From: Acidobacteriaceae bacterium
Lineage (GTDB): Bacteria > Acidobacteriota > Terriglobia > Terriglobales > Acidobacteriaceae
Direction: 5' to 3'
Assembly: GCA_030039035.1 (NCBI GenBank)
Contig: JASHQQ010000140.1
Coordinates: forward strand, 1 to 64,000
DNA: 64,000 nucleotides
Shown: piece after piece, positions 1 to 64,000 of the stretch
Numbering within the stretch: position 1 is the stretch's first letter
Layout of the letters: each line of letters begins with the position of its first letter
Notes under the pieces: generated by a model
Seen by the model: the letters and a program-made list of their open reading frames with translations, nothing else
Told to the model about the DNA's origin: nothing
Database searches by the model: none
Made by a program: the position numbers and the translations under genes

Positions 1-789
1 CGCGACTTTCGCGACACCGATCGCGACGGCTCCGAGCGCGTCGTGATCATCAGCCAGAGCGTCGCCAATTCGCTGTTCCCCGGGCAGGATCCGCTCAACC
101 GCGAGCTGAAGTGGACCGACAGCGTGATGCAGTTCATCGGCATCAGCTACGATCCGCGGCGCATCGTGGGCGTGGTGCCCGATTTCGATGACGAGAACAT
201 CCTTCCCGCGCCCGCGATGACCGTATATCAGCCCTCCGACCAGGAAGGTTGGGAGCAGCGTTTATTTGTGCGCGCCAAGCAGGATCCGTACGCGCTCGTT
301 CCCGCGATCACGCGGACGATTCACCAGATGTCGGCCGATCAGCCCGTGGAACGGCCCAGCACGCTCGAGGACATTCGCGCGGAAGTGCTGACCCCCAACC
401 GGCTGAACGCGATCGTCTTCGGCGGATTCGCGGCCGTGGCGCTGCTGATCTCGGTCGTCGGCGTGGCCGGCGTTCTTGCCTTCTCGGTGAGCGGGCGCAC
501 GCGCGAGTTCGGCATTCGCATGGCGCTGGGCGCGCATCCGCGCCATATTCTGACCGGCGTTCTGCTGGAAGGCGTCGCGATCGCGGGTATCGGTGTCGGC
601 GCCGGCGTTGTCGTGGGTTTTGCCTTCACACGCGCCATCAGCGAATGGGTGGCGAACGTGCAGCAGCCGGGATTCCTCTCGATCACCGCCTCGGCGCTGA
701 TCATTTTGCTGTCGGCAGTCACCGCGGCGGCCGTACCTGCGGCGCGCGCTGCGAGGGTGAACGCCGTGGAGGCGTTGCGCGCGGAGTAG
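1..789 (+). CDS. ABC transporter permease, MacB/FtsX-type, C-terminal part (5' end outside window)
   Basis: Frame stays open upstream of 43 to base 1 (RDFRDTDRDGSERVVIISQSVANSLFPGQDPLN); C-terminal FtsX-like TM region with GRTREFGIRMALGA and PARAARVNAVEALRAE. Confidence 0.9.
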   Translation, partial: RDFRDTDRDGSERVVIISQSVANSLFPGQDPLNRELKWTDSVMQFIGISYDPRRIVGVVPDFDDENILPAPAMTVYQPSDQEGWEQRLFVRAKQDPYALVPAITRTIHQMSADQPVERPSTLEDIRAEVLTPNRLNAIVFGGFAAVALLISVVGVAGVLAFSVSGRTREFGIRMALGAHPRHILTGVLLEGVAIAGIGVGAGVVVGFAFTRAISEWVANVQQPGFLSITASALIILLSAVTAAAVPAARAARVNAVEALRAE

Positions 790-1060
790 TTGCCCGCAGA
801 CAGGCCGAATTGCCTCGAAAAGGCATCTTGCAAAGTCAACCGTGCTGCGCAATCGACCTTGGCGTGCGAGTCGGATGCGCGCCGCCAGCGCCTTGTGTTA
901 GCAGTATGGATCCCCGCCTTTTCTTTCCGATTGTCAAAGGAATGAGGCGCGCTTACAATTGTTGCAAAATTAGCAGGTCATTGCCGCAACTTTCCCTGGC
1001 TCCGGGTTGTATTCCAGGTGTCGACTTCCTCCGAGGAGGAATCGATGCCGCTAAGGTTGG

Positions 1061-3595
1061 TTGCCTTTGGCCGACAGTCCCGCGGTTCAACCCGATTTCC
1101 GGAACACCCCCCCACTTCGGATCAATTTGGCCGGTATTCCTGCCGGACCTGCGGTTTCCCTGCGTGAACTCTGGAGAGTAATGATCCGCAGGCGGCGGAT
1201 CTTCGCCGGCATCCTCGGCGGATCGCTGCTGGCCTGCCTTCTCTATTGCCTGATCGCACCCAATCAGTACGAAGCCCGGGCCAAGGTGGCATTGCGAACC
1301 GCGCCTTCCACACAGCTCGGAGGAGAAATCGCGGAGCCGGGAATCTCCACATCGGTTTTCGCTGCGCCCCTGCAGCTTGAAACGCTGGCCAATTTCCTGC
1401 GCAGCGACCAGCTAGCCTGGCGAGTCATTACCGACCAGCAGCTTTACCAGTCGCCGGCCTTCAAGGGGAACTTCGACCGCAAGTTCCCGGGATTTCGCCC
1501 CGAAGCGCCTTCGCCCGATGCGCAGGATTGGCTCCTCGAGCGCTTTCAGCAACGGCTGCGTGTGCAAACGGTGCCGCGCACCCTGGTGATCCAGATACGC
1601 TTTCGCTCGAAAGACCGGGCTGTCTCCGCGGCGGTGGTCAACGCCCTGATCCGGGATTACATGGAACAGGAGAACAGCTCACGGGTGCGTGCCACGGAGC
1701 AGGCGACCGGCTGGCTGGAAAGCCAGTTGAAGGAGTTGAAATCGCGCGTGGAACAGGATCGGCTGCGCCTCGCGTCCTATGAGAGCGACCACGGCATCCT
1801 TGGCGCTCCGGCGACGCTGCCGGACGGGCAGGATGCGGAAGCCAGCCATAACTCCACCTTGCTCGAAATCGACGAACTGGGCCGGCAGCTCGTCGCAGCC
1901 ACGACGGACCGCATTCTGTGCGAGGCCGAATACCACGCCGCAGCGACGGGAAACCCCGAACTTGTCTTCGCCTCAAGCGCCCGCATGCAGGGACAGGGCG
2001 GCAGTTTCGCGACTGCGCTCCTCGAGCATATTCACGCGCGCCACAGCGAGCTTGAGCAGGAGCAGGCGCGGCTCAGCATCGAGCATGGGCCCAATTTTCC
2101 CCGCGTGGTGGAGATTCGCCGGCAGTTGCAGGATCTCGACAGGCAGGAGAAGGCCGAGGACGCCAGGCTCGTGACCCGGTTCCGCAGCGCCTGGCAAACG
2201 GCGCAGGAGCGCGAGGAGATGGTGCGCAAGAGCCTGGACGAGCTGACCAGCGAGGGTTTGAAGCTGAATGAAGCAGCCACCGAATACGCCGTGATGCGCC
2301 AGGAGGCGAACTCGAGCCACGAAGTTTACGTGCGAGTGCTGGAAAAGGTGGAAGAAGCCGGCTTGACCGCCGGGATCCACGCCTCTTCGATCACGGTGGT
2401 GGATTATGCGCGTCCCCCGGCCAAGCCGGTTGCGCCCGATCTGCCGCTGTATCTCGGCATCGTTTCTTTCGTCGGCCTGTGGCTGGCGGTGGGAGTTGTG
2501 TTCATGCTGGAATCGATCCACCCGGCACCGGCCCGGCTCGGCGTGCTGCTGCTGGCGGCGCTGGTGGCCGCTGGTGCGGGGCATGCGCAGCCGCCGACTC
2601 CCAACACGGCCGGGTTGCCGAGCGGCGTCATTCATCCGTCTCCTGAGCCGGCGCCCAGGAACCCCACGAATCCGAAGACCGCGCCTGAATTGTGGGACCA
2701 GCCCGAATCGGCAACGAATCCGTCCACAGCGCCGGCAGGATTATCCCTCGAGCCGATGCCGGCGCCGATCGGGCCGGGCGATTCGCTGGATATCAGCGAA
2801 TTTCACACGCCGGAATTTCACTCCCAGGTGCGAGTGCAACCCGACGGAACCGTGACGCTGCCACTGATCCAGACGGTGAAAGTAAGCGGCATGGATGAGG
2901 AGGGCGCGGCCAAGTCGATCGCCGCGGCGTTGGTGGCCCAGGGGATGCTGCTGCATCCGCAGGTCTCGGTGCTGGTGACTGCCTATGCGGGACAGGATGT
3001 GAGCGTCCTCGGCGAAGTGGCGCGAGCGGGCGTCTATCCCTACACGATTCACCACCGTCTGCTCGATCTCATTTCTGCAGCGCAGGGGCTGGCGCCGTCT
3101 GCGGGCAGACTGGTGAATATCTATCATCGCGACGATCCCAGGACGCCGCACCCGGTGGTTCTCGACCCGAGCGGGACCGACATGGCGGCGGAACACAATC
3201 CCGAGCTGATGCCGGGCGACACGGTGCAAGTCAGCCGCGCAGGCCTGGTCTACGTCATCGGCGACGTGGTGCGGCCCGGAGGGTTCCCGGTCGATCCGGC
3301 GCAAGGGCTCACGGTGGTGCAGGCGCTATCGCTGGCGTGGGGACCGTCGATCAATGCGGCCGCCGGCAAAGCAATCCTCATCCGTGAACAGAAGGGAGGG
3401 CGAACCCTGACGACGCTCAATCTCTATCACATGCTGCATGGGCAGGAGCCGGACCAGCCGATCCGCGATCGCGATATTCTCTTCGTGCCTCCGTCGACGG
3501 CGAAGAACTTGCTGAACAAGAGTGTGGATGCGCTGATCCAGTCGTCGATCGGAGTGTCGATCTACTCGGGGCTGGTGTACTCGCAGAGGTATTAA
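1061..3595 (+). CDS. Fused polysaccharide chain-length determinant (Wzz/GNVR, PCP) and polysaccharide export protein (Wza/OPX with SLBB domains)
   Basis: N-terminal SLRELWRVMIRRRRIFAGILGG + TM, coiled-coil, second TM (LYLGIVSFVGLWLAVGVVFMLESI); then signal-peptide-like LGVLLLAALVAAGAGHAQ, then GPGDSLDISEFHTPEFHSQVRVQPDGTVTLPLI (Poly_export) and SLBB-like VSVLGEVARAGVYPY and VYVIGDVVRPGGFPV. TTG start; alternative ATG at 1181. Confidence 0.85.
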   Translation: MPLADSPAVQPDFRNTPPLRINLAGIPAGPAVSLRELWRVMIRRRRIFAGILGGSLLACLLYCLIAPNQYEARAKVALRTAPSTQLGGEIAEPGISTSVFAAPLQLETLANFLRSDQLAWRVITDQQLYQSPAFKGNFDRKFPGFRPEAPSPDAQDWLLERFQQRLRVQTVPRTLVIQIRFRSKDRAVSAAVVNALIRDYMEQENSSRVRATEQATGWLESQLKELKSRVEQDRLRLASYESDHGILGAPATLPDGQDAEASHNSTLLEIDELGRQLVAATTDRILCEAEYHAAATGNPELVFASSARMQGQGGSFATALLEHIHARHSELEQEQARLSIEHGPNFPRVVEIRRQLQDLDRQEKAEDARLVTRFRSAWQTAQEREEMVRKSLDELTSEGLKLNEAATEYAVMRQEANSSHEVYVRVLEKVEEAGLTAGIHASSITVVDYARPPAKPVAPDLPLYLGIVSFVGLWLAVGVVFMLESIHPAPARLGVLLLAALVAAGAGHAQPPTPNTAGLPSGVIHPSPEPAPRNPTNPKTAPELWDQPESATNPSTAPAGLSLEPMPAPIGPGDSLDISEFHTPEFHSQVRVQPDGTVTLPLIQTVKVSGMDEEGAAKSIAAALVAQGMLLHPQVSVLVTAYAGQDVSVLGEVARAGVYPYTIHHRLLDLISAAQGLAPSAGRLVNIYHRDDPRTPHPVVLDPSGTDMAAEHNPELMPGDTVQVSRAGLVYVIGDVVRPGGFPVDPAQGLTVVQALSLAWGPSINAAAGKAILIREQKGGRTLTTLNLYHMLHGQEPDQPIRDRDILFVPPSTAKNLLNKSVDALIQSSIGVSIYSGLVYSQRY

Positions 3596-3599
3596 GCTC

Positions 3600-4820
3600 T
3601 TGCGCCGTCTCGCCCAATTCCTGCTGGTGATATTCACCTTCGCCGTTCCCTGGGAGCTTGCCCTCGATCTGGGCGAGCCGTGGGGGCCCGTCGCGCGCAT
3701 TGCAGGAATCCTGTTGCTTCTGGCGGCGATTCCGGCGGTGTTCCAGGCGGCGACGATGCGAACTCCCGGAGCCATGCAGTGGCTGGTTCTGGCGCTCTAC
3801 CTGTGGTTCTGCTGCTCCTGTTTCTGGACCATCGATCAGGCGGCATCGCTGGAAAAACTGCGCGCGTACTTTCAGGAGATGATGCTCGTCTGGCTGGTGT
3901 GGGAGTTTGTCGACCATCCACCCGGACTGCGCCGGATCCTGCAGGCCTATGTGGCCGGTTCGTGGGTGCTGGCCGCTCTCACCCTGGCCAGCTTTGCCTC
4001 GCCCGAGGCAATTGCCAACGGCCAGGTGCGCTTCTTTGCCGAAGGTCTCGACCCCAACGATACCGCCCGCTTTCTCGATCTCGCATTTCCGATGGCTGCT
4101 GTACTGGTCGATGGAGAATCGCGCTGGTGGGGCAGGTTCTTGGTGCTGGGGTATTTCCCCCTGGGGCTGCTGGCCGTGTTGCTGACGGCATCGCGGGGAG
4201 GGTTCCTGGCGGCGCTTCTGGCGCTCGCCGGGTCGGCGGTGCTGCTGGCACGCGCCCATCCGCGCCGATGGCTCGCCGGAGCCTTGGCTCTGCCCCTGCT
4301 CGGCGTTGCTATCTGGCAGATCGTCCCCTACGAGACCCTTGAGCGGCTGGCGACGATTTCAGAGCAATTTGGAGGAGGAAACTTCAACGAACGCGCGAAT
4401 ATCTGGGTACAGGGTTGGTATGCCTTCGCTCATGCGCCGATGGCGGGGAGCGGGGCTGGATCCTTCGTCGCCGCAGCGGGTTTGGCGCCCATCGACACAG
4501 CGCACAACACGGCGCTCTCCATCGCGGTAGGCGGCGGGCTCTGCGCGCTGTTTTTGGCTTTGGCCATTCTGGTTGTGGCCATCCGGTCGGTCCTCCAGCT
4601 TCGCGGGCCGCTCCTGCTGGCGATGGGCACGGTATTGCTCGTATGGCTGGTGACGACTTTGACTGCATCGGTCGAGGAGAACCGTTCCACCTGGATTTTG
4701 TTCGCCTCGATTGCCGTGGCTGGAAGGATGGCGGTGAAAGATCCTGAAGCATTGGCCGACTGTTTCGCGCACCCTCCAGCCCGTCACGCCGGCGACGGTG
4801 ACGCTGAGCCGCTCCTGTAG
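3600..4820 (+). CDS. O-antigen ligase/polymerase-like (Wzy/WaaL) membrane protein
   Basis: Multi-TM protein with O-antigen ligase-like pattern (ASRGGFLAALLALAG; ANIWVQGWYAFAHAPMAGSGAGSF); directly downstream of the Wzz-Wza ORF. Confidence 0.75.
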   Translation: MRRLAQFLLVIFTFAVPWELALDLGEPWGPVARIAGILLLLAAIPAVFQAATMRTPGAMQWLVLALYLWFCCSCFWTIDQAASLEKLRAYFQEMMLVWLVWEFVDHPPGLRRILQAYVAGSWVLAALTLASFASPEAIANGQVRFFAEGLDPNDTARFLDLAFPMAAVLVDGESRWWGRFLVLGYFPLGLLAVLLTASRGGFLAALLALAGSAVLLARAHPRRWLAGALALPLLGVAIWQIVPYETLERLATISEQFGGGNFNERANIWVQGWYAFAHAPMAGSGAGSFVAAAGLAPIDTAHNTALSIAVGGGLCALFLALAILVVAIRSVLQLRGPLLLAMGTVLLVWLVTTLTASVEENRSTWILFASIAVAGRMAVKDPEALADCFAHPPARHAGDGDAEPLL

Positions 4821-4857
4821 ACTGGCGAAGAATTGCGCCTCTTTTCCATTCCCTTTG

Positions 4858-6222
4858 ATGTCGCCAATTTCCCAAATCGCGCGACTCTTCCAAGGCAAGA
4901 GCGTCAACCGCCAGATTCTGCGCGCGGCCACGATCGTCACGCTGGGCGGGATCTTCGTCAAGATTGGCGCCACGTTCAAGGAAGTAGTCGTGGCTGGCGT
5001 CTATGGCCGCTCCGACGCCATGGACGCATTCCTGGCCGCGAACCTGATCCCCGGCCTGCTGATCAATCTGATCTCGGAATCGATGAACCAGGCGCTGGTG
5101 CCCACGCTGATCCGGGTCCGCGAACTGGAAGGCCACGACCGCGCCCAGCAATTGCTTTCGAGCTCGATGGTCGCCATCGGTGTGCTGCTGAGCGGCGCCG
5201 CCCTGTGCATGGCCCTCACCGCGCGCGGATTCTTCCACCTGATCGCTTCGCACTTTCCGCCGGCCAAATTCGACCTGTCGGTGCACCTGTTTTATGCACT
5301 GGTGCCGCTGGTGGTCATTACCGGAATCGCCACCAATTGCACGGCCGTGCTGAACACCTTCGATCGCTTTTCCCTGCCCTCGCTGGCGCCGGTGACGGTT
5401 CCGGTCGGGATCATGCTGGGCGCGTGGCTTCTGGCCGGACACATGGGGCCGTGGGCGATGGTCGTGGGCAGCCTCGCAGGGTCGCTTGTTCAGGCCGTAC
5501 TGGTCGGCTGGATGATGCATTCCTTCGGATACAAATTCCAGTTGCGCTGGTACGGAATGAGCGAGGCGACACGGGAGGTGGCCAACCAGTATTGGCCGGT
5601 GCTGCTCAGCTCGGCGGTGGCGTCGGGCGGACTGCTGGTCGATCAATCGATGGCGGCCATGCTGACCTCGGGCAGCGTGTCGGCTCTGGCCTACGCCAGC
5701 CGGTTCATCAGCGTGGTGCTGACGCTGCTGGCCGGGGCCATTTCAACCGCAGTCGTGCCGTACATTTCGCGGATGATCGCACTGCAGGACTGGGCCGGCT
5801 GCCGGCACACGCTGCGCACATGGGTGCGGCTGACGGCGCTGGTCTCCACGCCGATCGCGCTGGCGCTGATTCTCGGCTCGCGCTGGCTGGTGCGCGTCAC
5901 CTATCAGCACGGAGCGTTCGGGCCGCGCGACACAGCCGTAGTAGCGCCGGTGCTGGTGATGTATGCCGTGCAGATCCCCTTTGTTGTCACCAGCCGCGTC
6001 TTTTATCGCTTTCTGGTGGGGATGCGCCGCAACGACCTGATTCTCTACTGCGGAATCCTCAATCTTTTTCTCGATATCGGCCTGAACCTGCTGCTGATGC
6101 GCTACTTCGGCGTCGCCGGCATCGCGCTGGCCACGTCTCTGTGGGCCGCGTCGACGCTTTTCTTTCTCTGGTACTGGACCTACAAGCTCCTGCCCAGGCA
6201 GGGTGCCGGTGCGGGAGCATGA
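4858..6222 (+). CDS. MurJ/Wzx-like lipid-linked oligosaccharide flippase (MOP superfamily)
   Basis: ATG at 4858: MSPISQIARLFQGKSVNRQILRAATIVTLGGIFVKIGATFKEVVVAGVYGRSDAMDAF; about 14 TM; MurJ-like pattern. Confidence 0.8.
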   Translation: MSPISQIARLFQGKSVNRQILRAATIVTLGGIFVKIGATFKEVVVAGVYGRSDAMDAFLAANLIPGLLINLISESMNQALVPTLIRVRELEGHDRAQQLLSSSMVAIGVLLSGAALCMALTARGFFHLIASHFPPAKFDLSVHLFYALVPLVVITGIATNCTAVLNTFDRFSLPSLAPVTVPVGIMLGAWLLAGHMGPWAMVVGSLAGSLVQAVLVGWMMHSFGYKFQLRWYGMSEATREVANQYWPVLLSSAVASGGLLVDQSMAAMLTSGSVSALAYASRFISVVLTLLAGAISTAVVPYISRMIALQDWAGCRHTLRTWVRLTALVSTPIALALILGSRWLVRVTYQHGAFGPRDTAVVAPVLVMYAVQIPFVVTSRVFYRFLVGMRRNDLILYCGILNLFLDIGLNLLLMRYFGVAGIALATSLWAASTLFFLWYWTYKLLPRQGAGAGA

Positions 6223-6983
6223 TTCCGCAACCGGCGCAGTATCTGCTGCGCTTCGACGATCTGTGTCCGACGTATTCGCGCGAGCGTTGGCGACGGTTCA
6301 CGCCGCTCCTCGCCGAATTCGGAATCCGGCCCATTCTGGCGATTGTTCCGGACAATCGCGATCCGGCGCTGGATTGGTCGCCGCCCGATCCGGCGTTCTG
6401 GGACGAGATGCGCTCGCTTGAAGGTTCGGGATCCGCAATCGGACTGCATGGCCTCCAACATCTTTGCTTGAGCCGCGGGCGCGGCCTCGTGCCGCTGCAT
6501 CGCGAGACAGAGTTTGCGGGCGTGGCGGAGGAGACGCAGCGTGTCTGGGTTCGGGAGGGGCTCGCCATTCTCCGCGGGCACGGACTGAATCCGGCGATTT
6601 GGGTTGCGCCGCGTCATGGATTCGATCGCGCGACGCTTCGCGTGCTGCGCGGGGAAGGAATCGGGCTCGTGTCGGATGGTTTTACGCGCCGGCCGTTCAT
6701 CCGGGACGGGCTCACGTGGATTCCCCAGCAGCTCTGGGCGCCGGAAGCAAAGAAAAGCGGATTATGGACGATTTGCCTGCACGCGAACACGGCTCCTGAC
6801 TCGCTCGTAAAGCAGTTGCGCCGATTTCTTCAAGATCGCGCGCAGCAATTTACTTCTGTCGAGCGGATTGCTGCCGGATCCGGGCCGGCGCCGCTCACCT
6901 TTGCCGGGCGAATGCAGGCGCAGGCCGCGTTGCTGCGCGTGCGCGTCCGAACGGGACTGAGCAGGCTGAGGCACGCGGAATAA
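6219..6983 (+). CDS. DUF2334 / polysaccharide deacetylase-like protein
   Basis: ATG overlaps the flippase stop (ATGA). MIPQPAQYLLRFDDLCPTYSRERW...ILAIVPDNRD...IGLHGLQHL: FDD and HGxxH motifs of the NodB/DUF2334 fold. Confidence 0.75.
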   Translation: MIPQPAQYLLRFDDLCPTYSRERWRRFTPLLAEFGIRPILAIVPDNRDPALDWSPPDPAFWDEMRSLEGSGSAIGLHGLQHLCLSRGRGLVPLHRETEFAGVAEETQRVWVREGLAILRGHGLNPAIWVAPRHGFDRATLRVLRGEGIGLVSDGFTRRPFIRDGLTWIPQQLWAPEAKKSGLWTICLHANTAPDSLVKQLRRFLQDRAQQFTSVERIAAGSGPAPLTFAGRMQAQAALLRVRVRTGLSRLRHAE

Positions 6984-6990
6984 TCCCGGA

Positions 6991-8130
6991 TTATTCGGCT
7001 CGCGCCCATCGCCTTGGCCGGGGATTGCGCGCGAGCAGATCCCGGTAAAGGGCTTCCCATCGATCAAGCACGGAATCGAGGCTGTAACGCTCGACGGTCC
7101 GAAGCCGTGCGCGCTCTCCCATCGCCCGGCGCTCCGCATTGGAGGCATTCGTGAGCGTTCTCATTTTCCCGGCAAGGACCATCGAAGACCCTGCCGGAAC
7201 CAGCCACCCGGTCTGCCCGCCCACAATGACCTCGTTCGTCCCGGGAACGTCCGTAGCGACCGCCGGAACCGCGCAGGCTGAGGCCTCGATCAGCCCCATG
7301 GGCAGGCCTTCCCAGCGGGACGTGAGCAGGAATCCGTCCGCAGCCCGCAACCATGTCCGCACGTCCGGCTCAAAGCCCAGAAAGCGCACGCGAGGCGCGA
7401 TTTCCAGAGCGGCTGAAAGAGCACGCAATTCGCCTTCCAGCGGACCGCTGCCGGCGATGACGAGCCGCGCCGGCTCGCGAACCTGAGCAAATGCGCGAAG
7501 CATCGTGGGATAGTCCTTTACCGGCTCGAGGCGGCCGGCAGCGAACCAGAGAAACTCGTCGGACAGGCCCATCTCGCGCCGGCGTACTGCACGAACTTCC
7601 TCGTCCGGCTTCCACGATTCCGTATCGATCCCGTTGGGAATGACGGCGATTTGTTGGGGCGGGACCATCTTCGCATCGAGATACGCCTGTCGCACAGCCT
7701 CGCCGACCGCTGTGACCCGATCCGGCAGCCGGCGGCTCCAGCGGTAACCGATGCGCCGGCCGATAGTGCCCGTCGATGACGTGTGAATCGTGTCGACAAC
7801 CACGCGCACCGGCGCGGCGAGGCGCGACCAGCGCGCGATCCATGCGGCATGAGGAAGATGAGCATGAAGGACATCGGGACGTTCGCGCCGCAGCCAGCGG
7901 TTCAGCCGGATCCAGCCGCGCGGGTCGGCCAAGCCTTTGCGCATCCCGAGCGCCAGAAATGGAATGCCGGCGGCAACAAGTTCGCCGGCAGCGCTGCCTC
8001 CCGCGCCCGAAAGAGCAATGACGCTCACCCGCCAGCCGCGAGATCGCAGACCGCAAGCGAGCAGAATCGTTTGCCGCTCCGCCCCGCCGATGCGATCGAG
8101 GGTAGGAATAACAAGCGCAACGTGGTTCAC
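6991..8130 (-). CDS. Glycosyltransferase family 4 (GT-B)
   Basis: MNHVALVIPTLDRIGGAERQTILLA...FAAGRLEPVKDYPTMLRAFA...LTSRWEGLPMGLIEASACAVPAVATDVPGTNE. Confidence 0.9.
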   Translation of the reverse strand: MNHVALVIPTLDRIGGAERQTILLACGLRSRGWRVSVIALSGAGGSAAGELVAAGIPFLALGMRKGLADPRGWIRLNRWLRRERPDVLHAHLPHAAWIARWSRLAAPVRVVVDTIHTSSTGTIGRRIGYRWSRRLPDRVTAVGEAVRQAYLDAKMVPPQQIAVIPNGIDTESWKPDEEVRAVRRREMGLSDEFLWFAAGRLEPVKDYPTMLRAFAQVREPARLVIAGSGPLEGELRALSAALEIAPRVRFLGFEPDVRTWLRAADGFLLTSRWEGLPMGLIEASACAVPAVATDVPGTNEVIVGGQTGWLVPAGSSMVLAGKMRTLTNASNAERRAMGERARLRTVERYSLDSVLDRWEALYRDLLARNPRPRRWARAE

Positions 8131-9263
8131 CGGGAGACCTCGTTCAGAACCGAGTCGATCAGCCCCTCGTAGGCCTCAATGACGCGCCCCAGCCGGAACG
8201 ATTCGATAAAGCTGTGAGCGAACCGCTCGCCTGGATGGAGCGAGCGCAGCGCCGAGAGAAGGCTGCTGGCAAGGGCCTGAGCCGAGATCTCGCCCGCCAG
8301 CCATACGCCGGGCTGGCCCCGCAGCAGGTCCACGATGCCCTGTGACGATGGCAGGGCGACGATGGGCAGACCGGCTGCTGCCGCTTCGAGAAGCGCGTTG
8401 GGCAGACCTTCGTAGCGCGATGGAAGCACGAAGAGGGAGGCAGCGGCAAAGCAGGCCGCCATATTCTCCACGTGGCCCGCAAAGCGTATTGCGCCTTGCA
8501 GACCCGGCAAGGACGACTGAGCCCTCAACGCGCCCTCCTCGGATCCTGCACCGGCGATGAGAAGCGTCGTCGAGGGAAAACTCTGGCGAACGACCGCCAG
8601 CGCCTCCAGAACCAGATCGAAGCCTTTTTCCTTTGACAGCCTGCCGGCGGCAAAGAGGCGTGGACCGGTCTCCCGATCCTTCGCGTCCGGCGCGTTGGCC
8701 TTTTCCACCGCCACGCGAGAGCGAATCCCTTCGACGTCGACCGGATTCGGCAGTACAACGAGCTTGGCCTCGGGAACGCAAAACGTTTCGCGCAGGTCCG
8801 CGGCCATCGCGTCGGTCTGGCAGATCACGCGATCCGCACGGCGGTACAGTATGCGGTAGAACGTCGGCGTATACCAGGGCAAGCCGCCGGATTCGAGCGC
8901 GGCCGAGGCAGTGCTGTTCTGCCGCACGACGACGCGGCTCCGGCGTGGAAACAAGGGACGCAAAAGCAGGACGAGGAAATTCAGGTGGACCATGCCCGAC
9001 AGGATCAGGTCAGGCCGGATGCTCCTGACAAGCCTGAGAAGCGGCAAGGCCCCGCTGCGCACCCTGCGCACTCCCAGCGAGTGAACCGCGACGTGGGCCG
9101 ACAATGGCTCGTATCCAGGATGAGCCTGCGTGAACATCGCCAGATGCAACTCGTATTTCTCTTTCGGGAGCCCGCTCGCAAGGAGAGCGGTCACCCGTTC
9201 GGCGCCTCCGCCGCCAAGATGCGGAATGAGCAACAGGACGCGTGGCCGCCGCGGCAATTCCAT
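8127..9263 (-). CDS. Glycosyltransferase family 4 (GT-B)
   Basis: MELPRRPRVLLLIPHLGGGGAERVTALLASGL...FAAGRLSKEKGFDLVLEAL...VLPSRYEGLPNALLEAAAAGLPIVAL; 4-nt overlap with the downstream glycosyltransferase. Confidence 0.9.
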   Translation of the reverse strand: MELPRRPRVLLLIPHLGGGGAERVTALLASGLPKEKYELHLAMFTQAHPGYEPLSAHVAVHSLGVRRVRSGALPLLRLVRSIRPDLILSGMVHLNFLVLLLRPLFPRRSRVVVRQNSTASAALESGGLPWYTPTFYRILYRRADRVICQTDAMAADLRETFCVPEAKLVVLPNPVDVEGIRSRVAVEKANAPDAKDRETGPRLFAAGRLSKEKGFDLVLEALAVVRQSFPSTTLLIAGAGSEEGALRAQSSLPGLQGAIRFAGHVENMAACFAAASLFVLPSRYEGLPNALLEAAAAGLPIVALPSSQGIVDLLRGQPGVWLAGEISAQALASSLLSALRSLHPGERFAHSFIESFRLGRVIEAYEGLIDSVLNEVSR

Positions 9264-9467
9264 GCAGACTGCCTCTCGAGAAGTAACGAGAGTATAAGTC
9301 AGGTTCCTTTTCGCTTTGAGGCTTTCCCGGCGGATGGCGGAAGTGGTACATTAGCTTTCGCTCCTCCATTTACAAGTAGAAGAGCTTTCCCGAGAGCACC
9401 TTGTGCTTCTCCTGTTTTGTGTGATTAACCCCAGACCGCTCGTGTCACCCGGCCTTTTCCTCCTGCG

Positions 9468-10745
9468 TTGAAACCGGAGCCTCCGAAGGGTAGTCGCTGC
9501 CCGATAAAGAGCTTCGAAAGAGCGCAGGACGGCACGATGTTCCCATCCGATTTGAACGAGGCAGCCGCTGGGCTATCGACAGAGTCAACCTGCATCGGTC
9601 CGCATATCGTGGTCGGCATAACGCATCCCCAGACCTGCCTGACTCTTACGGGCCGGCTGCACGCGCTGGGCGAAGCGGGATTCCGTGTGACCCTGGTGTC
9701 GAGTCCGGGCGAGTTGCTGGAGAAGACCGCCGCCCATGAGGGCGCGCGCGCCATCGCGCTCAGGATGGAACGTGGCATGGCGCCGCTGGCCGATCTGCTG
9801 TCGTTGATTCGCCTGTTGCGGCTGCTGCTTCTGTTGCGCCCGGAAATGACCGAGTTCAGCACGCCAAAGGCCGGCCTGCTGGGAGGGTTGGCGGCGCGCC
9901 TCGCCGGCGTTCCGGCGCGCATCTACATGCTGCGCGGACTCAAGCTGAATACCGCGAAGGGCCTGAAGCGCCGCATTCTGCTCGGCGCCGAGCGACTGTC
10001 GGCGCGGTGCGCGAAGGTGGTGCTGTGCAACAGCGCGAGCCTTCGCAGCGAAGCGCTTGCCTTGCGTATCGCGCCGGCGGCCAAACTCAAGCTGCTGGGG
10101 AACGGCAGCAGCAACGGAGTGAATGTAACGCGGTTTTCGCCGGGAGAAAGTGAAGTCAGGACAAGGCTCGGTTTGCGGCGCGAGACACCCGTGATCGGCT
10201 TTGTGGGCCGCCTGACGCGCGACAAGGGCCTGCCCGAACTGATTGAGGCGTTCGAGCTCATTCTGCAGTCGCAGCCTGAGGCACACCTGCTGCTTGTCGG
10301 CTGGTACGACGCGTCGGAGGACGCTCTGAGCCCGGCGCTGCAAGGCCGCATCGAGCGTCACAGGCGCATTCACTGCACCGGCTACGTGGCTGACACCGCG
10401 CCCTTTTACCGCGCCATGGACCTGCTGGTGCTGCCCACCTGGCGAGAAGGCTTTCCCAACGCGGTGCTTGAGGCAGCGGCGACCGGGCTTCCCGTCGTCA
10501 CTACGGAATGCACCGGGTCGCGGGATTCCGTGGTTCCCGAGGTGACCGGGCTTTTGATTCCGCCAGGCTACCCCGAAGCCATCGCGGAGGCAGTGATCAA
10601 GCTGCTTCGCGATCCCGCGCGCCGCCGGCAAATGGGCATTGCGGCAAGAGCCTGGGTGGTGGAGCATTACTCCGACGCGCGTGTTCTGGCGCTGACAGCG
10701 GACTTCTACCGGAATCTGTTGCAGGAGTCGCGCCGCCAGGAATAG
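9468..10745 (+). CDS. Glycosyltransferase family 4 (GT-B)
   Basis: GFVGRLTRDKGLPELIEAFELIL...LVLPTWREGFPNAVLEAAATGLPVVTTECTGSRD. Alternative ATG at 9537. Confidence 0.88.
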   Translation: MKPEPPKGSRCPIKSFERAQDGTMFPSDLNEAAAGLSTESTCIGPHIVVGITHPQTCLTLTGRLHALGEAGFRVTLVSSPGELLEKTAAHEGARAIALRMERGMAPLADLLSLIRLLRLLLLLRPEMTEFSTPKAGLLGGLAARLAGVPARIYMLRGLKLNTAKGLKRRILLGAERLSARCAKVVLCNSASLRSEALALRIAPAAKLKLLGNGSSNGVNVTRFSPGESEVRTRLGLRRETPVIGFVGRLTRDKGLPELIEAFELILQSQPEAHLLLVGWYDASEDALSPALQGRIERHRRIHCTGYVADTAPFYRAMDLLVLPTWREGFPNAVLEAAATGLPVVTTECTGSRDSVVPEVTGLLIPPGYPEAIAEAVIKLLRDPARRRQMGIAARAWVVEHYSDARVLALTADFYRNLLQESRRQE

Positions 10746-10838
10746 AGACGCGTTTTTCCACCGGTATCGGCGCGCGAACTTCGCCGCATCGCGCAAGCGC
10801 CGGTCTTTGACCGGAGGGCGCGTTAATCTGGGAGCAGC

Positions 10839-13574
10839 GTGTTCCCCGAGGAAACTCAATCCGAAGGCGTCGCAGACGGCAGGGTTGAAAATGCCCAGGC
10901 GGCGAAGCTTCCCGCCGAGCTTACGCCTTTTATGCGCCAATGGTCCGCGGCCAAGCGCGAGACTCCGGATGCCCTCCTCTTCTTCCGCATGGGCGATTTC
11001 TACGAGCTGTTTTACGACGACGCGGTCGTGGCGAGCCGCGAACTCGAGCTGACGCTGACCGCGCGCGATCGCGAACGCCAGATTCCCATGTGCGGTGTGC
11101 CTTATCACTCCGTGGAGAGTTACCTGGCCAAACTTCTGCGCAAAGGCTATCGCATTGCCATCTGCGACCAGATGGAGGACCCGAAGCTGGCGAAGAAGAT
11201 TGTGCGCCGCGAGGTGACGCGCGTGCTCACGCCGGGAACGGCCTTCGACGTGAATCTTGGCCAGGAGAAGAACAACTTTCTCGCCGCGTTGTTTGAAGCC
11301 GCATCGCATGGCGCGGCGAAGGAGAACGCCCGGCAATCCCGGCCAGGTGGCGGGAACGGCAGACCCGCGCCCCTGGTCGCCCTGGCGCTGCTCGACGTTT
11401 CGACAGGTGAGTTTCGCGTAGCGGAGTTTGGCGGGAAGACGGCGCGGCAGCAGGCGCTGGATCAGGTCCTGCAGGCACAGCCGAGCGAAGTGCTGCTGAA
11501 GGACGGTGCCGAAACGTGGCCCGGGCTGGACCGGGTTCCCGCGTGCACGCGCGTGGAGGAATGGGTCTGGACCCGCGACTTTGCCGTGCCGCTCGTGGAG
11601 CGGCAACTGCACGTGCGCTCGCTCGAGGGATTCGGGCTGGACAAGCATCCGGCCGCAGCCATTGCCGCGGGCGCGATATTGCACTACGTGCGCGCCACGC
11701 AGAAAAACGAGGCGCTGCATATCGATTCCATCCGGTTTCAGGAGCACTCGACGGCGCTGGAGCTGGACCCGGTCACGGTGCGAAATCTCGAACTGGTCGC
11801 GCCGCTGTTTTCCGATCAGGACGATCGCGCAACGTTATTCCGCACCCTCGACGAATGCCGGACGCCCATGGGCAAGCGGCTGTTGCGGGCGACGGTCCTT
11901 CGGCCTCTGGCCGACCGCGATGAGCTGGAAATCCGCCTTGAAGCCGTGGGCGAATTGCATTGCGACCTGATCCCGCGGGAGGAGTTGCGACGCGCGCTTG
12001 CGGGTATCCAGGACCTGGAGCGGCTGCTGGCGCGGATTTCGCTCGATTCCGCCGGGCCGCGCGACGTGCGCGCGCTGGCTGCGAGCCTGGCCCGGCTGCC
12101 TGGATTGGGCAACGCACTCGGGGTTCCGCGGGCGCAGAAGTGGCGGGAGTTGCGGTCACGCCTCGATCCGCTTGAGGATGTCACGAAGACGATTCTGTCG
12201 ACGCTGGTTGAAGAGCCGCCATTGACGCTGGCGGACGGCGGCGCCATTGCCCCGGGCGTGGACGAAGAACTGGATGAGTTGAAGATCGCTTCGACCGATG
12301 GCCGGCAATCGATCGCCGCCATCGAGGACAGGGAGCGCGCGCGGACCGGGATAGGTTCGCTGAAAGTCCGTTATAACTCGGTGTTCGGGTACTACATTGA
12401 GATTACAAAGGCCAATCTGCACCTGGCTCCCGCAGACTACGAACGCAAGCAAACGCTCGTGAACGGGGAACGGTTTACCACGCCGGAGCTGAAGGAATAC
12501 GAGCGCAAGATTCTCACCGCCCACGAGCGATCGATCGGGATCGAGAAGCGGATCTTTGCCGGGTTGCGAGGCGCGGTTCTGCAGGCGGCAAGCCGGATCC
12601 GGCGCTCTTCGGCGGCAGTGGCGGAAGCCGATCTCCTGTCTGATTTTGCCCATCTGGCGGCTCTGCGGCGGTACGTGCGCCCGGCGCTCGTGGACGAGCC
12701 CGTGCTCGAAGCCGTAGCGGCACGGCATCCGGTCATCGAGCATTGGATGGAAGAGACGCGCGAGGGGAGCTTCATTCCCAATGATATTTATGCGAGCGCG
12801 GAGGAAGAAGGTCCGGGCCTGTTGCTGATTACGGGACCGAACATGGGCGGCAAAAGCACCTACCTGCGGCAGGCGGCCTTGCTGGTGCTGATGGCGCAGA
12901 TGGGAAGTTTCGTTCCGGCCGACAGCATGCGTCTCGGCCTCGTGGACAGGATTTACACACGTATCGGAGCCAGCGACAACGTGGCCCGCGGACGCTCGAC
13001 CTTCATGGTGGAGATGACGGAGACGGCGACGATCATGAATACAGCCACGCGCCGCTCGCTGATCCTCCTGGATGAAATGGGGCGCGGTACGGCGACCTTC
13101 GATGGGCTCGCGTTGGCGTGGGCCACGGTCGAGTATCTTCACGCCGAAACCGGCGCGCGCACGCTCTTTGCCACGCACTACCACGAGCTCACGATTCTGG
13201 AAGAGAAGTTGAAGAGGGTGCGGAATCTGCGCGTGGATGTGAAGGAAGCCGCGGGCGGAATCGTATTTCTTCATCGCATCGAGCCCGGCGCCGCAAGCAA
13301 AAGTTACGGTATCGAGGTGGCGCGCCTCGCCGGACTGCCGGCGGCGGTGATCGAGCGGGCGAAACGCATCCTGAAACAGCACGAAAAGCAGGAGCGGTCT
13401 GCCGCGGCCAACGGGCAAAGCGAGACGACGGAACCTGTGCAACTGACGATCTTCACCCCGCTGTCGCAACGCATCGTGGACCGTATTGAAGCCACCGACG
13501 TGAACTCGCTCACTCCGCTGCAGGCCCTGAACCTGCTCGAAGAGCTGCGGTCGGAGCTGAAGGAAAAAGCATGA
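10839..13574 (+). CDS. mutS: DNA mismatch repair protein MutS
   Basis: LTPFMRQWSAAKRETPDALLFFRMGDFYELFYDDA, Walker A ITGPNMGGKSTYLRQ, LILLDEMGRGTATFDGLALAWATVEYL, FATHYHELT. Confidence 0.98.
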   Translation: MFPEETQSEGVADGRVENAQAAKLPAELTPFMRQWSAAKRETPDALLFFRMGDFYELFYDDAVVASRELELTLTARDRERQIPMCGVPYHSVESYLAKLLRKGYRIAICDQMEDPKLAKKIVRREVTRVLTPGTAFDVNLGQEKNNFLAALFEAASHGAAKENARQSRPGGGNGRPAPLVALALLDVSTGEFRVAEFGGKTARQQALDQVLQAQPSEVLLKDGAETWPGLDRVPACTRVEEWVWTRDFAVPLVERQLHVRSLEGFGLDKHPAAAIAAGAILHYVRATQKNEALHIDSIRFQEHSTALELDPVTVRNLELVAPLFSDQDDRATLFRTLDECRTPMGKRLLRATVLRPLADRDELEIRLEAVGELHCDLIPREELRRALAGIQDLERLLARISLDSAGPRDVRALAASLARLPGLGNALGVPRAQKWRELRSRLDPLEDVTKTILSTLVEEPPLTLADGGAIAPGVDEELDELKIASTDGRQSIAAIEDRERARTGIGSLKVRYNSVFGYYIEITKANLHLAPADYERKQTLVNGERFTTPELKEYERKILTAHERSIGIEKRIFAGLRGAVLQAASRIRRSSAAVAEADLLSDFAHLAALRRYVRPALVDEPVLEAVAARHPVIEHWMEETREGSFIPNDIYASAEEEGPGLLLITGPNMGGKSTYLRQAALLVLMAQMGSFVPADSMRLGLVDRIYTRIGASDNVARGRSTFMVEMTETATIMNTATRRSLILLDEMGRGTATFDGLALAWATVEYLHAETGARTLFATHYHELTILEEKLKRVRNLRVDVKEAAGGIVFLHRIEPGAASKSYGIEVARLAGLPAAVIERAKRILKQHEKQERSAAANGQSETTEPVQLTIFTPLSQRIVDRIEATDVNSLTPLQALNLLEELRSELKEKA

Positions 13575-14755
13575 CGGCGGAGTTGCGCCATGCGGCAGGA
13601 AGTCTGCTGGTCGTCGGGCTCGCCGGGACCGGACTCAGCGAGCGTGAACGCGCGTGGCTCGGACTCGTGCGACCGGCGGGGATCATTCTCTTCCGGCGAA
13701 ATATCGCCGACGCGCGGCAAACACGTGCGCTGTTGGCGGATGCGACGGCCTCTTGCGCACCCCATGGCCTGCGCTGCGTGGATGTGGAGGGCGGAGCCGT
13801 GAACCGCTTGCGCGACGCGCTGGCGCCGATTCCGTCGGCGCAAGCGGTAGCGCGCAGAGCCTTCAATCCCACCCTCTTGCATCCGCAAGGACGGATGCAG
13901 AAGGAGGGAGCACGGGATGCACGGAGTGGCAGCGCGTTGATTGGCGAGCACGGCGAACTGATCGCGCGCGCCGTGAAGGCATTCGGCTTCAATGTAACGC
14001 TGGCACCGGTGCTCGATCTGGCTTTGCCTCTGTCGGCCACGGTGATGGGCACACGCGCCGCGGCGCCAACGGCGGCTGGGGTCGTCGAATACGCGCACAG
14101 TTTCCTTGCCGGACTTGCGGCGCACGGAGTAGCCGGCTGCGGCAAGCACTTCCCCGGTCTGGGCGGCGGCACACTCGACTCACACGATGAAACGCCGGCG
14201 ATCCGGCGCGGGTTTCGCGAGTTATGGAGCGAAGACCTTGCGCCCTGGCGCGAGCTGTGCGGGCAGCTTCCGATGGTCATGGTGAGCCATGCGGCCTACC
14301 CGGCAACAAAGGGGAGGAATCGACCGGCAAGCGTGTCGCGCTTCTGGATCACGGGCATTCTGCGAAAGCGCATCGGCTATCGCGGAATCGTCTTCTCCGA
14401 CGACATGGAAATGGGCGGAATCCTCGGCTTCATGTCGATCGAAGAGGCCGCGATCGCGGCCATCCGCGCGGGAATGGACCTGCTCGAAATCTGCCACAGC
14501 CCGGATCTGATTCTGCGCGCGCATGAATCGCTGGTCAAAGAGGGCGAAAGGTCCCCGCAGTTTCGAACTCTGCTGACTGCGCGTGCGCGGGAGACGGCGA
14601 TCAGGCGCAGGAAGCTTTTCCCGGATCGGATTCCCGCGGCGTTTTCCGCGCGGCGGCTCGCGCTGCTTCGCGAGCAGATGCTGCGCTTCAGCGGGATGTT
14701 CGACGAATCCGTGGCACATTCCGCCCCCGCCGTAACACAGGCAGGCGCCGTATGA
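13571..14755 (+). CDS. nagZ: Glycoside hydrolase family 3, beta-N-acetylhexosaminidase NagZ-like
   Basis: GLSERERAWLGLVRPAGIILFRRNI, DVEGGAVNRLRD, KHFPGLGGGTLDSH, nucleophile motif GIVFSDDMEMGGI; overlaps mutS stop and anmK start. Confidence 0.88.
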   Translation: MTAELRHAAGSLLVVGLAGTGLSERERAWLGLVRPAGIILFRRNIADARQTRALLADATASCAPHGLRCVDVEGGAVNRLRDALAPIPSAQAVARRAFNPTLLHPQGRMQKEGARDARSGSALIGEHGELIARAVKAFGFNVTLAPVLDLALPLSATVMGTRAAAPTAAGVVEYAHSFLAGLAAHGVAGCGKHFPGLGGGTLDSHDETPAIRRGFRELWSEDLAPWRELCGQLPMVMVSHAAYPATKGRNRPASVSRFWITGILRKRIGYRGIVFSDDMEMGGILGFMSIEEAAIAAIRAGMDLLEICHSPDLILRAHESLVKEGERSPQFRTLLTARARETAIRRRKLFPDRIPAAFSARRLALLREQMLRFSGMFDESVAHSAPAVTQAGAV

Positions 14756-15921
14756 CCGCCCAGGCCATGATCGTCGCCGGCGTGATGAGCGGCACTTCGG
14801 CTGACGGCATCGATGTGGCGCTGGTGCGCATTGCGCCCGGCAAGTCACGACCGAAGGTCACGCTGCTCGCGCACGAGGGATTCGCCTATTCGGGCGCGCT
14901 TCGCCGGTCGGTTCTGGCGGCGATGAATGCGGCGTCGGTCCCGACGGGTGAGTTGGCGCGGCTCAACTGGCGGTTGGGGACGGCCTATGCCGAGGCGGTA
15001 AAAGAGACGCGGAGGCGCCATCGCGTGAAGCTCGACCTGATTGGCTGCCACGGCCAGACGCTCTATCATCAGGCGCGCGCCATGAGCTTCGCGGGCCGGC
15101 GATTCGCCTGCACCTGGCAGGCCGGCGAGGCCGCGGTGATCGCCGCGGCTCTCGGCGTGCCGGTAGTTTCGAACTTTCGCCCGGCGGACATGCTGGCCGG
15201 CGGCCAGGGCGCGCCGCTGGTTCCGCTTCTCGATTACGTCCTGTTTGCCGATGCAGAACGCGGGCGCGTGCTGCAGAATATCGGCGGCATTGCCAATCTC
15301 ACCGCGATCCCGCCGGGCGCGGGCATCGACCGCGTGATTGCGTTCGACACCGGCCCGGGAAACATGGTGATCGATGCGCTGGCGCAGGAGTTGTTCGGCC
15401 AATCCTTCGACCGCGGCGGTGCGATCGCTGCGCGAGGTACGATCCTCAAGCCGGTGCTTGCATCCGGGATGCGGAATTCCTACTACCGGCTCAAGCCCCC
15501 GCGCACGGCCGGGCGCGAGCAGTTCGGACGCGAATACGCGGCGCTGTTTCTCGCCGCGTGCCGGCGAATCACCCGCAAGCCTGAAGACGCACTGGCCACG
15601 GCGACCGCTCTGACTGCCGAATCGATCGCCGGGGCCTATCGGAAGTTTGTCGCGGCAAGGATGAAGAGCGGCAGAGTCGACTACATCGTCTCAGGTGGCG
15701 GCGCAAAGAACGAAACTCTGATGTCGATGCTGGCTGAGCGGCTCGAGCCGTTCGGGTGCGCGTTGTCGGCGATCGACGAATTCGGAATACCGGCGTCAGC
15801 CAAGGAAGCCGCGGCATTCGCCTTGCTGGCATGGCAAACATGGCATCGCCGGCCCGGAAACATACCGTCGGCGACGGGAGCATCGCGACCGGCGATTCTT
15901 GGCCAGGTTACGTATGCATAG
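14752..15921 (+). CDS. anmK: Anhydro-N-acetylmuramic acid kinase AnmK
   Basis: MIVAGVMSGTSADGIDVALVRI, IGCHGQTLYH, FRPADMLAGGQGAPLVPLLDY, QNIGGIANLT, FDTGPGNMVIDAL. Confidence 0.96.
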   Translation: MTAQAMIVAGVMSGTSADGIDVALVRIAPGKSRPKVTLLAHEGFAYSGALRRSVLAAMNAASVPTGELARLNWRLGTAYAEAVKETRRRHRVKLDLIGCHGQTLYHQARAMSFAGRRFACTWQAGEAAVIAAALGVPVVSNFRPADMLAGGQGAPLVPLLDYVLFADAERGRVLQNIGGIANLTAIPPGAGIDRVIAFDTGPGNMVIDALAQELFGQSFDRGGAIAARGTILKPVLASGMRNSYYRLKPPRTAGREQFGREYAALFLAACRRITRKPEDALATATALTAESIAGAYRKFVAARMKSGRVDYIVSGGGAKNETLMSMLAERLEPFGCALSAIDEFGIPASAKEAAAFALLAWQTWHRRPGNIPSATGASRPAILGQVTYA

Positions 15922-15925
15922 CGAC

Positions 15926-15945
15926 ACTTCGGGCGAAGCCGAAGT
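15926..15945 (+). other. Short perfect inverted repeat just downstream of anmK (hairpin, no obvious T-tract)
   Basis: ACTTCGG-GCGAAG-CCGAAGT, 7-bp stem and 6-nt loop, 5 nt after the anmK stop. Confidence 0.4.
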
Positions 15946-16125
15946 CAACCGATTCAACCGGCAACCGTCTGCATCCGATTGCGGCGGCAATCGTTGCGAC
16001 GGGAGTTTTCAGCCCGTGAGACCCGCTTCGACCTTTTGACCCACTGATTCGTCTACCGAATGAGGGATAAAAAGACCCCCTCGGGCCGAAATCGCAATGA
16101 GCGGTTCGCGGGAGGTTGGCTTTTT

Positions 16126-17346
16126 ATGGCTTTCAGGTCGCGAAAACCCGGTTTCTTGCCGCTGGCGCTGCTGGCCGCCATGATTCTGGCCGCTCCGTTC
16201 CTTTGTGCGCAGGCGGCCGGCCGGTTTCTCGGCACCATCACGGCGATCAGCGGAACCACGCTTACGGTAAAGACCGACGCGGGCGAGGTGCACCAGGTTG
16301 AGGTTCCCGCATCGGCGACGCTCAAGCGGGTCGAGCCCGGACAGAAGGACCTGAGCAGCGCAACCACGATTCAGTTCAGCGACCTTTCCACCGGCGACCG
16401 GGTACTGGTCCGCATCGATCCCGGATCAACCGGCGCGACGGCGCAGGCGGCGATGATCGTGGCCATCAAGCAGGCCGACGTGGCGGCAAAACAGCAGCAG
16501 GAGCGCGAGGAGTGGCAGCGCAACGGCCTGGGCGGACTGGTGAAGAGCGTCGATGCGGCTTCGGGCGTCATTGTGCTGACGGCGGGCGCCGGTCCGACGA
16601 CGCGAACGGTGACCATCCACACCACGAAATCGACCGTGCTCAAGCGGTACGCGCCCGGCTCGGTGCGATTCGACGACGCGCAGCCGGCGCCCATCGACGC
16701 GATCCACGCCGGCGACCAGTTGCGGGCGCGTGGCCAGAAGAGTGCGGACGGCTCGGAGTTGACGGCGGATGCGGTGGTCTCCGGCAGCTTTCGCAATATC
16801 TCCGGTACGGTGACGTCGGTCGACGCGGCCAATTCGACGCTGGTGGTCAAGGACCTGGCCTCGAAGAAGCAGGTTACGGTTCAGGTCACGCACGATTCAC
16901 AGATGCGCCGGTTGCCGGAGCGCATGGCGCAGATGCTGGCGGCGCGCCTCAACGGCGGTGCTGCCGGCGGGCAGGGACGAGGGAATGGCGGTGTGCAGCA
17001 GGCCGGCGCCCCGTCGGGGCCCGGAAATGCCAGGCTTGATCAACAGCCGGGAAACGGCGGCGGAAGCGGCCGCGGTCAATGGGCCGGGCAGAATGGCGGG
17101 GCCGGCGGACTCGGCGGCGGCGATCCGCAGCAAATGCTGAATCGCGCGCCGGCGATTCAGCTCTCCGATCTGCAAAAAGGCGAAGCCGTGATGCTGGTGT
17201 CAACCGAGGGAACGTCGGAGATGACGGCCATCACGCTGCTTGCGGGAGTTGAACCGCTTCTGCAGGCTCCGGCAAGCCAGAATCTGCTCTCGAACTGGAG
17301 TATGGGCGGCGGCGGAGGCGCGGAAGCAGGAGCTGACGCCCAATAG
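16126..17346 (+). CDS. Secreted hypothetical protein with DUF5666-like repeated beta units and a Gly-rich linker
   Basis: Signal-like N terminus LPLALLAAMILAAPFLCAQA; repeated GTITAISGTTLTVKTDAGE / GLVKSVDAASGVIVLTAG / GTVTSVDAANSTLVVKD units; GGQGRGNGGVQQ...GGAGGLGGGD linker. SD-like GGGAGG before ATG 16126. Confidence 0.65.
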   Translation: MAFRSRKPGFLPLALLAAMILAAPFLCAQAAGRFLGTITAISGTTLTVKTDAGEVHQVEVPASATLKRVEPGQKDLSSATTIQFSDLSTGDRVLVRIDPGSTGATAQAAMIVAIKQADVAAKQQQEREEWQRNGLGGLVKSVDAASGVIVLTAGAGPTTRTVTIHTTKSTVLKRYAPGSVRFDDAQPAPIDAIHAGDQLRARGQKSADGSELTADAVVSGSFRNISGTVTSVDAANSTLVVKDLASKKQVTVQVTHDSQMRRLPERMAQMLAARLNGGAAGGQGRGNGGVQQAGAPSGPGNARLDQQPGNGGGSGRGQWAGQNGGAGGLGGGDPQQMLNRAPAIQLSDLQKGEAVMLVSTEGTSEMTAITLLAGVEPLLQAPASQNLLSNWSMGGGGGAEAGADAQ

Positions 17347-17383
17347 GCACAATCCATTCCCTGATGGGAAACAAAGAGGGGAC

Positions 17384-20300
17384 GTGTACTTGAAAACGCC
17401 TTGCATCCTTCATTTTTTCGTCAGTCTCGCCCTCGGTGCCGCAGCCGTACTCGGCGCATCCGCGCAGGATCCGGCGCCGCAGGCGGACGCTCAGCCGGCG
17501 GCGTCGAGAGGATCTGGAACGATCCGCGGGCAGGTGTCGGATCCAACAGGCGCGGTGATTCCCAACGCCAGCATTGTTGTCATGACGACCAGGGGCGAAG
17601 TGGCCGGCAAGGCCACGTCGGACGGCGTGGGCGCGTATTCCGTCCACGGATTGGCGGCGGGAACGTACAGTGTCACGGCAACGGCGTCGGGATTCGCCGA
17701 CTTCGAGGTTCCCGGGGTGGCGCTGGCGGCCGGCCAGACGCGCACGGTCAATCCGGCGATGAAGATTCAGGTGGAGCAGCAGCAAGTCGAAGTGGAGACC
17801 GAGAACAACACTGTCAATACCAGCCCGGAAAACAACGCCAACGCGGTGGTGATCAAGGGCAACGATCTGAATGCGCTCTCCGACGATCCAGACGAGCTGC
17901 AGAATGAACTGGAGGCGCTGGCCGGCCCCTCCGCGGGCCCGAATGGCGGCCAGATTTACATCGACGGGTTCACAGGCGGGCAGTTGCCGCCCAAATCCTC
18001 GATCCGCGAGATTCGCGTGAATCAGAATCCCTTCTCCGCCGAGTTCGACCGGCTGGGCTACGGGCGCATCGAGATCTTCACCAAGCCGGGGACCGACAAG
18101 CTCCACGGCGGCTTCGAGTTTTCCGGTAACGATTCCGCCTTCAACACGCAGAACCCGCTTCTGGTAGGAGTTGCCGAGCCGCCCTATTACTCCTGGCGGC
18201 TGCATGGATCCGCGGGCGGACCGATCACCAGGTCGTCGTCGTATTTTGTCAGCGCCTTTTCGCGCTATCAGCAGAACGAGAACATCGTGACGGGCATCGA
18301 CCCGGCGAGCATTACCCCCACCGACCTTACGGGATCCTCCATCGACGAGGCCTTCGGCAACACGTCCTCCCGGCTCGACATCAGCCCGCGCATCGATATC
18401 CAGCTTGGCGAATCGAACACGGCGACGATTCGCGAGACGTATAACCGCAGCGTGGATAACAACAGCATCGGGCAGAACGGGCTGGTTCTGCCGCAACAGG
18501 CCACCAACTCGGACGACCAGGAGAACGCGCTCCAGGTCTCCGACAGTCTCGTCATCAGCCCTCATCTCGTGGACGATATCCGTTTCCAGTACCGGCGCGT
18601 CCGCGACACCACGACCGCGGTTTCCAGCCTGCCTGCCTTCACGCTGCAGCAGCAGTTCACCGACGGCGGCAGCACGCAACAGACTTCGATCGATCACGAA
18701 AACGATCTCGAGCTGCAAAACTATTTCTCCGGAGCTTTCGGCCCGCATGCGTTGAGCTTTGGCGCCCGGCTGCGCGCCTATCCCGACGTGAATTTCACCA
18801 CCAGCGGCAGCAACGGCGCCTACATCTTCTCCCAGCCCAAATACTTCGCAGGGTGCTATCAGACGCCTGCGGGAGGAACGCCTCCGGCAACCTGCTCCCC
18901 GCAGCAGTACACCTACACGAAGATCAACAATGCCACGGCGCAGGCGGTCCTGTTCGATGGAGCACTCTTCTATCAGGATGACTGGAAGGTGAGTCCTCGC
19001 TTCACCTTCAGTTACGGTGCGCGGTGGGAGACGCAAAACCGGATCAGCGACAAGGACGACTGGGCGCCGCGTCTTTCGCTGGCCTATGCGCTGGGCCGGA
19101 ACGCGGGCAAACAGCAGCCCAGGACGGTGCTGCGCGCCGGGTATGGCTGGTTCTATCAGCGATTCACGGTGCCCAACGGATTCGGCGCGAGCACACCCTA
19201 CCTGATCAACGCGATTCACGAGAACGGAAAGAACGAAGAGCAGTTCATCCAGACCTCGGGCATCGTCTTCAACCGCTATGCGACCACGCCGCTCTCGGCA
19301 AGCACCACGGGGAGCAATACGGGAAGAAATGCTCCCACCTTTTACACCATTGCGCCGGATTTTCATGCGGCGAACGACATGGAAGCGGCGATCGGAATCG
19401 ACCGGCAGATCACCAGGGCGATCACCGGCAACGTAACCTACATTTACTCGCAGGGGATCCACCAGTTCTTTACCGACAACCTGAGCGCGGCGGCGGAGAT
19501 TCCCGCGGATGAGGCGAAAACCGGCTTCTATCCCGCGACCGCTCCATCGGCGCCGTCGACAAACAATCTGCAATATACGTCGGGCGGGTTTTACCGCGAA
19601 CATCAGATCATGGTGACGATGCGCACGACCTACCGGAGATACAGCTTCTTTACCAATTACACCTACAGCGATGCCATGGGCGATACGGGCGGCGTAGGAA
19701 CGGTGCCGTCGGTCTCGAGTTATCCCGGCCTGGATTACGGGCCGACGAGCTTCGATGTGCGCAACCGGCTGATGGTCTTCGGCAATTTCATGCTGCCCTG
19801 GGCGATCTCGGTGTCGCCGATGGTGGTCGCCAACTCCGGCACGCCTTTCAACATCACCACGGGCACGGATCTGACCGGGAACAATCAATTCAATGCGCGA
19901 CCGACCTACGCGGCCAATTGCTCCGAGCCCAACGCCGTGCAGACCCGGTGGGGCTGCTTCGACGCCGCGCCGTACGGTGTGAACGCCGTGCCGGGAACGC
20001 CGATCGAGCCGTATGCGGCCAACGAGAAAATCGTACCGGTGGGTCTGGGCACGGGTCCCGTGAACGTTTCCGTGAATATGCGGCTCAGCAAGGTGATCGG
20101 CATCGGGCCCAAGGTGGAAAGCGGAGGTGGAGGCGGGTTCGGCGGACCGGGCGGCGGCCGCTGGGGCGGCCCTCCCGGATTGGCGGGCGGCGGATTGAGC
20201 GGCAGCCGCGGGGGCCCGGGACGGCTCGATCAGTCCGTGGCCCGCAAATACAGCCTGACATTTTCGGCGTTTGGCTCGAATATCCTGAACCACGAAAACC

Positions 20301-20431
20301 TGGGCGTGCCGAACGGAGCGCTCTCGGCCCCGTTGTTCTTCGGAAAATCGCAGACACTTGCCGGGAATTTCTTCTCGTCGCCGAGCGCGGGAAACCGGAA
20401 CGTAAACCTGCAGGTGCAGTTCAGTTTTTAG
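17384..20431 (+). CDS. TonB-dependent receptor, Oar-like, with N-terminal carboxypeptidase-regulatory-like domain
   Basis: GTG 17384 preceded by AGAGGGG; signal peptide; IRGQVSDPTGAVIPNASIVVMTTRGEVAGKATSDGVGAYSVHGLAAGTYSVTATASGF domain; plug/barrel features; terminal NLQVQFSF. Confidence 0.85.
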   Translation: MYLKTPCILHFFVSLALGAAAVLGASAQDPAPQADAQPAASRGSGTIRGQVSDPTGAVIPNASIVVMTTRGEVAGKATSDGVGAYSVHGLAAGTYSVTATASGFADFEVPGVALAAGQTRTVNPAMKIQVEQQQVEVETENNTVNTSPENNANAVVIKGNDLNALSDDPDELQNELEALAGPSAGPNGGQIYIDGFTGGQLPPKSSIREIRVNQNPFSAEFDRLGYGRIEIFTKPGTDKLHGGFEFSGNDSAFNTQNPLLVGVAEPPYYSWRLHGSAGGPITRSSSYFVSAFSRYQQNENIVTGIDPASITPTDLTGSSIDEAFGNTSSRLDISPRIDIQLGESNTATIRETYNRSVDNNSIGQNGLVLPQQATNSDDQENALQVSDSLVISPHLVDDIRFQYRRVRDTTTAVSSLPAFTLQQQFTDGGSTQQTSIDHENDLELQNYFSGAFGPHALSFGARLRAYPDVNFTTSGSNGAYIFSQPKYFAGCYQTPAGGTPPATCSPQQYTYTKINNATAQAVLFDGALFYQDDWKVSPRFTFSYGARWETQNRISDKDDWAPRLSLAYALGRNAGKQQPRTVLRAGYGWFYQRFTVPNGFGASTPYLINAIHENGKNEEQFIQTSGIVFNRYATTPLSASTTGSNTGRNAPTFYTIAPDFHAANDMEAAIGIDRQITRAITGNVTYIYSQGIHQFFTDNLSAAAEIPADEAKTGFYPATAPSAPSTNNLQYTSGGFYREHQIMVTMRTTYRRYSFFTNYTYSDAMGDTGGVGTVPSVSSYPGLDYGPTSFDVRNRLMVFGNFMLPWAISVSPMVVANSGTPFNITTGTDLTGNNQFNARPTYAANCSEPNAVQTRWGCFDAAPYGVNAVPGTPIEPYAANEKIVPVGLGTGPVNVSVNMRLSKVIGIGPKVESGGGGGFGGPGGGRWGGPPGLAGGGLSGSRGGPGRLDQSVARKYSLTFSAFGSNILNHENLGVPNGALSAPLFFGKSQTLAGNFFSSPSAGNRNVNLQVQFSF

Positions 20432-20456
20432 GGGGCTGCGCAAACTCATGAATCCC

Positions 20457-20520
20457 CGCGGGCTTAAGCCCGCGAGAAAGATGGACTGAGGAGCCTTTTC
20501 CCGCGCGGCTGAAGCCGTGC
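20457..20520. repeat. Pair of adjacent REP-like palindromes between convergent genes
   Basis: CGCGGGCTTAAGCCCGCG (20457-20474, perfect 18-bp palindrome) followed by GCGCGGCT-GA-AGCCGTGC (20503-20520); both share a GGCT(T/G)AAGCC core. Confidence 0.6.
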
Positions 20521-20560
20521 CCTTTCAAAACTGCCCGTAAGCCGATTCATCAGAGTATCG

Positions 20561-21715
20561 TCAGAAATCCAGCCAGTTCTTTCTGCGGCTGCTCTCGATG
20601 CCGCGATCGATGAACCGCATGCCGCGCACGGCAGCTTCGATGCCGGGCAGCGTGGGCGGCAGCGGGCTCGGCTTGCTGTTGCGACTCGCGTCGAGAGCGT
20701 CGGCGAACTCGCGGTAGAGCACGGCAAAGGCTTCGATGTAGCCTTCGGGATGACCGCCGGGCAAGCGCGTCACGGCGCGCGCATCCGCGCCGAGATAGCC
20801 TGCTGCCGCGTGGCGAATTTCCTCGGGACGGTCGGCCCACTTCACGCGCAAGCGATTGGGATCCTCCTGCTTCCAGTCGATCGATCCATGCTCTCCGTAG
20901 ACCCGCAGGCGCAACCCGTTGCCCTCGCCCGTAGCGATCTGCGAAGCCATCAGCATGCCTTCGGCGCCGTTATCCAGTCGCAGCATGGCGCTGCAATCGT
21001 CGTCGAGCCTGCGGCCCGGCACCACGGTGCGCAGTACGGCATTCAGGCTCGTTACGCGCAAGCCGGTGACGTACTCGAGAAGATGGAACGCGTGAACTCC
21101 GATGTCGCCGATGCACCCGCCGGGACCGTTGAATTTGGGATCGGAGCGCCAGGCGGCCTGCTTCTGACCGGTGGTTTCAATGGGCTGGCTGAGCCATCCC
21201 TGCAAATATTCCACCGCGATTTTGCGGATCGTTCCCAGTTGGTCCGACCGGCAGAGATGCCTCGCTTCGCGAACCAGCGCATAACCGGCGTAGGTGTGCG
21301 TGAGGCCGTAGGCCAGGCCGCACTTGGCAACGATCTTCTCGAGTTCCTCGGCTTCGGAGTAGTTCATCGTGGCCCGCTTGTCGCTCATCACCGGAAATCC
21401 GGCTTCGAGCGCGGCTTTCGCCACGGGGAGATGCATATTGTTCGGCGTGGCAATGACCACGAAATCGATCGCATCCTTGCGAATGCGCTCGGCGGCGATC
21501 ATTTCGTTGTAATTGGCGTAGGCGCGCGCGGGATCGATGCGAAAGGCCTGGCCGGCCAGGCGGGATTTCTCCGACGACTGTGAAAATGCTCCGGCAACGA
21601 GTTCCATGCGTCCGTCCAGCTCCGCCGCCATCTTGTGGACCGGCCCGATGAAGGCTCCCGGACCACCGCCTACCATGCCCATGCGCCACTTGCGGTTCTC
21701 CGCCATCGATTCCAC
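20561..21715 (-). CDS. Gfo/Idh/MocA family oxidoreductase
   Basis: WRMGMVGGGPGAFIGPVHKMAAELDG, FVVIATPNNMHLPVAKAALEAGFPVMSDKRAT, CIGDIGVHAFHLLEYVTG. Confidence 0.9.
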   Translation of the reverse strand: MESMAENRKWRMGMVGGGPGAFIGPVHKMAAELDGRMELVAGAFSQSSEKSRLAGQAFRIDPARAYANYNEMIAAERIRKDAIDFVVIATPNNMHLPVAKAALEAGFPVMSDKRATMNYSEAEELEKIVAKCGLAYGLTHTYAGYALVREARHLCRSDQLGTIRKIAVEYLQGWLSQPIETTGQKQAAWRSDPKFNGPGGCIGDIGVHAFHLLEYVTGLRVTSLNAVLRTVVPGRRLDDDCSAMLRLDNGAEGMLMASQIATGEGNGLRLRVYGEHGSIDWKQEDPNRLRVKWADRPEEIRHAAAGYLGADARAVTRLPGGHPEGYIEAFAVLYREFADALDASRNSKPSPLPPTLPGIEAAVRGMRFIDRGIESSRRKNWLDF

Positions 21716-21976
21716 GCCTCCGCTTTTTTGCGCGAACTTCTGTCGCCTGATTCAGGAACAACCCAGTCTATCGAATGCCATTCGGGTGGAGAAGCGGAGC
21801 GCAAGCGAGCTGTGGCAGTTCAGGAAACTCTGCAGCCGAAGAAGAATCGCCGAGTCGACGCGACCTGCAGGGAGCGGCAACCTTGAGCGACGTTCCCAAA
21901 GTAGACACTGTTTCTCAAACTGCAGGGTAACCCGCCCGTTCCACAAAAGCGTGGAAAGGACGGGGTGCGGAAACTG

Positions 21977-24136
21977 TCACGATTGGAACCGCGGCGGCTC
22001 GTCGCCGGGAATCGCGTTCAGCGGCGCCATGGGCATTGAGCGCAGCCGCACGCCGGTGGCCGCGAAAACGGCATTGCTGATCGCCGGCGCCAGCGCCACG
22101 AGGCCGGTCTCTCCGGCGCCCGACGAAGGCAGGTCCTTGCGATCGATGAGAATCACTTCGATCTCGGGGACATCGCTGAACCGCGGCACGCGGTACCCGG
22201 CGAGATGCGGATTCAGGATGCGGCCGTCCTTGAATTGAATGGCCTCGAACATCGCCCCGCCGATCGCCTGCACGCAAGCGCCCATCACCTGGTTGCGCAA
22301 ACCGTCGGGATTCACAATCGCGCCGCATTCCCACGCTTCCACCACGCGCACCAGCTTGATCTTCCTTTCGGGTGTGACCTCCACTTCGACGCACGCGGCG
22401 ACGTAATCGCCCTTGTCGAAGCCGCCGGCGACACCGAAGCCGTGTCCTTCCTCGGGACGCGACCGTCCCCAGCGGAACTTGTCCGCCGCGGCCTGAAATA
22501 CGGCGCGGAGTCTCGGATCGGTGAGGTTCTTCAAGCGGAACTGGAGCGAATCCAGGCCCAGGGCAAAGGCGATTTCGCCCATGTGCACTTCGCGGGCAAA
22601 GTGGTTGGCCGTGGCCGCGAGGCTGCGATACGATCCCTGTCGCAACGGCGAGTCCGCCGGATGGAACTGGACGAGCTGATTGGGCACGTTATAGAGCGTT
22701 TGAATGGCCGCGGGCCCGGAGTTGAAGTTGTGGAACTCCCAGCTCACCAGAGTACCGTCGCGTCGCGTGCCGCTGCGCACTTCGATGAATCCCGCCGGAC
22801 GGAAATAGGCCCAGGTAAACTCTTCTTCGCGAGTCCAGATCACCTTGACCGGCTTTCCGGATGCCTTGGCCAGCCGCGCGGCCTCCACAGCGGCTTCGCC
22901 AGTGTGCTTGCCTCCGTAGCCGCTGCCCATGTCGGGCTGGATGACACGCACCTTTTTCGCGGGAAGATGAAACGCCTCGCACAACTCGTCGCGCACCGCG
23001 AACGGGCGCTGCGTGCCGGTCCACACGGTAAGCTTGTCGCCGTTCCAATCCGCCACCGCCGCGCGCGGCTCGAGTGGCGTGTGGGCGATGTACTGCACGG
23101 TGTAATGCTGGTCGAGCTTCACCTCGGCCGCGGCGTAAGCCTGCGGAACCGAGCCGCTCGCGAACTCCGGCCGCGAATCTTCGCTGGAGCTGCCTTTTTT
23201 CAGGGCGGCGAATAACTCACTGTTGGAAATCTGCGGCGGCACGGTCCAGTTCGCGTGGATTGCCGCAAGCGCCTGTTCGGCGGAATGCATGTCTTCGGCC
23301 GTAACTCCGATGAAGTCGCCATCGTGCACGACTTTCGCCGTTGGAACCCTCTCCGCGCCTGATGTGTCCACCGAAACCAGCGAAGCATGGTAGCCCTGCG
23401 GGCGAAGCACCTTGCCGAAGAGCATCCCGGGGCGGACGATGTCGGAAGGAAACCGATGCTTGCCCGTCACGAAGTCGCGGCCGTTGACTTTGCGAAGCGG
23501 AGTGCCCGCGATCTTCCAATCGGTGGCCGGCGTGAGCGGCGGGTCGCTGGGAACGTTCTCCACTAGCTCTTCTCCACGAGTGAGCTCGCCATAGGTCAGG
23601 CTCTCTCTGGTGTGCGGATTGGTCACTTTGCCATCCGCGGCGGTCAACGTGGAGGCATCGGCATTCCATCGCGCGGCAGCGGTCTTGACGAGCACGTCGC
23701 GCGCGGCCGAGGCCATATTGCGCAGTTGCGGTCCCATCGTCGGAGTGGTGCGGCTGCCAAAGGTGCCCATGTCCCACGGCGTCAGGTCGGTATCGCCCAT
23801 TACCATCGCGATGGAGTCGAACGGAGTGCGCAGTTCTTCGGCGACAAGCTGCGCCAGCGAAGTGCGGATGTTCTGTCCCACCTCCACCTTGCCGGTAAAT
23901 ACCTTCACTTCGCCATCGGCGCCGATGTGAATCCATGCATTGAGTTCGGTGGGCAGTTCATGCCCTTGCCATTGCCGCCCGGACTCCTGCGCGAACTCGC
24001 GAACCGGCGCCACGCACACGAGCAATCCGCCGCCGAGAGTCTTCAGGAACTCGCGGCGGTCGAGATGAAATCCCCGGGCCGGCGGATCGATCTCCTGCTG
24101 CCGGGCTTCGCTCATCAGCTCATCGAGGGCGCTCAC
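21977..24136 (-). CDS. Tat-exported molybdopterin-binding large subunit, xanthine dehydrogenase/aldehyde oxidase family (IorB-like)
   Basis: GTG 24136 overlapping the upstream 2Fe-2S gene stop; Tat motif LDRREFLKTLGGGLLV; KVFTGKVEVGQNIRTSLAQLVAEEL; QPDMGSGYGGKHTGEAAVEAARLA; AGETGLVALAPAISNAVFAATG. Confidence 0.88.
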   Translation of the reverse strand: MSALDELMSEARQQEIDPPARGFHLDRREFLKTLGGGLLVCVAPVREFAQESGRQWQGHELPTELNAWIHIGADGEVKVFTGKVEVGQNIRTSLAQLVAEELRTPFDSIAMVMGDTDLTPWDMGTFGSRTTPTMGPQLRNMASAARDVLVKTAAARWNADASTLTAADGKVTNPHTRESLTYGELTRGEELVENVPSDPPLTPATDWKIAGTPLRKVNGRDFVTGKHRFPSDIVRPGMLFGKVLRPQGYHASLVSVDTSGAERVPTAKVVHDGDFIGVTAEDMHSAEQALAAIHANWTVPPQISNSELFAALKKGSSSEDSRPEFASGSVPQAYAAAEVKLDQHYTVQYIAHTPLEPRAAVADWNGDKLTVWTGTQRPFAVRDELCEAFHLPAKKVRVIQPDMGSGYGGKHTGEAAVEAARLAKASGKPVKVIWTREEEFTWAYFRPAGFIEVRSGTRRDGTLVSWEFHNFNSGPAAIQTLYNVPNQLVQFHPADSPLRQGSYRSLAATANHFAREVHMGEIAFALGLDSLQFRLKNLTDPRLRAVFQAAADKFRWGRSRPEEGHGFGVAGGFDKGDYVAACVEVEVTPERKIKLVRVVEAWECGAIVNPDGLRNQVMGACVQAIGGAMFEAIQFKDGRILNPHLAGYRVPRFSDVPEIEVILIDRKDLPSSGAGETGLVALAPAISNAVFAATGVRLRSMPMAPLNAIPGDEPPRFQS

Positions 24137-24612
24137 TGGCTCGCCCCCTTTCCGGCCGGCGCGGAGGCCCGTCTGATGGCCGCCATGATGCGCGGATAGG
24201 TGCCGCAACGGCAGACGTTGCCGTTCATGTGCTCGACAATCTGCTCGTCGGTTGGATGAGGAACCTCGCGGAGCAGTGCGGTCGCCGACAGGATCATGCC
24301 CGGCGTGCAGTAGCCGCACTGGTATGCACCTTCCTCGAGAAAGGCTTCCTGCACCGGGGTGAGCACTTCGTGGCGCTCCAGGCCTTCGATCGTCGTGATC
24401 TGCACGCCAACCGCGCTGGAGAGAGGCGTGAGACAGGAATGAGTCGCCTTTCCGTTCAGCAGAACGGTGCAGGCGCCGCATTGGCCTTCGCCGCAGCCGT
24501 ACTTGGCCCCGGTCAGGTTGAGGCGGTTGCGCAGCGCGAAGAGCAGGCTCTCCTCCGCGAAGCCGCGGACGTGAAGCTCTTCGCCGTTCACCTGGAGCAG
24601 GAAATCGGCCAT
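24133..24612 (-). CDS. [2Fe-2S]-binding small subunit of molybdenum hydroxylase (IorA/CoxS-like)
   Basis: GAKYGCGEGQCGACTVLLNGKATHSCLTPLS and EEGAYQCGYCTPGMILSATALL...NVCRCGTYPRIMAAIRRA (two [2Fe-2S] motifs). Confidence 0.95.
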   Translation of the reverse strand: MADFLLQVNGEELHVRGFAEESLLFALRNRLNLTGAKYGCGEGQCGACTVLLNGKATHSCLTPLSSAVGVQITTIEGLERHEVLTPVQEAFLEEGAYQCGYCTPGMILSATALLREVPHPTDEQIVEHMNGNVCRCGTYPRIMAAIRRASAPAGKGASQ

Positions 24613-24741
24613 CGCTACACCTCCCGGCCGCGCAGACCGAACAGATTCAGGATACGCCTTCGCTTCCTTGACGGAGCGAGGTTGAATCTCGAGCAGATGA
24701 AACGATCGGTCCGAGGCGGCGCGATACGATTTTGGGCGGCT

Positions 24742-26049
24742 CTACGGCACGGATGCGACGGCTTTCCGTTTCGCATCTGCGTCCGGCGAGTCGCCGGCCA
24801 GCGTTGCCAGCCGCGCGGGATAGAGCGGCGGGCGCGCGCTCGCGACCGTCCAGCCGAAGAGAAACTCCGTTGCTGCCCCGCAGATGCGTCCCTGGCAGGG
24901 GCCCATCCCGCAGCGGGTGTGCAGCCTTGCCGCGCGGCCTGATGCGCACTCCGCGAGCTCACCGTGGGTTACATCCTCGCAACGGCAGACGATGGTATCG
25001 GAAGCGGCGAGAGCGCGCAGCTCGGCGCGCAGCGCGAAGGTGTTGTCGAGATGCCGCGCAAATTGCCGCAGCTTCTGGCGCAAGGGCAGGAACTCGGCAG
25101 CTTTGCCCACGTGGCCTGCCACGGCAAATCCCGCGATCTGGCCCTCCACAAGAGCCTTGTCGAGCCCGCCGATTCCTGTCGGCTCGCCGACACAATAGAC
25201 GCCTTTGATCGACGTCTCCTGGATGGCGTTGACGGCGACATAACCGTCTTCGATTCTGCAGCCAAGCAACTGCGCCAGCTCAAGATTGGGCACGAGATGG
25301 TAGCCGCAGGCAAGATCATCGCAGGGAATCTCCCGCTGGTCTTTACCGTCGCTCACAACGACAGCCTCAAGTCGAGTCTCGCCGAGCGCGCACTTGACCC
25401 ACCAGCCCGGCTTGTAGGGAACGCCGCGCGTTTGCCAGCGATATTGCGCGCCTTCGACGAGCTTTCCCGGAAGCGCCGCGAGCGATGCGGCCAACACCAC
25501 GAGCCGGCTCCACGGCGCCTGCTCAAAGATACCCTCGATCTTCCCGCCTTCGCGATTCAGAGCGGCGGCAACGGCAAGCAACAGCGGCCCGCTGCCCGCG
25601 ACAACAATTCGCTTCCCCGCAATGGGCAGGCCGCTCTTCACCATCGCCTGCAGGCCGCCCGCGCCCATCACGCCGGGCAATGTCCATCCCGGAAACGGCA
25701 GGAAGCGCTCGCGCGCGCCGGTGGCGATGACGAGGCGATCCCAAGGCACATCGTGCGGGCGGCCGGGGCGCTCCACACGAACAACGCCGGAACCTGGCGA
25801 GTCGATCACGGAGGATTCGGGTTCCCAGGCGGCGCCGCTCGCTTCGAATCTCCTGACCCACTTTGCGAATTCACGACCGTGAGGGGAGTTCGGAGCCGTC
25901 TCCGTCTTGTATCCGCGCCAGATTTGGCCGCCGGCCGCGTGATTCTCGTCGAGCAGACGAACCTGGCAGCCGTTCTCGGCCGCGACCGCTGCAGCGGCCA
26001 TTCCGCCCGGGCCGGCGCCGACGACGACCACGCGCACCGGAGCGGTCAT
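24742..26049 (-). CDS. FAD/NAD(P)-dependent oxidoreductase with BFD-like [2Fe-2S] domain; candidate D-hydroxyproline dehydrogenase alpha subunit (HcnB-like)
   Basis: MTAPVRVVVVGAGPGGMAAAAVAAENGCQVRLLDENHAAGGQIW; IVCRCEDVTHGELAECASGRAARLHTRCGMGPCQGRICG; start overlaps upstream 2Fe-2S gene; cluster context. Confidence 0.85.
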   Translation of the reverse strand: MTAPVRVVVVGAGPGGMAAAAVAAENGCQVRLLDENHAAGGQIWRGYKTETAPNSPHGREFAKWVRRFEASGAAWEPESSVIDSPGSGVVRVERPGRPHDVPWDRLVIATGARERFLPFPGWTLPGVMGAGGLQAMVKSGLPIAGKRIVVAGSGPLLLAVAAALNREGGKIEGIFEQAPWSRLVVLAASLAALPGKLVEGAQYRWQTRGVPYKPGWWVKCALGETRLEAVVVSDGKDQREIPCDDLACGYHLVPNLELAQLLGCRIEDGYVAVNAIQETSIKGVYCVGEPTGIGGLDKALVEGQIAGFAVAGHVGKAAEFLPLRQKLRQFARHLDNTFALRAELRALAASDTIVCRCEDVTHGELAECASGRAARLHTRCGMGPCQGRICGAATEFLFGWTVASARPPLYPARLATLAGDSPDADAKRKAVASVP

Positions 26050-26315
26050 TCGGTCGCGACCTTCATGCCGTCGCGGCACAGCATCTGGCACGTCCGTCGC
26101 AACGGCTCGCCATCTATCGTGGCGGCGCACTCGAAACAGATGCCCATGCCGCAAAGCGGCGCGCGCGGTTCCCCGCGGACCGATTTCCGGCACGGGATTT
26201 GCGCGCACAGCAACGCGGCGGCGACGGTCATCCCGGCCTGCGCCTGGACGGGACGGCCGTTCACAACGATGGTGACGGGTGCCTCGCCCGGATGCGCGTG
26301 TTCCATCGCGGCCAT
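26046..26315 (-). CDS. Small [2Fe-2S] ferredoxin-like subunit; candidate D-hydroxyproline dehydrogenase gamma subunit (HcnA-like)
   Basis: VNGRPVQAQAGMTVAAALLCAQIPCRKS...APLCGMGICFECAATIDGEPLRRTCQMLCRDGMKV. Confidence 0.85.
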   Translation of the reverse strand: MAAMEHAHPGEAPVTIVVNGRPVQAQAGMTVAAALLCAQIPCRKSVRGEPRAPLCGMGICFECAATIDGEPLRRTCQMLCRDGMKVATE

Positions 26316-26318
26316 CGG

Positions 26319-28265
26319 CTATGCGCTCCGTTCCGTCTGGAAGTAGATCGTGTAACGCTCGTCCATGACCTGGTAAAGCGGCTTCATCTCTATAGCCGGG
26401 TTCTTGCCGGCGGTTTGAAAGCGCAACGAATCGCTGCTGGTCTTCTCGGCCCACGACCCGCTGCTTCCAGCCTGCACGCGAGGGACGGATGCATCGGTAA
26501 ATTGTCCCGTGTACGACGGCCCTTCCTTGCCGTAGATCATCTCCTCGGTCAGGCCATCGCGGCCCATTCGGCCGGCCAAAACCAGTGGTCCGTACATCAT
26601 CGCCTCAACCGAAGAATTGCCGGGCAGCGGCGCGGCATGGAAGCGCATCGGCAACTCCACCTCGACGCGATCCCCTGTCTGCCACATGCGATCGATCGAG
26701 ACATATCCGCTGCTCAACGACTCACTCTCCGGCCTGCCGTTCACTTTCACCTCCATACCCTGGCACCAGTAGGGCCGGCGCAGGCGCAGCGCAAGTCTGG
26801 TTGGCTTTTCGGCATGGATCGCGAACGAAGTCGAAGCCGCCTCGGGAAAATCGGTGCGCTGCGTAATGCGAATTCCCTTCTCGGGCCAGTCCACTTCGCT
26901 GGCCGCGAAGTGATTCACATAGATCGCGCCGTCATCGTGGAAATACAGCGTGTCGCGCAGCTTGGCGTATTCTTCCACGCCCGTGCCATAGCAGCACCAG
27001 AACGAATCGTACGGCGTGCCGAAAGTCTTCCAGTATCCGGGCTGCATGGAAACGTAGTACATCAGCATTCCATGCGGATCCTGCGTGCCCACGCGCACGT
27101 TCCACAGCAGGCGCTCGTAGTAGTCCATGAACTTCGCGTCGCCGGTCCAGCCGAAAAGGTGGCGCGAGAGCTTCATCATGTTGTAGCTGCAGCAGCACTC
27201 CTCGGCCGAGGGCACGAGCTGGCTGGAGAGATCGTCTGCCGTATGCCAGCCCTCGGCGTCGTCCTTGCTCAGGGGGACGGTCGCGCCCGTGCCGCCGGTG
27301 CAGTAGGCGTGATGCTCGGCAACCTCGTGCCAGAAATTCTCCGCGATGGTGCGGTAACGGGCATCGCTCGAAACCTCGTAGCCGCGCGCCGCGCCAATCA
27401 CCTTGGGAATGTTGGTGTTCGAGTGATGGCCGGCGAGCTCGTCTTCGCCGGCAGCGAGGGGATCGAAGAACTTCTTGTGCTCGAAGCGAAACCCGAGGTC
27501 GCGATAGCGGGTTTCGCCGGTGACGGCATAAAGATTAAAGCAGGCTTCGTTCATGCCGCCGTGTTCCACCAACTGGATGCGCGCCCACTGCCCGGCGCCA
27601 AGCGGATCGACCCAGTTGGCCGCCCAATCGGCCATGCGGCCGGCCACCACCAGCGCCAGCGTGTTGCCGCAATGCACGTACATGTCGAGCATGCCGGCCA
27701 TGATCTTGTGGTAGGTATAGAATGGCGCCCACACTTGCTGATAATTCCTGAGCCGGTCGTAGAAGGTGGCCGGATACGCGGAAAGATAACCGTCTTTCTG
27801 CTGGCATCTGGCCAGCTCGGCGACCAGTTCATCGGCCTTCTGGCGCAGCGCTTCGTCGCCGGTGCTCGCGTACATGAGCGCGCACGCCGAAAGATAATGG
27901 CCGCCGGCAAAGTGGCCCCGCAACTCGCCGTCCGGAGCTTCCCATCCACCCAGTGGCTGCGCATTCGATGGCAGCCCGGCCGTCAGGCGAAACGAGTGCA
28001 GGAGACGGTCGTTGGGGAGCATGTAGAGATACATGCGATCGCGCTCCTGCATCTCGCGGAGCGGCCCGTAAAGGAGCTTCACGCGGTTCATGGGAAACGG
28101 CTTCACCTTCCACTCGACCTTTTCGTAACCGGCGTGGTTCGCGGCCTTTGCTTCGTCGACCACGGGATCCTGCGCCAGCGCACGCAATCCGCGCATGCCT
28201 GGCAGGCCCGCCCCGGCCAGCGCCGTCGCCGATTGCACGAATCTCCGCCGCGTCAACCCATCCAT
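26319..28265 (-). CDS. DUF1680 glycoside hydrolase (GH127/GH146-like, beta-L-arabinofuranosidase), Tat-type signal
   Basis: MDGLTRRRFVQSATALAGAGL Tat-like leader; conserved Glu in DDAEGWHTADDLS, EECCCSYNMMKLSRHLF (canonical ESCNTYNMLKLTRHLF), DSFWCCYGTGVEEYAKL; GGAGGG SD before ATG 28265. Confidence 0.85.
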   Translation of the reverse strand: MDGLTRRRFVQSATALAGAGLPGMRGLRALAQDPVVDEAKAANHAGYEKVEWKVKPFPMNRVKLLYGPLREMQERDRMYLYMLPNDRLLHSFRLTAGLPSNAQPLGGWEAPDGELRGHFAGGHYLSACALMYASTGDEALRQKADELVAELARCQQKDGYLSAYPATFYDRLRNYQQVWAPFYTYHKIMAGMLDMYVHCGNTLALVVAGRMADWAANWVDPLGAGQWARIQLVEHGGMNEACFNLYAVTGETRYRDLGFRFEHKKFFDPLAAGEDELAGHHSNTNIPKVIGAARGYEVSSDARYRTIAENFWHEVAEHHAYCTGGTGATVPLSKDDAEGWHTADDLSSQLVPSAEECCCSYNMMKLSRHLFGWTGDAKFMDYYERLLWNVRVGTQDPHGMLMYYVSMQPGYWKTFGTPYDSFWCCYGTGVEEYAKLRDTLYFHDDGAIYVNHFAASEVDWPEKGIRITQRTDFPEAASTSFAIHAEKPTRLALRLRRPYWCQGMEVKVNGRPESESLSSGYVSIDRMWQTGDRVEVELPMRFHAAPLPGNSSVEAMMYGPLVLAGRMGRDGLTEEMIYGKEGPSYTGQFTDASVPRVQAGSSGSWAEKTSSDSLRFQTAGKNPAIEMKPLYQVMDERYTIYFQTERSA

Positions 28266-28345
28266 GGAAATAACCCTCCGCTGTAACTTTACGCCTGCCG
28301 CGAGAACTGGCGAATGCGGTTCCATTGCCGGCTTGATCCGCCGCT

Positions 28346-29413
28346 GTGGCGGCTCGGCGCGACGGTATCCTGCGCCGTATACTTCAACGCAGGCCGGTGG
28401 AGAGCTTCTGTCTCACACTCGGGTCGAGGCCCTCGATTTCTCACTCATCGCACATTCCGCACCGTCTTCGCGTGGTCGACTCGCATACCGCCGGCGAACC
28501 CACGCGCGTGGTCCTCGCCGCCGAATCGGGATTCAGCCTGGGGGCCGGAAGTCTGAATGAACGTTTGCAGCAATTGCGCTCCGGGCACGATGCGCTCCGC
28601 CGGGCCGTCCTGTGCGAGCCGCGCGGCTCCGATGTGCTGGTCGGCGCATGGCTGCTCGAACCCGATGCGCCCGGCTGCGATGCCGCGCTGATTTTCTTCA
28701 ACAACGTGGGCTATCTGGGCATGTGCGGCCATGGAACGATCGGCGTGGCGGCCACGCTCGCGCATCTTGGGCGAGCCAGGCCGGGTCCCCTTCGCATGCA
28801 AACTCCAGTTGGCACTGTGCAGGTTGAATTGCTCTCCGCGAATCGCGCCACAATTCACAATGTTCCGGCGCGCCGGCATCGCGGGAATGTAACCGTCGAT
28901 GTACCCGGGCACGGCGCCGTCACAGGCGAAATCGCGTGGGGCGGCAACTGGTTTTTTCTCGTCGGCCATCATCCGTACAATCTCGACAAAGGCGCGGTCG
29001 ACGAGTTGACCGGTTTCACCTGGGCAATCCGGCAGGCGCTGCAAACGGCGGGAATTACTGGCGCGAACGGTGCGGCAATCGATCACATCGAGCTTTACGC
29101 GAGTCCCCGCGACCCCGCCAACCACAGCCGCAATTTTGTCCTGTGCCCCGGCAAAGCCTACGATCGTTCGCCGTGCGGCACGGGAACGAGCGCCAAGCTC
29201 GCCTGCCTTGCCGCCGATGGCAAGCTCGCTCCCGGCGAAATCTGGCGGCAGGAAGGCATTCTGGGCACGGTTTTCGAGGGCAGCTATGCGTGGGCAGGCG
29301 ATCCGGCGGAAGGCATCGTGATCCCTTCCATCACGGGCGCGGCCTATATCACCGGCGAAGCAACTCTGCTGTTCGATCCCGACGATCCGTTTTCCGCGGG
29401 AATCCCCGAATGA
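28346..29413 (+). CDS. Proline racemase family, 4-hydroxyproline 2-epimerase-like
   Basis: VVDSHTAGEPTRVVLAA; both catalytic Cys motifs present (YLGMCGHGTIG and DRSPCGTGTSAKLA). Start uncertain (GTG 28346, 28397 or 28472). Confidence 0.9.
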   Translation: MAARRDGILRRILQRRPVESFCLTLGSRPSISHSSHIPHRLRVVDSHTAGEPTRVVLAAESGFSLGAGSLNERLQQLRSGHDALRRAVLCEPRGSDVLVGAWLLEPDAPGCDAALIFFNNVGYLGMCGHGTIGVAATLAHLGRARPGPLRMQTPVGTVQVELLSANRATIHNVPARRHRGNVTVDVPGHGAVTGEIAWGGNWFFLVGHHPYNLDKGAVDELTGFTWAIRQALQTAGITGANGAAIDHIELYASPRDPANHSRNFVLCPGKAYDRSPCGTGTSAKLACLAADGKLAPGEIWRQEGILGTVFEGSYAWAGDPAEGIVIPSITGAAYITGEATLLFDPDDPFSAGIPE

Positions 29414-30588
29414 GCAGGGCGCGCTTCGATGCAGTCGTCGCCGGCGGCGGCATCGTGGGCGCAGCATGCGCGGCTGCTTTGGCCCGGCTTGGGATGAAAG
29501 TAGCTCTTGTGGAGCGCGACGTGATGGGCAGCGGCGCAACGGCTGCCGGCATGGGGCACATTGTGGTCATGGATGACTCGCCGGCTCAGTTCGCGCTGAC
29601 CCGTTACTCGCAACAGCTTTGGCGGGAGCTGGCCGCCGCGCTCAGTCTGCGCGCCGAGTACGAAGCTTGCGGAACTCTATGGATCGCCGCGGACGAAGAG
29701 GAGATGGCCGGGGCCGCGCGCAAACAAGGCTATTATCGAGATCGCGGCGTGCCGGCGCAGTTGCTCTCCACCATTCAGCTCGCCGCCGGGGAGCCGAATC
29801 TGCGGGCCGGGCTTGCCGGCGCCTTGCTGGTTCCCGAGGACGCTGTCGTTTATCCTCCAGCCGCCGCGCTGCATCTGGCCAGGGATGCACATGCGCGATC
29901 TGCAACTCTCTGCATGGGCCGGATCGTCCGGCAAATGGCGGCGGGAGAAGCGGTTCTCGACAACGGCGATGTGCTGTGCGCGTCCGTGCTGATCAACGCA
30001 ATTGGCGCATCGGCGCCGGAACTCACACCCGGCGTACCGGTGAGAAAGCGCAAGGGCCATCTCGTCATTACAGACAGGCAACCGGGTTGGGTTCGTCATC
30101 AGCTCGTCGAGCTCGGCTACCTGAAAAGCGCGCATTCGGTCACGGCGGATTCGGTCGCATTCAACGTGCAGCCGCGCAAGACCGGCCAGATTCTCATCGG
30201 ATCGTCGAGGCAATTCGGGAACGAGAGCGCAAGTGTGGACCCGGCGATGGTCTCTGCCATGCTCACTCGCGCCGCGGAGTATATGCCCGCGCTCAAAGCC
30301 CTGCCGGCCATTCGCGTATGGACCGGCTTTCGCGCCGCGACGCCGGACAAGCTGCCCCTGATCGGACCTTGGCCCGCGGATTCGACTCTGTGGCTGGCGA
30401 CCGGGCATGAGGGGCTGGGGATCACGACGTCACTTTGCACGGCAGCGTTGCTGGCGGCGCAGATTTCCGGCGCCACAACGCCCATCCCGATCGAGCCGTA
30501 TCTTCCTGCGCGATTCTCAACTACTGCGGCTCCGTCGAGCCGCAATGCAGCAGCGGTCCATGAGCCGCTGGCCAAGGAGAGCCTATGA
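29410..30588 (+). CDS. FAD-dependent amino acid oxidoreductase (DadA/DAO-like); candidate D-hydroxyproline dehydrogenase beta subunit
   Basis: MSRARFDAVVAGGGIVGAACAAALARLGMKVALVERD...WTGFRAATPDKLPLIGPWPADSTLWLATGHEGLGITTSLCTA; ATGA overlap with the epimerase. Confidence 0.88.
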   Translation: MSRARFDAVVAGGGIVGAACAAALARLGMKVALVERDVMGSGATAAGMGHIVVMDDSPAQFALTRYSQQLWRELAAALSLRAEYEACGTLWIAADEEEMAGAARKQGYYRDRGVPAQLLSTIQLAAGEPNLRAGLAGALLVPEDAVVYPPAAALHLARDAHARSATLCMGRIVRQMAAGEAVLDNGDVLCASVLINAIGASAPELTPGVPVRKRKGHLVITDRQPGWVRHQLVELGYLKSAHSVTADSVAFNVQPRKTGQILIGSSRQFGNESASVDPAMVSAMLTRAAEYMPALKALPAIRVWTGFRAATPDKLPLIGPWPADSTLWLATGHEGLGITTSLCTAALLAAQISGATTPIPIEPYLPARFSTTAAPSSRNAAAVHEPLAKESL

Positions 30589-31508
30589 ACTGGAGCGGCG
30601 TAATGCCCGCGATGACGACAGCCTTTGACGACCGCCTCGAGGTCGACCACAAGTTCATCGCACGCCACGCGCGGTGGCTCGTCGAAAACGGCTGCTCGGG
30701 CATCGTGTGCCTCGGTTCCCTTGGAGAATCCCCGACCCTCGAATTCGAGGAGAAGATGGCCGTCCATTCCACCGTCGTCGCGGCCGTCGGCGATCGCATT
30801 CCCGTGATCGCGGCCGTTTCCGCGCTTTCGACTGCCGAAGCCGTGCGCATCGCAGCGGGCGCGGCGAAAGCGGGCGCGGCCGGGTTGATGATTCTGCCGC
30901 CCTACGTTTACAAGGGTGACTGGCGGGAGATGAAGGCGCACGTCGGCGCCGTGCTGAAGGCCACGAAGCTGGAGGCCATGCTGTACAACAACCCGGTCGC
31001 TTATGGCACGGATTTCTTGCCCGAGCAGATCGCGGAGCTGGCTGCCGGATTTCCCAACCTGGCTGCGGTGAAAGAATCGTCGACGGACGTGCGGCGCGTA
31101 ACCGCGATCCGCGCGCTCACCGGCGACCGGCTCGCAATCTTCGTAGGCGTCGACGACGCGATCGTCGAAGGCATCGAAGCCGGCGCCGCTGGATGGATCG
31201 CCGGGCTCGTCAATGCGCTGCCGCGCGAATCCGTCGATCTCTTCAGTTTCGCCCGCAGCGGCCGGAAGCAGGAAGGCTTCGAACTCTACCGCTGGTTCCT
31301 GCCTTTGTTGCGCATGGATACCGTGCCGAAATTCATTCAGCTCATCAAGCAGGTGCAGCAGGAATTGCGCGTGGGGTCGGCGCGCGTGCGGCCGCCGCGG
31401 CTGGAGTTGATGGGCGAAGAACTGGCCGCAGTGCGCGCTGCGGTCGAATATGCGCAATCGACGCGCCCGGCGAGCGCCGCGCGCAGTTCGCCATTTTCCC
31501 GAAGTTGA
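30585..31508 (+). CDS. DapA/NAL superfamily protein, probable 1-pyrroline-4-hydroxy-2-carboxylate deaminase
   Basis: MNWSGVMPAMTTAFDDRLEVDHKFIARHARWLVENGCSGIVCLGSLGESPTL...AMLYNNPVAYG...LAAVKESSTDVRRVT (Schiff-base Lys); overlaps the FAD oxidoreductase in the hydroxyproline cluster. Confidence 0.85.
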   Translation: MNWSGVMPAMTTAFDDRLEVDHKFIARHARWLVENGCSGIVCLGSLGESPTLEFEEKMAVHSTVVAAVGDRIPVIAAVSALSTAEAVRIAAGAAKAGAAGLMILPPYVYKGDWREMKAHVGAVLKATKLEAMLYNNPVAYGTDFLPEQIAELAAGFPNLAAVKESSTDVRRVTAIRALTGDRLAIFVGVDDAIVEGIEAGAAGWIAGLVNALPRESVDLFSFARSGRKQEGFELYRWFLPLLRMDTVPKFIQLIKQVQQELRVGSARVRPPRLELMGEELAAVRAAVEYAQSTRPASAARSSPFSRS

Positions 31509-31579
31509 CTTCGCGCCTCGAGGAAGACCGGCCGCAGAATGTCCGACAAGAGGCGTGGAGCATATTCATCGGCGAACCG

Positions 31580-32908
31580 TCACTCCAACGCCGCCCGTTT
31601 CAATCCCGGCGCGAACAGACGAAGCAGCAGCAGCGCGAGCAGATATGCCGACGAGGAATAAAGAAACAGCGGGATGTAGCTGTGGCTGAATTGCAGGATG
31701 TGTCCGGCGATGGCCGCGAAGATGGCTCCGCCGAGCGCGCCTCCCACCTGACCGAAGCTGACCACGGTGCCCACGTACTCGCCGGGAAACATGTCGGAAG
31801 CCGTGGTAAAGATATTGGCGGAGAATCCCTGATGGGCGGCGGCGGCCAGGCTGAGCAAGGCGACGGCAATCCACTCCGAGTCCAGGCCTCCGGCAAATGC
31901 GATAGGCACGACAAGGCAGGCGCATGTCAGCATCGCGGCAAGGCGAGCCGGCTTCAGTTCCATCCCGAGCGCTGCATAACCGCGAGGCAGCCATCCGCCG
32001 AAGACGCTGCCCACGGTGGACAGCACGTACACCACAACAAGCGGCGGGCCGATGTGCGACAGATCGAGCTTGAAGCGCGAATTGAAATACGAGGGCAACC
32101 AGAAGAGATAGAACCACCAGACCGGATCGGTGAGAAATTTGCCGAGCGCAAAGCCCCATGTTTGCCGGAATCGGAGCAGACTCCACCACGGCTGGGCGCT
32201 TCGCTTCCGCGACGTTGCGAAACCCGGCCTCCGGCCCAGGGCCGCGCGGGGAGTCCGGTACCTTACCGACCACCACACGATCCATGCAGCGCTGAATACG
32301 CCCGTGGTCAGGAAGGCGGCGCGCCACCCGAAATGCAGCGCCACCCAGGGAACGATGGCCGGCGCGAGGATGGCGCCGACGCTGGCGCCCGAATTGAAGA
32401 TGCCTGTGGCCAGGGCCCGTTCGCGCGGGTCGAACCATTCGGCAACGGCTTTGATCGCCGCGGGAAAGTTCCCGCTTTCGCCGAGCCCGAGAAAAAAGCG
32501 GGCCACTCCGAAGCCAGGGACGGAGCGCACCAGCGCATGGCCCATGGCTGCGAGGCTCCAGATCGCGGTGACGATGGGGTAGCCGACACGGCAACCCGCG
32601 CGGTCCATGAGGCGGCCGGCAAAGACCACGCCGAGCCCATAAGCCACCTGGAAACAATCGACGATGTAACCGTACTGGATTTCGTTCATGCTGATCGACG
32701 ATTGCACCGTGGGCCAGCCATGCAAGAAAGGCCTGAGGTGCAGCGTGCTGCCGGCGAGCACCGGCTTGAGAATGGCGAGCACCTGGCGGTCCATGTAGTT
32801 GATCGATGTGGCCACGAAAAGCATGGCGCAAACGGTCCATCGGCCGCGCAGAAGAGCCGGCTCCGCCGATAACCCGATCTGTTCCGGATTATAACTCGAC
32901 CTGGTCAT
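31580..32908 (-). CDS. MFS transporter, anion:cation symporter family, hexuronate transporter (ExuT)-like
   Basis: ATSINYMDRQVLAILKPVL...FFLGLGESGNFPAAIKAVAEWFDPRERALATGIFNSGASVGAILAPAIVPWV; adjacent to uronate genes. Confidence 0.85.
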   Translation of the reverse strand: MTRSSYNPEQIGLSAEPALLRGRWTVCAMLFVATSINYMDRQVLAILKPVLAGSTLHLRPFLHGWPTVQSSISMNEIQYGYIVDCFQVAYGLGVVFAGRLMDRAGCRVGYPIVTAIWSLAAMGHALVRSVPGFGVARFFLGLGESGNFPAAIKAVAEWFDPRERALATGIFNSGASVGAILAPAIVPWVALHFGWRAAFLTTGVFSAAWIVWWSVRYRTPRAALGRRPGFATSRKRSAQPWWSLLRFRQTWGFALGKFLTDPVWWFYLFWLPSYFNSRFKLDLSHIGPPLVVVYVLSTVGSVFGGWLPRGYAALGMELKPARLAAMLTCACLVVPIAFAGGLDSEWIAVALLSLAAAAHQGFSANIFTTASDMFPGEYVGTVVSFGQVGGALGGAIFAAIAGHILQFSHSYIPLFLYSSSAYLLALLLLRLFAPGLKRAALE

Positions 32909-32912
32909 GGAG

Positions 32913-34121
32913 TTACCAGTCAGTTAGCGTTCCGTCGAACTTGCGGTTCACCGGAAGATACGCTCGCTGATAGGGGTATTTTGCGGCAAGCTTTTCATCC
33001 AGATTCACGCCGAGACCGGGCGCATCGCCGGGATACATCAATCCGCCCCTCAAGGTGTAATTGTGGGGAAAGACCGCGTCGGTCTCCTCGCCATGGGGCA
33101 TGTGCTCCTGGATCCCGAAGTTATGAACCGCGGTATCGAAGTGCAGCGCCGCGGCCATGGTTACGGGGGAAAGGTCGGTGGCTCCATGGCAGCCGGTGCG
33201 TATGTGGTATAACTCCGCAAAGTCCGCGACCCGTTTCAGATGCGTGAAACCACCGGCGTGGACCACCGTCATGCGGATGTAGTCGATCCATTGGTTGCGG
33301 ATGAGGTCGTGAGCATCCCATATCGAGTTGAAAACCTCGCCGGCTGCGATCGGGGTGGTGGTATGTTCGCGAATAACCCTGAATCCTTCCTGATGTTCGG
33401 CCGGCGCCGGATCTTCCATCCAGAAAAGGTGAAATGGCTCCAGTTCCTTGCCAAGCCGGCCGGCCTCGATGGGAGTCAGACGATGGTGGCAGTCGTGCAA
33501 CAGGTGCAGTTCCTCTCCAAAAGCCTCCCGCACGCGCGCGAACAGCTTTGGCACATGGCGAAGATAGGGCTCGCTGGCCCACTCGTACTCCGGCGGAAGA
33601 CCGCGCTCCGCGGGCTCATATCGCCCCGGGCCTTTCGGGATGCCATAGGTCGCAGACAGCCCCGGAATTCCGCTTTGGACACGGATCGCCTTGTAGCCCA
33701 TCTCCTTGTGGCGCGCCACGTCCTCCAGCGCGCGATCGATATCCTGGCCGTTCGCATGACAGTAGACGAGAACTCCGTCACGGCTTCTGCCCCCGAGCAA
33801 GTTATAGACGGGAGTATCGAGTGCCTTGCCCTTGATATCCCAAAGCGCGACGTCCACCGCGCCTATGGCGGCCATGGTCACCGGGCCGCGCCGCCAATAG
33901 GCGCCGCGATAGAGATACTGCCAGATATCCTCGGTCTGAAAGGGATCCCGGCCGATCAGGCAGGGAATGACATGCTCGCCGAGATAGCTGGCCACGGCGA
34001 GCTCGCGGCCATTGAGCGTGCCATCGCCCAGACCGATGATGCCCTCGTCGGTTTCAATCCTGAGCGTGACGAAGTTTCGGCCAGGCGAAGTAATGTTGAC
34101 GGTGGCGTTGGCGATCTTCAT
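32913..34121 (-). CDS. manD: Enolase-superfamily D-mannonate dehydratase (ManD/RspA type)
   Basis: [145 protein letters not shown]. Confidence 0.92.
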
Positions 34122-34273
34122 AAGTCGTCAGGGCTCAGTGATCAGGGATCAGTTCGTAGTTCACTATTCGCAATGGGTCATTCACAATCGTCGTTCGTTG
34201 TTCCCGGTTTTTTGTTCCGCGCAGGCGATCCCCTCAGACCATGCTTCTCTCCGTCCAGTCCCTCAGTCCCCGC

Positions 34274-35050
34274 CTACTGATTCACCCCGCTGGCCAGAAA
34301 GCCGCCATCCACGGCGACGACCTCGCCGGTCACGAACGAAGCCGCTTCAGAAGCCAGAAAAATGGCGGCGCCGGCGATCTCGTGGTGCTCGCCAAAGCGT
34401 CCCATCGGCGTGCGCAGAACAAGTTCTTCTCCGCGAGGCGTGCCCTGGATCAGCGAAACATTCAGCGGCGTGGGAAACACTCCGGGTGCAATGGCGTTGA
34501 CGTTGACGCCGGTGTGGGCCAGTTCGATGGCCAGCACCTGGGTAAGCGAGGCCACGGCGGCCTTGCTGGCCGAGTAGGCGGCGACGCGATAGAAACCGCG
34601 AAAGGAGGTGAGCGACGCAATGTTGACGATACGTCCGTAGCCGGCCTTCACCATCGCCGGGCCGAAGATCTGGCAGGCGCGCAGGGTTCCGGTCAGGTTG
34701 GTTTCAATCACGCGCGACCAGTCGGCTTCGTCGACTTCAAGCGTAGGAGCCTTGTGGGTAATGCCGGCGGCATTGACGAGGATATCCACCTTGCCGAAGG
34801 CCTTCAACACCGCGTCGCGCAAGGCTTCGAGCGATCCGCGGTTCGTAACATCGCTGCTCGCGCGAAGAGATCGGCGCCCCAGGGCCTCGATCGCGGCGGC
34901 CGTCTTCTCCACCTGATCGGGACGGCGCGAGCTGGGGACGACATCGGCGCCGGCCTCGGCCAGGCCAACGGCAATCGCATGACCCAGTCCGGTGGTGCCT
35001 CCGGTCACGACGGCAACCCTGCCGCTCAAATCAAAGAGATTCCGGCCCAT
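34274..35050 (-). CDS. SDR family oxidoreductase (gluconate/2-deoxygluconate dehydrogenase-like); candidate fructuronate/mannonate oxidoreductase
   Basis: FDLSGRVAVVTGGTTGLGHAIAVGLAEAGADVV, NAAGITHKAPTLEVDEADW, AYSASKAAVASLTQVLAIELA, VVAVDGGFLASGV; between manD and kdgK. Confidence 0.85.
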   Translation of the reverse strand: MGRNLFDLSGRVAVVTGGTTGLGHAIAVGLAEAGADVVPSSRRPDQVEKTAAAIEALGRRSLRASSDVTNRGSLEALRDAVLKAFGKVDILVNAAGITHKAPTLEVDEADWSRVIETNLTGTLRACQIFGPAMVKAGYGRIVNIASLTSFRGFYRVAAYSASKAAVASLTQVLAIELAHTGVNVNAIAPGVFPTPLNVSLIQGTPRGEELVLRTPMGRFGEHHEIAGAAIFLASEAASFVTGEVVAVDGGFLASGVNQ

Positions 35051-35224
35051 CGTTCCGCACCTTCCCTCTCACGTTTTCAATGCGATTCCCCGCGATCCAC
35101 GCGCACGAAGAAACATTATCATGCGTGGCGCAGCGGTCCTCGAACCGCCGCTTTCGAGACCCATGCCCCCGGCCGGACGCCGAGCCGATGCGGTAAAGTG
35201 ATCGTGTTTGGACTTTGGCTGGCG

Positions 35225-36322
35225 ATGGACCCGATATTTGTCCCCGATTCGAACCGCCGTTGGGACTGCCTGAGCCTGGGCGAGGTGATGCTGCGACTCG
35301 ATCCCGGCGAGGGCCGCATCCACACCACGCGCAGCTTTCAGGTGTGGGAGGGGGGAGGCGAGTACAACGTAGCGCGCGGACTGCGGCGCTGCTTCGGTTT
35401 GCGAACCGCTGTTGCCACCGTGCTGGCCGACAACCCGGTCGGACGGCTCGTCGAGGACTTCATCCTGCAAGGCGGCGTGGATCCATCGCTGATCCGGTGG
35501 GTTCCGTATGACGGCGTGGGACGCAGCGTTCGCAACGGACTGAACTTCACCGAGCGCGGCTTCGGGGTTCGCGGCGCGGTGGGCTGCTCCGACCGCGGGC
35601 ACACCGCGATCAGCCAGGCGAAACCGGGAGATTTTGACTGGGACACGATCTTCGGCGAGTCGAACGGCTCGCGCTGGTTCCACACTGGCGGCATCTTCGC
35701 CGCGTTGTCGGGTTCAACGGCCCAGGTCTCTCAGGAAGCCATGGATGCGGCGCGGCGTCATACCACTCCGATCTCCTACGATCTGAACTATCGTGAATCG
35801 CTGTGGAAATCGATCGGCGGCAAGGCCAAGGCGCAGGAGGTGAATCGCGAGCTGGTGCGCAAGGTGGATCTTCTGCTGGGCAACGAAGAGGACTTCACGG
35901 CGATGCTGGGCGTGACGGTGAAAGGGGCCGGCGAGGACTATGCGGAGCTTCCGATAGCCGGCTACGAAGAGATGCTGCGCGAAGTAGCGGCAAGCTATCC
36001 GAATCTGAAACTCGTTGCCAGCACGCTGCGCACGGCTTATTCGGCGAGCCGCAACGCTTGGGGCGCGATCGCGATCCATGGGGACAAGATCGTCCATGTG
36101 CCGCAGCAGGGCATCGATATCTTCGACCGCGTGGGCGGTGGCGACAGCTTTGCTTCCGGACTGATCTACGGCTTTCTCGCCGGCAAGCCGGTGGAATGGG
36201 CCGTGCGCTGCGGCGCGGCGCACGGCGCGCTGGCCATGACCACGCCCGGCGACACCAGCATGGCGACGCTGGCTGAGGTGCAGCGCGCGATGAAGGGTGG
36301 TCCGGCGCGGATTGCGCGGTAG
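35225..36322 (+). CDS. kdgK: PfkB-family sugar kinase, 2-dehydro-3-deoxygluconate kinase-like
   Basis: DCLSLGEVMLRLDPGEGRIHTTRSFQVWEGGGEYNVARGLRRCFGLRTAVATVL...GIDIFDRVGGGDSFASGLIYGFL; followed by eda. Confidence 0.88.
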   Translation: MDPIFVPDSNRRWDCLSLGEVMLRLDPGEGRIHTTRSFQVWEGGGEYNVARGLRRCFGLRTAVATVLADNPVGRLVEDFILQGGVDPSLIRWVPYDGVGRSVRNGLNFTERGFGVRGAVGCSDRGHTAISQAKPGDFDWDTIFGESNGSRWFHTGGIFAALSGSTAQVSQEAMDAARRHTTPISYDLNYRESLWKSIGGKAKAQEVNRELVRKVDLLLGNEEDFTAMLGVTVKGAGEDYAELPIAGYEEMLREVAASYPNLKLVASTLRTAYSASRNAWGAIAIHGDKIVHVPQQGIDIFDRVGGGDSFASGLIYGFLAGKPVEWAVRCGAAHGALAMTTPGDTSMATLAEVQRAMKGGPARIAR

Positions 36323-36329
36323 GAGGAAG

Positions 36330-36998
36330 ATGGCAGAGACCACGCAGCAATGGATCGAACGCGCCGGACTGATTCCCGTGCTGCGCGCGCGGTCGGCAGC
36401 GCAGGCTCATGCCGTTGTCAAGGCAATGATCGCCGGCGGCGTGACGGTGGTCGAAGTCACTATGACGGTTCCGGGGGCGGTCGACTTGCTGAAAGAGCTG
36501 AAACGGGAGTTTGCGGGACAACTCTTGCTCGGCGCCGGCACGGTGACTTCCGCGGATGAGGTCGAAGCGACTGTCGAAGCCGGCGCGGAGTTCGTCGTCA
36601 GCCCCAGCTTTCATCCTGAGGTGGTTGCGAAGACCCAAACGCTGGGCAAGGTTTCGATTCCCGGCGCGCTCACGCCGACCGAAGTGATCACGGCGTGGCG
36701 GGCAGGGGCGGATTATGCAAAGATCTTTCCTTGCTCCGCGGTTGGAGGCGCGAGTTATCTGAAAGCTTTGCTGGCGCCGTTTCCCGAGCTCAAGCTCATT
36801 CCCACCGGCGGAGTCACGCTGCAAACAGCGGAGAGCTTTCTGCGCGCCGGGGCAAAGGCGCTGGGAGTTGGGAGCGATCTTGTGAATCTCGCGGCGATTG
36901 ACGAAGGCCGGCCGGAGGCAATAACCGATATGGCGCGAGCCTATCTCGAGGTGCTGGCGCGGGTGCGGCAGGAAGGACCGGCGTTGCTGAAGGTGTGA
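36330..36998 (+). CDS. eda: KDPG/KHG aldolase
   Basis: AGLIPVLRARSAAQAHAVVKAMIAGGVTVVEVTMTVPGAVD, GAGTVTSADEVEATVEAGAEFVVSPSFHPEV, DYAKIFPCSAVGGASYLKALLAPFPELKLIPTGGV; AGGAGG SD before ATG 36330. Confidence 0.95.
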   Translation: MAETTQQWIERAGLIPVLRARSAAQAHAVVKAMIAGGVTVVEVTMTVPGAVDLLKELKREFAGQLLLGAGTVTSADEVEATVEAGAEFVVSPSFHPEVVAKTQTLGKVSIPGALTPTEVITAWRAGADYAKIFPCSAVGGASYLKALLAPFPELKLIPTGGVTLQTAESFLRAGAKALGVGSDLVNLAAIDEGRPEAITDMARAYLEVLARVRQEGPALLKV

Positions 36999-37035
36999 TC
37001 CGGCACAATGTTGCACCCTTTGGAGATGCAGAGAA

Positions 37036-37461
37036 ATGGCGATGAAGAAAAAGCGAACAAGACCCGCGACCGGAAGCGCCGGCGATGCGGCGGCCAATCT
37101 GCAAGCGATTGACATTTACCTCGCGAAGGCCCCGCAACCCGCGCGCAAAATGCTCGAAGAGATTCGTGCCATCGTGCGCGCCAACGCGCCGGCGGCGACC
37201 ACAGAAGTCTTCAGTTACGGAATGCCCGGATTTCGCTACCAGGGACCCCTGCTCTGGTACGGAGCGATGAAGAATCACTGCGGGTTTTATCCCGGCAGCC
37301 CGCCGATGATCCAATCGCTGGCTGCGGAATTGAAAGACTACAAAACCACGAGGGGCGCGATCCAGTTCCCCTACGACAAGCCCGTGCCGGCCGCTCTGGT
37401 GAAGAAGATTGTCAGGCTGCGGGCGAAAGAGAATGAGGCAAGGGAGGCACGCGGGACCTGA
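37036..37461 (+). CDS. DUF1801/YdhG-like (iron chaperone-like) domain protein
   Basis: IDIYLAKAPQPARKMLEEIRAIVRANAPAATTEVFSYGMPGFRYQGPLLWYGAMKNHCGFYPGSP. Confidence 0.8.
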   Translation: MAMKKKRTRPATGSAGDAAANLQAIDIYLAKAPQPARKMLEEIRAIVRANAPAATTEVFSYGMPGFRYQGPLLWYGAMKNHCGFYPGSPPMIQSLAAELKDYKTTRGAIQFPYDKPVPAALVKKIVRLRAKENEAREARGT

Positions 37462-37515
37462 CGATACGAAGTCGCTCACGAGAGACCACTGACAACTGCT
37501 GATCGCCGGATTGCG

Positions 37516-38664
37516 CTACATGCGCGGAGGAGCTGCATTCTCGCCGGCGAGAATGCGAACCTCGCCGCGGAATTCGCGGTAGTTGACGAATGAAGTATCG
37601 TTCAGGAAAGTCTTGGGCGTTCCCGAAAACGTGGGATGCGACATTCCGTCGGGCGCGTGCGTAGTGTGAGCCTGCAAAAGAGAGATGCTCCTCGCCGGCA
37701 CGACGACTGTCCTGGCGCCGATCTGCTCCGGACCGTATTCGACGACGATGCCCGCGCTGGCGATCAGCTCGCCGGGCGCCAGATCGGCCCGGACGGTCAT
37801 GCGAAGAATGGAGCCGGTCACGGGATCGAAGGCGATTTCGCCGTGGTAGCCCGCGCGTTCACTGTAGATGTGCGTCGCAAAGGACTCGGATTGATCCTCG
37901 GTGACACAGCAGAACTGGACCAGATAGTGCGAGTCGTCTTTCGGCACCGTGTAATGGAAGACGGCTTCGATGCCCCCACTGCCCTGCTCCCACTGGCTCC
38001 ACGTGATCTTCCCCTTGAGCGCGTCGGCAAGCACCGTGCGCGGAAAAGGCCCGAATTCGCCGGCGGTGAGCAGGCCGTGCACTTGCGCTTCGTGTTTCGC
38101 GGCCTTCTCCTTCGTGAGGTCGGTATCGTGTCCGTCGCGAAACGCGACATCCGACGATGATTGCCCGACAAGATGCAGGGGAAGATAGCTGTAACTGACG
38201 ACGGCTGTCGCTTCCTGCACGTCCTCTTTGGGGCGATCCTCGAACGCCGAAGTCTTGCGCGTGGCGATGAAGTTCGGCAACTGGTGCATTGTGGTGTTCA
38301 CATAATTGACCATTTGCACCAGCATCTGTCGAAGTGCGGCCGCGTCGGGCCTCGGTTTTTGTGGAATCTCCGCCGGGGGCAAGTCGAGGAAAGCCGACGA
38401 ATCGGCCAGAATGAGCAGTCGCTGCTCCGATTGCTGGCCCGGGAGTCTGACTTCCATCGCCGCCAATTTGTCCGCGCTTAGCCGTTCGGCGAGCTGCAGC
38501 GGCTCCAGTTCCTGTGCGAGTTCGGAGTCCGACCTGCCATTCGACGCCGCAATCAAGGCAGCTAGCTGGTCCACGGTTACTCTTTGAGAAGCAGTTTCAT
38601 CGGCGGCAAACGCTCCGTGAGAAATCGTCGCAAGCAGCAGGACGACGGCGGGCCGGACCATCAT
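37516..38664 (-). CDS. Secreted hypothetical protein
   Basis: Signal peptide MMVRPAVVLLLATISHGAFAA; 382 aa; resembles secreted hypotheticals of this lineage; function unknown. Confidence 0.7.
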   Translation of the reverse strand: MMVRPAVVLLLATISHGAFAADETASQRVTVDQLAALIAASNGRSDSELAQELEPLQLAERLSADKLAAMEVRLPGQQSEQRLLILADSSAFLDLPPAEIPQKPRPDAAALRQMLVQMVNYVNTTMHQLPNFIATRKTSAFEDRPKEDVQEATAVVSYSYLPLHLVGQSSSDVAFRDGHDTDLTKEKAAKHEAQVHGLLTAGEFGPFPRTVLADALKGKITWSQWEQGSGGIEAVFHYTVPKDDSHYLVQFCCVTEDQSESFATHIYSERAGYHGEIAFDPVTGSILRMTVRADLAPGELIASAGIVVEYGPEQIGARTVVVPARSISLLQAHTTHAPDGMSHPTFSGTPKTFLNDTSFVNYREFRGEVRILAGENAAPPRM

Positions 38665-38677
38665 ATAACCCTCCCGA

Positions 38678-40084
38678 CTACAACTTGTACGCCTTCTTCA
38701 CCAGATTGCAGGTCAAATCGCCGGCGACCTCCATCGCTTCGTCTTCGTCGAGCCGGTGTTCGGCCACAAGCCGCGCAAGAAAAGCCGAGTCGATGCGGCG
38801 GGCGACGTCGTGGCGCGCGGGAATGGAAAGAAAGGCGCGGGTGTCGTCGTTGAAGCCGACGGTGTTGTAAAAGCCGGCGGTTTCCGTGGCCTGCTGGCGA
38901 AATCGCATCATGCCTTCCGGGCTGTCGTGGAACCACCACGGCGGACCGAGGCGCAGGCAGGGGTAGTGGCCGGCCAGAGGCGCCAGTTCGCGGCTGTAGG
39001 AAGTTTCGTCCAGCGTGAAGAGAATGATGGTGAGGCCGGGCTCGTTGCCGTAGCGGTTGAGCAGCGGGCGCAGCGCCTCCACGTAGTCGGTGCGCGAGGG
39101 GATGTCGGCGCCCATGTCGCGGCCGTATCGCGCGAAGATCTGCGCGTTGTGGTTGCGCACGGCGCCGGGATGGATCTGCATGACGAGGCCGTCGTCGAGG
39201 CTCATGCGCGCCATCTCGGTGAGCATCTGGGCGCGGAACTGCTCCTGCTGCGCCGCATCGGCCGTGCCTTCGAGGATGGCTTCGAAGAGCCGGGAGGCCT
39301 TCGATTCGGTCAGTTCGGCAGTTTGTGCCGTGGGATGGCCGTGATCGGTCGCCGTGGCTCCCAGCGCCTTGAAGAAGTGGCGGCGCGCGGCCAGCGCGCG
39401 CATGTATCCGCGCCATGTTGCCGTATCTTCGCCGGTGATGTCGGCGAGCGTCTCAATGTTTTTTGCGAATCCGGGAAACGCCGGGTCGACGACCGGATCG
39501 GGACGAAACGTGGGCAGAATGCGCGCGGCCCACCCGCCGGAACGCGCGCCCTCGCGGATGAGGCGGTGATCCTGAAGCGAATCGAGGGGCGAATCGGTGG
39601 TGGCGAGCACCTCGATCCCGAAACGATCGTAAAGCGCGCGCGGCAGGAATTCACGGGTGGCGAGCTTGGCGGAGATGGTGTCGTAGTAGTGGTCTGCCGT
39701 CTCCGCCGAGAGCCGCCCGGTCATCCCAAAGAGTTCCTGGAAGGCGTAGTCGAGCCAGAGGCGCGTGGGCGTTCCGCGAAAGAGGTGGTAATGGCTGGCG
39801 AAGATCCTCCATACATTGCGAGGTTCCTCGATGTAGGGGTGGCCGATTTCGAGATCCTCGAGCGAGATGCCCTGGCTGTACAGCATGCGGAAGACGTAGT
39901 GATCCGGCTGCACGAAGAGCGCCACGGGATTGGGAAATGGCTTGTTGCCGGCAAACCAGCTCGCCTGCGTGTGACCGTGCGGGCTCACAATGGGCAGGCT
40001 GCGAATGCTCGCGTAAAGCCGGCGCGCAATGGCGCGCGTTCCTTCCTCGGCCGGAAAGAGTCTGTCTTCGTTGAGAAGAGCCAC
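38678..40084 (-). CDS. uxaC: Uronate (glucuronate/galacturonate) isomerase
   Basis: LNEDRLFPAEEGTRAIARRLYASIRSLPIVSPHGHTQASWFAGNKPFPNPVALFVQPDHYVFRMLYSQGI...GIEVLATTDSPLDSLQDHRLI...FTLDETSYSRELAPLAGHYPCLRLGPPWWFHDSPEGMMRFRQQATETAGFYNTVGFNDDTRAFLSIPARHDVARRID. ORF extends to 40318; the ATG at 40171 would overlap the divergent SDR start, so GTG 40084 is preferred. Confidence 0.93.
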   Translation of the reverse strand: MALLNEDRLFPAEEGTRAIARRLYASIRSLPIVSPHGHTQASWFAGNKPFPNPVALFVQPDHYVFRMLYSQGISLEDLEIGHPYIEEPRNVWRIFASHYHLFRGTPTRLWLDYAFQELFGMTGRLSAETADHYYDTISAKLATREFLPRALYDRFGIEVLATTDSPLDSLQDHRLIREGARSGGWAARILPTFRPDPVVDPAFPGFAKNIETLADITGEDTATWRGYMRALAARRHFFKALGATATDHGHPTAQTAELTESKASRLFEAILEGTADAAQQEQFRAQMLTEMARMSLDDGLVMQIHPGAVRNHNAQIFARYGRDMGADIPSRTDYVEALRPLLNRYGNEPGLTIILFTLDETSYSRELAPLAGHYPCLRLGPPWWFHDSPEGMMRFRQQATETAGFYNTVGFNDDTRAFLSIPARHDVARRIDSAFLARLVAEHRLDEDEAMEVAGDLTCNLVKKAYKL

Positions 40085-40169
40085 GTTCTTCCCCCAACTC
40101 TCCGCTCCATCATATCGTTCCGCTTCGCCGCGGGTTGTATACTGCGACTGCCCAACGAATGAAGTGATC

Positions 40170-40961
40170 ATGTCTTCTTCCTTATCATTCCAGAATCTCC
40201 AGCCGTTCAATCTTGCGGGCCGCCACGCACTGGTGACCGGCGCCGCAAGCGGCATTGGCGAAGCCACCGTGAAAGAGCTGGTCCGGGCCGGCGCGGTGGT
40301 CTGGGTGGCGGATATCAACCACGCCGCGGCGGAGGAACTGGCGCGATCAGTGGGCTCATCCCAGGCGATTCATCTCGACGTAACCCTCCAGGAGTCGGTC
40401 TCCGCGGCTGCGGCTCGAATCCAGCGCCTCGACGTTCTCGTCAACAATGCCGGAGTCGGACACGTAGGCAACATCGAAGCCACCGAGCCGGAAGATTTCG
40501 ATCGTCTCTTCAGCGTGAATGCGCGCGGCGTGTATCTTGTGACCCGAGCCTTTTTGCCACAGTTGCTGGCCGTGGCCGCCGGCGGCGAGCGCGTCGGCGC
40601 GATCGTCAACATCGGCTCCGTCGCCGGGGAGGTCGGCGTGAAGCAGCGCTTTGCCTACTGCGCGACCAAGGGCGCGGTGCTGGCCATGACGCGCCAGCTC
40701 GCCGTCGACTATCCGAAGACCCTGCGCGTGAATGCCGTCTGCCCCGGCACCGTGGATACACCCTTCGTTGAAGGGTATCTGGAGAGATTCCACAAGCACA
40801 ACAAAGAAGAAGTCCGCGCCGAGTTGCGCGCGCGCCAGCCCATGGGACGGCTGGGCCGGCCCGACGAGATTGCGTCGATGGTGCGGTACCTCGCATCCGA
40901 CGAGGCGGCATTCATTACGGGTGCGTGGCTGGCGATCGACGGCGGGCTCACGGCTGCGTGA
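40170..40961 (+). CDS. SDR family oxidoreductase (candidate L-fucose or 2-keto-3-deoxy-L-fuconate dehydrogenase)
   Basis: FNLAGRHALVTGAASGIGEATVKELVRAGAVVWVADI, NNAGVGHVGNIEATEPEDFDRLF, YCATKGAVLAMTRQLAVDYPKTLRVNAVCPGTVDTPF; followed by FAH hydrolase and FucP. Confidence 0.87.
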   Translation: MSSSLSFQNLQPFNLAGRHALVTGAASGIGEATVKELVRAGAVVWVADINHAAAEELARSVGSSQAIHLDVTLQESVSAAAARIQRLDVLVNNAGVGHVGNIEATEPEDFDRLFSVNARGVYLVTRAFLPQLLAVAAGGERVGAIVNIGSVAGEVGVKQRFAYCATKGAVLAMTRQLAVDYPKTLRVNAVCPGTVDTPFVEGYLERFHKHNKEEVRAELRARQPMGRLGRPDEIASMVRYLASDEAAFITGAWLAIDGGLTAA

Positions 40962-40981
40962 ATCTTGCCCAGGAGGGCGCG

Positions 40982-41806
40982 ATGAAGCTGGTTTCATTTT
41001 CCTTGCAGGATGGGCTTGTCCGTCCCGGCGCATGGATCGACGAAGGGACGGTGGTCGATCTCGGTGCCATTTATCCGGATTCGCTTGCCGTCATACGAGC
41101 CGGGCTCGGCAAGAGTCCCGAAGGCCCGAGGCATCCGATCGCCTCGGTCCGCCTGCACGCGCCGCTCCCGCACCCGCCGCGTGTCTTTGCCATCGGCCTG
41201 AATTATCGCGATCATGCCAGGGAGTCCGGCCAGCCGGTTCCATCGGCGCCGGTCGTTTTCTTCAAGCTGACAACGGCGATCATCGGGCCCGGCGAGCCGA
41301 TCGTCCTGCCCAGGAACTCATCCCGGCCCGATTACGAGGCAGAGTTTGCGTTTGTCATCGGCAAAGGCGGCTATCGCATTCCGGCGGCATCGTGGCGCGA
41401 GTACGTCTACGGCTACACCATCGTGAACGATGTCAGCGCGCGCGACGTGCAGTTCGCCACGTCACAGTGGTCGCTGAGCAAGAGCTTTCCCACGTTTTGC
41501 CCCATGGGTCCGGCGATCGTTTCGGCAGATGAGATCGCCGATCCGCAGGCGCTCGCAATTGGCCTGAGCATCGACGGCGAAATCATGCAGAACTCAAATA
41601 CCAAAGAGCTGGTCTTCGGCATTCCGGAATTGATCGAATACATTTCCTCGATCACTCCGCTGCTGTGCGGCGACATCGTATCGACGGGAACGCCGCCCGG
41701 GGTGGGGCTGGCGCGAAAACCGCCGCGCTGGCTGAAGGCGGGCGATACAGTAACCGTGACAGTGGAGGGGCTTGGGTCGCTGACCAATCCCGTTGTTGCG
41801 GAGTAA
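40982..41806 (+). CDS. Fumarylacetoacetate hydrolase family protein (candidate 2,4-diketo-3-deoxy-L-fuconate hydrolase)
   Basis: RVFAIGLNYRDHARESGQPVPSAPVVFFKLTTAIIGPGEPIVLP...DYEAEFAFVIGKGG...GYTIVNDVSARDVQ...GDIVSTGTPPGVG. Confidence 0.9.
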   Translation: MKLVSFSLQDGLVRPGAWIDEGTVVDLGAIYPDSLAVIRAGLGKSPEGPRHPIASVRLHAPLPHPPRVFAIGLNYRDHARESGQPVPSAPVVFFKLTTAIIGPGEPIVLPRNSSRPDYEAEFAFVIGKGGYRIPAASWREYVYGYTIVNDVSARDVQFATSQWSLSKSFPTFCPMGPAIVSADEIADPQALAIGLSIDGEIMQNSNTKELVFGIPELIEYISSITPLLCGDIVSTGTPPGVGLARKPPRWLKAGDTVTVTVEGLGSLTNPVVAE

Positions 41807-41821
41807 CTGCGCGCTTCAGCT

Positions 41822-43156
41822 CTACTCTGCCGCCGCCGCCCGGGCCTGAACAAGCTCCTCGGGCTCTGCCTGCGAGCCGAACCACGCATAAAGCGCGATC
41901 ACGACGAAGCACGCTCCCGGCACGGAGTAAGCGAGAGCAAGGCTCGTGAGCGCCACCTTCCCCATCAGCAGCGTGACCAACGCGCCGCCGATGATGGCCA
42001 TCACGATCACCGCGCCGCCGGTCTTCGTTCGCGTCCCGAGTCCGTTGATTCCCAGCGCAAATATGGTTGGGAACATGGTCGACATGAAGAAACTCTCCGC
42101 GATCAGGCAGCCGATGCCAAGCCAGCCGGGACGCAGGATGGCAATCGCGCACACGACGGCGTTGATCGCGCCGAACGCCCCCAGCAGGTGCGCCGGCTGG
42201 ATAAAGCGCAAAAGCCACGTGGAGACGAACCGGCCGCAGGTGAAGGCCACCAGCGCGCCGGTAAGCCAGTAGCCCGCATCCCGCTCGGCCAGGCCGGCAT
42301 AGGATTGCGCGTAGGGGATCATGTAACTCCAACTGGCCACCTGCGCACCGACATAAAGAAACTGCGCCACCACGGCGAGGACAAAATGAAGGCGCGCCCA
42401 AAGCGGCCGCGAGACGTCGTGCTCGAGCGTATTGCGCGAGAAGTCCATGCCGGTATGCGGAAACGGGGTGCGCGCGATGAGAACAGCCCAGAAGAGCACG
42501 ATGGCCCCAAGCACAAGATAAGGGACGATGACGCGAATGGTCTCGGAGCGCAGATAGTCCTGGTAGGTGTGCTGCGCCTGCATCATAGCAACCTGCGCCG
42601 GTTTGAGCTCGATTCCCGAAAATATGAACCGGCTGCCGACCAACACGCCCGTGATGCTTCCCAGCGGATTGAACGATTGCGAGAAATTCAGCCGTTGGCC
42701 GGCGCTTTCCGGCGGTCCCACCTGCGCGATGAAGGGGCTCGCGCCGGTCTCGAGAAACGCGAGGCCGCTGGCAATCACAAACAGCGCGGTGAGAAAGAAC
42801 CAGTAACGGTCGACGACGGCTGCGGGCCAGAACAGGATGCATCCGGCTCCATAGAGGCAAAGACCGATGAGCAGGCCAGTCTTGTAGCCGGCGCGGCGCA
42901 TGATGCGCCCCGCCGGCAACGCCAGCAGGAAATATCCCAGATAGAACGCGAACTGAACCAGCCCCGCCTGGAGCCGGTTGATCTCGAACGACTTCATGAA
43001 CTGGCGGATGAGAATGTCGTTGAGGTTATTCGGAATTCCCCAGAGGAAGAACAGCGCCGTGACGAGGATGAAGGGCAGAGCACGGCCGGCAGGAACGAGC
43101 GGCGCGCGCTGACCCGATGCGGAAGTTGTGGCCGAAACAGCCGGGATTGAGTCCAA
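41822..43156 (-). CDS. fucP: MFS transporter, FucP (L-fucose:H+ symporter)-like
   Basis: LPFILVTALFFLWGIPNNLNDILIRQFMKSFEINRLQAGLVQFAFYLGYFLLALPAGRIMRRAGYKTGLLIGLCLYGAGCILFWPAA...GLAFLETGASPFIAQVGPPESAGQRLNFSQSFNPLGSI. Confidence 0.88.
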   Translation of the reverse strand: MDSIPAVSATTSASGQRAPLVPAGRALPFILVTALFFLWGIPNNLNDILIRQFMKSFEINRLQAGLVQFAFYLGYFLLALPAGRIMRRAGYKTGLLIGLCLYGAGCILFWPAAVVDRYWFFLTALFVIASGLAFLETGASPFIAQVGPPESAGQRLNFSQSFNPLGSITGVLVGSRFIFSGIELKPAQVAMMQAQHTYQDYLRSETIRVIVPYLVLGAIVLFWAVLIARTPFPHTGMDFSRNTLEHDVSRPLWARLHFVLAVVAQFLYVGAQVASWSYMIPYAQSYAGLAERDAGYWLTGALVAFTCGRFVSTWLLRFIQPAHLLGAFGAINAVVCAIAILRPGWLGIGCLIAESFFMSTMFPTIFALGINGLGTRTKTGGAVIVMAIIGGALVTLLMGKVALTSLALAYSVPGACFVVIALYAWFGSQAEPEELVQARAAAAE

Positions 43157-43325
43157 AGCGCGGCTCCGCTGAAGCGTTGGTTCCGGCGGGTTGCCGCCGG
43201 GTTTGCGTTCGTCTCAACCGTTCTATCCAATCGGAGTGCAAATGGCAACCATCGCGCGCGGCTCAAGGACTATCGCGGCGCGCCATGCCCCTCGAGAAGC
43301 CGGGTGCGGGATAATCACAAATGAT

Positions 43326-44936
43326 ATGGAACTCACCGGACAATCGCTCATCGGCAGCCGGCGCGGCGGACGGGATGGCGCCCCTTTTCATGCCCTCAAC
43401 CCCCAGACAGGCGAAACACTGGCACCGAAGTATCACTCGGCATCGCAAGCCGAATTGAATGACGCCGCGGAGCTCGCCGCGGAGTCCTTCACCAGCTACT
43501 CGCGCCTGGGCGGCAAGGAGCGGGCGGCGTTTCTGCGCCGCATTGCCGATGGCTTCGACGCGCATCGCGGAGAACTGGCGGAGCGCGCCAATCTCGAAAC
43601 CGGCCTGCCGGTCTCGCCGCGCCTGCTGGGCGAGGCGGCGCGCACCTCCGGGCAGTTTCGCATGTTTGCCGATCTGGTCGACGAAGGCTCGTGGGTGCAG
43701 GCGCGGATCGATCCCGCGCTGCCGGACCGCAAGCCGCAACCGCGCGTGGATCTTCGCTCCATGTTGCGTCCCATCGGGCCGGTTGCGGTCTTTGGCGCAA
43801 GCAATTTCCCCCTGGCGTTTTCCGTCGGCGGCGGCGATTCGGCCTCGGCTCTGGCCGCCGGCTGCCCGGTCATCGTCAAGGCGCACCCGGCACATCCCGG
43901 AACCAGCGAGATGGCGGCGAAGATCGTCGCGGAAGCTGTCGCTGCGTCAGGACTTCATCCCGGCATTTTTTCGGTCCTCTTTGACGCCGGCATCGAAGCA
44001 GGAGCGGCGCTGGTGCGGCACCCGCGCATTCGCGCCGTCGGCTTTACCGGCTCGCTCAAGGGAGGGCGCGCGCTGATGGATCTCGTTGCGGCGCGTCCCG
44101 ATCCGATCCCCTGCTTTACCGAGATGTCGAGCGGGAACCCGGTCTTCGTGCTGCCCGGAGCCTTCCGTCAGGGCGCGGCGACTCTTGCGGCCAATCTCTT
44201 CGGCTCCGTCACTTTGGGCTGCGGACAAATGTGCACCAAGCCGGGAATCGTGCTGCTGCCGGATGCGCCAGACGCGGCCGCATTGACGGGAGAGCTTCGC
44301 GGGCTGGTCGAGCAATCGAAGGCGTTCACGATGCTAACGCCCGGCATTGCGCGCGAATACGGCCGCGCCGCGAAGGCCCGCGCCGGCCAGGTCACGCTGG
44401 TTGCCGAGGCGCCACACCACGACAATCCGCAGGAGCGCGAGCCCCACGTCCACGCGCACGCCAGACTTTTCTCGGCTGACGTGGAGCAGTTGCTCGCCGA
44501 TCCGTCGCTGTTCCACGAGATCTTTGGTCCGGATACGCTGCTTGTCTCCTGCGCCTCGACTCATGACTTTTTGCGCGCGGCGCATGCGCTGGAAGGTCAC
44601 CTCACGGCAACGGTCCTGGGGACGGAAGACGATTTGGAAGCGAATCGCGAGCTGATCCAGGTGCTCGAGCAAAAGGCCGGCCGGCTGATCTTCAACGGCG
44701 TGCCCACCGGCGTTGAAGTCGCGCACGCCATGGTTCATGGCGGACCGTATCCGGCGACCTCGGACGCGCGATTCACCTCGGTCGGCAGTCAGGCGATCTT
44801 CCGCTGGGCGCGGCCGGTCTGCTATCAGAACTTTCCCCAGGCGCTGCTGCCGGAAGAGTTGCAGGACGCGAACCCGCTGGGAATCGCGCGACTGTGGGAC
44901 GGCAAACCGGAAATGGCTCGGCAGCGCCTGTCCTGA
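43326..44936 (+). CDS. Aldehyde dehydrogenase, alpha-ketoglutarate semialdehyde (2,5-dioxovalerate) dehydrogenase type
   Basis: MELTGQSLIGSRRGGRDGAPFHALNPQTGETLAPKYHSAS; GPVAVFGASNFPLAFSVGGGDSASALAAGCPVIVKAHPAHPGTSEM; NLFGSVTLGCGQMCTKPGIVLL; FNGVPTGVEVAHAMVHGGPYPATSDARFTSVG. Confidence 0.93.
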   Translation: MELTGQSLIGSRRGGRDGAPFHALNPQTGETLAPKYHSASQAELNDAAELAAESFTSYSRLGGKERAAFLRRIADGFDAHRGELAERANLETGLPVSPRLLGEAARTSGQFRMFADLVDEGSWVQARIDPALPDRKPQPRVDLRSMLRPIGPVAVFGASNFPLAFSVGGGDSASALAAGCPVIVKAHPAHPGTSEMAAKIVAEAVAASGLHPGIFSVLFDAGIEAGAALVRHPRIRAVGFTGSLKGGRALMDLVAARPDPIPCFTEMSSGNPVFVLPGAFRQGAATLAANLFGSVTLGCGQMCTKPGIVLLPDAPDAAALTGELRGLVEQSKAFTMLTPGIAREYGRAAKARAGQVTLVAEAPHHDNPQEREPHVHAHARLFSADVEQLLADPSLFHEIFGPDTLLVSCASTHDFLRAAHALEGHLTATVLGTEDDLEANRELIQVLEQKAGRLIFNGVPTGVEVAHAMVHGGPYPATSDARFTSVGSQAIFRWARPVCYQNFPQALLPEELQDANPLGIARLWDGKPEMARQRLS

Positions 44937-44981
44937 TTGGCCCGGCACTTGTCTTGCGTCGATCCGCGGTCGATCTGCCTT

Positions 44982-46322
44982 TCAGATCGCTTCCAGGCTC
45001 CTGCCCTTGGTCTCGGGCAGGAATGCCAATGTAACCACAAGGCCGAGAATGCTGGCGATGGCCGCGGCCGATTCGGCGCCGAGGAGGCCTTTCCAGCTCA
45101 TCAGGAACGGGAACAGAAAGACGCCGAGAAATCCTCCCAGCTTGCCCATGGCGGCTGCGATGCCGTGGCCGGTGGTGCGCACACGCACGGGAAAGATCTC
45201 CGACGGGTAAACAAACGTCGTCGCATTCGGGCCAAACTCCGTGAAGAAGAAGCTGAAGCCGTAGATCACGAGAAACGGCCCCGCCGCCTGCTGCAGCCCC
45301 GGCACGAATGCAAGAGTGGCAAACATTGCCGCCATAATGCCGAATCCCATCGCCTGGATGGTCTTGCGCCCCAGACGATCCATCGTCAGAACGGCTGCCG
45401 CATATCCCGGCACGGCGAAAACGGCGAAGACGCCGAGCTGCGACAGGGTCTTCTCGAGCAGCGTGTGATTGCTGCTGAGTGCGGAGAGCACCAGCGGGCT
45501 GGAGACGGTGTTGCCGTAGTAGGCGGCATCCATCAGGAACCACGCCGCGCTGGCGCCCACGAGGCGGATGAACAGCCGGTTGTCCTGGACGAGGCGATAG
45601 AAGCCGTCCCAGAACGACACCGAGTGCTTGGCCTTGTCGAAATGCCTGGCGTCCACCAGTCTGCCTTCCTTGTCTTCCACTTTGGCGGCGGCGGCGAGAT
45701 ATCGCGGCGTCTCCTTCAGCCGGCGGCGTTGCGCGTAGACGGCGAGCGCCGGAAGCGCGCCGAAGGCGACCAGAATGCGCCAGATGATGTCGTGCGGCAG
45801 GCTGGTTGCCAGCATCGCCGAGGCGAAGAGCGGCCCAAGAATGAGCCCGGCAGCCTGCATGGCGAAAACCAGCGTCACCAGCATTCCCCGCGTGGCCTTG
45901 CCCGCGTACTCGCTCATGATGATCGCCGACACCGGATAATCGCCGCCAATACCCACGCCGAGAATGAAACGCAGCCCGATCAGCCACCAGATGTTGGTCG
46001 CGAAGGCGCAGCCGATAGCTCCGGCGGCAAGCACCAGCACTTCGATGCCGTAGATTTTCTTGCGTCCCAGCATGTCGGCCACGCGGCCGAAGAGCAGCGC
46101 GCCAAAGGCCGAGGCCAGCAGCGCGGTCGAGTCGACAAGGCTCTCCTCGACTTTGCCGACGTGCCACAGCGGTTTCACCAGCGACATGACCACGCCGATG
46201 ATGAACAGATCGTAGGCATCGGTCAGGAAACCCATGCCCGAGATCAACATGATTTTCCAGTGATGGGAGGAGATTCTGGCGTTGTCCAATTCGGTGAAAT
46301 CGAATGCGATTGCATCTGCCAT
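44982..46322 (-). CDS. MFS transporter (PHS / metabolite:H+ symporter-like)
   Basis: GMGFLTDAYDLFIIGVVMSLV, LRFILGVGIGGDYPVSAIIMSEYAGKATRGMLVTLVFAMQAAG, FGPNATTFVYPSEIFPVRVRTTGHGIAAAMGKLGGFLGVFLFPFL. ATG 46322 preferred over 46511. Confidence 0.85.
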   Translation of the reverse strand: MADAIAFDFTELDNARISSHHWKIMLISGMGFLTDAYDLFIIGVVMSLVKPLWHVGKVEESLVDSTALLASAFGALLFGRVADMLGRKKIYGIEVLVLAAGAIGCAFATNIWWLIGLRFILGVGIGGDYPVSAIIMSEYAGKATRGMLVTLVFAMQAAGLILGPLFASAMLATSLPHDIIWRILVAFGALPALAVYAQRRRLKETPRYLAAAAKVEDKEGRLVDARHFDKAKHSVSFWDGFYRLVQDNRLFIRLVGASAAWFLMDAAYYGNTVSSPLVLSALSSNHTLLEKTLSQLGVFAVFAVPGYAAAVLTMDRLGRKTIQAMGFGIMAAMFATLAFVPGLQQAAGPFLVIYGFSFFFTEFGPNATTFVYPSEIFPVRVRTTGHGIAAAMGKLGGFLGVFLFPFLMSWKGLLGAESAAAIASILGLVVTLAFLPETKGRSLEAI

Positions 46323-46663
46323 ATCCGCGGGCCCTCTGCACCCAAAACAGATGCACGCAGATATGAACGCCATATGAACACTGCGTGAATCCGTCAGACC
46401 CCCGGGGAAGATTTTGCTCAACGAACTGCTCTGTGGTTCATGTGAAAACGCATTATCGCATGTTTTCGGCCGGCAGTTCAGTGACTTCAAACGTAACACG
46501 ATACGTATCATCTACTTGTGCGATATATCTCATGCCGGACTTCGTCTTGAGGGGTCGGCCCATCGAGTTGCCCGGATTCGCCGCCGGCAAAACCAGCCGA
46601 GGCATCTTCCCCCCTTCCGGCTCCATCTCATCTCTCATCTCGACAAGGAAGGTGAACTGGGTC

Positions 46664-47032
46664 ATGCCGGACGAGAAATCGGAGAATCCGCCACTGCGAA
46701 CTCCCGCGGGATTCACGCCGCGCACGGGCGGGCTGGCAAGCGAATACGCTCGCGAAATGGGATGGGGCTTGAACGAAACGGAGCGCGCCAAGGAGCCCGC
46801 GGAAAAGCAGGATGCCGGCGGAGGAACGGACCACGACTACGGCGCTGCCGACTTCGGCCACAGTGCCAGGGACACAAGCGAAGCCAAAACGCCGGTCGCA
46901 AGCACAACGACGTCACCCGTCAAGAACAAAGTCAAACCGCCTGTAGTGATCGTCAAGCCCGACAATTTGCCAACGCGAAAAACCGGGCAGAACTCGAAAA
47001 ACGGGCAGAAGCCCAAAGAGAAGATCGCCTGA
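46664..47032 (+). CDS. Hypothetical protein, about 122 aa (low complexity, hydrophilic)
   Basis: MPDEKSENPPLRTPAGFTPRTGGLASEYAREMGWGLNETERAKEPAEKQDAGGG; weak evidence, with a competing 112-aa ORF on the minus strand (46453-46791). Confidence 0.35.
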   Translation: MPDEKSENPPLRTPAGFTPRTGGLASEYAREMGWGLNETERAKEPAEKQDAGGGTDHDYGAADFGHSARDTSEAKTPVASTTTSPVKNKVKPPVVIVKPDNLPTRKTGQNSKNGQKPKEKIA

Positions 47033-47038
47033 CCGCGA

Positions 47039-49969
<2,931 letters not shown>

Positions 49970-50224
49970 AGGTCGGGCACCGGGGAGAAATCGGCCGCTG
50001 CTTCCCTGTCGCTCCAGTGAGGCACAGGACGCAACCCGCCATTCTCATTATACCGGCGGCCCATCGGCACGGTCTCTTCCGGAGGTGGGTCAGTTCCCGG
50101 CCGGTCAGCCTTGGACGGTGCTGGCTTCTTCCTGGAGAGTACGCGATTCAGCCCCTGAGGGAACTGTCCCGCTGCTGCTGTTCCGGGCCGGCGCTACTTC
50201 GGTTTCTTTCGAAGAATTTGAAAA

Positions 50225-50428
50225 CTACGCTGCGACCGCCTCGATCCACGGCCATTGCGCCACGGAATTTGCGGTCGCGGCTTGCTCGCGATTCAGCACG
50301 CTGGCCAGGCCGAGCACAACCGTCGATGCACAGGCCGGGCAATGCATCGCCGAGTTCCCCACCGAATTGCAGTCCTGGCAGAGATAAGCCCCGGCAAGGG
50401 GAATATGCTGCAGTGCATCGCGAGTCAT
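50225..50428 (-). CDS. 67-aa zinc-ribbon-like mini-protein (paralog of 50669-50887)
   Basis: [67 protein letters not shown]; CxxC...CxxC; purine-rich SD (AAGGAAAGGAACGAAGACG-ATG); matched by a neighbouring paralog. Confidence 0.75.
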
Positions 50429-50668
50429 CGTCTTCGTTCCTTTCCTTCCGGCTTGATAGTGGTTGCCGGATCCATTTCGTTTCAACGGCCGGGAATCTTT
50501 CCCGCGCGCGCAAACGCGCACACTTCGGCATTCGCCGCGGAGCTCGCGGTTGCCATGACCTTGAATATCCTGGGACCCCGGAGATGGAAAGATTCAAATT
50601 TGCGATGCCCGAATGCGAGCTGTACAGGCAAAAGTCACATGAGGCATCGGTCTTTCCGAATGTACAAT

Positions 50669-50887
50669 CTACGCCACCATGGCGGTATAGCGCGGGTAGG
50701 CGATGGGCGGCATCTGCGCTACCGGTTTTCTTTCCGCAATCACTTCGCGGTCCAGCACTGCTGAAAGTCCCAAGAGAACCTCTGAGGCGCAGGCCGGGCA
50801 ACGAGTGGCGCAATTTCCGATCGAATCGCAATCCTGGCAAAGATAGGCAGACCTCAACGGAATATGTTGAAGCATCGGTGCAGTCAT
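50669..50887 (-). CDS. 72-aa zinc-ribbon-like mini-protein (paralog of 50225-50428)
   Basis: MTAPMLQHIPLRSAYLCQDCDSIGNCATRCPACASEVLLGLSAVLDREVIAERKPVAQMPPIAYPRYTAMVA; CxxC...CxxC. Confidence 0.75.
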   Translation of the reverse strand: MTAPMLQHIPLRSAYLCQDCDSIGNCATRCPACASEVLLGLSAVLDREVIAERKPVAQMPPIAYPRYTAMVA

Positions 50888-51114
50888 TGTTTTCACCCTG
50901 GTGTTCCTTACGGGGAATGGGGATTTCCCGCGATCCATTGGATGCAATTACCTGCCGCGAAGTTGTTTTATCTCACGCAGTCAGGAACTGCCATCAGGCA
51001 CCGCAAACGCCGGGGAAGCGCCGGCGCCCGATTATCAGACTTCTTCGATAAAGATGCTATTCAGTTGTGCTAACTCTGCGATTGTCCTATCCGGAAACAT
51101 CGCGAGTCAAGCTT

Positions 51115-51372
51115 TTATTTCGAAAAGATCCCGTTTCTCTTTTTCGATTCCTGCTCCTGCTTCGCGGCTTTGTGCGCGGCCTTGTTCGCCACGTCTTCTA
51201 CCTTTGCGCCCTTTGATGTCTCGGGAGCTTTCGGATTCTTCACCGTGGTTCCTTCTGCAGGTTCGCCGGGATAACCCTTTACTGGCACGTGGGTTGAATG
51301 CGACGGACTCGGGGTATCATACGTTGGCTTTTCCCGATCGTGGCCGGGATTCGAATTGAACCTATCAGGCAT
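51115..51372 (-). CDS. Small hydrophilic hypothetical protein (85 aa)
   Basis: MPDRFNSNPGHDREKPTYDTPSPSHSTHVPVKGYPGEPAEGTTVKNPKAPETSKGAKVEDVANKAAHKAAKQEQESKKRNGIFSK. Confidence 0.55.
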   Translation of the reverse strand: MPDRFNSNPGHDREKPTYDTPSPSHSTHVPVKGYPGEPAEGTTVKNPKAPETSKGAKVEDVANKAAHKAAKQEQESKKRNGIFSK

Positions 51373-51460
51373 CGGTCGGCTCCTGCGACTTCGATGCGGC
51401 ACGCGCAGAAAGAAGATGTGTCCATGACCTTTGTGCAGGGACTTGATGACCTTGGATTGG

Positions 51461-53041
<1,581 letters not shown>

Positions 53042-53250
53042 TCAATGAAGTCAACCGATTCACTCGCCCGAAGGCCAATGAGCTTTTGAAACTGTACCAC
53101 CCGGGTGCCCCATCCTTGCGGCGCGCCGGGGTCCCACGCACAGGTCTTTGTCCGTGGGGTCTCTGGCGCAACGGCGGGACGGTTGAGGGAAGCAATCATG
53201 TCGGCGAGCGAGCGTATCATGGACGTTTCCGGACGCGCCGGACCGAGTCG

Positions 53251-55059
53251 ATGAGCGAACCTGATAAGAATCCCGAAGCCGAGCCTCCACAGGCTACATA
53301 TCGCCGCTTACTCGACAAAAACATAGCGGAATTGTCTTCGCAAGAGCGGCGCGACCGGTATTTTATCTTCACAAAAATCGCCGTCTGCCTTGCCGCTATT
53401 GGAGTGCTGCTCTGGTTTCTTCACGCCGGTCACGGGATCTGGATGCTTTGCGTCGCGGCTGTGCTTTTCGCTGCGCTCGCCGTGGCCCATGAGCGGGTAT
53501 TGAAATCGATTCGCATCACCAGGATGCTCATCGCGTTCTACCGGCGCGGAACCGCACGGCTGGAAGACCGGTGGGCGGGAACGGGAGAAGGTGGCGACCG
53601 GTTTCTCGATCCGGCGCACCCGTATGCGCGCGACCTCGACATCTTCGGCAAGGGATCGCTCTTTGAGCTGCTGTGCACGTGCCGCACGCGCGCCGGAGAG
53701 GAGACGCTGGCGCGCTGGCTTTTGGAATCCGCGGCACCTGAAGAAGTGGTTGCGCGCCAGGCTGCTGTAGAAGAGTTAAGAGATCGACTCGGATTTCGCG
53801 AAAGATTGTTCCTGGCGGGCGGTCGCGTACGAGCGGGTGTGGACCCGGATGCCTTGATCGCATGGGGCGAAGGCGTCCCAACGATCGGGCCGCGCTCCCT
53901 GACTTTCATTCTCCTGTTTCTCGCCATTTTGTGGGCTGCGTCCGGCATCTGCGGGATCGCGTCGGGATCGTATGACTTCTTCTTCGCGCTCTGCATCGTG
54001 AACATCGGTGTGAACCGCTACCTGCTGAAAACAGAGGATGCCCTGATCGGCGCGATTGAGGCGGCGACAAAGGATCTCGGGTTGCTTGCCGAAGTGCTGA
54101 TCGCTCTTGAGCAGGAAGAATTGCGATCGCAAAAGCTTCGCAATCTGCAGGCTGCTCTGAAAATCAATGGAGTGTCTCCATCACGCGCCGTGAAAAAGCT
54201 CAAACGGATCGTGCAAGGTATCGAGTCGAGGAGAAACCTGCTGGTTCGGGTATTCGATGGCTTCATCTTCTATAGCGCGCAACTGACGATCATGGCCGGG
54301 AGGTGGAGAAGGAAATTCGGCCCTTCGATTCGCGGATGGCTGGCGGTTGTGGGAGAAATGGAAACGCTCGTTGCTCTGGCAGGCTATACATTTGAACATC
54401 CCGACCATTGCTGGCCGGAGTTTGCGGACACCTCGCCCTGGTTCGAAGCGGAGTCGTTATCGCATCCGCTGTTGCCGGCCGACAAGGCGATTCCAAACGA
54501 TCTGCAATTGGGAGCCGGGCTGCGACTGATCATCCTCAGCGGGCCCAACATGTCGGGCAAGAGCACATTCGTTCGCGGAATCGGCGTCAATGCCGTCCTC
54601 GCGCAATGCGGAGCCCCGGTGCGGGCAAAGCGTCTGCGCATGTCGCCCCTGGCCGTCGGTGCGTCGATCTGTGTCCTCGATTCGTTGCAAGGAGGCGTAT
54701 CGCGATTTTATGCGGAGATCAAGCGACTGAAAGTGATCTCCGAAATGGCGCGGCGTGCGGCTCCGGTGCTGTTTCTGCTGGACGAGCTCCTCCTGGGGAC
54801 CAACTCGAATGACCGCCTGGCGGGGACCCAATACTTGGTCAACGAATTGGTGAAGGTTGGCGCGATCGGCATGGTCACGACTCACGATCTTGCGCTGACG
54901 CGGATTCCCGAGAGCATGGATGGAAAGGCTCGAAACCTCCATTTTGAAGATCGTCTCGAAGACGGCCGGCTGGTCTTCGATTACAAGCTGAAATCGGGAG
55001 TGGTGCAGACCAGCAATGCACTCAGGCTGATGCAGTCGATCGGGCTGATACGTGAGTAG
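53251..55059 (+). CDS. Membrane-anchored MutS-family ATPase (MutS domain V homolog with TM segments)
   Basis: TM pair FIFTKIAVCLAAIGVLLWFLHAGHGIWMLCVAAVLFAALAV; second TM region SLTFILLFLAILWAASGICGIASGSYDFFFALCIVNIGVN; Walker A LIILSGPNMSGKSTFVRGIGVNAVLAQ; Walker B VLFLLDELLLGTNSNDRLAGTQYL; MVTTHDLAL. Confidence 0.88.
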   Translation: MSEPDKNPEAEPPQATYRRLLDKNIAELSSQERRDRYFIFTKIAVCLAAIGVLLWFLHAGHGIWMLCVAAVLFAALAVAHERVLKSIRITRMLIAFYRRGTARLEDRWAGTGEGGDRFLDPAHPYARDLDIFGKGSLFELLCTCRTRAGEETLARWLLESAAPEEVVARQAAVEELRDRLGFRERLFLAGGRVRAGVDPDALIAWGEGVPTIGPRSLTFILLFLAILWAASGICGIASGSYDFFFALCIVNIGVNRYLLKTEDALIGAIEAATKDLGLLAEVLIALEQEELRSQKLRNLQAALKINGVSPSRAVKKLKRIVQGIESRRNLLVRVFDGFIFYSAQLTIMAGRWRRKFGPSIRGWLAVVGEMETLVALAGYTFEHPDHCWPEFADTSPWFEAESLSHPLLPADKAIPNDLQLGAGLRLIILSGPNMSGKSTFVRGIGVNAVLAQCGAPVRAKRLRMSPLAVGASICVLDSLQGGVSRFYAEIKRLKVISEMARRAAPVLFLLDELLLGTNSNDRLAGTQYLVNELVKVGAIGMVTTHDLALTRIPESMDGKARNLHFEDRLEDGRLVFDYKLKSGVVQTSNALRLMQSIGLIRE

Positions 55060-55128
55060 CTTGTGCGCGTCCAATGGCCAGTCCGCGGCGCGACCAGGAG
55101 CTGATTACACTGGGAGCAGAGGTTCTTC

Positions 55129-56442
55129 GTGCGCTGTTCTGCCGTCTCTCTACTCTTCTTCCATGCGACCCTCCTGCTGGCGCAAGGCACCGCCAGACCC
55201 CGGACGCAGCAGGTTCCCGCCGCACCTCCGGCAGCGCAAGAGGAACCTTGGGCGCCGGAAGTTGCCGACGCGGAAGCGGCGATCGTCAAATCCGATTGGA
55301 AGACGGCAGAAGCGAAGTTGACGCCTTTCGTTGCGACTCACCCCCAGGACGCGCGCGCGCTGTTCGACGCCGGCTATGTGGCAGACGAGCAGAACCGGCT
55401 CGACGACGCCGCCGCGCTCTATCGCCGTGCAGTGCAGGCCAATCCCGCCTCCTTTGAAGCGCAGCTTATGCTGGGACTTCTGTTGGCCCGGCAGGGCAAG
55501 CTGGCCGACGCCCGGCCGGAGCTGGCCGCTGCCACCACGCTCGACGCCGGCGATGCCGGTCCGGCCGCAAAGGCGCGGGCATGGCGCGCGCTGGCGCAGA
55601 TCGACAAAGGCGCCAATCCCGCTCAGGCTTCGACCGACCTGCTCGAGGCCCTGAAAGTCACACCGGAGACGGTGGACGACACGCTGCTTGCCGCCGAGAT
55701 CGCCGACCAGGCCGGCGAATATGAGTCCGCCGAGACGGCCTACAGGCGCGTGCTGGCGAAGGACCCGAAGTCGGCCCCGGCGAATGCCGGCCTGGCCCAT
55801 CTTTTGATCGCACGAAAACAATATCCAGAGGCTGAGACGATGCTGCGTACGGCGCTGGAACAGTCACCCGATGACCCGGCGCTTATGGCGCAACTGGCGG
55901 CGGTTCTGGCGGCGGAGAACAATGCCGAGGCGGTGCCGCTGCTGGAAAAGCTGCACGACGCACATCCGGACGATGCAGCCATCACAGCAATGCTGGCCCA
56001 GGTGCTCGCCGAATCCGGCGACATTGTGGATTCAGACCGTTTATATGCGGTCCTTCTTGCGACGAATCCCGACGATGTCCCCTTCCTGATCGCGCACGGC
56101 CAGAATCTGGTGCGCGAGCTGAAATTTGTTGAAGCGTTTGGAGTTTTCGACAAGGCGACCCGGCTTGACCCCGCGAATGCGGACGGGTGGAGCGGGCTGG
56201 CTTTTGCCGCATCCAGGACAAACCAGCCTTCGATAACGCTTCATGCTCTTACGATGCGGTCAAAATATCTTCCCGAGAATCCATCTACCTACTTCCTTTG
56301 GGCGACGGCATACGATACGCTTCACAACAAAGCTGCTGCGTCCACTTATTACCATCATTTTCTGGATGCGGCCGGTGGGAAATTCCCGAATGAGGAGTGG
56401 CAGGCCCGGCAAAGACTCATAATTCTTGAAAAAAAACCGTGA
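55129..56442 (+). CDS. Secreted tetratricopeptide-repeat protein
   Basis: Signal peptide then repeated A-x6-LG/Y-x8-A units (DARALFDAGYVADEQNRLDDAAALYRRAVQANP; ESAETAYRRVLAKDPKSAPANAGLAHLLIARKQYPEAETMLRTALEQSPDD). Confidence 0.85.
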   Translation: MRCSAVSLLFFHATLLLAQGTARPRTQQVPAAPPAAQEEPWAPEVADAEAAIVKSDWKTAEAKLTPFVATHPQDARALFDAGYVADEQNRLDDAAALYRRAVQANPASFEAQLMLGLLLARQGKLADARPELAAATTLDAGDAGPAAKARAWRALAQIDKGANPAQASTDLLEALKVTPETVDDTLLAAEIADQAGEYESAETAYRRVLAKDPKSAPANAGLAHLLIARKQYPEAETMLRTALEQSPDDPALMAQLAAVLAAENNAEAVPLLEKLHDAHPDDAAITAMLAQVLAESGDIVDSDRLYAVLLATNPDDVPFLIAHGQNLVRELKFVEAFGVFDKATRLDPANADGWSGLAFAASRTNQPSITLHALTMRSKYLPENPSTYFLWATAYDTLHNKAAASTYYHHFLDAAGGKFPNEEWQARQRLIILEKKP

Positions 56443-56594
56443 AACTGCCGAAGATGCCTGTACATTGGGCGGCTGCAACTCTCCGGGGCGCCGGGGCATC
56501 CGAGGAAGTTGAGAGCGTCTTCAAAGGGCGTTCTTCCCCGCAAGATCTCCTTGAGTCACGGTTACGGGAGACGCCGCGAGAGCGGAGGTGTCTC

Positions 56595-57053
56595 ATGCGG
56601 TGTTCAATAGTGCTATCAGCCCTCGTTATATTAGGCACGAGCGCCATCCCGATTTGTGCGTCGTCTCCTGACGATAAAACCGTCGACGAGCAGACCATCG
56701 ACGCGCTGGAAGCGAAAGTCAGTCAGGCATCGCCGCGCGATCAGTGCTTCCTCTACGCCGAACTGGTCCACCAGATGACCGAAGTGAGCCTGAAGCAGTA
56801 TGCCGCCGGCAACGTGGAAAAGGCTACCGGCATGCTCAAGCAGGTCCAGCAACTTGTGCACAAGATTCACCTCTCGGTCGCCGGAAACGACAAGCGGCTC
56901 AAGAATGCCGAGATCCTGTTGCGCCATACGGCCTTCCGGCTGAATGAGATGCTGCATTCAAGCAGCTATGAAGACCGCCCGCTGGTGGAGCAGACGCTGG
57001 CCCAGGTGAATCAGGCCGAAAACGAGGCCATGATGGAAGTCTTCCGCAAATAA
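56595..57053 (+). CDS. Secreted hypothetical protein
   Basis: GGAGGTG SD before ATG 56595; MRCSIVLSALVILGTSAIPICAS signal peptide; helical remainder. Confidence 0.65.
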   Translation: MRCSIVLSALVILGTSAIPICASSPDDKTVDEQTIDALEAKVSQASPRDQCFLYAELVHQMTEVSLKQYAAGNVEKATGMLKQVQQLVHKIHLSVAGNDKRLKNAEILLRHTAFRLNEMLHSSSYEDRPLVEQTLAQVNQAENEAMMEVFRK

Positions 57054-57181
57054 AGGGCCTGCGGCTGCCCACCTGCCGTCCGCATTTCTTCGGGACCTTG
57101 CTGCCGTCGCCTTTCGCTTCTCCGATTTCCCTCGCATTCAGCCCCTGTGGTTCAATGGATACGCCGGAGGGACTTCGCTTT

Positions 57182-57721
57182 ATGCGCGCGCTCCGCTCTT
57201 CTTTCGTTGCTGTCTCTTGCGTCCTTTTGCCGTCGCTGCTGCTTGCGCAGCCACCGGAAAAGCACGATGCGCTGACCGGGCCGCAGATCGAGCAGATTCG
57301 CGAAGCGGGGATCTTTCCCGACCAACGCGTCAAGCTCTACACCAGTTTCATCGACGAGCGTGCGGACAGGATCAAGGGCTTTGCCACCAGGACCCAGTCT
57401 GCCGCGCGCGACCATCGTCTCGACTCCGAATTGCAGGACTTCACCTCGCTGATGGATGAACTGGCATCGAACCTCGACACCTATTCCGAACGCAAGGCGG
57501 ATATCCGGAAGTCCCTGAAGCCGCTCACCGAGGCGACGCAGCGCTGGATGGCGATGCTGCACTCCATGCCCGACGATCAGGGGTACGATCTTTCGCTCAA
57601 GGAAGCGATCGAAAGCGGCGGCGATCTTACCGATCAAGCCAGACAAATGCTCGCGGACCAGACCAAATACTTCGAAGAGCACAAGGATCAGCGCGGCCAG
57701 GACCGGTATGAGCCGCAATGA
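57182..57721 (+). CDS. Secreted hypothetical protein
   Basis: GGAGGG SD; MRALRSSFVAVSCVLLPSLLLAQ signal peptide; helical protein. Confidence 0.7.
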   Translation: MRALRSSFVAVSCVLLPSLLLAQPPEKHDALTGPQIEQIREAGIFPDQRVKLYTSFIDERADRIKGFATRTQSAARDHRLDSELQDFTSLMDELASNLDTYSERKADIRKSLKPLTEATQRWMAMLHSMPDDQGYDLSLKEAIESGGDLTDQARQMLADQTKYFEEHKDQRGQDRYEPQ

Positions 57722-57849
57722 GACGAGAGTCCGGCGCCTGACTTCCGGGGCCCGGGATTCAAGGCCCGAACAGATTCCTGGATCCTGAAAGCCGGGCCTC
57801 TGCCGTTGGCGCCGGGATTCCTGCACTGAGGACTCGCGCTTCCGGCCGT

Positions 57850-58554
57850 GTGCTACGCTTCCACTTGGTGCCTCCGCAACTTGTCTCCATTTTCCAGGAA
57901 GAGTATCGTGTCCTTCGCCCGCGTGCGCCCATACCTCCCTTTGTGGTGCGTTTTCGGCGCTTCACTTCGCTGAACACCACCATCCGGCTGCGGCAAGGCG
58001 AAATTCGCGTCAGCCTCTCCGATCTGCTGGAGGGAGCTCCGGAGCCGGTGCTGCGCGCCATCGCCCACATCCTGCTGGCCAAGCTCTATCGCAAGCCCAT
58101 CGACGGGGCGCAAAACCTGCGCTTCAGGCGCTTTGCGGCGAGTGCGGCGGTCGCGCGGCAAACCGAGCTTATCCGCAATGCGCGCGGCAGCAAGCGCTTC
58201 CCTGGACCCGAGGGTCGCTTCTATCACCTGGAAGAAGTCTTCGACGAGCTGAATGCGCGCTTTTTTGGCGGATTGCTGGGACGGCCGGAGCTGACCTGGA
58301 GCGAACACACGGCCAGGCGCGCGCTCGGGCATTACGACGCGGCGCACAACACCATCGTGGTGAGCCGGGTCTTCGATCGGCCGTCGAGCCCGCGCTACGC
58401 CATCGAATATCTGCTCTACCACGAGATGCTGCATCTGAAGCACCCGGTACGGCGCAAGGGACTGAGGCGTTGCGTGCATTCTCAGGAGTTCAAGGCCGAG
58501 GAGGCCCGGTTTCCGCAGCTCGGGGAAGCGCTGGCGTTCATCAAGCGGTTATAG
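57850..58554 (+). CDS. SprT-like/YgjP-like zinc metallopeptidase-fold protein
   Basis: HHLEEVFDELNARFFGGLLGRPELTWSEHTARRALGHYDAAHNTIVVSRVFD...IEYLLYHEMLHLKHPVRRKG...CVHSQEFKAEEARFPQ (HExxH zincin). Confidence 0.8.
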   Translation: MLRFHLVPPQLVSIFQEEYRVLRPRAPIPPFVVRFRRFTSLNTTIRLRQGEIRVSLSDLLEGAPEPVLRAIAHILLAKLYRKPIDGAQNLRFRRFAASAAVARQTELIRNARGSKRFPGPEGRFYHLEEVFDELNARFFGGLLGRPELTWSEHTARRALGHYDAAHNTIVVSRVFDRPSSPRYAIEYLLYHEMLHLKHPVRRKGLRRCVHSQEFKAEEARFPQLGEALAFIKRL

Positions 58555-58587
58555 GTTGCCGATGCAACTTGGTAAACTGAATTCAGC

Positions 58588-59682
58588 GTGCCGATTATCC
58601 GCGTTCAAACGCCCTCGGCAAGGTACGACGTCTATGCCGCCGCCGGCCTGATCGACTCCTTGCACCCGCGCATCGAGCGGCTCGCAGGTCGCTTGCCGCG
58701 AAAGGTGTTTGTCGTCACCTCTTCGCCGATCTGGGCCCTGTGGGCAGAACGGTTCTGCGCGTCGTTTGCAGAGCAGCCGGTTGCGCTGTTTCTCGATCCC
58801 GGCGAGAAGCACAAGACCATGGCCAGCGTGGAGACGCTGGCGCGGCAGATGGCTCGCGCCGGAGCCGACCGCGGATCGCTGCTGATCGCCTTTGGCGGTG
58901 GCATCGTGGGCGACGTGGGCGGCTTTCTCGCCGCCGTGTTCATGCGCGGCATTCCGTATGTCCAGGCGCCGACGACGCTCCTCGCGCAGGTGGATTCGTC
59001 GGTGGGGGGCAAAACGGGAGTGAATCTGCCCGAAGGCAAGAATCTCGTGGGCAGCTTTCACCATCCGCTTGCGGTGTTTGCGGACACGCAGGTGCTGGGC
59101 ACGCTCCCGGATCGCGAACTGCGCGCCGGATTGATGGAAAGCATCAAGGCCGGCATCATCCGCGATCGCAGTCTGGTGCGGTACATGGAAGAGCATGCGC
59201 GCGAGATTCTGGCTCGCGACGCCAGGGCGCTGGAAAAGGTGATTGCTGCGTCGATCCGCATGAAGGCCGCGGTGGTGAGCCGGGATGAGCGCGAGAGCGG
59301 TCTGCGCATGATACTGAATTTCGGGCACACGCTGGGCCACGCCATCGAACAGGCGACGCATTATGGGGCCCTGTTGCACGGCGAAGCCGTCGGATGGGGA
59401 ATGATCGCCGCGCTTCGAATTGCGCTGAAGCGTGGATCGATTACACGAGCACAAGCCGAGCGACTGGAGGAGCTGATTCATCGCTATGGGCCGCTGCCTC
59501 CACTGAAGGTGCGCGCCGCGAAGCTGGCATCCGCCGCGGGCGGCGACAAGAAGAACATTGGCGGCGTGCGGCGCTTCGTCGTCCCTTTGGGAATCGGCAA
59601 TGCCGGAGTGATCGAGGATGTGACGCAAGCGGAGCTGGAGGACGCGGCGCGGTATATGCTGGCGCAGGCGCGCGAGAGCTGA
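58588..59682 (+). CDS. aroB: 3-dehydroquinate synthase
   Basis: LLIAFGGGIVGDVGGFLAAVFMRGIPYVQAPTTLLAQVDSSVGGKTGVNLPEGKNLVGSFHHP; ILNFGHTLGHAIEQAT; HGEAVGWGM. Confidence 0.96.
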   Translation: MPIIRVQTPSARYDVYAAAGLIDSLHPRIERLAGRLPRKVFVVTSSPIWALWAERFCASFAEQPVALFLDPGEKHKTMASVETLARQMARAGADRGSLLIAFGGGIVGDVGGFLAAVFMRGIPYVQAPTTLLAQVDSSVGGKTGVNLPEGKNLVGSFHHPLAVFADTQVLGTLPDRELRAGLMESIKAGIIRDRSLVRYMEEHAREILARDARALEKVIAASIRMKAAVVSRDERESGLRMILNFGHTLGHAIEQATHYGALLHGEAVGWGMIAALRIALKRGSITRAQAERLEELIHRYGPLPPLKVRAAKLASAAGGDKKNIGGVRRFVVPLGIGNAGVIEDVTQAELEDAARYMLAQARES

Positions 59683-59730
59683 AACCGAACAGCGTGGCGC
59701 AGGTTCGTTGCATCGATTGATGCACTCAAC

Positions 59731-59790
59731 CGCAGATCCTTCGACTCCGTTTGGCCTGGAAGCAGCCTGGACGTCGCTCGGGATGACAAC
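59731..59790. repeat. Putative interspersed intergenic repeat
   Basis: CGCAGATCCTTCGACTCCGTTTGGCCTGGAAGCAGCCTGGACGTCGCTCGGGATGACAACG; matches my recollection of a common ATCCTTCGACTC...GCTCGGGATGAC-type intergenic repeat; only one copy in this window. Confidence 0.35.
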
Positions 59791-59796
59791 GGGGTT

Positions 59797-60609
59797 TTGC
59801 ATTTCCGACATTGGATCAAGAGGCACTGGACCAGCTCATTCGAGAGAGATTCGCGCGGAGTGACACTTCCCGGAGCCAGACCGGCAGGCATTGACGATGA
59901 AGGCAGCGCCGCGCTCGCTGTTCGCGAGATGTTCGATTCCATCGCGCCGCGGTACGACCTGCTCAATCATCTTCTCTCTTCCAGCGTCGACCGCCTGTGG
60001 TGGTGGAGGGCCGCGTGGCGGTTCAGGGATGTGCTTGCCGATCCGGATGCGGCGATCCTGGACGTCTGCTGCGGCACGGGCGACATGACGATGGCGCTTT
60101 TGAAGCGGCGTCCGAAGGGAGCCCGGCCCATCGTGGCGATCGACTTTGCGCGAAAGATGCTGGACCGCGGAGCGAAGAAATTCGGCGCGCGCGGCGCGCA
60201 GGCCGTAGAGGCCGATGCACTCCACCTGCCGGTTCGGCCGGCATCGCTCGATCTGATTGTCACCGCTTTCGGCTTCAGGAATCTTGCCAATTACGAAGCG
60301 GGCCTGCGCGAGTTTCGTCGCGTGCTCAAACCCGGCGGCCGGCTGGGGATTCTGGAGTTCGGCACGCCCGCAGGATTCGCCGGCAAGGTCTATGCGTTTT
60401 ACTTTCGCCGCGTGCTGCCAGCCGTGGGACGCATGATTTGCGGAAAGGACGGGCCGTATACCTACCTGCCCAACTCCGTTGGCAGCTTTCCTCCGCCGTC
60501 GGAAATGCTGGAATTGATGCGCGCCACCGGCTACGAAGAATGTTCGTGGCAGCCGTATACCTTCGGCATCGCCGGGTTGTACACGGCGATACGCGGGGCT
60601 GTAGCCTGA
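59797..60609 (+). CDS. ubiE: Demethylmenaquinone/ubiquinone methyltransferase (UbiE/MenG)
   Basis: VREMFDSIAPRYDLLNHLLSSSVDRLWWWRAAWRF...ILDVCCGTGDMTMALLKR...VTAFGFRNLANYEAGLREFRRVLKPGGRLGILEFGTPAG. Start uncertain; GTG 59860 would exclude the putative repeat. Confidence 0.94.
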   Translation: MHFRHWIKRHWTSSFERDSRGVTLPGARPAGIDDEGSAALAVREMFDSIAPRYDLLNHLLSSSVDRLWWWRAAWRFRDVLADPDAAILDVCCGTGDMTMALLKRRPKGARPIVAIDFARKMLDRGAKKFGARGAQAVEADALHLPVRPASLDLIVTAFGFRNLANYEAGLREFRRVLKPGGRLGILEFGTPAGFAGKVYAFYFRRVLPAVGRMICGKDGPYTYLPNSVGSFPPPSEMLELMRATGYEECSWQPYTFGIAGLYTAIRGAVA

Positions 60610-60616
60610 AAGCTCC

Positions 60617-62047
60617 ATGACCGGCGCCGCATCCATAACCGCGTCCCGAATCTCCGCCGACAAGCGGCGCGTGTCGCTGCGGTCCATGCTGGCCGCGGGC
60701 GCAATGACGCTGCTCAAGCTGGCCGCCGGACTCTTTTCGGGCTCTCTCGGCGTGCTGTCCGACGCGGCGCACTCGGCGCTCGACCTGGCCGGCTCGGCGC
60801 TTACGTTTTTTTCCGTCACGGTCTCGGACAAACCAGCCGACGAGGACCACCCCTACGGCCACGCGAAGTTCGAGAATCTCTCCGCCTTCGGCGAAGCCGG
60901 CCTCATGGTCGTCTCCTGCGCGTGGATCGTCCGGGAAGCCATGCAGCGGATGATTCGCGGAACGATGGAGCTGCATCACTCCCTGTGGCCGGTGCTGGTG
61001 CTGCTCGCGTCGATCGCCGTAGACTACTGGCGCAGCCGGCAATTGCGCACCGTGGCCGATCGCACCGGCTCGCCCGCGCTGGCCACCGACGCATTTCACT
61101 TCGCTTCAGACATCTGGTCGACGCTGGCAGTGTTCGCCGGCCTGGTAGCGGCCTGGACAGGCCAGCGTTTCGGCGTGAACTGGCTGCGCTTCGCCGATCC
61201 CTGGGCGGCGATCGTGGTTTCGCTCATGATCCTGCGCCTCACTTTCCGCCTTGGCCGGGAGACGGTCGCAGTGCTCGTCGATCAGGTTCCGGCCGATGTT
61301 CGGCGCCGCGTGTTGCTCGAGGTGCAGCGGTTGGAAGGCGTGCTGGCCGTAGAGCAGGTGCGAGTCCGCCGCGCCGGAGCCGCATACTTTGCCGATTTGA
61401 CGGTCGCGCTGCCGAGAAGCGATACCTTCGAGCACACGGGCGAGCATGTACGCGACATCACCGACGCCGTGCATCGCGTGCTGCCCGATGCCGATGTGGT
61501 GGTCCATACCGTACCGCGGCAGGACTTCCGGGAAAGCATCTTCGACCGGGTGCGCGCCGTGGCCGCGCGCAACAATATCAGCGTGCACGATTTGAGCGTG
61601 CAGTCGCGCAATGGCCAACTTCGGGTCGAGCTGCACGTGGAGCTGGACGAAACCTTGCCACTGAGGCAGGCGCACAGCTTCGTGACCGGCATGGAAGCGG
61701 AGATCCTGCGCGAGGCGCCGGAGATCGGCTCGGTGCTGACGCACATCGAAAGCGAGCCGGCGACCATCGAGAAGCCCGAGGCGATGGCCGAAGCAGAACG
61801 CCGAATCGGGCAAACGCTGCGAAGAGTGGCCTCGGAATTCGCCCAGATCAAGGACGTGCACGAGATCACGGTCAGCCGCTCCGGCGATCATATTTATCTG
61901 GCCTGCCACTGCACGCTGCCCGACGATTTGCCGATGCTGCGGGTGCATGAGGCGATCACGTCGCTCGAAGACCGCTTCAAGCTGGAATGCCCGGAAGTGT
62001 ATCGGGTGACGATCCACCCTGAACCGGCGACGGACAACCGGCGATAA
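60617..62047 (+). CDS. Cation diffusion facilitator transporter with three C-terminal CDF-like dimerisation domains
   Basis: LFSGSLGVLSDAAHSALDLAGSALTFFSVTVSDKPADEDHPYGHAKFENLSAFGEAGLM; three successive beta-alpha-beta cytoplasmic units after TM6. Confidence 0.88.
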   Translation: MTGAASITASRISADKRRVSLRSMLAAGAMTLLKLAAGLFSGSLGVLSDAAHSALDLAGSALTFFSVTVSDKPADEDHPYGHAKFENLSAFGEAGLMVVSCAWIVREAMQRMIRGTMELHHSLWPVLVLLASIAVDYWRSRQLRTVADRTGSPALATDAFHFASDIWSTLAVFAGLVAAWTGQRFGVNWLRFADPWAAIVVSLMILRLTFRLGRETVAVLVDQVPADVRRRVLLEVQRLEGVLAVEQVRVRRAGAAYFADLTVALPRSDTFEHTGEHVRDITDAVHRVLPDADVVVHTVPRQDFRESIFDRVRAVAARNNISVHDLSVQSRNGQLRVELHVELDETLPLRQAHSFVTGMEAEILREAPEIGSVLTHIESEPATIEKPEAMAEAERRIGQTLRRVASEFAQIKDVHEITVSRSGDHIYLACHCTLPDDLPMLRVHEAITSLEDRFKLECPEVYRVTIHPEPATDNRR

Positions 62048-62069
62048 TACACAGAGGGAATTGACAGGA

Positions 62070-62486
62070 ATGATTGCCCACAGCGAATGGAAAGACGGCA
62101 ACACGTTTCAAGGCATCTCGGAAGAGGGCAACACGGTTTTATTCGACGCGGACGGGGAACACAAACACGGGCCGAGCCCAATGCAGGCCGTACTGATGGC
62201 GCTGTGCGGCTGCACCAGCGTGGATGTGGTTTCGATCCTGCAGAAAAAGCGGCAGGGGCTCACGGGTCTGCGCGTGACGGCTGAGGCGGAGCAGGCCGCG
62301 GAGCCGCCCCGCGTCTTCACGCGGATTCACCTGACTTACGCGGTCCGGGGCAAGCTGAGCCGCAAGGCCGTGGAAGATGCCGTGGCGCTGTCGAAAAACA
62401 AGTACTGCTCCGTTTCCAAAATGCTGGAGAAAGCGGCGGAGATCGACTACCGGATTGTCTACCCCGGCGGCGAGCCCGAGCCATGA
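62070..62486 (+). CDS. OsmC family protein
   Basis: GEHKHGPSPMQAVLMALCGCTSVDVVSILQKKRQGLTGLRVTAEAEQA...LSKNKYCSVSKMLEKAAEIDYRIVY. Confidence 0.9.
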   Translation: MIAHSEWKDGNTFQGISEEGNTVLFDADGEHKHGPSPMQAVLMALCGCTSVDVVSILQKKRQGLTGLRVTAEAEQAAEPPRVFTRIHLTYAVRGKLSRKAVEDAVALSKNKYCSVSKMLEKAAEIDYRIVYPGGEPEP

Positions 62487-63250
62487 TTCGCGTCTTCGTC
62501 AACTTCTTTCAGGTGGCTTCGCTGCTGCTGTTGCTCGTCGCCGCGGGATTGCTCGCAGCGATCACGACCATGCACTTTGCCACCCACGGCGCCGAAGTGC
62601 AGGTGCCTGCGCTCAAGGGAATGACCGTCGCGGAGGCACGCAGCCAGACTTCGGGACTGGGATTGAATCTCGACGTGGATAATCGTTACTATTCGGCGGC
62701 TGTGGCCGCAGGGCACATCCTTACACAGTCGCCTCCGGCGGGAGCGGTTGTACGGCGCGAGTGGAGGGTGCGCGTATCGGAAAGCCTCGGGCCGCAGAGA
62801 GTCGATGTCCCGGACACCGTGGGCAGCACGGAGCGCATAGCGGCCCTGCGGCTGCGGCGCGCGGGACTCGGTGTCGGCGTGGTTGCGCAGTTGCCGTGGG
62901 CGAATGCAAGCGAAGGCACGGTGCTGGCGCAGGACCCGCCGGCTCATGCGCAGGGCATCGAGCGGCCCAGCGTGAATCTGCTCGTTTCGGCGCCGGACGA
63001 TGAGACTCCCGACGGCTATGTGATGCCCGATCTGGCCGGTCTGCCCGTTGTTACCGCGCAAGCCGAGCTGGCCAGAATGGGAATCGGGACAACCCCGCCC
63101 ATCTTCGTCGATGTGCCGGTGGCGCCGGTGGGCAGCGGAACAACTCCGCCGCGGCCTCCCGTGGTTCCGGGTTCGGTGATCGCGCAGGAACCCGTTGCGG
63201 GCGGACGCGTGGACCGGAGCAACCGGGTGAAACTGACGGTGGCCAGATAA
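62483..63250 (+). CDS. Membrane-anchored protein with three PASTA domains
   Basis: N-terminal TM; VQVPALKGMTVAEARSQTSGLGLNLDVDNRYYSAAVAAGHILTQSPPAGAVVRREWRVRVSES; VDVPDTVGSTERIAALRLRRAGL; VMPDLAGLPVVTAQAELARMGI. Confidence 0.85.
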   Translation: MIRVFVNFFQVASLLLLLVAAGLLAAITTMHFATHGAEVQVPALKGMTVAEARSQTSGLGLNLDVDNRYYSAAVAAGHILTQSPPAGAVVRREWRVRVSESLGPQRVDVPDTVGSTERIAALRLRRAGLGVGVVAQLPWANASEGTVLAQDPPAHAQGIERPSVNLLVSAPDDETPDGYVMPDLAGLPVVTAQAELARMGIGTTPPIFVDVPVAPVGSGTTPPRPPVVPGSVIAQEPVAGGRVDRSNRVKLTVAR

Positions 63251-63278
63251 AGCCATCCGATCTTCTTTCGGGTCGCCG

Positions 63279-64000
63279 ATGCTTTCGCAATCGGAAGACC
63301 CAAACGGCCGAGGCAGATCTCTATTGGCAGACCGCTCACAGTTCTCCTGGCCTGACTTCTCCCACGCCTGGCGCGCGCTGCGTCACCGCAACTTCCGGCT
63401 CTATTTCGGCGGCCAGGGGATTTCCGTCATCGGCACATGGATGACGCGCGTGGCTACGTCGTGGCTCGTATACCGTCTTACAAAATCTCCGGTGCTGTTG
63501 GGAACCGTGAGCTTCGCCGGGCAGATTCCCACGTTTCTGCTGGCGCCTTTCGCCGGCGTGGTGGTCGATCGCATCGACCGGCGAACGCTGCTGGTCTGGA
63601 CGCAGACGCTGGCCATGCTGCAGTCGTTCGCGCTGGCGGCGCTTACGCTCTCTCATCGCATCAGCATTGCCGAAGTGCTCGCGCTCAGCGCGCTGCAAGG
63701 GTTGATCAATGCCTTCGACATGCCGGGCCGGCAGTCGTTCATGATCAGGATGGTCGAGAACAAGGCCGATCTGTCGAACGCCATCGCCATCAACTCGTCA
63801 ATGGTGAACGTGGCGCGGCTCATTGGCCCGTCGCTCGCGGGAGTGGTCATCGCCGTCAGCAACGAGGGCTGGTGCTTCACCGTGGATGGCATCAGCTACA
63901 TCGCCGTCATCGCGTCCCTGCTGATGATGCGCGCGCAACACGATGCGAGAGGCGCGGGTTCGGCAAGCATGGTTGCGCAGCTTCGCGAAGGATGGGCATA
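63279..64000 (+). CDS. MFS transporter, EntS/DUF894-like (3' end outside window)
   Basis: Open frame from ATG 63279: WRALRHRNFRLYFGGQGISVIGTWMTRVATSWLVYRLTKSPVLLGTVSFAGQIPTFLLAPFAGVVVDRIDRRTLLVWTQTLAMLQSFALAALTL; no stop before 64000, so absent from the ORF track. Confidence 0.88.
   Translation, partial: MLSQSEDPNGRGRSLLADRSQFSWPDFSHAWRALRHRNFRLYFGGQGISVIGTWMTRVATSWLVYRLTKSPVLLGTVSFAGQIPTFLLAPFAGVVVDRIDRRTLLVWTQTLAMLQSFALAALTLSHRISIAEVLALSALQGLINAFDMPGRQSFMIRMVENKADLSNAIAINSSMVNVARLIGPSLAGVVIAVSNEGWCFTVDGISYIAVIASLLMMRAQHDARGAGSASMVAQLREGWA

Follow-up and report, generated by a model that had tools for sequence, protein, structure and literature searches.

A polysaccharide co-polymerase and an outer-membrane exporter encoded in one conserved reading frame of Acidobacteriaceae, with a predicted signal peptide at the junction

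The window is the whole stretch of DNA that we have analysed, 64,000 nt from a contig (JASHQQ010000140.1) of an Acidobacteriaceae genome (assembly GCA_030039035.1). Near its beginning, a frame on the forward strand (1061-3595) is open over 844 codons, with its stop at 3595. The first-pass annotation had described this frame as an uninterrupted ORF joining polysaccharide co-polymerase (PCP, Wzz) and exporter (OPX, Wza) domains, and our analysis confirms it: The first half is a Wzc/Wzz-type co-polymerase, the second half is a Wza-type OPX. The features of the locus are the following:

1052-1056, forward: Shine-Dalgarno-like TAAGG, 10 bases 5' of TTG 1067; orthologues have GAGG-type sequences here
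1067-3595, forward: PCP-OPX fusion gene, 842 codons plus stop (open frame, 73 distinct orthologues, probable start from the start column)
1154-1432, forward: Wzz domain including TM1 (about 1196-1258); Pfam PF02706, 28.1 bits, cut-off 25.5
2294-2506, forward: GNVR domain and TM2 (TM2 about 2441-2509); Pfam PF13807, 34.4 bits, cut-off 27.7; model helix at residues 461-486
2491-2506, forward: internal Shine-Dalgarno GGGAG (2491-2495) with in-frame ATG (2504-2506), candidate OPX start, enriched over synonymous shuffles
2510-2587, forward: predicted cytoplasmic loop, then the internal signal peptide with its predicted cut between Ala 509 and Gln 510 (Gln 510 at 2588), from the residue counts given below
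2588-2758, forward: N-terminal linker of the predicted mature OPX; QxPTP..GLP.GV is conserved, the rest varies and is predicted to be unstructured (alignment, low pLDDT)
2768-2977, forward: Poly_export domain; Pfam PF02563, 61.8 bits
2993-3403, forward: two SLBB domains; Pfam PF22461 and PF10531
3497-3592, forward: C-terminal helix ending LVYSQR(Y/F) (alignment, low-confidence model helix)
3600-4820, forward: Wzy/O-antigen ligase family protein, conserved neighbour; Pfam PF04932
4798-6222, forward: MurJ/MOP-family flippase with a likely Wzx-like role, conserved neighbour; Pfam PF03023
6219-6983, forward: DUF2334 protein, deacetylase-like; Pfam PF10096
6991-8130, reverse: glycosyltransferase; Pfam PF00534, PF13439
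8127-9263, reverse: glycosyltransferase; Pfam PF13692
9468-10745, forward: glycosyltransferase; Pfam PF13692

Both halves are found in a single frame in 115 of the orthologue loci we have collected (L008-L128), 73 of them distinct. The remaining six loci are at contig ends or assembly joins. The first-pass annotation had placed the start of the gene at TTG 1061. The best-supported start is probably TTG 1067, two codons downstream, because in the alignment of the 73 distinct orthologues its column has the highest frequency of a Shine-Dalgarno sequence plus a start codon among 847 columns (83% of 47 rows). An out-of-frame ATG at 1045 also comes after a GGAGG sequence.

All Pfam matches of the fusion protein are above the curated cut-offs: Wzz at residues 32-124, GNVR at 412-482, Poly_export at 570-639, SLBB_2 at 645-724 and SLBB at 730-781. 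The first part has what is characteristic of a PCP, since PF02706 and PF13807 are both above cut-off and the model shows long helices between TM1 and TM2. It is not a PCP-2a (Wzc with a BY-kinase): TM2 runs on into the signal peptide, and no kinase family of Pfam or NCBIfam matches the fusion protein, so the kinase domain is missing, as the first-pass annotation had said. No BY-kinase match is found on the contig of the window, others are present elsewhere in the genome. The second part belongs to the OPX family, with Poly_export followed by at least one SLBB and a fold match to Wza. As in class 3 OPX proteins, Poly_export and SLBB are its only Pfam domains. In NCBIfam the two halves score best with the EpsE/EpsF and XrtA types (TIGR03028, TIGR03017), far under the curated cut-offs.

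The C-terminal segment LVYSQR(Y/F) is strongly conserved among the fused OPX parts, which are a few residues longer than their unfused relatives. Wza_C (PF18412) has no match in the fusion protein up to an E value of 1. A C-terminal helix of 28 residues, modelled at low confidence, may be a structural counterpart of Wza_C. As its hydrophobic moment is low (0.03-0.13), we do not claim an amphipathic outer-membrane helix. Comparison of the family profile with the PDB gives matches to Wza and Wzc chains (E about 1e-12). The AlphaFold model of the full-length protein has low confidence (mean pLDDT 65, pTM 0.33), so it has been used for fold matches only; the best ones are Wzc and Wza chains, including chains of the Wza-Wzc complex. 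The model of the OPX part has a mean pLDDT of 73, with a folded core mostly at 80-90, and matches Wza with E 5e-20.

The well-assembled carriers we have examined share a common gene order: The fusion is followed by the Wzy/ligase gene, the MurJ-type flippase, the DUF2334 gene, two reversed glycosyltransferases and a forward one. The DUF2334 gene is not found in the cluster of one genome (G002). The cluster is of the Wzx/Wzy type.

A third hydrophobic segment (residues about 493-507) lies directly past TM2 (461-483). The first-pass annotation had called it signal-peptide-like, and the alignment bears this out. Judged by its residues, the junction has all parts of a Sec signal peptide, namely a basic loop, a hydrophobic core and a predicted conserved cleavage site. 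The site is clear in 70 sequences. Position +1 is Gln in all 70, and position -1 is Ala in 54 and Gly in 14, with one Pro (L026) and one Cys (L054). Small residues prevail at -3, and Arg is found most often at -18. The median length of the hydrophobic run ahead of the site is 14 residues. The frame thus has a conserved internal Sec signal peptide with a predicted signal peptidase I site, as would be expected of a polyprotein cut at such a peptide. The Gln at +1 in 70/70, with no Cys, is also different from the lipidation site of class 1 OPX proteins.

In a cleavable Sec signal peptide the core is free to vary, while the flanking residues are fixed. Amino acid differences between random pairs follow this pattern: They amount to 0.73 in the loop and 0.72 in the hydrophobic core; the cleavage site has 0.41 and the following 15 residues 0.29, compared with 0.48 for the PCP body and 0.29 for the OPX core. 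The conservation of -1 and +1 beside a varying core predicts two mature proteins. Stand-alone OPX proteins from the same genome and from sister genera have signal peptides which end in the same way, with A/G/S and then Gln. We have also considered the Q-rule as described in PMC5837995 and set it aside, it concerns Bacteroidetes.

These data are best accounted for by a two-part PCP/OPX precursor which would be cut at its internal signal peptide and would belong to a Wzx/Wzy-type export machine; we give this interpretation, based on sequence comparison, a probability of about 0.7. The ribosome would make PCP and OPX as one chain. The N-terminal part would be a kinase-free Wzc-like PCP, with TM1 and TM2 inserted in the membrane, a periplasmic coiled-coil arm between them and TM2 leading back to the cytoplasm. 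With the short basic loop and the internal Sec signal peptide, translocation would then begin anew and carry the OPX to the periplasm, where signal peptidase I would cut before Gln 510 and leave a free, non-lipidated OPX. This OPX would join the PCP octamer in the way that Wza joins Wzc (PMC12881504). Synthesis as one chain would give both parts in 1:1 amounts and side by side, which fits an 8:8 complex of the Wza-Wzc type. Some details do not agree so well with cleavage into two proteins: Position -3 is Leu, Ile or Met in 19/70 sequences, Pro and Cys are found at -1 in the two cases given above, and if two products are wanted, the loss of a stop which is never regained has no explanation.

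The frame is in fact never interrupted, and this would also be found if the protein were not cut. The third segment would then be an anchor, and the OPX ring would be tethered by a linker of roughly 57 residues, long and predicted to be flexible, reaching covalently towards the outer membrane. The Wza and Wzc partners of the capsule secretion complex of E. coli do form one continuous channel (PMC12881504), which is in keeping with such a tether. On the other hand, a small residue at -1, Gln at +1 and a core of only about 14 residues are more in keeping with a signal peptide that can be cleaved than with an anchor. An uncut or only partly cut fusion, which would link the inner-membrane co-polymerase covalently with the exporter through the periplasm while untethered OPX came from the internal start, is in our view unlikely. 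The first-pass annotation had proposed a single envelope-spanning polypeptide; this is unsupported, as what separates TM2 from the OPX has the look of a Sec signal peptide that can be cleaved.

The codons of TM2 contain a second signal. Among 47 Gly columns, that of Gly478 has the most GGA (71% of the sequences, as against 18% overall), and TTG codes for Leu482 in 47% (14.5% overall). A Shine-Dalgarno sequence of at least 5 bases with a properly spaced start is found in 35/73 sequences, as against 6.7 +/- 2.3 (maximum 13 in 300) when synonymous codons are shuffled within each gene. When the set is thinned to 28 sequences with identities under 66%, the values are 8 observed and 1.8 +/- 1.2 shuffled (maximum 5 in 400). 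Internal initiation is therefore likely in part of the clade, though dispensable overall: 27/73 sequences lack even a four-base Shine-Dalgarno with a start there, the tree requires no fewer than 12 to 14 changes of state, and the link between Shine-Dalgarno and start codon is not significant after correction for the tree. A Shine-Dalgarno-like pause site is a possible alternative. Within the cleaved precursor, in about half of the sequences the internal ribosome-binding site and start would probably provide further OPX with the same signal peptide.

The presence of GGGAG and ATG at 2491-2506 in the window, together with the enrichment in the family, might be taken to mean that there are mainly two translation products, the OPX coming from the internal start in TM2 and the PCP-OPX read-through being secondary. 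This appears improbable, more so than an uncut fusion, as the 27 sequences just mentioned have no usable internal start. Besides, no orthologue has a stop ending the PCP, so every PCP carries an OPX. The first-pass annotation had also supposed that the fusion fixes the stoichiometry of both parts; this would apply to synthesis alone, and the ratio may be looser in those species which have the internal start.

The fusion is well conserved in relatives, as may be seen from the continuous frame in the 73 distinct sequences, which cover three genera and include isolates (L081, L098, L106). The named relatives are Acidobacteriaceae from the Occallatibacter/Terracidiphilus and Acidicapsa groups. In the same genus, 30/35 genomes have a match with E below 1e-250, nearly all full length and with no internal stop. 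Among 250 genomes of Acidobacteriaceae, the full-length fusion is limited to the genera g1, g19 and g60. A profile of the junction (residues 400-662), searched in 297 genomes of Acidobacteriota, gives matches spanning the junction in genus g1 only; the carriers in g19 and g60 have been found by the family scan. Two near-complete genomes of the same genus (G032, G201) lack the fusion, and also the neighbouring Wzy gene, which means that the whole cluster is missing there, not the fusion alone. Outside the phylum the search covered a plasmid collection, in which none of the 324 records that match covers 80% of the protein in one place.

We have looked in the relatives for a stop or frameshift between the domains, which would point to two separate genes, and have found none: At the junction a single apparent break is seen, in L100, and it falls exactly on an NN placed by the assembler (7405-7406). 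That a lost stop or an assembly error joined two genes in this genome is thus ruled out by this check and by the identical frame in the 73 orthologues, isolates included, even though the source genome is fragmented (404 contigs) and 86% complete. Such two-base NN joins give apparent frameshifts in other metagenome genomes, at L104:6780-6781 and L030:1501-1502.

In other genera of Acidobacteriaceae, the nearest OPX genes are about 40-44% identical and lie directly 3' of a PCP gene which includes a kinase region. Sister genera (L134-L141, L206) have the order PCP-kinase and then OPX, adjacent or often overlapping in another frame, and these pairs are likely the precursor state of the fusion. For example, genus g53 (L206) has a homologous unfused cluster: A PCP with a kinase domain (760 aa) is followed after about 50 bases by an OPX frame of 333 aa, whose own signal peptide ends in GFA-QED, and then by a glycosyltransferase with a sugar transferase, Wzy and MurJ. 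After the 'ES' which follows TM2, the fusion goes straight to the signal peptide, while unfused PCPs go on into the kinase. The simplest reading, suggested by a related genus which keeps PCP-kinase and OPX as two genes, is that the fusion probably arose by deletion of the part coding for the kinase, which joined the two frames.

The same genome contains a second PCP-OPX fusion of different families, a frame of 1250 aa in another contig (C207; L162:7587-11339). It carries Wzz and, with a weak match, GNVR, followed by TM2, a basic loop and a segment resembling a signal peptide, which ends in AFA-Q; Poly_export and several SLBB domains come next. The exporter part is KpsD-like, with many SLBB. 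A full-length homologue, 64% identical, is found in G004 (L209:9089-12874), and in G575 the homologue is split by contig ends (L210, L211; 88-90% identical). This fusion is thus present in three species of the genus, with a GT87 protein and a sugar transferase as common neighbours; in the other genomes listed its homologues are separate genes. Two PCP-OPX fusions with a shared plan of TM2, basic loop, signal peptide and A|Q site have thus arisen in one genus. Both this shared plan and the unfused cluster of L206 speak for the two-part precursor.

The component families are known, and we consider the fused arrangement as a variant of the Wza-Wzc kind of exporter. It resembles Wza-Wzc of Escherichia coli (PMC12881504; PDB 9r64, 9r68, 2j58) in the sequence and fold matches of both halves and in its Wzx/Wzy setting. 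The E. coli system has two genes, and its Wzc has a kinase domain and a tyrosine tail, whereas the fusion is one gene with no kinase. Wza is lipidated and has an outer-membrane helix domain at its C-terminus, while the fusion has neither a lipidation Cys nor a Wza_C match. Class 3 OPX (PMC9603273) and D1D2D2 OPX (PMC9601211) are similar in having Poly_export and SLBB with no Wza_C or GfcC match, but they exist as proteins of their own, and often a gene for a beta-barrel partner goes with them; no such gene is found among the annotated near neighbours of the fusion. The PCP and OPX of the EpsE/EpsF and XrtA types are also separate proteins, unlike the fusion. In the open-licence literature we have searched, no PCP-OPX fusion is described; descriptions elsewhere are possible.

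The cytochrome b/c1 precursor FbcH of Bradyrhizobium is a membrane protein followed by an in-frame internal signal peptide and a second protein, which are separated by a peptidase. We use it as a working analogy; the proteins are unrelated, and cleavage in the fusion is only predicted.

PCP and OPX usually come from separate genes, and how their numbers are matched and how the partners find each other is a standing question. A fused precursor which is conserved in a clade, and which one genus has acquired on two independent occasions, suggests that PCP and OPX gain from 1:1 or side-by-side synthesis. The fusion offers a simple system for the study of PCP-OPX pairing and of export by a kinase-free Wzc-like PCP. 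If it is cut as predicted, it would be an uncommon case, in bacteria, of a polyprotein whose processing takes place at an internal signal peptide.
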